This document shows, one piece after another, positions 1-43,784 of a stretch of 43,784 nt of DNA (positions are counted from its first letter, which is position 1; every line of letters begins with the position of its first letter). Source of the stretch: Deltaproteobacteria bacterium (lineage in GTDB: Bacteria; Desulfobacterota; Syntrophia; Syntrophales; Smithellaceae). The position numbers and the translations under genes were made by a program. The stretch lies in NCBI GenBank assembly GCA_012729055.1, contig JAAYDW010000002.1:1-43784 (forward strand), given 5' to 3'. The notes beneath the pieces were generated by a model. The model saw only the letters and a program-made list of their open reading frames with translations. It made no database searches and was not told where the DNA came from.

Positions 1-779
1 CCGCAGCAGCAGCCGCAGCAAATGCAGAGACAGTCGGGCTTTTTTGAATTGCCCGGCTGCAGGACCATCCCTTTCTGCTCGGCCGCGTCGAGAATGGCCA
101 GAGCTTCTTCTTTGGAAATGGTCCTGGCGCGGCCGCGCGCCGCGTAGCCGGTGTTGCCGATCAGCAGACAGACTTCGTAGTCGTCGGTCTGCCGGCAGGG
201 TTTTCCGATCAGGGCCTCGCCCTGTTTGCACACGCAGTTCGTCACCTGGAGGGTTTCCTTCGTCTGCGTGATGAAGTGTTTCATGTTGTCATACGTGTCG
301 ACGATGTATTCCGGAAGAATGGCTTTCAGATGCGGGCTGGTGCGCAACTGCGGCAGCGATGACCGGAAGAACTCGGCGCCGAAGGCTTCGTCGAAGTACC
401 GGTGCATCATTTCCACCAGCTCCGGGGTGAGGTCGTCCACGTGGTATTCAAACATGCCGATGGCCAGCATGGCGATGCCGTAGCGGGGCTCCTTGGCGCC
501 GTCTGAGCGCCGGATGACGCCTTTCATGAACATGGCGTCGAGCGCGGCCGCCGTTTCCTGATAGGAAAAAACAACACCGAATTCCTTCCGGAGTCTTTTG
601 CGGACGGTGGAGGCGCGGATGGACCGAAGCGAGAGGCACAGGGCGATGCCGGCTTCCAGCGGCGAGAAAAAATATTTCAGAATGGCGATTTCCACACCGC
701 TTGCGGTGGCGGGAAAACCGATGGGATAACGGTCCAGTTGAATCTGGAGACGTCTGTAGATGGAGTCGTCCGTGGTCAA
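1..779 (-). CDS. 4Fe-4S / Cys-rich ferredoxin-like protein (C-terminus cut by window edge)
   Basis: About 259 codons are present and the gene runs off the left edge, so the C-terminus is missing. I place the start at TTG 779 because GGGAG lies 8-9 bases upstream; there is no ATG start in this frame. The N-terminal half resembles a winged-helix segment with the sequence IDs TTDDSIYRRL at the start and SIRASTVRKRLRKEF near residue 80. The end visible here is a dense cysteine run, CLCICCGCCC, preceded by a further Cys-containing stretch (NCVCKQGEALIGKPC). This layout matches a family of Fe-S proteins common in sulfate reducers and syntrophs, where the Cys cluster precedes ferredoxin-type 4Fe-4S motifs. 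The 4Fe-4S domains themselves would lie outside the window. Role is probably electron transfer or redox sensing; the substrate is unknown. It is divergent from the acyl-CoA synthetase at 923. Confidence 0.7.
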   Translation of the reverse strand, partial: MTTDDSIYRRLQIQLDRYPIGFPATASGVEIAILKYFFSPLEAGIALCLSLRSIRASTVRKRLRKEFGVVFSYQETAAALDAMFMKGVIRRSDGAKEPRYGIAMLAIGMFEYHVDDLTPELVEMMHRYFDEAFGAEFFRSSLPQLRTSPHLKAILPEYIVDTYDNMKHFITQTKETLQVTNCVCKQGEALIGKPCRQTDDYEVCLLIGNTGYAARGRARTISKEEALAILDAAEQKGMVLQPGNSKKPDCLCICCGCCC

Positions 780-886
780 AGTTTTTTCTCCCGAGCGGCG
801 TTGAAACCCAAGTATTTTTCTGACTACCGGAAAAGCATCCGCTTGTCCACCGGCATCTGGTCCCCTCCGGCGTTTTGCTTCCCCGG

Positions 887-916
887 TTGACGCCACGCCG
901 GAAAAGAGGATATAGT
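887..916 (+). promoter_or_regulatory. sigma-70-like promoter for the acyl-CoA synthetase
   Basis: TTGACG at 887-892 and TATAGT at 911-916 are separated by 18 bases. The expected transcription start is near 923, the same place as the GTG chosen as start codon, so the message may be leaderless or start at a later GTG (938). Confidence 0.5.
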
Positions 917-922
917 AGGCCC

Positions 923-2761
923 GTGAGGCCGGTAGAAGTGAACGAACATCTTGCAGTCAATTCCGAAGAGCCCCTGTACGATCCTCCGACCGTTTGCGGA
1001 ATCTTCATGCAGCAGGCCAGCCGCTTCGGCGACAGAACCTTGGCCATGTCCAGGAAAAACGGCGTCTGGCAATCCGTCACCTGGCGCCAGTCCCGGGAAC
1101 TCCTGCCCGTTGCCGTCATGGGGCTTACGGCGCTGGGTCTGAAAAAGGGCGATTCCGTGGGCATTGCCAGCCGCACGCGCCGGGAGTGGAGCGAGGCGGA
1201 CATCACGATCCTTGCCGCCGGCGGCGTGACGATCGGCCTTTACCCTTCCGCAAGCCTCTGGGAGATTACGCACGTGGTTTCGCACAGCGGTCTTGCAATC
1301 TGCTTCGTGGAAGACGAGGCGCTCCTGGTAAAACTGCTTGCGGTCCGGGCCCAAACCGGCCGGCCCGAAAAGATGGTGCTCTTTGATCCTCCCGCCGGAG
1401 CCCTGCCCGCGGGCGTGATGACTCTGGAGAGCTTTCTGGAAGCGGGCCGGGTCGCGCACGCCGCCGACCCGGCGCGGTTCGAAGCGGTCTGGCGGGCCGT
1501 CCAGCCCGACGATCTGGCGACGATCGCTTACACGTCCGGAACGACGGGGCCGCCCAAGGGCGCCATGATCACCCACGCCAATCTTTATTACACGGCGATC
1601 AACGCCACGAAAATGCACGCCTACGAAGAAAGCGACTTCGGCATCGCGTTTTTGCCGCTTACGCACATGCTGCAGCGTATGAGCGTTTACGCGGCGATGC
1701 ATCTGGGCATCGTGGGCGCGTACGCTGAAAGCATCGACAAGCTGGTGGAGAATTTTCAGGAGCTGCGCCCGACCGTCCAGGTGAGCGTGCCCCAGATTTT
1801 CGAACGGATCTACAACCGGGTCCAAGCGATGCTGGAGGCCGGCTCTCCTCTGCAGCGCCGTGTCTTTGACTGGGCGCTGGACGTGGGGAAACGGGCCGCC
1901 GCCTGCCGCCGCGAAAACCGGCCGCTGCCGCTTGGGCTTTCCGCCCGGCGCGCCGTCGCCCACCGCCTGGTCTTTTCCAAAATTCATGATATTTTCGGCG
2001 GTCGGGTCAAGTATCTGTTGTGCGGCGGAGCGCCTATGCCGCTTCATCTCCTGGAATTTTTCCACGCCGCGGGGCTGTTGATTCTGGAAGGGTACGGCCT
2101 TACCGAGACGGTTGCGCCGGCGGCGGTCAATCGCGCGGAGCGCTTCAGGTTCGGCACGGTGGGGCAGCTGATTCCCGGTATGGAGGCGAAGATCGCCCCG
2201 GATGGAGAACTGCTTTTGCGCGGCAAGGGATTGTTTCAGGGCTACTACAAGGATCCGGAAGCGACGGCGGCCGCCATCGACGCCGACGGCTGGTTTGCCA
2301 CGGGCGATATCGCCGCGATGGATAACGAGGGATTTCTCACCATCACGGACCGCAAGAAGGATCTGATCGTGACGGCGGGCGGCAAGAACATCGCGCCACA
2401 GAATATCGAAAATCTGATCCGCACGCTGCCGCTCATAAGCCAGGCGCTGGTTTACGGCGACCGGCGCAAGTATCTCACGGCGCTTGTTACGCTGAACGAC
2501 CGGGAACTTGCCGATTTCGCCCGGCGGGAAAAGCTGTCCGGCCCCGCCCCGGCGGGCCATGAAAAAGTGCGGCGTGCCGTCGCCGATCATATCGCGGCCG
2601 TGAACAGCCGATTGGCTCCCTATGAACAGATCAGGAAGTTCACGATTCTGCCGGCCGACTTCACCGAGGCGGCAGGCGAACTCACGCCCACGCTCAAAAT
2701 GCGCCGCCGCGAGATCATCAAACATTACGGCGATAAGATCGATGAGCTTTACAACGGGTGA
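923..2761 (+). CDS. long-chain acyl-CoA synthetase (AMP-forming, FadD15-like)
   Basis: This 612-residue adenylate-forming enzyme would activate a fatty acid with ATP to acyl-adenylate and then transfer it to CoA in the cytoplasm, probably at the membrane. The ATP-binding motif YTSGTTGPPKGAMITH lies near residue 203, EGYGLTE near residue 388 and the hinge motif DRKKDLIVTAGGKNIAP near residue 476. Length and the extended C-terminal domain fit the long-chain FadD15/FAA-type group rather than shorter acetyl- or medium-chain ligases. The reading frame is open upstream to a TTG at 875, but the only AG-rich site (AGAGGA, 904-909) and the promoter at 887-916 point to GTG 923; GTG 938 is an alternative. 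It is one of three acyl-CoA synthetases in the window, which fits an organism living on fatty or aromatic acids. Chain-length preference cannot be read from sequence. Confidence 0.88.
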   Translation: MRPVEVNEHLAVNSEEPLYDPPTVCGIFMQQASRFGDRTLAMSRKNGVWQSVTWRQSRELLPVAVMGLTALGLKKGDSVGIASRTRREWSEADITILAAGGVTIGLYPSASLWEITHVVSHSGLAICFVEDEALLVKLLAVRAQTGRPEKMVLFDPPAGALPAGVMTLESFLEAGRVAHAADPARFEAVWRAVQPDDLATIAYTSGTTGPPKGAMITHANLYYTAINATKMHAYEESDFGIAFLPLTHMLQRMSVYAAMHLGIVGAYAESIDKLVENFQELRPTVQVSVPQIFERIYNRVQAMLEAGSPLQRRVFDWALDVGKRAAACRRENRPLPLGLSARRAVAHRLVFSKIHDIFGGRVKYLLCGGAPMPLHLLEFFHAAGLLILEGYGLTETVAPAAVNRAERFRFGTVGQLIPGMEAKIAPDGELLLRGKGLFQGYYKDPEATAAAIDADGWFATGDIAAMDNEGFLTITDRKKDLIVTAGGKNIAPQNIENLIRTLPLISQALVYGDRRKYLTALVTLNDRELADFARREKLSGPAPAGHEKVRRAVADHIAAVNSRLAPYEQIRKFTILPADFTEAAGELTPTLKMRRREIIKHYGDKIDELYNG

Positions 2762-2837
2762 GACGGCCCGGACGGTTCAATTGGGGCAAAGTCCCGCCTG
2801 AAGGATAAATACCGGATCGTTCCCGGCCTTCCGGTCA

Positions 2838-3464
2838 TCACCGGGGAGAAATTTTCTTGCCGAATTTTTCGATTTCGCTGCCCGCTTCCTGCAGGCCGCG
2901 GCTCACGTCGTCGGCGAGCAGATCGCCTTTTTGCTTCAGCTTCAGCGCCAGCGCATCGGATTTCTTCACAACCTCGTTCGTGCCTTTTTCGATTTTCCCG
3001 CCGGTCCAGGCGATGCTTTTTTCCAGGTTCCGGTTGGCGGTTTCCAGCGCGGCTGCCGCTTCGACTCTTTTCTTCTTCGCCCAGGATTCCGTTGATTGAA
3101 TGTGGGCGTCGTTGGCCAGGGCGAGATAGGCGCGCGCAAACGCATCTTCCATTTTTTTCTGCGAGGTGACAGCGCCCTTTTTGACGTCAACGGCCAGCTG
3201 GTCCAGCTCCCGGGCCGATGCGGCAAGCGCGTCCTTGCCTTTGGCCGAAGCCTTGGAGGCCTGGTCCTTCATGTAGGCCGCGCCTTTCTGGATTTGCTCG
3301 GCGGCGGACGTCATGTTTTTATCCAGATACTCCTGTCTGGCCTTTTGAAAGGTCTGTTCGATGGAAGCGGTTGCTGCCTGGTCCGCCCATGACGCCGGCG
3401 GGCAGACGCCCGCCGCAATCAGGGCGAAAACAGCAATCAGAAAGATTCCCATATAACGGTGCAT
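2838..3464 (-). CDS. secreted Ala/Lys-rich helical protein, function unknown
   Basis: A 208-residue protein with a clear Sec signal peptide: MHRY, a hydrophobic core through residue 20, and a likely cleavage site after ASWA (residue 27). The mature part is almost entirely predicted helix, rich in Ala, Lys, Glu and Gln and nearly free of Cys, Pro and aromatic residues, as in apolipoprotein- or LEA-like coiled proteins. The start is ATG 3464 with AAAGGAG upstream. A TTGACA at 3526-3521 on the minus strand could be the -35 element, but no good -10 goes with it. It is convergent with the synthetase gene (76-base gap) and divergent from the small membrane protein at 3639. A similar compositional class is seen in the lipoprotein at 16722. 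I do not recognise a family; a periplasmic structural or stress-protective role is only a guess. Confidence 0.75.
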   Translation of the reverse strand: MHRYMGIFLIAVFALIAAGVCPPASWADQAATASIEQTFQKARQEYLDKNMTSAAEQIQKGAAYMKDQASKASAKGKDALAASARELDQLAVDVKKGAVTSQKKMEDAFARAYLALANDAHIQSTESWAKKKRVEAAAALETANRNLEKSIAWTGGKIEKGTNEVVKKSDALALKLKQKGDLLADDVSRGLQEAGSEIEKFGKKISPR

Positions 3465-3638
3465 GGTGTTTCTCCTTTCATGGTGTCGGATGCTTTTCTT
3501 TTGCTTCTAATCCGGATGTTTGTCAACGGCTCTTTTTTGAAGGGATAGGAATATTGGAAAATGTGTGTTATAGCCAGTGCGCCCGTTGGTCTGAAAGACA
3601 AGTAAACCGCAACGTTTACAGGCATTGAGGTGTTTTTT

Positions 3639-3971
3639 ATGCAAGAAATCCTGGTCGTGGCTGCCATTGCCGCGGCGATCTTTTTTCTTCCCCGTCTGAT
3701 GGGACGCAAATCCCCATCGGATGAAAGGGCAAGGCCCCAGCCCCGTCCCCGTTCCCAGCCACAAGTCGGTTTCCGTTTGCCCCAGGTTGCCTTGACGGGC
3801 TGGATGCGCCTGGCGATCGTCATCACGTTTTTGTGGGTGGTGGGCGTAGCCGCCTATCTGAAACCCTGGGAAGGCGGCGTCTTTGTTTATTTTCTGGTTG
3901 CGCTGGGGCCGGCGGTCGTCCTGTGGGGTGGCATCTGGGCCTGGTTCGGCTATAAAAAATACCGGCGTTAA
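3639..3971 (+). CDS. small two/three-helix membrane protein, unknown function
   Basis: The product is 110 residues starting at ATG 3639, chosen over the in-frame GTG at 3630 because GAGGTG (3627-3632) is a well-spaced ribosome binding site for the ATG. Hydrophobic helices are seen at roughly residues 4-18 (LVVAAIAAAIFFLP), 55-72 and 78-98. Between the first two lies a Pro/Arg/Gln-rich cytoplasmic or periplasmic linker (RPQPRPRSQPQ). The C-terminus is basic (YKKYRR). No conserved catalytic motif is visible. It stands alone, flanked by a divergent secreted-protein gene and a gene-poor stretch, so context gives no clue to its job. Confidence 0.7.
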   Translation: MQEILVVAAIAAAIFFLPRLMGRKSPSDERARPQPRPRSQPQVGFRLPQVALTGWMRLAIVITFLWVVGVAAYLKPWEGGVFVYFLVALGPAVVLWGGIWAWFGYKKYRR

Positions 3972-4497
3972 ATCTCCCGTTTTCTGTCTTCCGTCCGGAG
4001 GATCCGGTCCATCGGCTTGCGGGCAGGTTCTTCAGCAATTCCATGCATCGGGCCGCTTGTTTCTGGCTGTCTGTTTCCGCCGGCAGCGGCGGATTTTTCC
4101 CTTGTCTCCGCGGTTTCCCCTTTTGAGCATGAGTCATAACCTGCTTTCTCCGTTCATCACATGGGAGGGCGACGTTTCGGCTTTTGAAAATAATCAGCCG
4201 GCCGGCCTTTGACCGTTGATGAAAAATGATTTCTGTGATAAGCGTCACCGGCACACATGGAAAGCAGCGCAGGAACGCGCGCAGTCACGGATACAGCTCA
4301 GAGAAAAGGGAAGGTCTCATGGGGGTGTGGAAATGACAAGTCTTTGACGGATACAAAGCCAGCCTCGGTATTTCCGAAAAAAAATTATCATTCATAAACC
4401 ATTCAAGTTTCGGCAGGTGGAGCCGGTCCGGCGGCCGCTGTGCGGCTGGGCGCGTTTCCCGGTAATTCCTGCAAGCGGTTGCATACGGAGACGGCTA
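3972..4497. other. intergenic region without convincing gene
   Basis: I see no supported coding sequence in these 526 bases. It probably carries the promoter of the signalling cluster that begins at 4498. The best hexamer pair I find is TTGACG near 4344 with GTATTT about 18 bases on, which is weak. A stretch of A residues and ATTATCATTCATAAACC near 4380-4400 is locally AT-rich compared with the flanks. Confidence 0.4.
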
Positions 4498-5781
4498 ATG
4501 TACAGCATTCTTTTTGTGGATGACGATAAACCGTTGTTGGAAACGATCCATCACTATTTTGCGGCATACTCCGATGATCTTAGAATTTCGGCGGCTTCCA
4601 ATGGAAAGGATGCCGTTCGGGTTCTGGAAACGATGCCGGTGGATCTGGTTGTCACTGAACTTCTGCTGCCCCAGATGGACGGCGTCGAACTTTTTGCCCA
4701 TATCAAAAAAAATTTTCCCGCAATTCCGATCATCATCATGAGCGGTTTGATTACCGCTGAAATCAAGCATAAATTCTCAAGCCGCAACGGCAGCCCCGCC
4801 TTTTTTACGAAGCCGCTGAACTTTGAGGAGTTGAAAGACGCGGTTTTCAGGAAGTTGCAGGCATCGGACACGGGCTCCATCAGCGGAGTTTCCCTGACGA
4901 GTGTCATGCAATACATCAGTCTGGAGGCAAAGACCTGCGTTATGGCCGCCCGGGTGCAGGGAAAAAGACCGGGCAATATTTATTTCCACAACGGCGAGCC
5001 GTGGGACGCGATCTGGGAGAACTTGCGGGGGAAAGAAGCGGCTGTCGAAATTATCAGCTGGGAAAAAGCCGAGATCAGTTTCCAAAGAATTCCCCCCACT
5101 GGGGTCAAGAGAATCATCAGAAATGAACTCATCAGCCTGATCGTCGAAGCCGTGCAATCTCGCGACGGAACAGTTGCGAAAGAAAAACCCGTCGGAGCCG
5201 GCGACACCGAAGCAGCGGAGGCCGCGTTACCCGCCCTGGAAACAGCGGCCGTAAATGCACCGAGCCTTCCCGATGAAGCCGTTTTCCGGGCTTTCCAGCC
5301 GGCGAATCATTCCGAAGAGAAGACTGTTATTCCGTGCGACGGCGATCCCCTGTCACCGGAAGAGCAGGAGGTGGAAAACGGCGCTTCCCCAAGTCCCGTC
5401 TCGGCGTTTGAGACGTTGTCGGGATTTCTCACGATACCGGGCGTAGAGGCCGTCCTGCTGGTCGGAGAAGACGGCGCCGTTGCCCGGTCCTCGGCCCGGT
5501 CCTGCGGTATCGATATGAATCATGCCGGCGTCTCCTCGGCTCAGATATGGAACGGCCTGGCGAAAATAGGGGGAGACCTCGGCATCTGCGGCTTTCAGTC
5601 TCTGATGCTCGAATCCGACGACGCCGTGATCGTCGGCGCGCCGGTGAAAGACAATTTGCTTGTCATCCTGGCCAGGGATGCCCGGAAACTGGGCCTGATC
5701 AGACTGCGCATCAAAAAGAAAAAATCCGTGCTGGAAGAAGAAATTGAAAATCAACCGGATCAGGCCGCTTTTTCAACCTAG
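4498..5781 (+). CDS. receiver (degenerate)-PATAN/DUF4388-roadblock/LC7 three-domain protein
   Basis: 427 residues starting at ATG 4498, with GGAG seven bases upstream. Residues 1-120 form a receiver domain: acidic triad D8-D9-D10, MSGL at the switch Ser position, and the conserved Lys in FFTKPL. At the phospho-acceptor position the protein has Glu54 (VDLVVTELLLPQMDG) where Asp is expected, so ordinary phosphorylation should not occur and Glu may mimic the phosphorylated state. Residues about 125-205 match a PATAN/DUF4388 domain (SGVSLTSVMQYI, GNIYFHNGEPWDA). A Glu/Ala-rich linker follows. Residues about 300-415 are roadblock/LC7 (MglB-like): IPGVEAVLLVGEDGAV to KDNLLVILARDARKLGLIRL. Roadblock domains normally dimerise and act on or scaffold Ras-like GTPases. 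First gene of a run reaching 9207; the roadblock domain resembles the protein at 7001. Confidence 0.85.
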   Translation: MYSILFVDDDKPLLETIHHYFAAYSDDLRISAASNGKDAVRVLETMPVDLVVTELLLPQMDGVELFAHIKKNFPAIPIIIMSGLITAEIKHKFSSRNGSPAFFTKPLNFEELKDAVFRKLQASDTGSISGVSLTSVMQYISLEAKTCVMAARVQGKRPGNIYFHNGEPWDAIWENLRGKEAAVEIISWEKAEISFQRIPPTGVKRIIRNELISLIVEAVQSRDGTVAKEKPVGAGDTEAAEAALPALETAAVNAPSLPDEAVFRAFQPANHSEEKTVIPCDGDPLSPEEQEVENGASPSPVSAFETLSGFLTIPGVEAVLLVGEDGAVARSSARSCGIDMNHAGVSSAQIWNGLAKIGGDLGICGFQSLMLESDDAVIVGAPVKDNLLVILARDARKLGLIRLRIKKKKSVLEEEIENQPDQAAFST

Positions 5782-5816
5782 ACCGACATTTACTTCAAAT
5801 GAAAGGAGATTGGATA

Positions 5817-6332
5817 ATGGCGCTGAAATTGGAGTTCACGTTCGATGACAAAACCTACAGGCGTTACATGAACGGTTTCGTGACGGTCATGCATTGCCAC
5901 CATTACATGTCGCTGCTCAGCAAGCTGGCAATCGATTTCGACGATATCGGAGGCGCTCGGATTCTATGCGAATCCGTTGAGGATTCCATTCGTCCGATGA
6001 TCGACGATTATTGCGCGAAAAATAGCATTGCCTCGTTTGAAGACAAGCTGGATGTGGGCAGGCAATACTACTCGGCCATGGGCATGGGAGTGATGAAGAT
6101 TTCCGGAAATCCGGGCCAGGGAGAAGTGACGCTGACCCGTTCTCATGTGGATCAGGGATGGATGAAAAAATGGGGACAGCATACCGTTCCGGTCAATCAT
6201 TGGACCCGGGGGTATATTGCCGCCATGTTTGCCGCGGCGGCCGGCAAGCCGCCCAGGAGCTATGAGATCGCGGAAACGGCAAGCATGGTGATGGGCCAAC
6301 CGACGAGCGTCTTTACCGTAAAATCCAGATAG
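5817..6332 (+). CDS. V4R-like (hydrocarbon/ligand-binding fold) protein
   Basis: 171 residues; ATG 5817 is chosen because AAAGGAG stands about 10 bases upstream, rather than the in-frame ATG at 5799. The C-terminal half has the V4R/4-vinyl-reductase pattern: a long amphipathic helix, a glycine-rich turn (MGMGVMKISGNPG), a beta strand, then RGYIAAMFAAAAGKPPRSYEIAE and MVMGQPTSVFTV. The Cys residues that mark many V4R domains in this last part are absent (VNHWTRG, GQPTSVF). The N-terminus carries an unusual His-rich spot (MHCHHYMSLLSK, residues 25-36) that could bind metal or haem. V4R proteins act as small-molecule binding sensor domains. It is 35 bases downstream of the receiver-roadblock gene and 14 bases before its likely paralogue at 6347. 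The family call is by pattern recognition and moderate. Confidence 0.6.
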   Translation: MALKLEFTFDDKTYRRYMNGFVTVMHCHHYMSLLSKLAIDFDDIGGARILCESVEDSIRPMIDDYCAKNSIASFEDKLDVGRQYYSAMGMGVMKISGNPGQGEVTLTRSHVDQGWMKKWGQHTVPVNHWTRGYIAAMFAAAAGKPPRSYEIAETASMVMGQPTSVFTVKSR

Positions 6333-6346
6333 AAAGGACACAAGCA

Positions 6347-6925
6347 ATGACTGTTCAGCGAGATGTGGTAGTAAAACAACTGGCGGAAATTCAGGCGCAG
6401 GCCGATGAAGAGGGATTGATTCCGGCATATAATGTCCTGGTAAATATGCTTCCGGTGACTTTCTGGAACACCTTTACCAAGAGAATGATGGACGCGGTCC
6501 CCGCGGAGAAGCGCGAGAAGCTCGAAGCGGAGCTGGTGAACTGCGCACTGGAATGCGGATACAATACGGGCTACGGCATTATCACGTCCGACGAATTCAA
6601 GTCGGTCGTGGAACCCATGATCACCGAGGGTGCCAAGGATGTTCTGCGCGGCGCTTACGCGGTCTTTACCGCGTGGGGGTGGGCGAAATCCGGCATCGTT
6701 CAGATTAAAGAGGGAGAGCGGATGGTCGTCCGGGCGCCGGACTATTACGAGGCGGATATCGCGTCCGGATACAAGAGCGGCTTCATGATCCGGGGGGTCA
6801 GCTCGGCGTTTTTCGATCTGGCTTACGGAAAACCCTATCCCGACGGCCTGAAAACGTTCGTGTGTGTACAGACAGCGGGAATCGAAGTCGGCGATCCTTT
6901 CGGCGAATTTGTCGTTACCCGGTAA
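6347..6925 (+). CDS. second V4R-like protein, probable diverged partner of the 5817 product
   Basis: 192 residues from ATG 6347 with AGAAAGGACA upstream. The architecture parallels the preceding gene: helical N-terminus (QLAEIQAQADEEGLIPAYNVL), a stretch rich in helices up to residue 110, then beta-rich VQIKEGERMVVRAPDYYEADIA and a C-terminal GVSSAFFDLAYGKPYPDG with FVCVQTAGIEVGDPFGEFVV, which follows the V4R order. Sequence identity to the 5817 product looks low, so a heterodimer of two specialised subunits is an attractive but untested idea. No signal peptide and no membrane helix, so it is cytoplasmic. The ligand is unknown. The tight spacing (14 bases) indicates one transcript with 5817. 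Confidence 0.55.
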   Translation: MTVQRDVVVKQLAEIQAQADEEGLIPAYNVLVNMLPVTFWNTFTKRMMDAVPAEKREKLEAELVNCALECGYNTGYGIITSDEFKSVVEPMITEGAKDVLRGAYAVFTAWGWAKSGIVQIKEGERMVVRAPDYYEADIASGYKSGFMIRGVSSAFFDLAYGKPYPDGLKTFVCVQTAGIEVGDPFGEFVVTR

Positions 6926-7000
6926 GACGCCCGGGCGAAGCGGATTTGACCAGGCAAGACACATGAAAAAAATACACTGAGCAATGAAAAGGAGCAAGCT

Positions 7001-7363
7001 ATGGCAGACAACAGAACAACCACGCAAATCCTTCAGGAAATGCTGGAAGTGCCCGGGATCAAGGCGATCCTCATCGTCGGTAAGGACGGTTTCGTTATCG
7101 AGGCGGCCGGAGCGTTCGGCAAAACGGATCTGGACAACGTCGGAGCCTCGGTGGCGACGGTCATTCTCGGTACAGACAAGATGTCGGAAGAGCTGAAAAT
7201 TCAAGCATTCAACTCCCTTACGTTCGAGGCGGCCGATGCCATGATCATTTGCGTGCCCATCGGAGATGCGCTGCTGGTCCTTTTGGCGCCCGACAACAAA
7301 ACGCTGGGCATGATTCGCCTGCAGGTCAAGAAAGTCGTTCCCGCGCTGGAGAAGTTCTTTTGA
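7001..7363 (+). CDS. stand-alone roadblock/LC7 domain protein
   Basis: 120 residues from ATG 7001 behind AAAAGGAG. The whole chain is a single roadblock/LC7 domain: helix (TTQILQEMLEVPGIKAI), strand (LIVGKDGFVIEAAG), a long helix (NVGASVATVILGTDKMSEEL), strands (FEAADAMIICVPIGDALLVLLAP) and a final helix (NKTLGMIRLQVKKVVPALEKF). It closely resembles the C-terminal domain of the 4498 product (shared LGxIRLxxKK), suggesting duplication or homo/heterodimer formation between the two. Roadblock proteins of the MglB type stimulate GTP hydrolysis by, or anchor, a small Ras-like GTPase; none is encoded in this window. The last codons overlap the TTG start of the aminotransferase gene, implying translational coupling. 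Confidence 0.85.
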   Translation: MADNRTTTQILQEMLEVPGIKAILIVGKDGFVIEAAGAFGKTDLDNVGASVATVILGTDKMSEELKIQAFNSLTFEAADAMIICVPIGDALLVLLAPDNKTLGMIRLQVKKVVPALEKFF

Positions 7364-8493
7364 TTTATTTCAACAATGCGGCAACCAGCTATCCCAAACT
7401 GGAGGGGACGGCGGAGGCGATGGCAAAGTGTCTCATCGAACCGCCGTCCAACCTCTATCGCGAGGATGTGACGCAACCGTCGACCATCGACCGTTGCCGG
7501 GAAAAAATCGCCGGGCTGTTTCACTTTTCGGATCCGTCGCGGGTCGTCTTTTGCTCGGGGGCCACGGAGGCTTTAAATATTGCCATAAACGGTCTGGCTC
7601 GGCCGCGAAGCCGCGTCATTACAACGACACGCGAACACAACGCCGTTTTGCGTCCGCTGTATTATCTCCGCCGGTCGGGAGACGTTCAGGTGGATCTGGT
7701 GTCCTGTCCTCCTCCCGGCATTCTGGACGGCAATCGATTTGAAAACACTCTTACCCGGGAGACAAGCCTGGCCGTCGTGAACCACATCTCCAATGTGACC
7801 GGCGCTGAAGCGGATATTGCCGCAATCTACTCACTTTGCGAAGCCCGCGGCATTCCTCTGATCGTTGACGCCTCGCAATCCGCGGGGGCCGTCGATATTG
7901 ATTTTTCGTCCATGCCGCTTGCGGCTCTCGCTTTTACCGGCCATAAAGCGCTCCTGGGGCCCAAAGGCGTGGGAGGGCTGATCGTGGGCAGGGAGCTCGA
8001 CCTTCGCGTCTGGAAGTCCGGCGGGACGGGTATTCGCAGCGACCTGGAATTCATGCCCGACGCCTGGCCGATCAAGTATGAAGCGGGAACGCGAAACGAG
8101 CCGGGGATTGCGGGGCTTGCTCACTCCCTCGGCGGCATTCTCGCCCGGGGTCTTTTGTCCGTTGAAAAACAAAAAATGGGCCTCACAAGCCATCTGGTGG
8201 AGGAACTGGGAAAACTCGGCGTCGTCGCCGTGTATTCGGAGCGGCCGGAAAAGAATCGCAGCGGGATTGTTTGTTTCAATATCGATCGCTGGCCGGCGGC
8301 GGATATCGGATATGTGTTGAAGGACGTCTTCGGCATCCGGGTGCGGACGGGGCTTCATTGCGCGCCGCTGATGCACAGGGAACTGGGAACATTTCCCGAC
8401 GGCGCAATACGGATCAGTTTTTCCGCTTCCAACCACCATGACGAAGTGGATGAACTGCTGCGGGCGTTGAAAACCATAGTGGGGCGAACGTGA
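7360..8493 (+). CDS. class V aminotransferase, cysteine-desulfurase-like (am_tr_V_EGG type)
   Basis: 377 residues. The start is TTG 7360, overlapping the stop of the roadblock gene, with GGAG at 7348-7351 spaced eight bases; the resulting N-terminus LIYFNNAATSYPK aligns with the usual start of this PLP-dependent family. Visible motifs: SGATEALNIAING (cofactor binding), TTREHNAVLRPL (His stacking on PLP), VDASQSAGAV (Asp to the pyridine nitrogen), FTGHKALLGPKG (Schiff-base Lys) and RVRTGLHCAPLMHRELG, which holds the Cys expected to carry persulfide in desulfurases. All catalytic residues are intact. The members of this branch are annotated as cysteine desulfurase family proteins but mostly lack an assigned role. 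Its translational coupling to roadblock and V4R proteins rather than to isc/suf genes suggests a dedicated sulfur-transfer or PLP reaction in the module. Confidence 0.85.
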   Translation: MIYFNNAATSYPKLEGTAEAMAKCLIEPPSNLYREDVTQPSTIDRCREKIAGLFHFSDPSRVVFCSGATEALNIAINGLARPRSRVITTTREHNAVLRPLYYLRRSGDVQVDLVSCPPPGILDGNRFENTLTRETSLAVVNHISNVTGAEADIAAIYSLCEARGIPLIVDASQSAGAVDIDFSSMPLAALAFTGHKALLGPKGVGGLIVGRELDLRVWKSGGTGIRSDLEFMPDAWPIKYEAGTRNEPGIAGLAHSLGGILARGLLSVEKQKMGLTSHLVEELGKLGVVAVYSERPEKNRSGIVCFNIDRWPAADIGYVLKDVFGIRVRTGLHCAPLMHRELGTFPDGAIRISFSASNHHDEVDELLRALKTIVGRT

Positions 8494-8786
8494 AAGTGCT
8501 GGAAACAAGAGTTGTTGAAGAGTGCCTCGATGGGATCGTCATCCGCGAAGTTCTGTTCGACGGGCGCATCGGGGCGAACTTCATTAAAAAACTTGAAATA
8601 CTCGGAACACTGGAGTACTTTCCTCACTTTCCGAAACCTTTTTTTCGGGTGCAACAAAGCGGAAAATATATTATAAAAGGCGTCGAAGGAAATGAAACCT
8701 GCCGGATCTTTTATGTCAACTATTCCGAGGAGATTCAGCAGTTGATTTACCGAACTTTCCAGACGGTTTCACAGGAAGGGACCTGA
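8490..8786 (+). CDS. small uncharacterised protein coupled to the aminotransferase
   Basis: 98 residues from GTG 8490, sharing a four-base GTGA overlap with the aminotransferase stop. The sequence is mixed alpha/beta with many aromatic residues (LEYFPHFPKPFFRV, residues about 41-54) and two Cys (C12, C71). The strand KYIIKGVEGNETCRIFYV resembles a small beta-sheet core, and the C-terminus is helical (SEEIQQLIYRTF). I do not recognise the family. The overlap points to a subunit or acceptor working with the upstream PLP enzyme; the two Cys would be testable sulfur acceptors, but that is speculation. Confidence 0.65.
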   Translation: MKVLETRVVEECLDGIVIREVLFDGRIGANFIKKLEILGTLEYFPHFPKPFFRVQQSGKYIIKGVEGNETCRIFYVNYSEEIQQLIYRTFQTVSQEGT

Positions 8787-8803
8787 TCATGGCGAGAGGG
8801 TTT

Positions 8804-8828
8804 CTTCCTTCCTGCAGAAAGAAGGAAG
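8804..8828 (+). promoter_or_regulatory. hairpin overlapping the ribosome binding site of the next gene
   Basis: CTTCCTTC (8804-8811) is complementary to GAAGGAAG (8821-8828) with a nine-base loop. The 3' arm contains the purine-rich ribosome binding site for ATG 8836, so folding would hide it. Confidence 0.4.
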
Positions 8829-8835
8829 GTGGCCT

Positions 8836-9207
8836 ATGCTGAAGCTGCATACCGTTCTCCAATCTCTGGCGTTGGAATTGCCGGGCTTTGCCGCAGCGGG
8901 GATTGTTCTGATCGAGGACGGCATTCCGGTCGCGGCGCTCGGGAAGGGTCCGGAAATCGATCCGACCGTGATCGCCGCTTATTTGACCGGCATGGTTCAG
9001 TCCAAGATGAAGGCCGCTCCATTTGTCGACGAGCACCCGTCCGTCGAGGACATCCTGATTTCCCGGGACGACGGCTACTATTTCATCCGGTTGATCCCCG
9101 AAAAGCCTTATTTCATCTTTGTCGCGGCGGGACGGAATGAGTGGCCGGGCAGGATCAGGCTGGTTGTGGAGGCCTACCAGAAGAGCATCACCGAAAATAT
9201 GCGTTAA
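8836..9207 (+). CDS. roadblock/LC7-like protein (diverged)
   Basis: 123 residues from ATG 8836, with GGAAGG about seven bases upstream. The order of elements matches a roadblock fold: helix (LHTVLQSLALELPGFAAAG), strand (IVLIEDGIPVAALG), helix (TVIAAYLTGMVQSKMKAA), strands (VEDILISRDDGYYFIRLIP and YFIFVAAG) and a terminal helix (IRLVVEAYQKSITENM). The similarity to the 7001 product is structural rather than close, so this is a more diverged copy. It ends the run of same-strand genes beginning at 4498; the 49-base gap before it is the largest since 7001 and holds the hairpin at 8804-8828. Its likely role is a dimerisation partner for the other two roadblock domains. Confidence 0.65.
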   Translation: MLKLHTVLQSLALELPGFAAAGIVLIEDGIPVAALGKGPEIDPTVIAAYLTGMVQSKMKAAPFVDEHPSVEDILISRDDGYYFIRLIPEKPYFIFVAAGRNEWPGRIRLVVEAYQKSITENMR

Positions 9208-9384
9208 CCCAGGATACGGCAAGGTATGCCGGCAGCGGCATCCGGATCGTGCAGGGTGCCGCAAACGGGCCATCCTTATTTCCCGAAGAGGCGTTGCTTT
9301 TTTTCATCGCCGCTTCCGATTTTCTATAAAAAACAAAAAAACCGAATGCTTGTCAAGTATCTATGACCACAGGTCACAAATTTG

Positions 9385-9413
9385 TTGACTTGCTGCTCTG
9401 ATTTTCATATCAT
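9385..9413 (+). promoter_or_regulatory. sigma-70-like promoter for the second acyl-CoA synthetase
   Basis: TTGACT at 9385-9390 and TATCAT at 9408-9413, separated by exactly 17 bases. The next gene on this strand is the synthetase at 9658. Confidence 0.55.
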
Positions 9414-9428
9414 GACAGCCAAAGGGAA

Positions 9429-9492
9429 ACTTGCTTTGGCATGGGCACATGATCCCGAACCCGCTGTTCAATATGCCTATTCCCAAGCAAGT
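9429..9492 (+). repeat. imperfect inverted repeat in the synthetase leader
   Basis: ACTTGCTT (9429-9436) pairs perfectly with AAGCAAGT (9485-9492), and inside it GGCAT (9438-9442) pairs with ATGCC (9473-9477). It lies just downstream of the -10 at 9408-9413, so it could be an operator or a 5' leader hairpin. Confidence 0.45.
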
Positions 9493-9657
9493 TGCTCTGA
9501 GCATCTTTTGCCGATTATGCGCGGGCGCGGACAGCTGACGGTTTGAATAAAATCTTTGTCGTCCGGTCGCCCTTTCGGAAGAATTGCCGGGAGAAGTTCA
9601 TAATTGTCGCAGCGCAGGTGTTTTTTTCAGGGCAACGCAAAAAACAAGGAGAAGCTT

Positions 9658-11301
9658 ATGCCCGAAAAAAATTATCTTGCAGGAGAACCTTACGCGTACC
9701 CGTTAATCATCAAGAAACTTTTGAACACCCCTCTGATCTATGCGCCGGACCAGGAGATCGTCTACCGGGACGAATCCCGCTACACGTATCGGACATTGAA
9801 TGAACGGATTTTCCGTCTGGCCAATGTGTTGGCTGATCTGGGCGTCCTGCAGGGGGACACGGTCGCCGTCTTCGATTATGACAGCCACCGCTATCTGGAA
9901 GGATTTTTCGCCATTCCGATGATCGGCGCGGTTTTGCAGACCGTCAACTGGCGGCTCTCCGCCGACCAGATCGTTTACACCCTCAACCACGCCCAAGCGA
10001 AGGTCGCCATCGTCAACACCGATTTTCTGCCGATCTTCGCGGAAATCCGCGAGCAGCTGACCACGGTGCGGACCGTCGTTGTCATTGCCGGGGACAAAGC
10101 TGCTCCCGCGGCCACTTTTCCCGTCGCCGGAGAGTATGAAACGCTGATGGCCGCGGCCGCGACAACCTACGACTTTCCCGATCTGGATGAAAACACCCGG
10201 GCCACGACCTTTTACACCACCGGAACGACCGGCCTGCCCAAGGGGGTTCACTACTCACACCGCCAGCTGATGCTGCATACGTTTTCTGTGGCGGTGGCGC
10301 TCGGCTCCTACGCGACGATCGGCCGCTTCCGCTCCGACGACGTTTACATGCCGATCACGCCGATGTTTCACGTGCATGCCTGGGGCCTGCCGTACGTCGC
10401 CACGCTGCTCGGCGCCAAGCAGGTATATCCCGGCAAGTACGAACCGGAAATGCTGCTCAGGCTGGTTGAACGGGAAAAGGTCACTTTTTCGCACTGCGTT
10501 CCGACGGTGCTCCAGATGATTCTGACAAGCCCGCGGGCGAAAAACATCGATCTTGGCGGTTGGAAGGTGATGATCGGCGGATCGCGCCTGACCAAGGGCC
10601 TGGCCAAAACGGCTATGGAGGCGGGCGTCACCGTTTTCACCGGCTACGGCATGTCCGAGACCTGCCCGGTGATCAGCATCGGCGTGCCCAAGCCGGACGG
10701 TTTGGTGAGGGATGAAGATGAAATGCTCGACACCGTGACGCGAACCGGTCTCCCCATTCCCCTGGCGGAAATCCGCGTGGTGGACCCCGACGAGCGGCCC
10801 CTGCCTAACGACGGCGTCTCCTCGGGAGAAGTCGTACTGCGGTCGCCGTGGCTGACGAAGACCTACGTCGACGCACCCGACAAAACAGAAGACCTCTGGC
10901 GCGAGGGCTGGCTGCACACAGGCGACGTCGGTCACGTGGACAACGGCTATCTGCAGATCACCGACCGCATCAAGGATGTGATCAAGAGCGGCGGTGAATG
11001 GGTGTCCTCGCTGGATCTGGAGAATATGATCGGCCAGCACGAGGCGGTTCTGGAATCGGCGGCCATCGGCGTACCGGACGACAAGTGGGGCGAGCGGCCG
11101 CTCATTCTCGTGGTGCTGAAGCCAGAGTATCCAAAGCCGGTCGGCGCGGCGGAGTTCAAAAGCCACATGCAGATCTTTGCCCGACAGGGGCTCCTGCCGA
11201 AGTACGGTGTGCCGGATCGCTACGAAATCGTCGATCAGATCGCCAAGACCGGCATCGGCAAAATCAACAAAAAGTGGCTGAGGGAGCAGTACCGCTCCTG
11301 A
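9658..11301 (+). CDS. acyl-CoA synthetase, medium/long-chain (AlkK-like)
   Basis: 547 residues from ATG 9658, chosen for the strong AAGGAGAAGCTT site; the in-frame ATG at 9604 has no ribosome binding site. ATP-binding motif [17 protein letters not shown] is near residue 186, followed by [16 protein letters not shown], typical of the AlkK-type medium-chain ligases. [12 protein letters not shown] and the hinge [20 protein letters not shown] follow, with [12 protein letters not shown] at the C-terminal domain; the final catalytic Lys lies in [10 protein letters not shown]. It should form acyl-CoA from a free fatty acid with release of AMP and pyrophosphate. It is preceded by its own promoter and followed by a strong hairpin at 11325-11362, so it is probably monocistronic. 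Confidence 0.88.
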
Positions 11302-11324
11302 CGGTTGCTTCTCAAACTTCCTTT

Positions 11325-11362
11325 CCGGATGGACGTCCGCGCTTGCGCGGGCGTCCATCCGG
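11325..11362 (+). terminator. strong hairpin, probable terminator after the synthetase
   Basis: A 17-bp stem (11325-11341 with 11346-11362, one G-T wobble) closes on a CTTG loop. The following bases are only moderately T-rich (GGCTTTCTT), so termination is probable but not certain. Confidence 0.6.
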
Positions 11363-11447
11363 ACGGCTTTCTTGACTTCGGGGCCTTCTTCCGGTAGCGT
11401 ACGGCATCGAGCTTCCGGTCGACGCGACCGCAAAAAAGGAGACGGCC

Positions 11448-13181
11448 TTGCTGATCAATCAGGTCTGGCAGCCGCTGGGCGGAACCCGGCAGGCTTTCAT
11501 CTACCCGTATCTGCGGAAACCGGACCTGCTTTCCTCCAATTCCTGCCTCATTTGCACGCCGGAGCAGATCGTGCTCATCGACGCGGGGGCGCTTGTCTCT
11601 CAGACGCATGATCTGGCGCGCGTCATCCGGGATTGTGAGCGGGAGAAACACCGGCCGGTCGTGATTTACCTCACCCACTGTCACATCGACCATACGCTGC
11701 AACTGGCGAGCCACCGGCAGATCTGGACGACCGCCTCCGTATGGATCGCCGCCCAGGAAGAGGGCGCCGATTATCTGCTGGAGGGAGACAGGTTCAAAAC
11801 CATTGCCGAACTTTACGGCGTTCCATTTCCGTCGCTGCAGCCGGATATCCGTCTTTTCACCGGACAGGACCGGAAAAAAAAGATGACCCGCCGCATTGCT
11901 CTTGCGCCGGGAGTTCTCCTGACGCTGCGGATCGAGAGCATTGACGCCGGTCCCGGACAGACGATTGTCCGGCAAACCGCTTCGCTGGGCGGCGGCGATC
12001 ATCTGGAAATCTATCCGGCGCGCGGCCACAGCCCGGACAGCCTGTGCATCCGCGCGGGAGAGGTCTTGTTTATCGGCGATTTGCTGGCGGCGGCCAATCC
12101 GATGGTGGCGGGTATTTCCGGCTGGCATCGGGACGATTACCTCGCAACGCTCGGGCAGGTCCGCTGGCTTTTGGAGCACCTGCCCATCCGCTTTTGCTAT
12201 CCCGGCCACGGGGGCGTTATTCCGGCGGACAAGGCCCTTGAAATATTTGTCAGGCTGGAGCAAAAGACGGCCGCGCTGGGCGATGTGCGCCCGATGACTG
12301 AGGATCGTCTGTTTCAAATTACGGATTATGCGCTGGAACTCATCGATGAGGCGGAGGAAGTTTTTTCCGCGATAGCGGGCCGGCTGCTTTACACGGCCTA
12401 TCAGCTGGAGCGGCTGGAGGAGACCGAAGCGGCGAACCGCTGCCGGCTGGCCATGGATATGGACTGCATCGACGCCTGCCTGCTCGATTTCCGGGAGCTG
12501 TGCCGCTGTCTCGATGCGGGAAAAATCCGCCGTGTGGAATTTGCGCATGCCGCCCTGGCCGTCGTTGAAAAGCTGCGATCTCTTTTCGACCCGCGTCCGC
12601 TTGGCGCCATTGTGCCGCGCTCGCTGGTCAACCGCGGCACCGCTATGCTTTTGGATTTCATCGGCGTCGCCGGCGGACGGCGCAACCTCGAGGAGTTTAT
12701 TCCAGCCGATGTGAACGCTCTCATTCATGAGGTCGTCGAAGCATGGCGCGGGGGGGCTGAGCGCGACGCGTCCGTCATCGACGACGCGGACGATGACGGA
12801 AAATATCTGGCGGCGCTGATTCTGCGCATCGGCCACCGGCCGGAGGCCGGCCGGTCCGATCTCGTGTTCACGCCGGCCGAAGACCTGCCGTTTATCCGCC
12901 TGGCCGCCGGGCGCTTTACCGATACGTTCCTGGATTTTCTCTGCTGGCTCGGCAGACGCCGGCCGTCCGGTCTTGTCGTGGCCACGGCTGCCGTCGGGGA
13001 AAGCTGCCGGATCGACATTTTTCCAGCGGGCCGGGATAATCCACCGCTTTCCGCTCACGAAGAGGCGCGGCTCCGGTCGTTTAACCGACGGTTTTGCCTT
13101 TGCGGTATGCAACTGCGCGTGCAGCCCGGCGGATTCGGCCTGGCGCCCGCCGACGAGGAAACGCCGGGCGAGCGGCGCTGA
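11448..13181 (+). CDS. MBL-fold metallo-hydrolase with histidine-kinase-like C-terminal region
   Basis: 577 residues. Start TTG 11448, with GGAG at 11438-11441. Residues 1-265 are a complete metallo-beta-lactamase fold with all seven usual ligands: H77, H79, D81, H82 (THCHIDH), H194 (ARGHSPDS), D211 (FIGDLL) and H254 (YPGHGG). Such domains hydrolyse thioesters, lactones or related bonds with two metal ions. The remaining 300 residues are not typical of MBL enzymes. Residues 365-435 resemble the dimerisation region and kinase entry of a sensor kinase (LLDFIGVAGGRRNLEEF, ADVNALIHEVVEAW), and residues 480-560 follow the order of an HATPase domain, but the N, G1 and G2 ATP boxes are not recognisable. 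I read it as a degenerate kinase-like tail. It follows an acyl-CoA synthetase, so an acyl-thioester link is possible. Confidence 0.72.
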   Translation: MLINQVWQPLGGTRQAFIYPYLRKPDLLSSNSCLICTPEQIVLIDAGALVSQTHDLARVIRDCEREKHRPVVIYLTHCHIDHTLQLASHRQIWTTASVWIAAQEEGADYLLEGDRFKTIAELYGVPFPSLQPDIRLFTGQDRKKKMTRRIALAPGVLLTLRIESIDAGPGQTIVRQTASLGGGDHLEIYPARGHSPDSLCIRAGEVLFIGDLLAAANPMVAGISGWHRDDYLATLGQVRWLLEHLPIRFCYPGHGGVIPADKALEIFVRLEQKTAALGDVRPMTEDRLFQITDYALELIDEAEEVFSAIAGRLLYTAYQLERLEETEAANRCRLAMDMDCIDACLLDFRELCRCLDAGKIRRVEFAHAALAVVEKLRSLFDPRPLGAIVPRSLVNRGTAMLLDFIGVAGGRRNLEEFIPADVNALIHEVVEAWRGGAERDASVIDDADDDGKYLAALILRIGHRPEAGRSDLVFTPAEDLPFIRLAAGRFTDTFLDFLCWLGRRRPSGLVVATAAVGESCRIDIFPAGRDNPPLSAHEEARLRSFNRRFCLCGMQLRVQPGGFGLAPADEETPGERR

Positions 13182-13218
13182 ATGACGCTGTTTTGCGCAT
13201 TTTGTCCTGCTGCGTTTT

Positions 13219-15207
13219 TTACCGCATGATGTGCAGGAAGTGCATGTGCTTTTCGTAGTGATCGATGACGTCGGTAATGATTTGCTCTTTGGTCCAGCCC
13301 ATCAGGTCGTAGTCCTGGCCGCCTTCGCTCAAATAAACTTCGGCCCGGTAGAATTTAAGCTCCTCGCCGCGTCTTTTTCTTGTATCGCGCATGGCGAATG
13401 CGGGCGGCGTATAAGTGCGCGGCCTTACGCTGTAATAAAAATCAAGCTCTTCGCCATGCAGAACTTCCAGCCACACCCGGCCGTCGGGACCGGACTTTAC
13501 CTCGACTTCCATGTTTCTGCGCCGGAATTCCTCTGCGACTTCATCCAACGCGGGCCGGACCGTGTTGTTGATAAAATCGAGCACTTCCGTCTTGACGGGA
13601 TGGCGCAGAATGCTCTGAAGCCTTTGTTGCCACAAAACCGGCTTCCCGCCGGTTTGCGGCATCAGTACGGCGCTGCGACGGGACGTCCGTTTGGCCACGT
13701 CCACGCGCAGAGCGCGCACCAGGCCCCAGCACATCAGCAGCATGATGATCGTAAACGGTAGTGCGGTGGCAATGGCCGCGGTTTGAAGCGCCCCCAGTCC
13801 GCCGGCCAAAAGCAGCGCCACGGCCACCAGACCTTCACTTAAGGCCCAAAAAATACGCTGCCAGACCGGCGGGTCGTCTTCGCCGCCGGACGCCAGCATG
13901 TCGATGACCAGCGAACCGGAATCCGAAGAGGTCACAAAGAATGTCACGATCAGAATCGTTGCCAGAAACGAAAGGATTGTGGAAAAGGGCAGATGTTCAA
14001 AAAAATCGAACAGGGCCATCGTTGTGTCGGCCGCCACGGCATTGCCCAGCTCGGTGATGCCCTGAACCATAATCATATGCAGCGCCGTGTTCCCGAAAAA
14101 GGTCATCCACATGAACGTGAATCCCGCGGGAAGCAACAAGACGCCGGTGACAAATTCCCGGATGGTCCGTCCCCGGGACACCCGTGCGATGAACATGCCG
14201 ACAAAAGGCGCCCAGGCAATCCACCAGCCCCAGTAAAACAGCGTCCAGCCGCCGATCCAGCCGCTGGGCTGGTAGGCATACAGGTTGAAAGTTTTATTGA
14301 CGAGATCCGACACGTACGCGCCGATGTTCTGGGTGAGCGTCTGGAGCAGATAAACGGTGGGGCCCACCACGAGGACAAAGATCAGCAACCCCGCGGCGAG
14401 GACCATGTTGAGTTGGGAAAGCCTGCGAATGCCGCCGTCAAGCCCCAGTACAACGGATATCGTGGCAAAACAGGTGATGACGGCAATCAAAAGAATTTGG
14501 ATATAGACGTTATTGGGCGCGCCGGTCAGATACGTGATGCCGGCGTTGACCTGCATGGCTCCGAAGCCCAGCGAGGTCGCCACGCCGAACATGGTTCCCA
14601 GAATCGCGAAGATGTCGACCGCATGACCGATCGGGCCGTTAATCCGATCACCGATGAGCGGGTAAAAGGCGGAACGAATGGTCAATGGCAGGTCGTGACG
14701 GTAGGCAAAATAAGCCAGCGAAATGGCGACCACGGCATAGATGCCCCACGCGTGAACGCCCCAGTGGAAGAAGGTGATCTTCATCGCTTCGCGGGCCGCC
14801 TGCACCGTGGCGGGATCGCCCACCGGCGGTTTCATGTAATGCATCACCGGCTCGGCCACACCGAAAAACATCAGCCCGATGCCCATCCCGGCTGAAAAAA
14901 GCATGGCAAACCAGGATCCATAGCTGTAGTCCGGTTCGCTGTGGTCGGGGCCGAGTTTGATGCGTCCGAAATCCGAAATGGCCAGAAACACGACGAAGAT
15001 GAGAAAAGTGGCCACGGCCAGAACGTAAAACCAGCCGGCGGAATGCACAATCCAGTTTTGCACACTGCCGAAAATTGCTCCCGCTCGGGAAGGCGCAATA
15101 ATAGTAAAAACGACAAAAAGAATGATCAAACCCGCCGCGCCGAAAAAGACCGGCGGATTGATTTGCATTCGGGGCTTTTTTCCGGGATTTGTTTTGTCCT
15201 GGCTCAT
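13219..15207 (-). CDS. betT: BCCT-family choline/betaine transporter (BetT type)
   Basis: 662 residues from ATG 15207, with GGGAGGAC four bases upstream; an open frame continues further upstream but is antisense to the porin. Twelve hydrophobic segments span about residues 20-510. BCCT signatures are clear: FSAGMGIGLMFFGVAEPVMHY, the Trp-rich GWWIAWAPFVGMFIARVSRGR, and FVTSSDSGSLVIDMLASGG. The C-terminal 150 residues (RHPVKTEVLDFINNTVRPA to HYEKHMHFLH) match the long cytoplasmic tail of E. coli BetT, which is tied to osmotic activation. BetT is a proton-coupled choline importer; glycine betaine is an alternative substrate. No bet dehydrogenase genes are nearby, so direct accumulation of an imported betaine, or choline fermentation, are open options. 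It lies 52 bases after the porin gene, likely in one operon. Confidence 0.88.
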   Translation of the reverse strand: MSQDKTNPGKKPRMQINPPVFFGAAGLIILFVVFTIIAPSRAGAIFGSVQNWIVHSAGWFYVLAVATFLIFVVFLAISDFGRIKLGPDHSEPDYSYGSWFAMLFSAGMGIGLMFFGVAEPVMHYMKPPVGDPATVQAAREAMKITFFHWGVHAWGIYAVVAISLAYFAYRHDLPLTIRSAFYPLIGDRINGPIGHAVDIFAILGTMFGVATSLGFGAMQVNAGITYLTGAPNNVYIQILLIAVITCFATISVVLGLDGGIRRLSQLNMVLAAGLLIFVLVVGPTVYLLQTLTQNIGAYVSDLVNKTFNLYAYQPSGWIGGWTLFYWGWWIAWAPFVGMFIARVSRGRTIREFVTGVLLLPAGFTFMWMTFFGNTALHMIMVQGITELGNAVAADTTMALFDFFEHLPFSTILSFLATILIVTFFVTSSDSGSLVIDMLASGGEDDPPVWQRIFWALSEGLVAVALLLAGGLGALQTAAIATALPFTIIMLLMCWGLVRALRVDVAKRTSRRSAVLMPQTGGKPVLWQQRLQSILRHPVKTEVLDFINNTVRPALDEVAEEFRRRNMEVEVKSGPDGRVWLEVLHGEELDFYYSVRPRTYTPPAFAMRDTRKRRGEELKFYRAEVYLSEGGQDYDLMGWTKEQIITDVIDHYEKHMHFLHIMR

Positions 15208-15259
15208 GGTTGTCCTCCCTGGGAAAAAAAGATGGATGGACTCTGTTTTTTTCCGGACG

Positions 15260-16528
15260 CTAAAAATAATAACCGAAATTGATATTGAACCGACCTTTCC
15301 ACGTGTCGTTTCCGTTGACGCCGAAGTCCCCGACGAACGCATCGGCAAACGATCCGCTTGGAGCGAAGCTGTAATTGTCGCCGCGGTCGCCGATGAAGAA
15401 GTTGCCGTTGGATACCGCGTAGTCCACATAGATATACCATCCGCCGCGGGCAATGGCCATTCCGGTCACGTTCAGCGCGCTGTCATGAAATTTGCGGCCG
15501 GCGATGGACCCGTCCTTAAGAATAATGCTGAAATCGTTGTAAAAGGTGATCGAATCGATCCATTTGATCGGCTGCTTCCAGGTGTAGGACAGCGCCAGCG
15601 CCGGAATCAATCCCTTGCTTGCCGCAGGCCAGGCGAAATCATAGGCGCCTCTCACAATAAGATCGTTCGTGGGCGCCATTCCCGCGGGCGTGAGGCGGTA
15701 GTCGACGTCATAATCATAAGCGGTCAGTTGAAGCAGAAGCGTAAAATTATTCCAGACGGTTTTGGAATGCACGGAAAGTGCCCAGGCATTGGAACTTCCG
15801 GCGCGGGCGTCCTTGGCGTTCAGATACGACCACTGCGCGGAAACACCCACGTCGCTCAAAAGTTTCTTGATGGAGTAGACCAGGCGAAGATTGGCCTGAT
15901 GGGTTTCTTCATAGACACCCGGAATGTCGGCTACGGTTTCCGGAACCACCGCAAACGAATACCTTGCGCTCTCGGAGGTGCCTCCGTTGCCGTTGATCAT
16001 ATCGCAGACGTAGTAGGCGGCATCGAGGGTCAGGTGATCAAAGGTCCGGGTATATTTCGCTCCGAGCTTCATGTGGTCGGACAATCCGACATAATAATGC
16101 TGATCGAAAAAATAACTGTTGGAAGGACCGTAAGGCCCTGCGCCGAACGGCACGCGGTTGAGGCCGGCCTCGATTCGTCCGAATTTCTTTGATTCGTAGC
16201 CCACCCAGGCGGTGTGCAGAAAATTGTAGCCGTCGTAGAAGCGGTATTCGGTCTTGCCCAGCCATCCTTCATGGGAAAAATCCAGGTTGATGCGGAAGAT
16301 GTCAAACTCGAAGTTGCCGCCGTTTTTACCCCGCTGCGGCGCGCCTGTTGCATCCCCGGTGTAGTCGCCGTAAATGTAATTGACCCGGACGGCGCCGCCT
16401 ATGGTGAACGGTCCCAGCGGGATTCCTCCCAAGCTCTTGGCCGGAAACATGGCGGCGGTTGCAACAATGAAAAACATCCACGTGGTTTTAACGGCAATAC
16501 TCTGAATTCGTGTCATGGCATATCCCAT
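15260..16528 (-). CDS. outer-membrane beta-barrel (porin-like) protein
   Basis: 422 residues from ATG 16528 (AGGA eight to nine bases upstream; ATG 16516 is an alternative). A signal peptide covers roughly the first 35 residues, ending near FPAKSLGG. The mature chain is a run of alternating strands with aromatic girdle residues (FEFDIFRINLDFSHEGWLG, YRFYDGYNFLHTAWVGYESK) and ends in Phe (FNINFGYYF), the usual C-terminal signal for BAM-dependent barrel insertion. No conserved porin subfamily motif is obvious; specificity is unknown. It precedes betT on the same strand under a consensus promoter at 16613-16641, so it could supply the outer-membrane path for the BetT substrate. Confidence 0.8.
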   Translation of the reverse strand: MGYAMTRIQSIAVKTTWMFFIVATAAMFPAKSLGGIPLGPFTIGGAVRVNYIYGDYTGDATGAPQRGKNGGNFEFDIFRINLDFSHEGWLGKTEYRFYDGYNFLHTAWVGYESKKFGRIEAGLNRVPFGAGPYGPSNSYFFDQHYYVGLSDHMKLGAKYTRTFDHLTLDAAYYVCDMINGNGGTSESARYSFAVVPETVADIPGVYEETHQANLRLVYSIKKLLSDVGVSAQWSYLNAKDARAGSSNAWALSVHSKTVWNNFTLLLQLTAYDYDVDYRLTPAGMAPTNDLIVRGAYDFAWPAASKGLIPALALSYTWKQPIKWIDSITFYNDFSIILKDGSIAGRKFHDSALNVTGMAIARGGWYIYVDYAVSNGNFFIGDRGDNYSFAPSGSFADAFVGDFGVNGNDTWKGRFNINFGYYF

Positions 16529-16612
16529 TGCGGCTTTTCCTGGCCAAAGGAGCAAGGCAAGCGCCGGCAATCAAACAAGCGCGCAGGACGTCCGGCAAAA
16601 CCAAAACAAGGC

Positions 16613-16641
16613 ATTATATATTTTCTTCAGAAACGCTGCAA
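16613..16641 (-). promoter_or_regulatory. consensus sigma-70 promoter for the porin-betT operon
   Basis: On the minus strand TTGCAG (16641-16636) and TATAAT (16618-16613) are 17 bases apart. It lies about 85 bases upstream of the porin start. Confidence 0.65.
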
Positions 16642-16660
16642 CCTGCATAAAGTCTTCACA

Positions 16661-16702
16661 AAAAACGGGACAAGGGCAAGCGGGCCATTGTCCCGTTTTT
16701 TT
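16661..16702. terminator. bidirectional intrinsic terminator
   Basis: AAAAACGGGACAA (16661-16673) and TTGTCCCGTTTTTTT (16688-16702) form a stem with a 14-base loop and a T-run in each direction. On the minus strand it ends the lipoprotein gene and isolates it from the porin-betT operon. Confidence 0.88.
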
Positions 16703-16721
16703 AAGAATTGCCCGGTCGAAA

Positions 16722-17324
16722 TCAGGATTTTGCTCCGGCGGGAACCGGCAGCCCCAGGGTTTCCATGGCTTTCACGGCTTTTTCTTTGACGGAGTTCGCC
16801 GCGGAAATGGCTTCCGCCAGGTTTCCTGAGCTAAAGCTTTCCTGGGCTTTGGCCCAGTCTGCTTTGGCCGCGGCCAGTCCGGACTTGGTTTCCTCAAACG
16901 CTTCTGCGGTCAGGTTGGCCGGAAGCTTTTTGGCCTGCGAGAGAATGTTCACGCGGCTTTCAACGGCTGCAACCATTTTGGGAAGCCCCTGACTCAACTC
17001 TGTCCATTGCTTTGTCAGTTCGTCTTTTTTGGATTGGGCCGACGCGACGACTTCTTTCGCTTTGGCGACCAGTGCCTGCGCATCAGTCAGGGCTTCTTTG
17101 TATTTGCCGCCAGAGAGTTTTTCCTTGACGGAAGCCAGGGCGTTTTCCAACTGCGCCACCTCATCGGGAATGATTTTCCCGGCTTCGGTCTTGGCGGCGC
17201 CGACAGCTTCTTCAGCCGCTTTGATGGCGAGTTGCGCCGGCTCTTTGCCCGCTTCGCCGCAAGCCATCAGCAATACTGCCGTGAATAATGCCAGTATCGC
17301 CAGTTTAAACAGATTCTTTTTCAT
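16722..17324 (-). CDS. lipoprotein with Ala/Lys-rich helical repeats
   Basis: 200 residues from ATG 17324 with the strong site AAAGGAGG. The lipobox LLMAC places the acylated Cys near residue 22. The following residues (GEAGKEPAQ) have no Asp at +2, so outer-membrane sorting is likely. The rest is helical, built from heptad-like Ala/Lys/Glu stretches (AAEEAVGAAKTEAGK, EALTDAQALVAKAKEVV, NLAEAISAANSVKEKAVKAM) resembling TPR-less coiled domains in periplasmic spacer proteins. There is a Pro/Gly-rich end (LGLPVPAGAKS). No enzymatic motif is visible. It has its own terminator at 16661-16702. Function unknown; a structural envelope role fits its neighbours, a LysM protein and a porin. Confidence 0.78.
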   Translation of the reverse strand: MKKNLFKLAILALFTAVLLMACGEAGKEPAQLAIKAAEEAVGAAKTEAGKIIPDEVAQLENALASVKEKLSGGKYKEALTDAQALVAKAKEVVASAQSKKDELTKQWTELSQGLPKMVAAVESRVNILSQAKKLPANLTAEAFEETKSGLAAAKADWAKAQESFSSGNLAEAISAANSVKEKAVKAMETLGLPVPAGAKS

Positions 17325-17391
17325 GTGAACCTCCTTTAATTCATGAAATGATTGTGCGAATCCTGCAATGTTTGGTTGCCCCGGCAAAGGA

Positions 17392-17601
17392 TCACGGGAT
17401 ATGGAGCTTCTGCCCGATTTTGATCATATCGGGATTTTTCAAAATATCGCGGTTGGCTTCGAAAATTTTCGGATACAGGCTGCCGTCTCCGTAATATTTC
17501 TCGGAAATTTTCCACAAGGTGTCCCCTTTTTTCACTTCATGGTACTGCTTGACGTCCCAGGGATCCTGACCGTCAGATTTTTTTTCATCTTCTTCCGCCA
17601 T
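17392..17601 (-). CDS. small cytoplasmic LysM-domain protein
   Basis: 69 residues from ATG 17601, preceded by AAAAAAGGAGGATAG. An acidic N-terminus (MAEEDEKKSDGQ) is followed by one LysM domain (YHEVKKGDTLWKISEKYYG, ANRDILKNPDMIKIGQKL). There is no signal peptide, so it is predicted to be cytoplasmic, like the LysM half of the potassium-binding protein Kbp/YgaU; a BON partner domain is absent here. It sits between the lipoprotein gene and the metallopeptidase gene on the same strand, 46 bases from the latter. Confidence 0.82.
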   Translation of the reverse strand: MAEEDEKKSDGQDPWDVKQYHEVKKGDTLWKISEKYYGDGSLYPKIFEANRDILKNPDMIKIGQKLHIP

Positions 17602-17647
17602 TTCTCTATCCTCCTTTTTTGGGATCCTGAATTGATAAAAAAGATAC

Positions 17648-18511
17648 CTAAAGCCTCCCGGCGCTGAAGGTATCACATGCCTTTACGCTGCCCTGTTCGT
17701 ATCCCCGTTTAAACCAGGTTACCCGTTGCGCTGAACTGCCGTGCGTAAAGGCGTCCGGAACGACATACCCTTGCGTTCTTTTTTGTATCCGGTCATCTCC
17801 CACAGCGCTCGCGGCATTGAGGCCTTCTTCGATGTCTCCGGCTTCCAGGATGTCGCGATTCTTCTGGGCGTGATGCGCCCACATGCCGGCCAGGCAATCC
17901 GCCTGTAGTTCCAGCATCACGCTCAATTTATTTTTTTCCGCCGCGCCCGCGCGTGATTGAAGCTCGGCGACCTGCTGAAGGATTCCTATTTGCGTCTGCA
18001 CGTGATGACCGATTTCGTGGGCAATAACATATGCCCGGGCAAAATCGCCGGAGGCCCCGAACCGCGTATGCAGATCATCGAAAAACTCTAAATCGAGATA
18101 GACTTTTTGATCAGCCGGACAATAAAACGGCCCCACGGCCGATCCGGCCATTCCGCAGGCGGACTCGACCGCGCCGGTATAAAGGACCAGTTTCGGTTCC
18201 CGGTAACGTCGTCCCGCTTCGGCAAAAACGCCATTCCAGACGTCTTCAGTTTCCGCCAGAACCACGGCGACGAAACGACGGTCGTCATCGTCCCTGCCGG
18301 GCTGAACGTTTTGCTCTATGGTTGCGGAGGGTGACTGGAGCGTTTCGCCGACCTGGAGCATGACGCCCGGATCAATCCCCAGAAACATACCGACGACAAC
18401 GAGGACGACAAGAGCCAATCCCCCGATGCCGCCGGCTTTTACGCCGCGGGAAACAGACATGCCCCGGCGGTCTTCAACATTTTTGCTTTGACGTTCGCCT
18501 CTCCATCGCAT
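17648..18511 (-). CDS. ypfJ: YpfJ-type neutral zinc metallopeptidase, membrane-anchored
   Basis: 287 residues from ATG 18511. The N-terminal MRWRGERQSKNVEDRRG and the single membrane helix at about residues 28-46 (GGLALVVLVVVGMFLGI) are characteristic of the family. The zinc motif is HEIGHH (in AYVIAHEIGHHVQTQIG), and the C-terminal block GYVVPDAFTHGSSAQRV with YEQGSVKACDTF is conserved. Two more family features, ACGMAGSAVGPFYCPADQKVYLD and a Cys-containing stretch LELQADCLAGMWAHH, are present. The substrate is not known in any member I can name. It is followed by the LysM protein and lipoprotein, all on the same strand. Confidence 0.9.
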   Translation of the reverse strand: MRWRGERQSKNVEDRRGMSVSRGVKAGGIGGLALVVLVVVGMFLGIDPGVMLQVGETLQSPSATIEQNVQPGRDDDDRRFVAVVLAETEDVWNGVFAEAGRRYREPKLVLYTGAVESACGMAGSAVGPFYCPADQKVYLDLEFFDDLHTRFGASGDFARAYVIAHEIGHHVQTQIGILQQVAELQSRAGAAEKNKLSVMLELQADCLAGMWAHHAQKNRDILEAGDIEEGLNAASAVGDDRIQKRTQGYVVPDAFTHGSSAQRVTWFKRGYEQGSVKACDTFSAGRL

Positions 18512-18714
18512 GAGGGCCGCTCCCGGTACCTGTTAAATTTATTTAATGCTGAGAACTCTGAAAATTTTTAAGGAGGCATGGCCGCTGGTCGGGTTCATGC
18601 GACCTTCTGCTTCGCCAAAGCGGGTGCAATAACGAACATTCAGCACAGGGAAATCCTCGAAGCGATCACTTTATGGCGGAGTATAGGAGGATCACAAGGC
18701 CTTGTCAAGGCCGT

Positions 18715-20994
18715 TCAACGGGCGTTTCCGGTTAACTGAAAAGACGCCCAGTAATAGGGGTGCGGATATTTGCGGCGGGTTTCCAGCTGAGCGTTGCGCA
18801 ACGCGCTGAGCTTGTCTTTTTTTTGCAGCTCGCGGTAAAAGCGGATCATCAGATAGGACGTGGCCAGATCGTCCACCTGCCACAGGCTTGCCACGATGGA
18901 CCCTGCGCCCGCATAGAGAAATCCCCGTGTCAGCCCCACCAGGTCGTCTCCGCTGGATACCGTGCCCAGCCCTGTCTCGCAGGCGCTCAGCGTCACCAGG
19001 GCGGCGCCGAGATGCAGGGAATAAAGCTTGTCAACGGTCAGATGGCCGTTCGAGCGGGCGTCGGGCGCCAACAGCAGAGCGGAGGCCAGCGGGTGGTCCG
19101 GTGAAAAACGGCCGTGCGTGGCAAAGTGGATGTATTGGTAGTCGCTGCCGTAACGACGCACGACGTCTTCCGTCGCGTCCTTGCGCAGGAACACGCGGGA
19201 GCGGGGCCATATTTTTGCGACTTCCAGCGCCTCCTTCTGGGCAAAGGCCAGATCGGAGCGGGGGTCGCCCAGGTCGGGATTCCCCAGGACCAGGATGCCG
19301 CCCGGCCCGTTTTTGGGCGCATTCTTGAGGTAGCGCATGGCGCTGGCGCTGGGCATCAGACGGATTTCATAACGGTCAATGAGAAAGCGTTTTCCGTCGT
19401 AGAGCGCGTTGAAGGGGATGTAATGCAGAGCGCCGTGCGGGACGATGACGAGCTGGCGGGCAGCAAGCGCCGGCTCCAGTGGTTTGAACAAACGCCGGTG
19501 CAGCTTTCCGGCAAGCGCGGCCGCATCCCCGGAGCGGGGATTTTCCAGGGCACGCCGGAAAGCGGCGACGTCTTCAGCCAGGCCCGGCAGATGCAGCTTT
19601 GCGCTTTGCAGGCCGCTTGCGGAGAGAACGAAGGCCAGCAGCTCCGAATCCGTGTAATAGTATTCGACCAGCGCTTCGTCTTGCCCCAGGGCAGAGCGGA
19701 TGTCGGCGGCGGACGTGGAGGCGACCGTAACCAGGGACGCGAGTTCCGGCGCTTCTTTCTGCAAATCCTGCTTGGCCCGCAAGGCGATGCCGCGCGTGCG
19801 GGACTTGTCCGCGTTTTTATCCAGCGCCAGAAGATCCGCTTCGGACCGGTCGTTGGCGGCCAATGCCTGCCGTACCTGCTCTTCGCGTGCGGTTTCTTTG
19901 ACGGCGAAGTCTTTCTTGCCGGCCAGAAGATCGACCAGAGCCCGGGATTTCGAGCGCTCCACATACTCAAACGCTTTGGCCTGCTGCCCGTCTTCGACAA
20001 GAAGCGTGATCAGTCGGGCGTAAACGGCCTGCTTGTCTCCGACGAAGCCGATTTTTCCCGCTTCGACGCTGATCGTGGCGCGCTGCTGTTCGATGACCTC
20101 CACGGCTTTTTCATAAAAGCGGATCGCTTCTGCGCGCCGGCCTTCCTTTTCGGCGATCCGCCCCCGGTCGTACAGAATGACCCAGTACATCTCCCCGCGG
20201 TCCGCCATGTAAGGATAAGCCAATAGCGCGTCATAGCCGGTCTTGGCGTCGGCGAGCCGGCCCACCTCGAAGAGGCTTTTGTTCTTCATGAATTCGAACG
20301 TCAGCTTGTTGTTGACGAAAACGTCCCAGCCGCCGATGCTTTTAAGAAAAGCGTTCGAATCCTCGAACTTATAAGATACGACCTCGATTGCCTCCTGGTA
20401 TTTCTTCAGGGTGATGTAGATTTTCGCGAGCGCGATGTTGCGGTCGTCTTTGACGAGCATGTAAGGGTAGCCCAGGTAGACGTCTTTCAGGCGCTGCACG
20501 ACAACGCCGGCCTTGTCCGTTTTGCCGGCCAGCGCGTAGGCGAGACCCAGCACTTCCAGGACCTTAACCTGTTCAAACGTGGTGAGACCCTTGTCCGTGA
20601 CGAATTTGTCGGCCGCTTCGGCGGCTCGGACGGCTTCCTCGTACTGTCCCAGTTCGATAAGCGCAATGGCTTTGAGACGCGACGGCGTCGCCGAATGGTT
20701 CCAGGCGTCGGCCGTGAAGTCCCCGGCATTGACCTTGGCCTGGGCCGATTCCAGACAGGGAAAGAGTTTCCGGTAATTTTTCAGTTCGCTGTAGGCGGAG
20801 CACAGATAAATCAGGTCCTGAAAGGCGAGGCCGGAAAACCGGTCCTGGGCCGGCTCGAACTCGCGGACGATTTGCGAGAAGTTTGCCTCGGCGGCCAGGT
20901 TCAGCCCGCGGCTGTTGAATGCCGCGGCGCATCCGGACAAGAGTACCGTCGCCACAAGAATGACCGACAGGAGGGATCTTCTGTTTCGGATCAT
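18715..20994 (-). CDS. TPR-CHAT domain lipoprotein (caspase-like protease)
   Basis: 759 residues from ATG 20994 with AAGGAG 11 bases upstream. Residues 1-20 are a lipoprotein signal ending in LLSGC. Residues about 40-360 are helical repeats of TPR type (for example FQDLIYLCSAYSELKNYR and GRRAEAIRFYEKAVEVIE). Residues about 490-759 are a CHAT domain. Its catalytic dyad is intact: H627 (FATHGRF) and C672 (SACETG), followed by DDLVGLTRGFLYAGAGSIVASLW. CHAT proteases are clan CD relatives of caspases and separase; bacterial ones serve in programmed proteolysis, for instance gRAMP/Craspase. A lipid-anchored envelope CHAT with no effector beside it is a common orphan arrangement. The adjacent genes at 21054 and 21518 are not obvious substrates. 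Confidence 0.88.
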   Translation of the reverse strand: MIRNRRSLLSVILVATVLLSGCAAAFNSRGLNLAAEANFSQIVREFEPAQDRFSGLAFQDLIYLCSAYSELKNYRKLFPCLESAQAKVNAGDFTADAWNHSATPSRLKAIALIELGQYEEAVRAAEAADKFVTDKGLTTFEQVKVLEVLGLAYALAGKTDKAGVVVQRLKDVYLGYPYMLVKDDRNIALAKIYITLKKYQEAIEVVSYKFEDSNAFLKSIGGWDVFVNNKLTFEFMKNKSLFEVGRLADAKTGYDALLAYPYMADRGEMYWVILYDRGRIAEKEGRRAEAIRFYEKAVEVIEQQRATISVEAGKIGFVGDKQAVYARLITLLVEDGQQAKAFEYVERSKSRALVDLLAGKKDFAVKETAREEQVRQALAANDRSEADLLALDKNADKSRTRGIALRAKQDLQKEAPELASLVTVASTSAADIRSALGQDEALVEYYYTDSELLAFVLSASGLQSAKLHLPGLAEDVAAFRRALENPRSGDAAALAGKLHRRLFKPLEPALAARQLVIVPHGALHYIPFNALYDGKRFLIDRYEIRLMPSASAMRYLKNAPKNGPGGILVLGNPDLGDPRSDLAFAQKEALEVAKIWPRSRVFLRKDATEDVVRRYGSDYQYIHFATHGRFSPDHPLASALLLAPDARSNGHLTVDKLYSLHLGAALVTLSACETGLGTVSSGDDLVGLTRGFLYAGAGSIVASLWQVDDLATSYLMIRFYRELQKKDKLSALRNAQLETRRKYPHPYYWASFQLTGNAR

Positions 20995-21053
20995 GATTTC
21001 CCGCTCCTTATGCAAATTCACGACGCCGGGATCGCACAACGCCGAAGCCGGGT

Positions 21054-21443
21054 TTATTTCATTTTTTGCAGCATGCTGCCCATCAGCTGGTGGACCAGGG
21101 TAATGGCCTTGAGCGGGCGGATCATGACCTTGAAGTCGGTAATCCGGCCGTCTTTATCCCAGGTGATCATGTCCACGCCGTTAATGGAGATGCCGTCAAT
21201 GACCGTGAAAAATTCAAGCACGGCGTTGTTGCCGGAGACGACCTCGCGGCCGTACCGGAACGTGTCGTTGTTGAGCACGTGCAGCGCGGCGGCGAGGTAG
21301 AGCTTTGTGATCGGCTTTCCCTCCTGCGGCGTGTGCACGACCGGAGAATGGAAGACGACCCGGTCGGCGAGAATGTCGTCCAGAGCGGCCGCGTCTTTGT
21401 TCTCTACCAGTGTGTGCCAGGCGGCGACGGGATTTTCAATCAT
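21054..21443 (-). CDS. SnoaL/NTF2-like small protein
   Basis: 129 residues from ATG 21443. The pattern is a cone-shaped NTF2-like fold of the SnoaL group: N-terminal helices (PVAAWHTLVENKDAAALDDIL), a strand with FHSPVVHTPQEGK, a helix (LYLAAALHVLN), then antiparallel strands ending in VDMITWDKDGRITDFKVMIRPL and a hydrophobic helix with LVHQLMGSM. Members are ligand-binding proteins, isomerases or cyclases, and the reaction cannot be inferred. It lies 59 bases upstream of the CHAT gene on the same strand and 74 bases after the gene at 21518. Confidence 0.8.
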   Translation of the reverse strand: MIENPVAAWHTLVENKDAAALDDILADRVVFHSPVVHTPQEGKPITKLYLAAALHVLNNDTFRYGREVVSGNNAVLEFFTVIDGISINGVDMITWDKDGRITDFKVMIRPLKAITLVHQLMGSMLQKMK

Positions 21444-21517
21444 GGTCTCACCTCAAAAGGGGGATTGATTGCTCAGATGCCTGAGCAGCGTGTTAACTTG
21501 TGAACGCACAGTCTGAT

Positions 21518-21868
21518 CTACTGCCCGGGCATGACAATTCTTGATTCCTCCTGGCGCTGCGCCTCCTGCGCTTCGGCAATCATCGCCTGGACGGCTTTTT
21601 CGATGGCATCGGGCAGTTTGTCCGCCGCGTCGGCCAGCGTTTTTGCCCCTTCGATCAGGCACTGCACCGGAATCGGTCCATTGGGGGACATGAGCTGGGC
21701 CATACCCGTGAACAGGGGTTCGCGGCTGTCGTCCGGGGTTCCGTCGATTTTGACGGGAGAAAGCCGCCGGATGGTGGCATAGGTCATGTCTGTAAAGACC
21801 TCCTCGCGGTAAAGATTGTCGGGATTAATCTTGATGTTCGTTACTTTGGGGCCTTGAAAATCACTCAT
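21518..21868 (-). CDS. conserved cytoplasmic protein of unknown function
   Basis: 116 residues from ATG 21868, with AAAGGAGACA eight bases upstream. The start YREEVFTDMTYATIRRL suggests two strands, followed by a beta-rich part (VKIDGTPDDSREPLFTGMAQ, SPNGPIPVQCLIEGA). The C-terminus is a long amphipathic helix (LADAADKLPDAIEKAVQAM, AEAQEAQRQEESRI) that could form a coiled coil. No signal peptide or catalytic motif. I do not recognise the family. It is first in a same-strand run with the NTF2-like and CHAT genes, with a plausible promoter at 21996-22024. Confidence 0.72.
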   Translation of the reverse strand: MSDFQGPKVTNIKINPDNLYREEVFTDMTYATIRRLSPVKIDGTPDDSREPLFTGMAQLMSPNGPIPVQCLIEGAKTLADAADKLPDAIEKAVQAMIAEAQEAQRQEESRIVMPGQ

Positions 21869-22267
21869 GGGATGTCTCCTTTGCGTCAGGGGTTGATGGT
21901 TCATGCCTTTTGCTTGTCAGGCATCTGATGCCCCGAAAAATAAAGGGACGCGCAAAAGGGCCAGCCCATGTTTTTTTTCGGATCATTTATCGGTTTTCCT
22001 ACACCCAAAAGACGGCAGGGTCAAGATGAAGGATGATTTTTAAAGGATGCAGGGAAACGGAATTCTTCCGTTACCGAAAAAAGCGCGGTGGCGTCGGGGA
22101 GTAACTGTCCGGATAGACCGGGCCGAATGAACTCTGCAGGGAGGAAGGTGAGGGAGAGGGTTCAGAGAGAGCATGTTGGATATGCCCTTGAGCCTCTGAT
22201 CCCCTCCCCCTCGTCGGCAGGAAAAAAAGGGGATTTGGTAACGGCCTTTTGAAGTCGGCCGTGTAGC
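21869..22267. other. intergenic region between minus-strand genes
   Basis: No gene is supported here. It contains a palindrome GGCATCTGATGCC at 21920-21932, the promoter at 21996-22024, a small hairpin AACGGAA/TTCCGTT at 22056-22072 and pyrimidine/purine-rich DNA at 22140-22235. The last may include the termination region of the synthetase gene ending at 22268. Confidence 0.45.
21996..22024 (-). promoter_or_regulatory. sigma-70-like promoter upstream of the 21518 gene
   Basis: On the minus strand TTGACC (22024-22019) and TAGGAA (22001-21996) are separated by 17 bases, about 130 bases upstream of ATG 21868. Confidence 0.45.
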
Positions 22268-23929
22268 TTATCTTTTTTTTATTCTGGCGATTTCCTCATC
22301 GCGTAAAATTTTTCGCAGGATCTTTCCCACGGCGGATTTCGGGAGGCTTTCCCGGAACTCCACCACTTTGGGAACTTTATAGGCGGCCAGTTTCGTCCGG
22401 CAGAATTCCGTTACTTCCTCCGCCGTCAGGGTTGCTCCGGATTTGGCCACCACAAAAGCCTTGACTGTTTCCCCCCGGTATTCATGGGGAACGCCCACCG
22501 TGACCGCCTCGGCGATTTTGGGATGCCCGTAGAGCACTTCGTCCACTTCGCGCGGATAGATGTTGAATCCGCCGGCGATGATCATGTCTTTTTTGCGGTC
22601 GACGATATAAATGTAGCCGTCTTCGTCCGCCTGCCCGATGTCGCCGGTGTGCAGCCAGCCGTCGGTCAGCTGCAGCCGGGTTTCTTCGGGATTGTTCCAG
22701 TAGCCTTTCATGACCGAGGGGCCTTTAATCAGGATTTCACCCGGCTGGCCGGGTTGGACGTCCTGCGTTCCGTTTTCCACGTCCACCAGCCGCACGTCGT
22801 TTTCCATGAGGGGAACGCCGATGGCGCCGGTGCGGCAGGACAGAAGCGGATTGGAAATGCCCAGCGACGCGGTCTCGCTCATGCCCCAGCCCTCACCGTA
22901 GAAAATACCGAGGTCTTTCACTTTCTGGATGAGTTCTGCGGGCATGGGCGCGCCGCCGGAATTGAAAAAACGGAACCGCTGGTCGAGGTTCATTTCTTCC
23001 GCTTTGGGATGATTCACGACCGCCGTGATCATGGTCGGGACGGTCGGAAAGTAGGTGATCTGATCGACGCGCTTGATGATGCCCAGCACTTCGTCGATGT
23101 CAAAACGGGGCACCAGCACCTGTGTGGCCGCGTTGAGCATTCCCCAGTTCATGGCGCAGGTGTTGCCATAGATGTGGAAGTAGGGGAGGATGCCCAGAAC
23201 ATTGCGTTTTTCATAGGGCACAAAGGACGTGATGGAGTTGCCCCACAGCGAACACTGCAGCGCCGCAGCCACCACGTTGCCGTGGGTGAGCAGAGCGCCC
23301 TTGGGGAGTCCCGTTGTTCCGCCGGTGAATTGAATGAGGGCGGCATCGGAGGGGGTGAGGTCAATGCGAGGAATCTGAGTGTCGGAGCAGTCTTCGATGA
23401 GTTCGGAAAAATGATGCCAGCCCTCTTCAAGATCAAGTCCTTTTGCGGTGCTGACGCCCAGACCCGTGATGTAGTCCGTCACGCGCGTTACAACGAGGAC
23501 GGTGTTCAGTTCCCGGGCCAGCGGGCGCATGGTAGGCAGCGCCCCGTCAAAGGTAATCAGCACCCTGACGTTCGTGTTATCCAGCATGAATTTCAGTTCA
23601 TCATGCGTATAAAGCGGGTTCATATTGACGACAATCGCGCCCGCTGAAAGAATCGCGTAGTAGGCGATAAGATACTGAGGGCAGTTGGGCAGGGCAAGCC
23701 CCACACGGTCGCCTTTTTTCACGCCCAACCGGACCAACGCGTTTGCCATGCGCAGGGTCTGCGTGCGCAGCTGCGTGAACGACATTTCCGATCCGTAAAA
23801 ATCCGTTGCGGCCTTGAAAGGGTACTGGGACGCCGCGAGATGGAGCAAATTCTGGACGGGAAAACGGGGAAAACGAATGGTCGTCGGAACGAGGTAGTCG
23901 TAATTCTTCTGCCAGGGTCTAGTTTGCAA
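22268..23929 (-). CDS. fadD: long-chain fatty-acid--CoA ligase, probably sigma-54 controlled
   Basis: 553 residues. No ATG precedes the conserved start, so I use TTG 23929; GGAG stands 12 bases upstream, which is long, and the exact start is uncertain. ATP-binding motif [18 protein letters not shown] is near residue 209, GEGWGMSETASLG near residue 342, hinge TGDIGQADEDGYIYIVDRKKD near residue 434 and the catalytic Lys in LPKSAVGKILRKIL near the end. This is the classical FadD arrangement, making acyl-CoA, AMP and pyrophosphate. The gene is divergent from a sigma-54 activator, and a -24/-12 element lies at 24066-24083, so expression is probably induced by that regulator in response to its ligand. 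Confidence 0.9.
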   Translation of the reverse strand: MQTRPWQKNYDYLVPTTIRFPRFPVQNLLHLAASQYPFKAATDFYGSEMSFTQLRTQTLRMANALVRLGVKKGDRVGLALPNCPQYLIAYYAILSAGAIVVNMNPLYTHDELKFMLDNTNVRVLITFDGALPTMRPLARELNTVLVVTRVTDYITGLGVSTAKGLDLEEGWHHFSELIEDCSDTQIPRIDLTPSDAALIQFTGGTTGLPKGALLTHGNVVAAALQCSLWGNSITSFVPYEKRNVLGILPYFHIYGNTCAMNWGMLNAATQVLVPRFDIDEVLGIIKRVDQITYFPTVPTMITAVVNHPKAEEMNLDQRFRFFNSGGAPMPAELIQKVKDLGIFYGEGWGMSETASLGISNPLLSCRTGAIGVPLMENDVRLVDVENGTQDVQPGQPGEILIKGPSVMKGYWNNPEETRLQLTDGWLHTGDIGQADEDGYIYIVDRKKDMIIAGGFNIYPREVDEVLYGHPKIAEAVTVGVPHEYRGETVKAFVVAKSGATLTAEEVTEFCRTKLAAYKVPKVVEFRESLPKSAVGKILRKILRDEEIARIKKR

Positions 23930-23986
23930 AACGATTTTTACTCCTTAACGCAATCCAACCGCATCCGAAAAATCGGCGTTTGAAGA

Positions 23987-24046
23987 ATTTCCCGCGGTTG
24001 GTTGCGGCGCCGGCTTAATGTACATAATGATTCAACCGCGGGAAAT
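23987..24046. repeat. perfect 14-bp inverted repeat in the fadD leader
   Basis: ATTTCCCGCGGTTG (23987-24000) and CAACCGCGGGAAAT (24033-24046) flank a 32-base spacer. It lies between the proposed sigma-54 start site and the fadD start codon. There is no T-run, so it is more likely an operator or mRNA stem than a terminator. Confidence 0.75.
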
Positions 24047-24065
24047 CAGTCTTCAACCCGTGCCC

Positions 24066-24083
24066 TAGCATACAATGTGCCAG
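24066..24083 (-). promoter_or_regulatory. sigma-54 (-24/-12) promoter facing fadD
   Basis: On the minus strand TGGCAC (24082-24077) is followed after five bases by ATGC, giving the required GG-N10-GC spacing with one mismatch to TGGCAC-N5-TTGC. Predicted start site is near 24056. Confidence 0.7.
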
Positions 24084-24152
24084 GAGTAAAAGTCTGTAAC
24101 TACTTGATATAATATATGTATATATTTTTAGCTGGACTTTTGTATCAAATAG

Positions 24153-24199
24153 TGATTCATTCGTGTCTCACCGAGACGTAATTGAATCATTTGTGAGAC
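24153..24199. promoter_or_regulatory. interlaced inverted repeats, candidate upstream activator site
   Basis: TGATTCA (24153-24159) pairs with TGAATCA (24183-24189), and GTCTCAC (24165-24171) with GTGAGAC (24193-24199); GTCTC-ACC-GAGAC (24165-24177) is also a local palindrome. The block is about 97-143 bases upstream of the sigma-54 start site, the usual place for an enhancer, and just before the activator gene. Confidence 0.55.
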
Positions 24200-24233
24200 G
24201 GACCGAAAAGGTTCACCCGATCAGGGAGGCACG

Positions 24234-26258
24234 ATGGCGGAAAAACAAAAATCCCCAAAGCGTCAGTTGCTCAGAGATATGAATCTCATGGGCGCCGAAT
24301 ATTATGAAAGGTTTTACCAGCAGACCTTTCACGAGTGGAGAAGATTCATATCGGGCGACCCCAAAGTCGATCCCGCCATTATTCCTCAGGAGGTGCTGGA
24401 TTCCTGGTGGCGCTGCGCCAGGCTGGGCGTCGATCCGCTGTCGCGGCCGAACAACAAGGTTCTGGTCGGCGAGGAACTCGAGGATCTGCTGGAGCGAAAC
24501 AGGGAATTCATCGACGTCAGCCGCCCTTTTATGACCAATTTGTACCGGTTTCTGGAAGGCTCGGGCTTCATGGTCAGCCTCCTGGACCGGGACGTCTATG
24601 TCCTGGAGGTGCTGGGTGATCCCGAGGAGGACAAGCTCGTCCGTACGGCGAAGGGCTTTGTCGGCGCCTGCTGGCATGAAAGGTATGCGGGAAACCAGGC
24701 GGGCGGAACGGTGGCCTATTACAAGAAGCCTCTTCAGGTGTTCGGCTCCCAGCACTACATCCGGCTGTATCAGGGAGCGACGGGCTCCGGCGCGCCGATT
24801 TTCAATCCGGACGGCGAGTTTGCCGGCGTCATCGCCATTTTCGGCCGGTATTACCGGGCCAACCCGCATACGCTGGGCATGGCCGTGGCGGCGGCGGGCG
24901 CGATTGAAAACGAACTGCGGATCCGCCGGGCGCTGGCCGAAAGCCGTGTGGCTGCGAGCTATCAACGGACCGTGATTTCCTCCATTCAGGAAGCGCTCAT
25001 CGCGGTGGATTCGGCCGGCCGGGTGACGCTGATCAATGACAACGCGCGCAAAAAGTTCGGCCTGGCCGGCATCCGGGTGGAAGGGCGGCCGATCCGCGAT
25101 CTTTACAGCCGCGACAATGCGCATTTTTTTACGCTGATCGAGTCCGGCGAGACGACGACGGACGCGGAAGTCCGGATTACCTCCCGGAACCAGGCCGGAG
25201 ACTACACGCTCACCTGCAACCCGATTCTGTCCGCCGATCAGCAAATGATCGGCAAAATCATCCTTCTCAACGAGATTCAGCGCGCCAAATCCATGGTGAC
25301 CAAAATGATGGGGGCTTCCGCCAATTTCCGCTTTGACGATATCTACGGCCAGAACGCCCGTTTCCTGATGACGGTGGACCAGGCCCGGATGGTTTCCCGA
25401 AGCAATTCCAACGTGCTTCTTCTGGGAAAAAGCGGAACCGGCAAGGACATTTTTGCCCAGGCCATTCACAACGAAAGCGAGCGGAGAAACGGTCCCTACG
25501 TCGCCATCAACTGCGGCGCCATTCCACGCGATCTGATTGCCAGCGAATTGTTCGGCCATGAGGAAGGCGCATTCACCGGTTCGCGCCGCGGCGGCAACCA
25601 GGGCAAGTTCGAGCTGGCCGACGGCGGCACGCTTTTTCTGGATGAAATTGCGGAAACGCCGCTGGAGTTGCAGACGGCGCTGCTGCGGGTCATTGAGGAC
25701 AAATCCGTTTTGCGCATCGGCGGCACGCGCGTCCGCCCGGTGGATGTGCGCATCATCGCCGCGACCAACAAGGATCTGCGCGAGGAAGTGCGCAAGGGGA
25801 ACTTCCGGGAGGACCTCTATTACCGGGCCAATGTTTTCGCCATTGAAATGGTTCCCCTCAAGGAACGGCTGGACGATATTCCGCTCCTGGCGGATTATTT
25901 CGTCAAACGCTACGCGAGTACGATGAAAAAAAGAATTACGCAGGTGGACAAGCGGGTGATTGAGGCCTTCATGAATTACTCCTGGCCCGGGAACGTGCGG
26001 GAGCTGCAAAACGCCATCGAACGCATGATCAACTTTCTCAAAACTCCCGAACTTACGGTGGACCTGGTACCGGACCACATCCGCCGGCCGACCCATGTCG
26101 TGGAACACCGGGAAGACGCGGAAGCGCCTCAGGAGGCCGAACGAATGATGATCCTCCGGATGCTCGGCGCAAAAATGCGGAAAAATCGCATTGCCGAAAA
26201 AATGAACATCTCCCGCGCGACGCTTTACCGGAAGATGAAACAGTACAATTTGAAATAG
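24234..26258 (+). CDS. sigma-54-dependent activator, GAF-PAS-AAA+-Fis HTH (AcoR/DhaR type)
   Basis: 674 residues from ATG 24234 with GGGAGG seven bases upstream. Residues about 75-225 form a GAF-type ligand-sensing domain, with features of AcoR-like regulators ([41 protein letters not shown]). Residues about 240-345 are a PAS domain ([23 protein letters not shown]). The AAA+ domain follows: Walker A GKSGTGKD at 398-405, the sigma-54 contact loop GAFTG at 445-449, LFLDEIAE (Walker B) and the sensor/arginine region ending in [18 protein letters not shown]. The C-terminal Fis-type HTH is [19 protein letters not shown]. There is no receiver domain, so it senses a metabolite directly. It is divergent from fadD, whose promoter has the matching -24/-12 element. 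Confidence 0.92.
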
Positions 26259-26273
26259 CTTGCTCTTCGGGAA

Positions 26274-26906
26274 CTACTTTCCGTGTTCCTGAATTTCCCG
26301 CGCCACGAGACCGGAGGTTGAAACGCGGATCTCGTACATCTTCTTTTGGCCGGCGCCGATAAAGGCGGCGGATCCGTATTCCGCATCCAGAAGAAATCGC
26401 AGGAAAAGATACCGCCGGCGCAGTTCGAAGAGATCAATGGGTTTCGGCCGGGAAAGGGAATAGATGGTGCGGAGGCTTTGCTGTTCGTCAGTGAGGTCCA
26501 GGTACCGGCCGCCGATGCGGTCCAGGTCGTACGCGGTGTGCAGCCCCAGGAAGTTGGCTGCCGGTTTCCATTTCAGAAGATAGGCATCCACGTATACCTG
26601 ATCGCCGGACAGTTCGTAGGAGACCCGGCGTCCATCCGGAAAAATCACGTGCGCGTGAAAACGCTTCTCGCCGCGTGGCTCGATCCGGATCGTTGCAGCG
26701 AGTTCTTCGTGCGTAAAGGCGCGGTACCCCGAAACGGCCACCATGAGCGTTCCCAAAAAAAGCGCGACGGCCAGAATCAAAAGCGCGACCAGCAGGAAGC
26801 CGATTGCGCCAAACGGCCTTTTCCCGCGCAGAGAGGCCGCAGCGGCCAGGAGAAACACCAGAACCAGAACAACCGCAATGATCGCGAACCAGAAAATGCA
26901 ACTCAT
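26274..26906 (-). CDS. membrane-anchored protein of unknown function
   Basis: 210 residues from ATG 26906, with AGGA nine bases upstream; an upstream extension in the same frame is unlikely. Two hydrophobic helices are at residues about 4-22 (IFWFAIIAVVLVLVFLLAAA) and 30-52 (IGFLLVALLILAVALFLGTL). The soluble part (about 60-210) is beta-rich (RFHAHVIFPDGRRVSYELSG, YDLDRIGGRYLDL) and ends with helices (LFELRRRYLFLRFLLDAEYGSAAF). It resembles proteins automatically labelled as multidrug transporter or efflux-related, a label I would not trust. It is downstream of the molybdopterin oxidoreductase with a 164-base gap and convergent with the sigma-54 activator. Confidence 0.75.
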   Translation of the reverse strand: MSCIFWFAIIAVVLVLVFLLAAAASLRGKRPFGAIGFLLVALLILAVALFLGTLMVAVSGYRAFTHEELAATIRIEPRGEKRFHAHVIFPDGRRVSYELSGDQVYVDAYLLKWKPAANFLGLHTAYDLDRIGGRYLDLTDEQQSLRTIYSLSRPKPIDLFELRRRYLFLRFLLDAEYGSAAFIGAGQKKMYEIRVSTSGLVAREIQEHGK

Positions 26907-27070
26907 CCCGTTTTGTCCTTTCCTGCGGCCGGCGGTTTCGCTGCCGGCCCAACGGTCTTTTTTCCCCGCTGCCTGATGGGTGCAGACTACCATGCAGGCA
27001 GGAGAATGTAATCAATTCCGTCCGGAAATGCGGCGCAGTCCTGCGATTTTCCCGCGGCGGAGCGGACGGT

Positions 27071-29305
27071 TTACATCGCCTCCACCCGGCAGGGCACATA
27101 ACGGTGCAGCGGCGTGCCGAACCGGTCGCGGTGCGTGTTCTTGGTGAGCCGGTTGACGTTGGCGCCGTATTTGACGCCGTTGTAAACCAGGCCGAATCCG
27201 TGCGGAATGACGACATGCCCCCGGCGCGCCGAAGCCGAAATTTCCAGTTCGATTTCCTCGCTCCCCGCTTCCGTGGTGACGCGGACCGGCTGGCCGTCCT
27301 TCACGTTCAGCGCCGCCGCGTCGTCCGGATGCATCGTCAGCGTGCAGGCGCGTTTCCCCTGATTCCAGGCCGGATCGCGCATGTTGGTGTTCGCGTTCGT
27401 GTCCATGTGGCGGCCCGCCATGAGGACGAGCGGAAATTCGGGATCGGCCGCAAGCGCGGCTTCTTCGCGCTTCGCTTCGATGTTTTGCAGTTCATTAAGC
27501 AGCTCGGGAATGTGGAGATTGATTTTGCCGTCGGGCGTTTTCAATTCGGCGAAGTTGTTTTCCGGATCGAGCTTTCCCACCCAGACGCCTTCGGGATGAT
27601 CCAGAATCTGCCCGAAGATTTCTTCTCCCAGCGCCGGCCCCGACGGGTAGCCCGCGCGGACGGCGTTTTTATAAAAAGCTTTGGGCGCCGCCTGGAGCAT
27701 GCCCCACAGAGCCGCCAGGTGCGCCGATCCCAGCGTTTTACCCAGCGTCTTGCCCAGGATAAACGGCATGGTTTTCAGCGCGCGGGGTTCCGCGACAGCG
27801 TATTCCATGAGCGCCCTGGCGTAAGTAGCGCGGTCGGCCGCGGCCGCCCGGTAAAGGGTTTCGGGGATCGGCGGTATCAGGCCCAGTTTGTCGGCGATCC
27901 GCAGATGGATTTCGCCCAGCTCCAACGGTTCTCCCTCCGGTTCGAGAATGGGACGGCGCATCTGAAAATAGATGCCCGGGTAAGTCATCGGGAAAAACGT
28001 GCTGTCCCAGGATTCGTAGCCGGTCCGCGACGGCAGCACATAGTGCGACAGGGCCGCCGTTTCCGTCATGGCGACTTCCGCCGTGACCAGAAGATCCAGT
28101 TTGGCGAAGGCGTTTTCGTAGGCCGTGGTGTCCGCGTAGGAACGCAGCGGATTCGATCCCGACACCAGAACCGCCCGCAGGCGTTCGGGATGATCGGAGA
28201 GAATTTCCTCCGGCATGACGTTGGGCGGAAAAACGCCGCAAACCGGGAAGGAATTGGTGGCCGCGGTGCGCCAGACTTTGGGATCTCTTTCATCCGTGTG
28301 CGATCCGATGGGCATCACGTGGCCGTGAATGACATTGCCGCCGTCCCTGCAAATCCTGCCGCAGATCGACTGGAGAATGACGAGCAAATAAGAATTGAGG
28401 GCGCTGTGGCGGCCCATGAAAATGCCCAGGTCGTAGCGCAGCGACGATTTGCGCGTGGCGAAAAGTCTGGCGACCTCGCGGACCCGGTCGAAATCCAGTT
28501 CGCAGACCGCGACGGCGCCGCGCGCGTCGAAGTTCGCAAAAAGGGATTTCACCGCGTCGAAACCGGACGTATGATCGGCCAGGTAGCCCTTGTTTTCCCA
28601 TCCCTCGTCGAGAATGACGGCAATCAGCGCTTTGATGAGCAGCGCGTCCGTGCCGGGCCGGATCTGAAGATGGATGTCGGCCAGCTTGGCCGTTTCCGAC
28701 AAGCGGGGGTCGACCACGATGAGCGTTTTTTCCGGGTCCCGGGAAAGGCGCTGCAGTTGCCGGGGCGCCTGGGGAATCTGATGGCTTTGCATGCCGTTCC
28801 AGCCGAAGGTCAAAAGGACGTCGGTGTTTTTCACGTCGGGCTGGTCGTGCAGGTACTGGCGTCCGTACGTGCGTCCGATTACCCAGAAGGCGCCGGCGAA
28901 TTCCTGCGCCAGCGCTCCGTAATGGTACTGCGACCCCAGTCCGCGCAAGAGGCGGATGCCGAAGGCCGCTTCGAAATGGCAGCCCTGCGTGCTGGCTCCC
29001 ATGTAGGCGAACGAGCGCGGGCCGTGCTGTTCGACGATATCCCGCAGACGGTCGGCGATTTCGCCGATGGCCTGATCCCAGGAAATCCGTTCGAATTTTC
29101 CGCCGACTTTTTTCAGAGGATATTTGAGCCGGTCGGCGTTGTGCTGGTGATAGGCGACGTTCAAGCCCTTGCGGCAGACGTAGCCTTCGCTTTTGGGATT
29201 GGATTTGTCCGCCCTGACTTTGATGATGCGGTTATTTTCGACTTCGACGACGAGACCGCAGTTTTGTGCGCACAGGACGCAGCCGGTTTTGAAAAGGATG
29301 CCCAT
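27071..29305 (-). CDS. cytoplasmic molybdopterin oxidoreductase with N-terminal 4Fe-4S site
   Basis: 744 residues from ATG 29305 (AGGAAACAACC upstream). A 4Fe-4S site is formed by C9, C12, C16 and C44 at the N-terminus, with no twin-arginine or Sec signal, so it is cytoplasmic. The molybdopterin domain follows (GASTQGCHFEAAFG, VDPRLSETAKLADIHLQIRPG, GSNPLRSYADTTAYENAF, LLVTAEVAMTETAALSHYVLP). The C-terminal dinucleotide-binding domain has AGRHMDTNANTNMRDPAWN, RACTLTMHPDDAAALNV and a GFGLVYNGVKYGANVN ending. The two GMP ligands should bind Mo or W. It is a member of the DMSO-reductase superfamily; I see no recognisable selenocysteine or formate-dehydrogenase signature. Substrate unknown. Regulated with the upstream MarR gene. 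Confidence 0.88.
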   Translation of the reverse strand: MGILFKTGCVLCAQNCGLVVEVENNRIIKVRADKSNPKSEGYVCRKGLNVAYHQHNADRLKYPLKKVGGKFERISWDQAIGEIADRLRDIVEQHGPRSFAYMGASTQGCHFEAAFGIRLLRGLGSQYHYGALAQEFAGAFWVIGRTYGRQYLHDQPDVKNTDVLLTFGWNGMQSHQIPQAPRQLQRLSRDPEKTLIVVDPRLSETAKLADIHLQIRPGTDALLIKALIAVILDEGWENKGYLADHTSGFDAVKSLFANFDARGAVAVCELDFDRVREVARLFATRKSSLRYDLGIFMGRHSALNSYLLVILQSICGRICRDGGNVIHGHVMPIGSHTDERDPKVWRTAATNSFPVCGVFPPNVMPEEILSDHPERLRAVLVSGSNPLRSYADTTAYENAFAKLDLLVTAEVAMTETAALSHYVLPSRTGYESWDSTFFPMTYPGIYFQMRRPILEPEGEPLELGEIHLRIADKLGLIPPIPETLYRAAAADRATYARALMEYAVAEPRALKTMPFILGKTLGKTLGSAHLAALWGMLQAAPKAFYKNAVRAGYPSGPALGEEIFGQILDHPEGVWVGKLDPENNFAELKTPDGKINLHIPELLNELQNIEAKREEAALAADPEFPLVLMAGRHMDTNANTNMRDPAWNQGKRACTLTMHPDDAAALNVKDGQPVRVTTEAGSEEIELEISASARRGHVVIPHGFGLVYNGVKYGANVNRLTKNTHRDRFGTPLHRYVPCRVEAM

Positions 29306-29355
29306 GGTTGTTTCCTTTCTCCGGCTTCCTGTCCGGACGTTTGTCTTCTGCGCTC

Positions 29356-29781
29356 TTATGCCCTTGGCGTATGACGGCGCAGGATATGGATGATGTCGTG
29401 AAGGTTGCGCTTTTGTTCTTCGGTTAAGACCTGTAAAAACGATTGATTCGCTTCAAGGATAATCCGGACTGCGTCTCGGGCCATCCCTTTGCCCTGTTTG
29501 GTGAGATGAATCAGAATCGACCGCCGGTCGTCGGGATTGCCTCTGCGTTCGAGATACCCCGCCGCCTCCAGGCGGTCCAGAATGCCGGTGAGCGTCGCGC
29601 TGTCGAGTTCGGCCTTCCGTCCCAGTTCGCTTGAGGTAATCTGGTCTTCGTCGGCAAGAAAGCCCAGAATCATGGCCTGGACAGGGGTGAGATTGAGCTC
29701 GGACACTTTCTGGGAAAGAAAGCGGTTGCCCAGTTGATAGGCTTTGGCCAGCTGAAAAAAAATGCAATCCATTTCCTGCAT
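29356..29781 (-). CDS. MarR-family transcriptional regulator
   Basis: 141 residues from ATG 29781. The fold is clear: N-terminal dimer helix (FFQLAKAYQLGNRFLSQKV), winged-helix core (LTPVQAMILGFLADED, TSSELGRKAELDSATLTGIL, DRLEAAGYLERRGNPDDRRSILIHLT with the wing residues DDRR) and a C-terminal dimer helix (RNLHDIIHILRRH). MarR proteins usually repress and are released by phenolic or other small ligands. It is first gene before the molybdopterin oxidoreductase, separated by 50 bases, and its promoter overlaps two operator repeats (29797-29824), pointing to autoregulation of the pair. Confidence 0.92.
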   Translation of the reverse strand: MQEMDCIFFQLAKAYQLGNRFLSQKVSELNLTPVQAMILGFLADEDQITSSELGRKAELDSATLTGILDRLEAAGYLERRGNPDDRRSILIHLTKQGKGMARDAVRIILEANQSFLQVLTEEQKRNLHDIIHILRRHTPRA

Positions 29782-29796
29782 GGGTCGATAAACATC

Positions 29797-29824
29797 CTCG
29801 TATGCAATTTACTCGCATGCAAGT
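29797..29824. promoter_or_regulatory. MarR operator: two direct repeats
   Basis: CTCGTATGCAA (29797-29807) and CTCGCATGCAA (29812-29822) repeat with a 15-base period. The second is part of a near-perfect palindrome, ACTCGCATGCAAGT (29811-29824). Both cover the predicted start site and -10 region of the marR promoter. Confidence 0.72.
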
Positions 29825-29850
29825 GTAATCAAACAAACAGGGCTTGTCAA
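29822..29850 (-). promoter_or_regulatory. sigma-70 promoter of marR-molybdopterin oxidoreductase operon
   Basis: On the minus strand TTGACA (29850-29845) and TACACT (29827-29822) are separated by 17 bases. The -10 overlaps the operator palindrome. Confidence 0.7.
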
Positions 29851-29947
29851 TTCAAATTTTTAAGCGCCGGCTGGCCTGGGTGATCCCGGCTCCCCCGCGC
29901 GCCGGCAGAAATTTTTTCGGCTTCGGTTCCGGCGTCGTTCGATCTTT

Positions 29948-30850
29948 TCAGGAACCGTCGTCGTATCTTTCTGCAAGCGCCTGCAGCGGCGGAATGCCTT
30001 TCCGGCCGCCCATCTGCTCGCTTACGGCGGCCGCCGCCCATGCGCCCAGATCGAGCGCCTGTTCGGCGTGCCAGCCCTGCACCAGACCGTAGGTGACGCC
30101 TGCGTGAAAGACGTCGCCGCAGCCGGTGGTGTCGATCGTCCGGGCCGGGTAAGCGCCTTTTTCGATCCAGCGGCCTGCGGCAAAAGCAAGATAGCCTCCG
30201 GCGCCCAGTGTGACGCCCGCCAGTTTCACGCCCAGAGCCGCAAGCCTCAGGCAGGTTGCGGCGGGCGAATCGGCAAAGGCCCGGGAAAAGACTTCGGAGG
30301 TAATCACGCAGTCGCAGGCGGGAATGATGTCGAGCATGCCCGGACGCAGCGTTCCGGCGTCCAGGACAACGGGAATACCCGCGGCGCGGGCCTTGCGACA
30401 GGCCCAAAGCGAAGCTTCGGGAAACAGGCCGTCGATGTGCAGGGCCGAACTCTGTAAAAGGAGGTGCGCGTCAAGTTCGTCCTGTTGCAGCGGTTCGCCC
30501 GTGGGTCGCTGCCAGAAAATCGTTCGCCGGGCGCACGACGGTTCGCTTACGATGAAGGCGAACTGGGAGCGCTGCTGTTGGCGGATACGCAGCCCGGAGG
30601 CGTCGACGCCTTCGGCGGCCAGGAAAGACCGGATTTGCACGCCGAAATCGTCGTCGCCCACCACGCCGGCGAGATGGGCGCGCAGGCCCCAGCGCGCCAG
30701 CGCCACCAGGGCGGTTGCGGCGGGGCCGCCGCCCTGGACCACCAGATGGGAAAATTCGCACTTGACGTCGGGCGGAGGATAAGCGTCGACCAGGCCGAGA
30801 TAGTCGAGCGAACACTGGCCGATGCCGAAGACGAGAGGAGTCTTGTTCAT
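29948..30850 (-). CDS. PfkB-family carbohydrate/nucleoside kinase
   Basis: 300 residues from ATG 30850, with AAAGGACAAAATC upstream. PfkB hallmarks: VQGGGPAATALVALARWG (substrate Gly-Gly region), VVGDDDFGVQI, ALHIDGLFPEASL and the ATP/catalytic signature DTTGCGDVFHAG near residue 241, holding the catalytic Asp. The enzyme phosphorylates a sugar or nucleoside-type hydroxyl with ATP; the substrate cannot be predicted. It is divergent from the thiamine genes at 31134. The association with thiM/thiE is noted, but it lacks ThiD character (no HMP kinase features), so I do not call it thiD. Confidence 0.85.
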   Translation of the reverse strand: MNKTPLVFGIGQCSLDYLGLVDAYPPPDVKCEFSHLVVQGGGPAATALVALARWGLRAHLAGVVGDDDFGVQIRSFLAAEGVDASGLRIRQQQRSQFAFIVSEPSCARRTIFWQRPTGEPLQQDELDAHLLLQSSALHIDGLFPEASLWACRKARAAGIPVVLDAGTLRPGMLDIIPACDCVITSEVFSRAFADSPAATCLRLAALGVKLAGVTLGAGGYLAFAAGRWIEKGAYPARTIDTTGCGDVFHAGVTYGLVQGWHAEQALDLGAWAAAAVSEQMGGRKGIPPLQALAERYDDGS

Positions 30851-30939
30851 GATTTTGTCCTTTCCCTGCATCGATTTCATACCATGCCGAAAATGAAATG
30901 GAAAACCAAAAAATCCGGGCGGCGATTGCTTAAAGCATA

Positions 30940-30968
30940 TTGACAAGGACGCCGCCGGCTGGTAGAAA
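30940..30968 (+). promoter_or_regulatory. sigma-70 promoter of the thiM-thiE operon
   Basis: TTGACA at 30940-30945 and TAGAAA at 30963-30968, with 17 bases between. The riboswitch starts about ten bases downstream. Confidence 0.7.
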
Positions 30969-30975
30969 GCAAAAA

Positions 30976-31056
30976 CATTCGGGGTGGCGGGATGACGAAT
31001 CCTGTCTGAGATTATACCCATTGAACCTGATCCGGATAATGCCGGCGAAGGGAGAA
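30976..31056 (+). promoter_or_regulatory. TPP riboswitch (THI element)
   Basis: The conserved core is present in order: CGGGGTGG, CTGAGA, ATACCC, TTGAACCTGATC, GGATAATGCCGGCGAAGGGAG. It binds thiamine pyrophosphate in the nascent leader RNA of thiM. A terminator follows directly at 31075-31109, so control should act by premature transcription termination when TPP is abundant. The strand and position fit thiM-thiE. Confidence 0.95.
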
Positions 31057-31074
31057 TAGAGATGATTTTAAAAA

Positions 31075-31109
31075 CCCTTTCTTCCTGCCGGGAGAAAGGG
31101 TTTTATTTT
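31075..31109 (+). terminator. intrinsic terminator controlled by the TPP riboswitch
   Basis: An 11-bp stem (31075-31085 with 31090-31100, one wobble) has a TGCC loop and ends in TTTTATTTT. GAAGGG in the riboswitch 3' end could pair with CCCTTT of the terminator 5' arm and act as antiterminator without TPP. Confidence 0.88.
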
Positions 31110-31133
31110 GAAAAACCAACAGGAGATGACAGG

Positions 31134-31940
31134 ATGAAGATAACGGCAGCGGAGATTTTTCAGTCGGTAGAAGACATCCGGGCGAAAAGCCCGCTTGTAC
31201 ACAACATTACCAATTACGTCGTGATGAACAACACGGCCAATGCCCTTCTGGCCGTCGGCGCCTCCCCCGTGATGATTCATGCCGAAGAGGAAGTGGAAGA
31301 CATGGCGGCGATCGCCTCCGCGCTGGTCATCAATATCGGCACGATGAGCGCTCCCTGGGTGCGGGCGATGTTCAAGGCGTTCGGCCGGGCCGTATCCGCG
31401 GGCGTGCCGGTGGTCATCGATCCGGTCGGCGCGGGAGCGACGCCCTACCGGACACAGACGGTTCGCGAACTCGTCGGCGCGGGCCGGCCGACGATCATCC
31501 GGGGCAACGCGTCGGAAATCCTGGCGCTGGCCGGCGACCGCCGCACGACCAGGGGCGTGGACAGCACGGCCGCTTCCGACGAAGCCCTGTCGGCCGCACA
31601 GTACTTGAGCGAGAAGCATCAGTGCGCCGTTTCCATCAGCGGGGCCGTCGATTATACCGTGGAGGGGCGGCGGGTGGTGAAGACGGCCAACGGCCATCCG
31701 ATGATGACGCGCGTCACGGGACTGGGCTGCACGGCAACGGCCCTGTGCGGCGCCTTTGCGGCGGTCGATAAAGACGGCCTTGCGGCGGCCGCCAAAGCCA
31801 TGGCCGTGATGGGCATCGCCGGAGAAATGGCGGCGGCGAAAGCGGCCGGTCCCGGATCGCTCCAGATGCACTTTCTGGATACGCTCTACGGGCTTTCGCG
31901 CGAAGATGTTGCCGGACGTCTGAAAATCGAGGTGGCATGA
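31134..31940 (+). CDS. thiM: hydroxyethylthiazole kinase
   Basis: 268 residues from ATG 31134, chosen for AGGAG eight bases upstream; the frame is open earlier but overlaps the terminator. ThiM phosphorylates 4-methyl-5-(2-hydroxyethyl)thiazole, the salvage route to thiamine. Conserved elements include SPLVHNITNYVVMNNTANALLA, the glycine-rich VIDPVGAGATPYRT, IRGNASEILALAG, and VTGLGCTATALCGAF with the catalytic Cys. The gene is coupled to thiE through an ATGA overlap and lies under TPP riboswitch control. Confidence 0.95.
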   Translation: MKITAAEIFQSVEDIRAKSPLVHNITNYVVMNNTANALLAVGASPVMIHAEEEVEDMAAIASALVINIGTMSAPWVRAMFKAFGRAVSAGVPVVIDPVGAGATPYRTQTVRELVGAGRPTIIRGNASEILALAGDRRTTRGVDSTAASDEALSAAQYLSEKHQCAVSISGAVDYTVEGRRVVKTANGHPMMTRVTGLGCTATALCGAFAAVDKDGLAAAAKAMAVMGIAGEMAAAKAAGPGSLQMHFLDTLYGLSREDVAGRLKIEVA

Positions 31941-32566
31941 TGCGGGGAATTTACCTGGTCACGGACCGCGGCCTGTGCGGCGGCCGGTCTCTGGAGGAAG
32001 TGGTCGGAGCGGCGCTGCGGGGCGGCGTGGCGTACGTGCAGCTCCGGGAAAAGAATCTTTCGACCCGCCTGTTTGTCGAAGAGGCCCGGGCCGTGAAGAA
32101 ACTGCTGGCTTCGCGGGGCGTGCCGCTCATCATCAATGACCGCCTCGACGTGGCGCTCGCCTGCGAGGCGGACGGCGTCCACATCGGACAGGACGACATG
32201 CCCTACGAAACGGCGCGCCGGCTTTTGGGGCCGAAGGCGATCATCGGTCTGTCCGTGGAAACCTGGGCGGATGTCGAGGCGGCACAAAAGTTGGACGTCG
32301 ATTATCTGGGCGTCAGTCCGGTGTTTGCCACGCCCACCAAAACCGATACCCGGGAACCCTGGGGGCTTGATGGCCTGCGCCAGATTCAGGCGGCAAGCCG
32401 CCATCCGCTGGTTGCCATCGGAGGCATCAACGCAGCCAACGCGCGGGCGGTTGCCGAGGCGGGCGCGCCCTGTCTGGCCGTCGTTTCGGCGATTTGCTCC
32501 GCCGACGATCCGGCGGCGGCCGCCGCAACGCTCAAAAAAATTCTCGACGGCGTATGGGGAGCGTGA
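31937..32566 (+). CDS. thiE: thiamine-phosphate synthase
   Basis: 209 residues from ATG 31937, overlapping thiM by four bases. It joins the thiazole phosphate with hydroxymethylpyrimidine pyrophosphate. Family motifs: YLVTDRGLCGG at the N-terminus, VQLREKNLSTR, LIINDRLDVALACEADGVHIGQDD (pyrophosphate and Mg2+ site), IIGLSVETWADVEAA, DYLGVSPVFATPTKTD and VAIGGINAANA. The needed HMP kinase ThiD is not in the window. Its 3' end faces the convergent HEAT-repeat gene with a 27-base gap. Confidence 0.95.
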   Translation: MMRGIYLVTDRGLCGGRSLEEVVGAALRGGVAYVQLREKNLSTRLFVEEARAVKKLLASRGVPLIINDRLDVALACEADGVHIGQDDMPYETARRLLGPKAIIGLSVETWADVEAAQKLDVDYLGVSPVFATPTKTDTREPWGLDGLRQIQAASRHPLVAIGGINAANARAVAEAGAPCLAVVSAICSADDPAAAAATLKKILDGVWGA

Positions 32567-32593
32567 AAAGTCATCAGGTGGTTGCGGTGTGTC

Positions 32594-34723
32594 TCAGGAG
32601 GCTTCTGCCTGCCGGATTTTGCTCCGGATCGTGGCGAGCGACCGGGCGGCCGCGGTCCGCACCCTGTCCGGATACACGCGCAGGCTGAAAAACGATTTTG
32701 ACCGCGCCACGTCCGTGAGCGGCCCCAGGGCTTTGGGCGAGCCGATCATTCCCAGGGCCGTGCAGATTTTTTCTTCCAGAGCGGTTCGGGCGGCGGTGGT
32801 GATGAGCGGTCTGTCTTTCAGAAGATCGATGAGGACGGGCGTCGCTTCCTCAACTTTGGCCTGTCCCATGGCTTCGACAAGGCTTAACTTGAATTCGTCA
32901 CCGACGCGGCAAAGCGCCGCCAGCAGAATCGCCCCCCGTTCATTTCCCCCGGTCTTGTAAATGCTTTTCAACGCTTCCTGCCGCAGACGGTCGTTGTCGT
33001 GCTCCAAAAGCGGCGCGAGCGACCGGGCGGTTTCTTCATTGCCGATCTGTCCCAGGAGATAGGCGAGATTTCTCAGATAAAACCAGGGCGCCTTCTGGTT
33101 GAGTTGTCCGGTGATCATCGGCAGCGCCCGCTCCTTGAGCGAGGCGATGAGGTGCATGATCCGCACGCGGTCGTCGCTGTCGGTCGCGTGGCGGAGCTGC
33201 TCCAACAGATCCGCCACGGCGTCGCTGCCCAGCGCCGTAAACAGGCGCCCGGCGTCCGCCCGCTGGGGGCTTTCGGGATCATTGATTTCGGCCAGCAGCA
33301 GATCGATGTTGGCGGGGCCGGCGAGCTCCGCGGTGAGCCCGGCCGCCAGGTTCCTGGCATCCTCCGTCGCCTCGTCGTCGCCGGCCGCGATGGTGTTGAA
33401 GGAATCCAGATACCGGAGCGCGGCGGCAAATTGTTTTTGCGCGATGAGGTTTTGAATGACGTTTTTCACGATGACGCAGATCCGCCGGTATTCCGCCGAA
33501 AAGTTTCTTTCCCTTTTGATCCACTCCAGCAGGCTGGCGGACAGTTTTTCAACTACGGCCTGCTGGAGGCCGGCGGGAAGGCGTTCGATAATGTCGGCGA
33601 GGCGGCCGGCGGCGCGAATGCGGATGTCGGCGTTGTCGCTGGCCAGATTGGCGGCGAGGCGCTCCAGCAGCTTTTCCATGGACTCCTGCTGTTTTCGCGC
33701 GATGAGCTGTTCGATGATTTTCGGCAGGTGGGCCATAAGCTCGTCATCGAGGAGCGTCCGGGAATCCCGCAGGCCGAGGCCGAATTTTTCGGCGACCTGC
33801 AAAAGCCTGCTGAGCGATTCGTCTTCCGCTTCATCCTCGATCGGTCTTGCTTCGTCCTGTCGCAGGCGGATGAATTCTTCGGTGAGGTAGCGCAAAAGAC
33901 GTCCGCCCAACAGGCGTTCGATATTGCGGCCGGGAAGCTCCCGGGCCGTTTCCGCATCGGCGTCGATCAGCGCATCTCCGACATACCGCGACAGGACCTC
34001 CCGGTTTTCGTCATCGAGGTCTCCGGTAACTTCATGGAGGAGTTCCAGCAGGTTTTCCACGGTGGACAGAAACTGGTCGCCGGAGAGGCTTTCTTTTTGC
34101 GCCATGATTTTCGACAGGCCGGCGTTGAAAGCCACGGCAAGGGCTTCCGGCTGCCTCACCCATTCGTTGAGCTTGGGCGAGCCCGGCTCAATTTCCGGCC
34201 GGCTCAGCATAAACAAACGGGCGGCCGGGTCGGCTGCGGTGTCCATGGTGGAGAAGAGTTGCTGCCCCTTGTCGACGGCCATGTAGACTTTTTCATCCAC
34301 CGCAGCGTGGATGATGTGATGTTCGGCGAGGAGGCGGGCGAAACCGCCTTCGCCGTCGATGCTTTCCGGATTACGCGCCAGAAGGCCGATGAAGAAGCCC
34401 AGTTCGTCTTTTTCCAGCCCCCGGTGAAACGAAATGCTGCGCAGACCGAAGCCCAGCAGAATGTTGAGCAGCGAAACGGCGGGCAATCCTTCCTGACCTT
34501 TTTGCGCCAGCGATCGGCCGCAAACAAGCAGCGACTTTTCGGATTCGGTGAAAAAGATATGGTCTTCTTCGTCGAGAAGGTTTGTCAGGGCCAGGTGCAG
34601 CCTGTTTACGGCGCCGGAGACGGTGGCGCTGGAGGGAGGATACAGGCGGACATTTTTAATGGCGGTGTTGAGCAGCGGAAGAAGGTCGAAAGCTTTTTTT
34701 ATGATGTCCGTATCCGTAGGCAT
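32594..34723 (-). CDS. large HEAT-repeat-like helical protein, unknown function
   Basis: 709 residues from ATG 34723. The protein is almost all helix. The first 150 residues have a distinct pattern (LLPLLNTAIKNVRLYPPSSATVSGAV, FFTESEKSLLVCGRSLAQKG, ISFHRGLEKDELGFFIGLLA) seen in a group of proteobacterial proteins that combine this module with HEAT repeats. From about residue 340 helical repeats continue to the end (PKIIEQLIARKQQESMEKL, RADAGRLFTALGSDAVADLL, LRQEALKSIYKTGGNERGAI). No catalytic motif. HEAT arrays usually bind proteins or nucleic acid, so a scaffold role is likely. It is divergent from the aro leader and convergent with thiE. Confidence 0.78.
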   Translation of the reverse strand: MPTDTDIIKKAFDLLPLLNTAIKNVRLYPPSSATVSGAVNRLHLALTNLLDEEDHIFFTESEKSLLVCGRSLAQKGQEGLPAVSLLNILLGFGLRSISFHRGLEKDELGFFIGLLARNPESIDGEGGFARLLAEHHIIHAAVDEKVYMAVDKGQQLFSTMDTAADPAARLFMLSRPEIEPGSPKLNEWVRQPEALAVAFNAGLSKIMAQKESLSGDQFLSTVENLLELLHEVTGDLDDENREVLSRYVGDALIDADAETARELPGRNIERLLGGRLLRYLTEEFIRLRQDEARPIEDEAEDESLSRLLQVAEKFGLGLRDSRTLLDDELMAHLPKIIEQLIARKQQESMEKLLERLAANLASDNADIRIRAAGRLADIIERLPAGLQQAVVEKLSASLLEWIKRERNFSAEYRRICVIVKNVIQNLIAQKQFAAALRYLDSFNTIAAGDDEATEDARNLAAGLTAELAGPANIDLLLAEINDPESPQRADAGRLFTALGSDAVADLLEQLRHATDSDDRVRIMHLIASLKERALPMITGQLNQKAPWFYLRNLAYLLGQIGNEETARSLAPLLEHDNDRLRQEALKSIYKTGGNERGAILLAALCRVGDEFKLSLVEAMGQAKVEEATPVLIDLLKDRPLITTAARTALEEKICTALGMIGSPKALGPLTDVARSKSFFSLRVYPDRVRTAAARSLATIRSKIRQAEAS

Positions 34724-34877
34724 TGTCTTTCACATGTTTTCGCTTTTAGTCTTTCCGGCCGGTCCGCTCCGGCTTTCCAATGTGACGGCTGTTTAAAATT
34801 GCGTTAGAAGTTAAGACGATTGTAAAAGATGCCCCGTCGGGAGTCAAGGATATTATGGCCGGAAATAAAATAATTGC

Positions 34878-34906
34878 TTGACAAGCCCGATGCGCTCGTT
34901 TATAAG
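34878..34906 (+). promoter_or_regulatory. consensus sigma-70 promoter of the aro operon
   Basis: TTGACA (34878-34883) and TATAAG (34901-34906) with a 17-base spacer. The predicted start is near 34913, about 24 bases before the leader peptide ATG. Confidence 0.85.
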
Positions 34907-34936
34907 CAGCCCAAATTGGAAATACAGGAATCTTCA

Positions 34937-35032
34937 ATGAACAGACAGATCGACGCGAACACACCTTTCTTCGGCTACTGGTTTTATTACGAGGTTGCAT
35001 CGGTCTGCCTGACGCTGGGGAGGACTTGGTAG
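34937..35032 (+). CDS. aromatic leader peptide of the aro operon (31 aa)
   Basis: ATG 34937 to TAG 35032, with AGGA seven bases upstream (CAGGAA 34925-34930). Of 31 codons, residues 11-18 read FFGYWFYY: three Phe, three Tyr and one Trp in eight codons, with a further Trp as the last residue. Such a run next to a promoter and intrinsic terminators is the signature of attenuation, as in the E. coli pheA leader (Phe only) or trp leader (Trp only). Here all three aromatic amino acids are sampled, matching the general chorismate-plus-branch operon that follows. It is too short to be found by a normal gene caller. Confidence 0.9.
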   Translation: MNRQIDANTPFFGYWFYYEVASVCLTLGRTW

Positions 35033-35068
35033 GATAAATTAAACCAAAAACAGCCATGGACAGACCGA
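35000..35068 (+). promoter_or_regulatory. candidate antiterminator pairing of the aro attenuator
   Basis: TCGGTCTG (35000-35007) is perfectly complementary to CAGACCGA (35061-35068); adding CC/GG (35008-35009 with 35058-35059) extends it across one bulged A. It would take the last two bases of the first terminator arm. It starts ten bases after the last aromatic codon of the run. Confidence 0.6.
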
Positions 35069-35098
35069 AAGGACGCTGACCATGGCTTTTTTGTTTTT
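35052..35098 (+). terminator. aro attenuator terminator 1
   Basis: AGCCATGG (35052-35059) pairs with CCATGGCT (35080-35087) across a 20-base loop, followed by TTTTTTGTTTTT. The loop contains the CAGACCGA antiterminator partner. Confidence 0.85.
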
Positions 35099-35102
35099 AC
35101 GG

Positions 35103-35133
35103 GGCCATGGCGGCAAAAGCCATGGCCTTTTTT
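35103..35133 (+). terminator. aro attenuator terminator 2
   Basis: GGCCATGGC (35103-35111) pairs with GCCATGGCC (35119-35127), loop GGCAAAA, then six T. It sits directly before the ribosome binding site of the DAHP synthase gene. Arm CCATGGC of terminator 1 (35080-35086) can also pair with GCCATGG here (35104-35110). Confidence 0.88.
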
Positions 35134-35151
35134 CATTTGAAGGGGGAAGAT

Positions 35152-36162
35152 ATGATTGTAGTCATGAAAAGTTCTGCGACGGAAAAGCAGGTTGAAGATG
35201 TGATGAACTGGATCGAATCGGTCGGGTTCAAAGCCCATCCCTCCCGCGGCGTGGAGCGGACGATCATCGGCGCGGTGGGCGACAGCCGCGACAAAACCAT
35301 GCTCAAATACGCGGAATCGCTGCCGGGCGTGGAAAAAACCATGCCGATCCTGAAGCCCTACAAGCTGGCGAGCCGTGAAGCGCACGAGGGCGACACGGTG
35401 ATCAGCGTCGGTTCCGTCCGCATCGGCGGGCCGGACTTCGTCGTCATGGCCGGGCCCTGCGCCATTGAAAGCGAAGAGCAGCTCCTGGAAAGCGCCTACA
35501 TCGTCAAAAAGGGCGGCGGGCAGATTCTGCGGGGCGGAGCGTTCAAGCCGCGCACCTCGCCATACAGCTTCCAGGGCATGGAGGAAGAGGGCCTGAAGGT
35601 GCTCGACGCCGTGAGCCGGAAAACCGGCCTGCCCACGGTCACGGAAGTGGTCAATCCCGCGGACGTCGATCTGGTGGAATCCTACGCCGACATGTTGCAG
35701 ATCGGCGCGCGCAACGTCCAGAACTTCGCGCTTTTGAAGAAAGTCGGCCATGCGCGCAAGCCGGTTTTGCTCAAGCGCGGAATGATGACGACGATTGAAG
35801 AACTGCTGATGTCCGCGGAGTACATTTTGTCTTCGGGTAATCCCAACGTCATCCTGTGCGAGCGCGGCATCCGCACGTTCGAAACGTCCACCCGCAACAC
35901 GCTGGACATCAGCGCCGTGCCCGTACTGAAAAACCTGACGCATCTGCCGGTGGTGATCGATCCGAGCCATGCGGCCGGCAACTGGAAGTACGTCATTCCG
36001 CTGTCGCGCGCCGCCGTGGCCGTGGGGGCGGACGGCATCATCGTCGAGGTGCATCCGGAGCCGGAAAAGGCCGTGTCCGACGGAGCGCAGTCGCTCAAGC
36101 CCGAAAAATTTTACCAGCTGATGGACGACATCCGGCTCTTGTCGGGAACGATGCGCGGGTGA
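35152..36162 (+). CDS. aroF: 3-deoxy-7-phosphoheptulonate (DAHP) synthase, type I beta
   Basis: 336 residues from ATG 35152, the start with AAGGGGG eight bases upstream; the frame is open to 35107 but inside terminator 2. It condenses phosphoenolpyruvate and erythrose 4-phosphate, the first step of the shikimate pathway. Residues 1-70 are an ACT-like regulatory ferredoxin fold ([18 protein letters not shown]), as in Thermotoga DAHPS, which suggests feedback inhibition. Catalytic motifs: [69 protein letters not shown] and [13 protein letters not shown]. The symbol aroF is used loosely; B. subtilis-like enzymes are also called aroA(G). First enzyme of an eight-gene operon under the leader attenuator. 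Confidence 0.95.
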
Positions 36163-36175
36163 GGCGGAGGAAAAG

Positions 36176-37270
36176 ATGAAAACGTTAAAGGTCCATCTGG
36201 ACAAGAAAGCCGTTTTGTCGCATGAGATCCGCATCGGCCGCAGCATTCGCGACCGGATGATTCTGCTCATTGCGAAAAATCACCCCGCGCCGCTTTACGC
36301 CGTCGTGACGGACAGCAACGTCAACCGTCTTTACGGGCGGACGCTGGCCGATGCGATGATCCAGGCGGGCCTGAACACGTCCGTACTGGAAATTCCCGCG
36401 GGCGAATCGGCCAAGAACATGGCGACCGTTCTTTCCCTGGCCACCCGGCTCTTGGAGCAGGGCGCCGACCGGCAGACGCTTTTAATCGCGCTGGGCGGAG
36501 GTGTGGTGGGAGATCTCACCGGATTTCTGGCCGCGATTTTCATGCGGCAGGTGGGGTATATTCAATTGCCGACCACGCTGGTAGGCCAGGTGGACAGCGC
36601 CGTCGGCGGCAAAACCGCCGTGGACCTGCCGCAGGGGAAAAATTTGCTGGGCGCGTTTCACCAGCCGCGCGCGGTGTTTGCGGATTTGCAGTTTCTCGAT
36701 ACGCTGCCCGAGCGGGAATTTGTCAACGGTCTTGCCGAAATCATCAAGTACGGTATCATCGAGGATGAAAAGCTGTTTGGCCTGCTCGAGGACAACATGG
36801 AGGCCGTGTTGCACCGGGATCCGGCGCTGCTTTTGAAAATCGTCGAAACCTGCTGCCGCATCAAGAAATCGATCGTGGAAATCGACGAACGCGAGCAGGG
36901 CCTCAGGCGCATTCTCAATTTCGGCCATACACTGGGGCACGCCCTGGAAGCGGAATCGGGCTACCGCCTGTCGCACGGAGAAGGCGTGGCGCTGGGCATG
37001 ATCGCCGCGGCGAAGCTGTCTTCGGCGCTGGGCTATCTGGCGGCGGACGAGGCAGGACGCATCGGGAGGCTTGTCGCGCAGGCCGGGCTGCCGGCCCGCA
37101 TCGACGCGGACCTCAAGACGGAGGCGGTGCTCGACCGCCTGAAGGCGGATAAGAAGAAAAAGGACGGAGCGCTTCATTTTGTGCTCGTCAAGAAAATCGG
37201 GATGCCCTTTGTCAACGGCGGCATCGGCGAGGACAAAATCGGCTCAGTCCTGGAGGGGATGAGGGCATGA
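36176..37270 (+). CDS. aroB: 3-dehydroquinate synthase
   Basis: 364 residues from ATG 36176, 13 bases after the DAHP synthase gene, with GGAGGAAAAG upstream. It converts DAHP to 3-dehydroquinate with NAD and a divalent metal. Motifs: AGESAKNMATVLSLATRLL, LIALGGGVVGDLTGFLAAIFMRQ (NAD-binding), QLPTTLVGQVDSAVGGKTAVDLPQGKNLLGAFHQP, ADLQFLDTLPEREFVNGLAEIIKYG and the metal ligands in HTLGHALEAESGYRLSHGEGVA. Full length for the family. The stop overlaps the pheA start (ATGA). Confidence 0.96.
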   Translation: MKTLKVHLDKKAVLSHEIRIGRSIRDRMILLIAKNHPAPLYAVVTDSNVNRLYGRTLADAMIQAGLNTSVLEIPAGESAKNMATVLSLATRLLEQGADRQTLLIALGGGVVGDLTGFLAAIFMRQVGYIQLPTTLVGQVDSAVGGKTAVDLPQGKNLLGAFHQPRAVFADLQFLDTLPEREFVNGLAEIIKYGIIEDEKLFGLLEDNMEAVLHRDPALLLKIVETCCRIKKSIVEIDEREQGLRRILNFGHTLGHALEAESGYRLSHGEGVALGMIAAAKLSSALGYLAADEAGRIGRLVAQAGLPARIDADLKTEAVLDRLKADKKKKDGALHFVLVKKIGMPFVNGGIGEDKIGSVLEGMRA

Positions 37271-38346
37271 AACCGTCACTGGAGAAACTGCGGGAAGAGA
37301 TCCGCGAAAAAGACCGGGAGATTGTCCGGCTGCTCAACGAGCGGGCGCGCATTTCCGTGCGGATCGGGCAGGTCAAGGGACAGGAGGGCCTTGCGGTTTA
37401 CGATCCGGTGCAGGAAGCAAAGGTTCTGGACGATCTCAACACTCTCAACGAGGGGCCTCTGTCGGACCGCCAGGTTTCGTCCATCTACCGGGAGATCATT
37501 TCCTCGTCGCGCGATCTGCAGAAGCCCGTGGCCGTCGCCTTTCTCGGGCCGGAGGCGTCCTTCAGCCACCTGGCCGCGCGCCTGCATTTCGGGGCGGCGG
37601 GCCGCTTTGTGCCTGAGTCGGACATTGCGCGCGTCTTCGACGAGGTGGAAAAAGGCGCCCTGGACTGGGGCGTCGTCCCCGTGGAGAATTCGCTTGAGGG
37701 TTCGGTGAACGTGACGCTGGACCGGCTGATCCTGACGCCTTTGAAGATCCGGGCGGAAATGTATCTGCGCATCAGCCAGTGCCTGATTTCAGAGGCCAAA
37801 AGTCTCCGGAACGTCAAGACGGTTTACTCGCACCCGCAGGGGCTGGCGCAATGCCAGGCCTGGCTGAGAGCTCATCTGCCCAACGCCGTCTGGAGCGAAA
37901 CGGAAAGCACCGCCGCCGCCGCGCAGCTGGTGCAGGGCCGGAAAAATGCGGCGGCCATCGGCAGCGCGCTGGCCGCTTCCGCTTACGGTTTGAAGGTTTT
38001 GGCCCACGGTATCGAGGACAATCCCTCCAACACGACGCGCTTTCTGGTCGTCGGCCGCGGCGACAATCCGCCCACCGGAGACGACAAGACGTCGGTGATT
38101 TTCGCCACGCAGGACGTTCCGGGATCGCTGCACCGCGCACTGGCCTCCTTTGCGCGGCGGAAAATCAATCTGGCCAAGATCGAATCGCACCCCGTCAAAG
38201 AGCGGGTATGGGAGTATCTGTTTTTTGTGGACATGATCGGCCACAGGCAGGACAAGGGGGTGAAAAACTGCCTTGGCGAGCTTAGAGACAAAACGGTGTA
38301 TCTGAAAATCCTGGGATCGTATCCCCGGACCAAGGACAAGCTATGA
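37267..38346 (+). CDS. pheA: bifunctional chorismate mutase / prephenate dehydratase
   Basis: 359 residues from ATG 37267, overlapping aroB by four bases. Residues 1-85 are an AroQ-type chorismate mutase (LREEIREKDREIVRLLNERARIS with the active-site Arg and Lys). Residues 90-270 are prephenate dehydratase: AFLGPEASFSHLAAR, VVPVENSLEGSVNVTLD, TVYSHPQGLAQCQAWL and the catalytic NTTRFLVVG. An ACT domain closes the chain (IFATQDVPGSLHRALASFARR, INLAKIESHPVKERVWEYLFFVD) for Phe feedback. The order matches the E. coli P-protein. It supplies phenylpyruvate, and is consistent with Phe in the leader peptide. Confidence 0.95.
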   Translation: MKPSLEKLREEIREKDREIVRLLNERARISVRIGQVKGQEGLAVYDPVQEAKVLDDLNTLNEGPLSDRQVSSIYREIISSSRDLQKPVAVAFLGPEASFSHLAARLHFGAAGRFVPESDIARVFDEVEKGALDWGVVPVENSLEGSVNVTLDRLILTPLKIRAEMYLRISQCLISEAKSLRNVKTVYSHPQGLAQCQAWLRAHLPNAVWSETESTAAAAQLVQGRKNAAAIGSALAASAYGLKVLAHGIEDNPSNTTRFLVVGRGDNPPTGDDKTSVIFATQDVPGSLHRALASFARRKINLAKIESHPVKERVWEYLFFVDMIGHRQDKGVKNCLGELRDKTVYLKILGSYPRTKDKL

Positions 38347-39902
38347 TTTGCATTCCCGTGACGGAGAGAACCCAGTGCGCGGCGCTTCGTTCGGCGGCCG
38401 CAGCCGCTCAGGCGGCGGATGCCGTCGAGCTGCGCATGGACATGATTGAAGACGGAGATCTGCCGCGCCTGATCGATGCCGCGCGCCGCGCTGCGCCCCG
38501 CGTCCGGATTGTCGTGACCTGCCGCCGGAAAGACGAAAGGTCCGTCCCCGACGGAGTCCAGCCGTCCAGGGAAATGACGAAGAAGGCGAAAATGGCGCTT
38601 TTGGAACAAGCCATCGCGCTCGAGGCGGATTTTGTCGATATCGAACTGGCCGAAGGCGTGCGGGCGATCGGGCGGCTTCAGTCCCTGATCCGCAGGCGGC
38701 AAGGCAAAACGCAGGTGATCGTTTCCTGGCATGACACGGCCAAAACACCGTCGCTGGCGAAGCTCAGGGAAATATTCGCAGCGTGCGTCCGGACGGGCGC
38801 CGATGTGGTGAAGATCGTTCCCACCGCGCGCCGCGCAGACGACAACCTGAAGGTGCTCGCGCTGATCCGCCATGCGCGGTGGCGCGGCGTCCGGATCATC
38901 GCCATGTGCATGGGAGAAGCAGGGCAGCAAAGCCGGGTGCTGGCGCCGCTGCGGGGCAGCTTTCTGGCCTTCGCGGTTTTGCCGTCGGGCCGGAAATCGG
39001 CGCCGGGGCAGCTTTCGGTATCCACAATGCGCGGCCTGGAGCGTCTGCTGCAGGACGGACTCTCAGGCATCCGGCCGCGGTTTTCACCCGGCGGGCCGGC
39101 TTTTGTTCTGCTGGGCAATCCCGTCGCGCACAGTCTTTCCCCGCTCATGCACAACGAAGCGCTCGCGGCGATGGGCATCGACGGCCATTACAGCGCTTTT
39201 TGCGTGACGGATCCGGCCGCCGCCGTGGCCGGCATCCGCGGCCTGAACATCCGCGGCGCGTCGGTGACGCTGCCCTTCAAAACGGCGGTGGCGGGCTGCC
39301 TCGACGGGCTCTCCGCAGACGCGGCGGCGCTGGGCGCGGTGAACACAATCGTAAACGAACGGGGGCGGCTCATCGGCCACAATACGGATTGGGTGGGGCT
39401 TTTGCAGGCGCTCCGGGAAGAGACGGACATTGCAGGGCAAACCTTTGTTATTCTCGGCGCGGGCGGGACGGCGCGGGCGGCGGTTTACGGCATAAAAAAA
39501 GAAGGCGGCCGGCCGGTGATCGTGAACCGCACGCCGGAAAAGGGCCGGCTCCTGGCCGCCGCGTTTGACTGCCCCTGCTATCCGCCGGAGGCGCTCGGCA
39601 AAATCCGGGCCCGGGCGCTCATCAACACAACGCCGGTGGGCATGACGCCGCGGATCCACGAATCGCCGGTGCCGGCAAAGACGCTGGCGCATTTTCCGGT
39701 GGTGATGGATGTGATCTATAATCCGCTTGCGACCAGACTGCTTAAGGACGCGAAGGCGCAGGGATGCCGGATCGTGTCCGGACTCGAGATGTTTGTCCGC
39801 CAGGGGGCGGCGCAATTAAAATTATGGACGGGCAGGGAAGCGCCCTTGGCGCTCATGAGAGCTGTCGTCCGGGAAAGGTTGGAGACGCTTGACAACGGTT
39901 AG
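38343..39902 (+). CDS. aroDE: bifunctional 3-dehydroquinate dehydratase - shikimate dehydrogenase (AroD-AroE fusion)
   Basis: 519 residues from ATG 38343, overlapping pheA by four bases. Residues about 1-235 are type I dehydroquinase: ELRMDMIEDGDLPRL, the catalytic His in VIVSWHDTAKTPS and the Schiff-base Lys in GADVVKIVPTARRADD, then RVLAPLRGSFLAF and APGQLSV. Residues about 245-519 are shikimate dehydrogenase: LLGNPVAHSLSPLMHNEALAAMG, the catalytic Lys in GASVTLPFKTAVAG, GAVNTIVNERGRLIGHNTDW, the nucleotide site VILGAGGTARAA, VNRTPEKGRLLA and the end GLEMFVRQGAAQLKLWTG. Both sets of residues are intact, so one polypeptide should do two successive steps. This order is typical of plants and a few bacterial groups. 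Confidence 0.95.
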   Translation: MICIPVTERTQCAALRSAAAAAQAADAVELRMDMIEDGDLPRLIDAARRAAPRVRIVVTCRRKDERSVPDGVQPSREMTKKAKMALLEQAIALEADFVDIELAEGVRAIGRLQSLIRRRQGKTQVIVSWHDTAKTPSLAKLREIFAACVRTGADVVKIVPTARRADDNLKVLALIRHARWRGVRIIAMCMGEAGQQSRVLAPLRGSFLAFAVLPSGRKSAPGQLSVSTMRGLERLLQDGLSGIRPRFSPGGPAFVLLGNPVAHSLSPLMHNEALAAMGIDGHYSAFCVTDPAAAVAGIRGLNIRGASVTLPFKTAVAGCLDGLSADAAALGAVNTIVNERGRLIGHNTDWVGLLQALREETDIAGQTFVILGAGGTARAAVYGIKKEGGRPVIVNRTPEKGRLLAAAFDCPCYPPEALGKIRARALINTTPVGMTPRIHESPVPAKTLAHFPVVMDVIYNPLATRLLKDAKAQGCRIVSGLEMFVRQGAAQLKLWTGREAPLALMRAVVRERLETLDNG

Positions 39903-41139
39903 CGGCAAGCCGGCGATCCTCGTGGAGGTTCCCGGTTCGAAGAGTTTGACGCAGCGGGCGCTCGTCGCCGCCGCCCTGGCCCGGGGGCGGTCGGTGATCC
40001 GGCGGGCGCTGGTCGCGGAGGATACGCAATACCTGATGGACGGCCTGAAAATTCTGGGAGCGGACATCGAACCGGTTGCGGACGGTTTTGCCGTGACCGG
40101 CACCGGCGGCGCCGTCGCCGGCCGGAATTCGGAAATTTTTCTGGGTAACAACGGAACGGCGCTGCGCTTTCTCACCGCGCTGGTTTGCCTGGGGCGGGGC
40201 CGCTACGTGCTTGCCGGCTCGGAAAGGCTCAGTGAAAGGCCGGTGGGGCCGCTTGTTGCGGCGCTTCAGGACATGGGCGTGGCGATCACCTGCCGCGGCA
40301 ACTGTCCGCCCGTCGAAGTCGCGGCCAACGGCCTGAGGGGCGGCAGAATCACGCTTGGCGACATCGAGAGCTCGCAGTACGTTTCCGCGCTCCTCCTGTG
40401 CGGCCCCTACACCGCCAAGGGCATCGAGCTTACGCTCGCGGGGGGCATCGTCTCCACGCCATACATCGATTTGACCATCGGCGTCATGAGGGACTTCGGC
40501 GCGAGAATCACGCAAACCGGCCATCGCCATTTTATCGTCGGCACCGGGTCGATTTACACGGGCCGCGACTACGAGGTGGAAGGCGACGCCTCGAGCGCGT
40601 CCTATTTTTTTCTTGCGGCGGCGCTGACGAAAAAAACCATCCGCGTTTCCGGCGTCAACCGGCAAAGCGCGCAGGGCGACATCCGCCTTCTGCCTATTCT
40701 GGAAGAGATGGGCTGCCGGGTGACCGGCGGCGACAACTGGGTGGAAGTCGCGCGGGAAGGAGAACTGGCTGCAGGCGACATGACGTTCGACATGGGCGAT
40801 CTGCCGGACATGGTGCCGACGGTCGGCGTGCTGGCGGCCTACCGCCCCGGGCAGACCACGATCACCAATGTCGCGCATCTGCGAATCAAGGAAAGCAACC
40901 GTCTGGCGGCGATGGCTGCCGAGCTGGGCCGGATCGGCATCCGGGCCCGGGAAAGCGCGGACGGCCTGGTGATTGAAGGCGGCCGTCCCGGAGGCGCAGC
41001 CATCGAAACCTACAACGATCACCGGATTGCCATGAGCTTTGCCGTGGCGGGACTGGTCACGCCGCAAATTGCCGTTGCGGACAAAAAGTGCGTGGACAAG
41101 TCCTTTCCCGGTTTCTGGCGGGAGCTTGCCAAACTATGA
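39889..41139 (+). CDS. aroA: 5-enolpyruvylshikimate-3-phosphate (EPSP) synthase
   Basis: 416 residues from TTG 39889, which overlaps aroDE by 14 bases; GGAAAGGTTGGAG lies upstream and no ATG is available before the conserved PGSKSLTQRALVAAALARG. It adds phosphoenolpyruvate to shikimate 3-phosphate. Motifs: FLGNNGTALRFLTALVCLG, LSERPVGPLVAAL, SSQYVSALLLCG, SSASYFFLAAAL, MGDLPDMVPTVGVLAAY, RIKESNRLAAMA and YNDHRIAMSFAVAGL. The phosphoenolpyruvate loop reads GNNGTALRF rather than the E. coli GNAGTAMRP, so the residue matching Pro101 is Phe. The stop overlaps the aroK start. Confidence 0.95.
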   Translation: MTTVSGKPAILVEVPGSKSLTQRALVAAALARGRSVIRRALVAEDTQYLMDGLKILGADIEPVADGFAVTGTGGAVAGRNSEIFLGNNGTALRFLTALVCLGRGRYVLAGSERLSERPVGPLVAALQDMGVAITCRGNCPPVEVAANGLRGGRITLGDIESSQYVSALLLCGPYTAKGIELTLAGGIVSTPYIDLTIGVMRDFGARITQTGHRHFIVGTGSIYTGRDYEVEGDASSASYFFLAAALTKKTIRVSGVNRQSAQGDIRLLPILEEMGCRVTGGDNWVEVAREGELAAGDMTFDMGDLPDMVPTVGVLAAYRPGQTTITNVAHLRIKESNRLAAMAAELGRIGIRARESADGLVIEGGRPGGAAIETYNDHRIAMSFAVAGLVTPQIAVADKKCVDKSFPGFWRELAKL

Positions 41140-41702
41140 AAATTTTCCTCATCGGCTACCGCGCAAGCGGCAAGACCACGGTCGGAAAACTTCTGGCGCA
41201 AAAGCTCGGCCTTCCGTTTGCGGACACGGATCTTCTCAGTGAGAAGAAGGCGGGCATGACGATCAAAGACTTCGTGGCCGGCCGGGGGTGGGAGGCGTTC
41301 CGCCGTCTGGAGGCGGAAGCGGTGGCGTCGCTTTGCAACGCTCCGCCGGCCGTTGTCGCCACCGGCGGCGGCGTCGTGATGGCCGGGGAAAACCTCCTTC
41401 TTCTGAAAAGCATGGGGCCTCTGGTTTATCTGCAAACGCCGCTTGCGGATCTTCTGGCCCGGCTGAAGCGCGACGCAAGCGGGCCGCAGGTCCGGCCGCC
41501 GTTCACGGCGGAAGACCTGGACGTGCAAACGAAGGCGGTGTTGGCCCGGCGCCTTCCCGTCTACGAGGCGGCCGCCGATTTTACGGTGGACACAAACGGC
41601 AAAAGTGTTGTACGGGTCGCAGACGAAATCTACGGGCGGCTGCTCGAGGCGGGCATCGTCGCCGGCATGGCCAAAACAAAAAAACGGAAAAATTCAATCT
41701 GA
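41136..41702 (+). CDS. aroK: shikimate kinase
   Basis: 188 residues from ATG 41136, overlapping aroA through ATGA; the frame is open upstream only within aroA. It phosphorylates shikimate with ATP. P-loop GYRASGKTTVGKLLA at residues 7-21, substrate residues in FADTDLLSEKKAGMTIKDFV and GRGWEAFRRLEAEAV, TGGGVVMAGENLLLL, and the lid with RPPFTAEDLDVQTKAVLARRLPVYE. A short Lys-rich extension ends the chain (AKTKKRKNSI), slightly longer than the E. coli enzyme. Order in the operon is out of pathway sequence (aroA before aroK). Confidence 0.95.
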   Translation: MKIFLIGYRASGKTTVGKLLAQKLGLPFADTDLLSEKKAGMTIKDFVAGRGWEAFRRLEAEAVASLCNAPPAVVATGGGVVMAGENLLLLKSMGPLVYLQTPLADLLARLKRDASGPQVRPPFTAEDLDVQTKAVLARRLPVYEAAADFTVDTNGKSVVRVADEIYGRLLEAGIVAGMAKTKKRKNSI

Positions 41703-41713
41703 CGGGAGAGGGT

Positions 41714-42787
41714 ATGGCGGGAAATACTTTTGGTTCGGTATTTTGCGTGACGACCTGGGGAGAGTCGCACGGCGCCGCGCTGGGCGCCGTGATCGACGGC
41801 TGTCCGGCGGGCCTGGCGCTCGGGGAAAGCGATATTCAGCAGGCGCTGGATCGCCGCAAACCCGGCCTCACGCCGGGCGCGACGCCGCGGGCGGAAGAAG
41901 ACCGGGTGGAAATTCTTTCCGGTGTCTTTGAGGGAAGAACCACCGGTACGCCGATCTCATTGCTGCTCTGCAACGCCGATCAGCGGCCGTCCGCCTACGA
42001 GGAGCTCCGGGACGTTTTCCGTCCCGGCCACGGCGACTACACCTACTTCAAAAAATACGGCCTGCGCGACTGGCGCGGCGGCGGCCGCGCATCGGGGCGC
42101 GAAACGGCGGCCCGTGTGGCGGCGGGGGCTGTGGCCGCCAAAGTGCTGGCTGCGGCGGAAATCGAGGTGCTGGCCTACACGAAAGCTATCGGCGGCATCT
42201 GGGCCGATCCGGAGGCGGCAGTAGCTGGAATCACGAAACAAAGCATTTACGCTTCTGCCCTCTACTGCCCCGACGCGCGCGCCGCGGCCGCGATGGAAGA
42301 GCGCCTGGCGCAGGCGCGCCGGGAGGGAGACACGCTGGGCGGCGTGGTGGAAATTCTGGCGCGCGGCTGTCCCGCGGGTCTGGGCGAGCCGGTATTCGAC
42401 AAACTCGATGCGTCCCTGGCGGCGGCGCTCATGAGCATCGGCACGGTGAAGGCGGTGGAAATCGGCGACGGCGCGGCGGTTGCCGCCAAAAAAGGCTCGG
42501 AGGTCAATGATCCGATGACCGAAGCGGGGTTTGAAAAAAATTCCGCCGGCGGCATTCTGGCCGGCATCAGCACGGGACAGGACATCGTGCTTCGGGCCTA
42601 CTGCAAACCGATTCCCTCTTTGTCTCTGCCGCAAAAAACCGTGGACAGCTCAGGCCGCCCGCGAACGATTACCGTTGCCGGCCGGCACGACAGCTGCGTT
42701 TTGCCCCGGATTGTGCCGGTGTGCGAAGCGATGGTGTGTCTGGCGCTGGCCGACTTCCGGCTCCGGCAAAAGGCGGTGCGTTTATGA
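41714..42787 (+). CDS. aroC: chorismate synthase
   Basis: 357 residues from ATG 41714, preceded by GGGAGAGGGT and 11 bases after aroK. Forms chorismate from EPSP using reduced FMN. Motifs: GNTFGSVFCVTTWGESHGAALG, VIDGCPAGLAL, RRKPGLTPGATPRAEEDRVEILSG, FEGRTTGTPISLL, RPGHGDYTYFKKYGLRDWRGGGRASGRETAARVAAG, and the C-terminal VNDPMTEAGFEKNSAGGILAGISTGQ, HDSCVLPRIVPVCEAMV. Everything expected for the monofunctional bacterial enzyme is present. The stop overlaps the tyrA start by four bases. Confidence 0.96.
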   Translation: MAGNTFGSVFCVTTWGESHGAALGAVIDGCPAGLALGESDIQQALDRRKPGLTPGATPRAEEDRVEILSGVFEGRTTGTPISLLLCNADQRPSAYEELRDVFRPGHGDYTYFKKYGLRDWRGGGRASGRETAARVAAGAVAAKVLAAAEIEVLAYTKAIGGIWADPEAAVAGITKQSIYASALYCPDARAAAAMEERLAQARREGDTLGGVVEILARGCPAGLGEPVFDKLDASLAAALMSIGTVKAVEIGDGAAVAAKKGSEVNDPMTEAGFEKNSAGGILAGISTGQDIVLRAYCKPIPSLSLPQKTVDSSGRPRTITVAGRHDSCVLPRIVPVCEAMVCLALADFRLRQKAVRL

Positions 42788-43569
42788 CGGAGCCTTCCGT
42801 GGGCATCATCGGGGGAACCAACGGCATGGGGCGCTGGCTGGCCGAACTGCTTGCCGCCCGCGGCTGCCGCGTCTCTGTGACCGGCCGGAAAACCGCCGTG
42901 ACGGCGGCCGACGCGGCCCGCAGCTGCGATGTGGTGGTCGTGGCCGTGCCGATTGCGGCGACTTCCGACGTCATCGCCCAGGTCGGGCCGCTTCTGCAAA
43001 GCTCTCAGGCGCTCATGGATCTCACCTCGCTCAAGGAAGAACCGGTGGCCCTCATGCTGTCTTCTTCGCCAGCCGAGGTGGTGGGCTGCCATCCTCTGTT
43101 CGGACCGCAGGCGGCGGATCCGGCGGAGCACAGCATAGTTTTATGCCGCGGCCGGGGAGAAACCTGGTATGCATGGATGAAGGCGGTCTTTGAACAGGCC
43201 GGTTACACCGTCCTTGAAAAAACGCCGGCCGAGCACGACCGGGTGATGGCCGTGGTGCAGGCCTTAAGCCACCTCAATACGATTGCGCTCGGCATGGCCG
43301 TCGCCGCCGCGGGTTTTTCCGCCGCCCAGCTCGAGCCGTTTGCCACGCCGGTCTTTAAGACCAAGATGGAGCTGGTGAAAAAAGTCTTCACCGAAAGCCC
43401 GGAGCTTTACGCCGATATCATTGCCGGAAATCCGAACCGCCGGGAAGTGTTCGCCGTTTATGAAAACGTCCTGCGGACCCTTTCCGAACCGGTTGGATCA
43501 GGCGACGGCAAAAAGCTCAAACACGCCATGGAAACCGCCGCGGAAAAACTCTTTGCTCCAAAGCCCTGA
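42784..43569 (+). CDS. tyrA: prephenate dehydrogenase
   Basis: 261 residues from ATG 42784, in an ATGA overlap with aroC. It oxidises prephenate to 4-hydroxyphenylpyruvate with NAD. Nucleotide site VGIIGGTNGMGRWLAELLAARGC at the N-terminus, then VAVPIAATSDVI, MDLTSLKEEPV, the catalytic-site GCHPLFGPQAADP, and QALSHLNTIALGMAVAA in the helical dimerisation domain. No ACT or chorismate mutase domain is fused to it; chorismate mutase activity is provided by PheA. It is shorter than most TyrA proteins. Last gene of the operon. Confidence 0.9.
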   Translation: MTEPSVGIIGGTNGMGRWLAELLAARGCRVSVTGRKTAVTAADAARSCDVVVVAVPIAATSDVIAQVGPLLQSSQALMDLTSLKEEPVALMLSSSPAEVVGCHPLFGPQAADPAEHSIVLCRGRGETWYAWMKAVFEQAGYTVLEKTPAEHDRVMAVVQALSHLNTIALGMAVAAAGFSAAQLEPFATPVFKTKMELVKKVFTESPELYADIIAGNPNRREVFAVYENVLRTLSEPVGSGDGKKLKHAMETAAEKLFAPKP

Positions 43570-43609
43570 AGGCCGCGACGCTTTACCGATCCTTGCCCCC
43601 ATCAATCGG

Positions 43610-43628
43610 CGGCCGGTCCAACCGGCCG
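43610..43628. promoter_or_regulatory. GC-rich hairpin after tyrA
   Basis: CGGCCGGT (43610-43617) pairs with ACCGGCCG (43621-43628) around a three-base loop, 41 bases after the tyrA stop. There is no T-run, so it may stabilise the operon mRNA 3' end or help Rho-independent pausing. A short TTACC/GGTAA stem with T7 follows at 43729-43752. Confidence 0.45.
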
Positions 43629-43662
43629 GCGTCAGTCACCCGGCGCCCGGGCCATCCGCCTA

Positions 43663-43734
43663 TTGCCTCATTAATAAATGTTACCGAGTGAAGGGCGAGG
43701 ATGTTGAAGGTTGCCTCATAAAAGATGTTACCGA
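43663..43734. repeat. two direct repeats, TTGCCTCAT-N5/6-ATGTTACCGA
   Basis: Copy 1 is 43663-43687 and copy 2 is 43711-43734, start to start 48 bases. They share TTGCCTCAT and ATGTTACCGA with five or six AT-rich bases between. The surrounding DNA is AT-richer than the operon. Repeats near the end of an IS21-like element are one possibility; the window ends before an IS could be seen. Confidence 0.5.
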
Positions 43735-43784
43735 AGTTGGGTAATTTTTTTAAGCTTCATCTCCATGATGGTTTTTAGCTCAAA

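Follow-up and report, generated by a model that had tools for sequence, protein, structure and literature searches.

The V4R family takes its name from 4-vinyl reductase (BchJ), a tetrapyrrole-pathway protein, and its fold recurs in the aromatic-sensor domains of MopR, PoxR, and DmpR; the zinc ligands of MopR we take to be C155, E178, C181, and C189. V4R-fold proteins are combined with roadblock- or longin-type proteins in TRAPP (Bet3/TRAPPC3 plus longin) and among Asgard V4R/roadblock proteins. A passage of PMC10933270 describes a TRAPP longin heterodimer flanked by TRAPP-domain subunits, as well as the replacement of the TRAPPC3 zinc site by a hydrogen bond. Roadblock proteins are also part of the MglA/MglB system. 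Class V PLP enzymes of family TIGR01977, for their part, occur in selenium-type gene sets with DUF3343 (Se_S_carrier), a Sulf_transp/YedE-like transporter, and TusA, and DUF3343 is proposed, in a passage of PMC5322559, to be a Se/S trafficking protein. A further relevant context is the TrsS/DVU_155x cluster, named for a radical SAM selenoprotein (NCBIfam).

The window analyzed here, a 43,784-nucleotide stretch from a Deltaproteobacteria bacterium, carries seven open reading frames at positions 4498-9207, all on the plus strand and separated by short gaps or overlapping:

4498..5781, + strand: receiver-PATAN (DUF4388)-roadblock protein, 427 aa (Pfam)
5817..6332, + strand: V4Ra, 171 aa, V4R fold, HCHH motif kept, zinc cysteines gone (relatives' profiles, AF2 model)
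6347..6925, + strand: V4Rb, 192 aa, partner V4R-like protein, four of four zinc-ligand positions lost (relatives' profiles)
7001..7363, + strand: stand-alone roadblock/LC7 protein, 120 aa (Robl_LC7)
7360..8493, + strand: AmtrV, class V PLP enzyme of the cysteine desulfurase/selenocysteine lyase kind (TIGR01977, Aminotran_5)
8490..8786, + strand: orphan, 98 aa, predicted TBP-like/helix-grip alpha-beta fold (AF2 model)
8836..9207, + strand: third, roadblock-like protein, 123 aa, weak assignment (custom roadblock model, phmmer)

The sequence-only reading put these genes forward as a candidate signaling module, with stop/start overlaps suggesting that some of the products are made in fixed ratio. 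The arrangement itself is real: the coordinates were confirmed, the TTG start of AmtrV (7360-7362) overlaps the TGA stop of the stand-alone roadblock gene (7361-7363), and a GTGA at 8490-8493 joins the AmtrV stop to the GTG start of the orphan. The full set was not found again. V4Rb was missing from all 58 other relatives searched, 19 of which belong to the same genus, and no roadblock domain was present in the fetched flanks of the 44 other V4R-pair loci. Judged from sequence comparison, the seven genes are not one conserved module; they are three units lying side by side, namely V4Ra-V4Rb, AmtrV-orphan, and the roadblocks.

Taken alone, neither V4Ra nor V4Rb matches PF02830 at E<=1, nor does the pair from the related G370 locus at E<=0.01. 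The V4R assignment made in the earlier reading nevertheless holds for both proteins, because their relatives match PF02830 and the V4Ra fold model agrees. Matches at E<=1 were obtained for 10 of 12 aligned V4Ra family members and 9 of 12 aligned V4Rb family members, with two checked examples scoring 35 and 37 bits (cut-off 31). The AF2 model of V4Ra (pLDDT 89.3) finds the MopR/PoxR/DmpR sensor domains as its best PDB matches (Z 16-17), MopR being the top hit (Z 16.9, rmsd 3.2, 168 aligned), and the V4Rb family profile retrieves MopR with an E of 6.3e-6. The likeness to these sensors covers the predicted fold of the whole of V4Ra, and the relatives keep the MopR zinc-ligand positions, whereas the window proteins are stand-alone, are encoded by two genes, have no fused output domain, and have lost seven of eight zinc positions.

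By comparison across genomes, V4Ra and V4Rb are conserved as a pair: both were found in 44 distinct loci outside the window, and in all 44 they lie on one strand. V4Ra occurs without V4Rb in three more. Of the 45 distinct loci with the pair, 40 have a histidine kinase following within 400 bp, and Pfam confirmed the kinase domains in two examples. These kinase-bearing loci, whose kinases are of the PAS type and which often include a LuxR-type regulator, come mostly from Desulfobacterales, Desulfobacteraceae, or Deltaproteobacteria records, with some from Thermodesulfovibrionales and Nitrospira. The remaining five comprise one that ends at a contig edge and four without a kinase (the window, G370, G172, and L066). 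The window shares the pair and its order with the kinase loci, but in place of the kinase it has a roadblock gene, a desulfurase-like enzyme, and the orphan. In three of the four kinase-less loci, a class V PLP enzyme and a protein of about 100 aa are encoded downstream of the pair: directly after it in G172, after a gap of approximately 630 bp between V4Rb and AmtrV, which bears repeats and appears to be non-coding, in G370, and after the roadblock gene (7001-7363) in the window. Among the 40 kinase-bearing loci, none has a class V PLP enzyme in its fetched flanks. G370 is the only other genome found to have the V4R pair, the enzyme, and the orphan together. Of the earlier suggestion that such enzymes accompany both V4R and roadblock genes, the V4R part recurs (G370, G172) and the roadblock part does not.

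The zinc site was read as eight positions per pair from alignment to MopR C155/E178/C181/C189. In the window, the three zinc cysteines of V4Ra are replaced by N127, S156, and S164, and the four positions of V4Rb are occupied by G145, Q175, G178, and G186. Seven of eight positions are substituted in the G370 pair as well, while the other 43 pairs, G172 included, keep their ligands, with zero substitutions and two gaps (both in the contig-end locus L023). Zinc-site loss is thus confined to exactly the two pairs linked to a TIGR01977-type enzyme. A pair can have a PLP partner without such loss, as shown by G172, whose pair retains its ligands. In a tree of V4R pairs, G370 is sister to the window (100/100), and a very long branch sets G172 apart. 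The G172 enzyme is SufS-like, a subfamily other than TIGR01977, which suggests a second acquisition; its 104-aa partner has no detectable relationship to the orphan. A single origin of the PLP link is compatible with the V4R tree, so the independent cases may number just one or two.

We tentatively lean, with somewhat less than even confidence, toward a V4R sensor pair in which a sulfur/selenium-transfer pair replaces the usual PAS histidine kinase, roadblock adaptors having been added in this genome. The link between the V4R proteins and the enzyme rests on gene position. V4Ra and V4Rb would heterodimerize and bind a hydrophobic ligand, perhaps an aromatic one. The cysteine in the GLHCAPL motif of AmtrV would accept sulfur from cysteine, or else selenium from selenocysteine, and deliver it to the orphan, where the probable acceptor is Cys12, a residue whose conservation is seen in three sequences only; ligand binding by the V4R pair would gate, or receive, this transfer. 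The receiver-PATAN-roadblock protein of this genome probably pairs with its roadblock paralog, and the pairing probably ties the unit to phosphorelay or GTPase signaling.

The window AmtrV scores 220 bits against Aminotran_5 (Pfam) and 363.2 bits against TIGR01977, just below the curated cut-off of 377; the G370 and G424 copies score 410.2 and 332.4, respectively. The TGHK lysine and the GLHCAPL cysteine, presumably the PLP lysine and the catalytic cysteine, are present and invariant in these three orphan-linked enzymes. The AmtrV-orphan pair was seen in three different contexts (window, G370, and G424), with the orphan directly downstream in all three confident loci. The adjacency that the sequence-only reading had singled out for checking is therefore constant, and on positional grounds the two genes travel together. 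The orphan-linked enzymes do not form a clean clade (two tree changes), and a single clade is not rejected (p-AU 0.27). Downstream of AmtrV in the 27 next-best loci, a Se/S-carrier-like gene comes next in 12 (DUF3343-like [Se_S_carrier] in eight, TusA-like in three, and DsrE in one, G032), with examples confirmed by Pfam. The other 15 have a different next gene, TsaD in nine, so the orphan's position is in itself no proof that it is a carrier. Like the TIGR01977 selenium-type set, the seven genes place a small protein after an enzyme of this family, but they include neither transporter nor TusA; the genome also carries a TIGR01977/DUF3343 selenium-type set elsewhere (C9).

The orphan matches no Pfam or NCBIfam model at E<=1, Se_S_carrier (PF11823) included. 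Its relatives in G370 and G424 are 38% and 22% identical, and E10, C12, P48, P50, F52, IKGV (62-65), and G67 are invariant in the three sequences. The AF2 model (pLDDT 91.5) finds no Foldseek match at E<=0.001; its best VIA match is the middling one to M. jannaschii TBP (Z 8.5, rmsd 3.1, 86 aligned), followed closely by spermine synthase (7.6) and a START-domain protein (7.1). The orphan is patchily distributed, being present in one of 37 genomes in the family of G424 and one of 16 in that of G370. In G424, AmtrV and the orphan relative have no V4R nearby and lie in a Trs selenium-type cluster, between a C-GCAxxG gene and TrsS. An AmtrV that groups with this copy in the tree adjoins DsrC, a molybdenum hydroxylase, and a TrsS-like gene. 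Across other genomes, 22 places with TrsS (18 above the family cut-off) lack the orphan, AmtrV was absent from the examined stretch of 21 labeled TrsS loci, and a search of the window's own genome at E<=1e-100 gave no TrsS.

The G424 locus and the patchy orphan would fit another explanation, possible but on the doubtful side, in which a mobile AmtrV-orphan sulfur/selenium cassette landed by chance beside a V4R and roadblock signaling set, the units being unrelated. The lack of V4Rb in the other relatives is in keeping with it, as is the separation of V4R from AmtrV by approximately 630 bp in G370 and by the roadblock gene in the window. Chance would, however, have to account for two landings beside V4R pairs and for G172 as a third kinase-less case, against none of 40 kinase-bearing loci in the fetched flanks, for zinc-site loss common to exactly the two TIGR01977-linked pairs, and for the start-stop overlaps in the window. 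If the positional link is real, a widespread ligand-sensing pair can exchange its kinase for a sulfur-mobilizing enzyme, the paired loss of zinc cysteines dates the exchange, and desulfurase-like enzymes, which otherwise adjoin several different small carriers, would gain in the orphan a new family of partners. A fuller version, which we hold to be unlikely, has a zinc-less, kinase-less V4R heterodimer gating a cysteine desulfurase and a new TBP-fold acceptor, with sulfur transfer instead of phosphorylation as the output of sensing, here mounted on a roadblock hetero-assembly.

The altered zinc site can be viewed differently. Its loss together with the gain of a sulfur donor suggests a changed use of the V4R fold, and V4Ra and V4Rb might hold a substrate rather than a signal, as parts of a four-gene machine that adds sulfur or selenium to a V4R-bound compound or cofactor, with the roadblocks as regulators. 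The tetrapyrrole connection of BchJ points the same way, as do the genes of corrinoid/methyltransferase type near the 44 V4R-pair loci outside the window (URO-D family in 17, CobA in six) and the HC(HH) motif, which almost every V4Ra copy retains, in part because the scan selected for it. Against this, the seven genes include no dedicated biosynthetic enzyme (radical SAM, ligase, or methyltransferase), and kinase-linked V4R pairs resemble plain sensors; we consider substrate holding distinctly unlikely.

Roadblock assignments vary in strength along the locus. The receiver protein exceeds the Pfam cut-offs for all three domains (Response_reg 68.1, DUF4388/PATAN 38.7, and Robl_LC7 25.4 bits). 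The stand-alone protein scores 46 bits against Robl_LC7 (PF03259; cut-off 23), is 37% identical to the C-terminal domain of the receiver protein, and finds a PDB Robl_LC7 protein and MglB with E about 1e-4. The third protein, also called roadblock-like at the outset, has no Pfam match at E<=1 and remains weakly assigned (13.1 bits against a model of 11 roadblocks, hhalign probability 32%, phmmer E 0.025 to Rv3364c in the PDB). Roadblock and V4R genes were seen together only in the window: no V4R or AmtrV relatives lie near 10 examined roadblock loci, and the G370 assembly (97% complete), which does encode a V4R pair, AmtrV, and an orphan relative, gave nothing for Robl_LC7 at E<=0.001. Because roadblocks are lacking there and in the 44 V4R flanks, the roadblock-dimer scaffold once proposed is not a general part of the arrangement.

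These proteins could also be read as a bacterial TRAPP-like assembly, with two V4R-fold (Bet3-like) and two paralogous roadblock (longin-like) subunits acting on a Ras-like GTPase of the genome while AmtrV and the orphan are bystanders. The subunit layout and zinc-site replacement in the TRAPP passage (PMC10933270) offer a precedent, the two roadblock domains are paralogous, and the V4Ra model matches TRAPPC3/Bet3-family chains with Z 11-12. Those matches are much weaker than the phenol-sensor ones, and the roadblock link is not conserved, which makes such an assembly highly improbable. As in the comparison with MglA/MglB, the seven genes include no Ras-like GTPase, and the score against the NF052242 MglB model is 31 bits (cut-off 200). 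The missing MglA-type partner noted earlier is thus true of the cluster but not of the genome, where a Ras/Arf-like GTPase adjoins another Robl_LC7 protein (C22). The receiver-PATAN-roadblock architecture, with all three domains above cut-off, also occurs apart from V4R in L186.

All seven genes between 4498 and 9207 lie on the + strand, and the sequence-only reading had described this cluster, and named its parts, correctly. Pfam identified receiver, PATAN (DUF4388) and roadblock domains in protein 1, a roadblock in protein 4 and an aminotransferase class V fold in protein 5, the PLP enzyme that we call AmtrV, which scored 363.2 bits against TIGR01977, below the cut-off of 377. When each was searched singly, no relevant Pfam or NCBIfam model matched the two V4R-like proteins (V4Ra and V4Rb), the 98-aa orphan or the third roadblock-like protein, and the assignment of the last stayed weak after repeated comparison. 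Start and stop codons overlap between the stand-alone roadblock and AmtrV genes (TTG at 7360-7362 over TGA at 7361-7363) and between AmtrV and the orphan (GTGA at 8490-8493). Promoter-like sites numbered 3 where chance predicts 3.4, and terminator-like sites 12 against 7.3 expected (sd 2.7). A foreign base composition was rejected, the G+C content being 52-57% in the cluster and 51-67% in the window, with no clear break. AMP-binding (acyl-CoA synthetase-like) genes assigned by Pfam lie on both sides of the cluster (875-2761 and 9652-11301), with a third further along the window (22268-23929).

The claim that these genes form a single module was not supported; the cluster instead brings together two sub-units that are conserved and a set of roadblocks. 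As a conserved system the seven-gene set was rejected, because V4Rb was absent from the 58 other relatives searched, 19 of them of the same genus, and none of the 44 other V4R-pair loci showed a roadblock domain in the flanks fetched. Genome counts here refer to samples of 59 relatives, including the window's own genome, and 395 genomes of the phylum. Within the phylum sample V4Rb is present in 12 genomes, the window's own included, and V4Ra directly adjoins it in all 11 others. When named genomes were scanned using the V4Ra alignment, 42 loci came up; the pattern was keyed to an HCH motif and thus unable to find V4Ra copies that do not carry it. Together the two sets comprise 53 loci, with some contigs counted twice; V4Ra is present in every one and both genes in 50. 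Removal of identical pairs left 44, all on a single strand.

Pfam V4R was matched at E<=1 by 10 of 12 V4Ra and 9 of 12 V4Rb family members; the copies in the window and in genome G370 were unmatched. The predicted V4Ra model (pLDDT 89.3) resembles the phenol-sensor domains of MopR, PoxR and DmpR (Z 16-17 over 167-168 residues) and chains of the TRAPPC3/Bet3 family (Z 11-12). An HCHH motif at V4Ra residues 26-29 (window 5892-5903) starts the first long helix; HC is kept in 44 of 45 sequences, with one gap, a conservation due partly to selection because most loci came from the scan that looks for this motif. The motif is separate from the zinc site and might bind a metal or cofactor.

A histidine kinase gene follows within 400 bp in 40 of 45 distinct V4R pairs, window included, with PAS and kinase domains verified on two examples. 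One further pair (locus L023) stops at a contig edge, and the four without such a kinase are those of the window, G370, G172 and locus L066, where a kinase/pyrophosphorylase-family gene takes the kinase's place. In the window the roadblock gene comes directly after V4Rb, followed by the enzyme. G370 (contig WFRP01000052.1) has V4Ra, V4Rb, a gap of about 630 bp, AmtrV, the orphan and an MCP gene; the gap (about 1590-2210 of locus L014) is repeat-bearing, apparently non-coding, and possibly a mobile or repeat element. G172 carries a different enzyme, and the genes there lie 2-3 bases apart, except for one short overlap:

L024 (G172 locus), 10744-13981: V4Ra, V4Rb, a SufS-like enzyme and a 104-aa protein

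The 104-aa protein has no NCBIfam match, nor has a 168-aa protein immediately upstream of the pair. Relatives of class V PLP enzymes occurred in the fetched flanks of these two loci and of no others among the 44 non-window pairs; since flank lengths differ and many contigs are short (that of G370 is 5.4 kb), absence from a flank is not absence from a genome. Genes in fetched loci are simple script-called ORFs, and neighbouring genes were labelled by BLAST against a small number of example proteins, with labels verified by Pfam on examples for the kinase, LuxR-type regulator, CobA, URO-D, DsrC, the C22 GTPase, DUF3343, TusA, DsrE, MtrH, TsaD and receiver-DUF4388-Robl.

We compared the pairs at the positions of MopR C155, E178, C181 and C189, read off the alignment, which we take to be its zinc ligands. 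In the window and G370 these positions hold N, E, S and S in V4Ra and G or A, Q, G and G in V4Rb. Both proteins of the other 43 pairs show C, E, C and C there, except for two gaps, both in the contig-end locus L023. G172 is among those that keep the site; thus, zinc loss tracks the TIGR01977-type partner rather than PLP partners generally. Thor TRAPPC3 is described in a passage of PMC10933270 as having a zinc site of four cysteines, "similarly to PoxR". The V4R-pair tree joins the window and G370 as sisters at full support and places G172 far from them on a very long branch; a single origin of the PLP link on this tree is possible. The point of greatest interest is positional: two or three loci suggest that the kinase after the V4R pair was exchanged for a sulfur/selenium enzyme, with loss of the zinc site.

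Three confident orphan members were found, those of the window, G370 (38% identical) and G424 (22%, E 1.5e-5), and AmtrV is directly upstream in all three. No further copy was found in the families of G424 (1 of 37) or G370 (1 of 16), and no relative in plasmids or viral contigs, or by sequence in the PDB at E<=10. Weak matches occurred in G211, G309 and G405, each with internal stop codons, and as a second one in G424; around those of G309 and G424, both inspected, the AmtrV-orphan pair was not seen. A comparison of the orphan with the G172 104-aa protein detected no relationship. Residues invariant among the three members include C12. The predicted orphan model (pLDDT 91.5) reads as a TBP-like or helix-grip fold: TBPs are the top structural matches (Z 8.5 and 8.2), with other chains closely behind, and Foldseek gave no match at E<=0.001. 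This fold implies no function.

A tree and topology test neither recovered nor rejected the orphan-linked AmtrVs as one clade. The AmtrVs of G303 and G261 group with that of G424 with moderate support; both adjoin a DsrC-like gene, and in G261 also a molybdenum hydroxylase and a TrsS-like gene. Of the 27 next-best AmtrV loci, 8 are followed by a DUF3343-like gene, 3 by a TusA-like gene, 9 by TsaD and 7 by another gene or none; one of these 7 has DsrE followed by DUF3343. A Se/S-carrier-like gene is thus next in 12 of 27. A second AmtrV locus in the window's genome was confirmed to carry TusA, a protein of a sulfur-transport family, and DUF3343, which Pfam now names Se_S_carrier. A passage of PMC5322559 proposes DUF3343 as a Se/S trafficking protein. 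By position, therefore, the orphan is a candidate sulfur or selenium acceptor.

Our leading reading, held tentatively, is that V4R sensing is joined to a sulfur/selenium-transfer pair in place of the kinase. The rival we consider first, which we think somewhat less likely, is that two unrelated units, a V4R/roadblock set and an AmtrV-orphan cassette, stand side by side. Two facts weigh slightly in its favour and against the transfer-pair reading: the window gene directly after V4Rb is a roadblock, and 15 of the 27 AmtrV relatives have no carrier-like next gene. The open-licence literature yielded no paper joining cysteine desulfurase with either V4R or roadblock LC7.

The third orphan member and its AmtrV lie between a C-GCAxxG gene and TrsS:

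L077 (G424 locus), 5355-12850: TrsS/DVU_155x selenium-type cluster with inserted AmtrV and orphan relative

A standard role for the orphan in Trs clusters was rejected, as 22 other TrsS places gave no match, with wider flanks retrieved for 20. AmtrV was likewise absent from 21 labelled TrsS loci; unlike G424, the other TrsS loci examined have neither gene.

The roadblock set was seen with V4R only in the window. Its receiver-protein and stand-alone roadblocks, at 37% sequence identity, may pair together. No Robl_LC7 match at E<=0.001 was found in the G370 or G424 genomes; G172 has three, none on the contig that carries its V4R pair. The closest roadblocks come from 17 other phylum genomes; at the 10 loci inspected neither V4R nor AmtrV was found, a Ras-like GTPase adjoins the roadblock in 4, and one (L186) has the receiver-DUF4388-roadblock architecture of window protein 1. 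Elsewhere in the window's genome, at place C22, a Ras/Arf-like GTPase lies beside a Robl_LC7 protein:

L025 (place C22), 28-2507: four consecutive genes, of which one is unclassified, two are roadblock-like and one encodes a Ras/Arf-like GTPase

One of these roadblock-like genes is Robl_LC7 by Pfam, and the other has no match at E<=1e-5. This row is likely a GTPase system of the window's genome, and a link between it and the window's roadblocks is possible.

Of 44 distinct V4R-pair loci, 17 lie near URO-D family genes and 6 near CobA, a neighbourhood noted at V4R-pair or V4Ra loci including L015, L016, L017, L018 and L030. What the V4R pair and its kinase sense may be methylated or methoxylated compounds that are used via corrinoid methyltransferases. 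At L030, V4Ra occurs with MtrH and a B12-binding protein.
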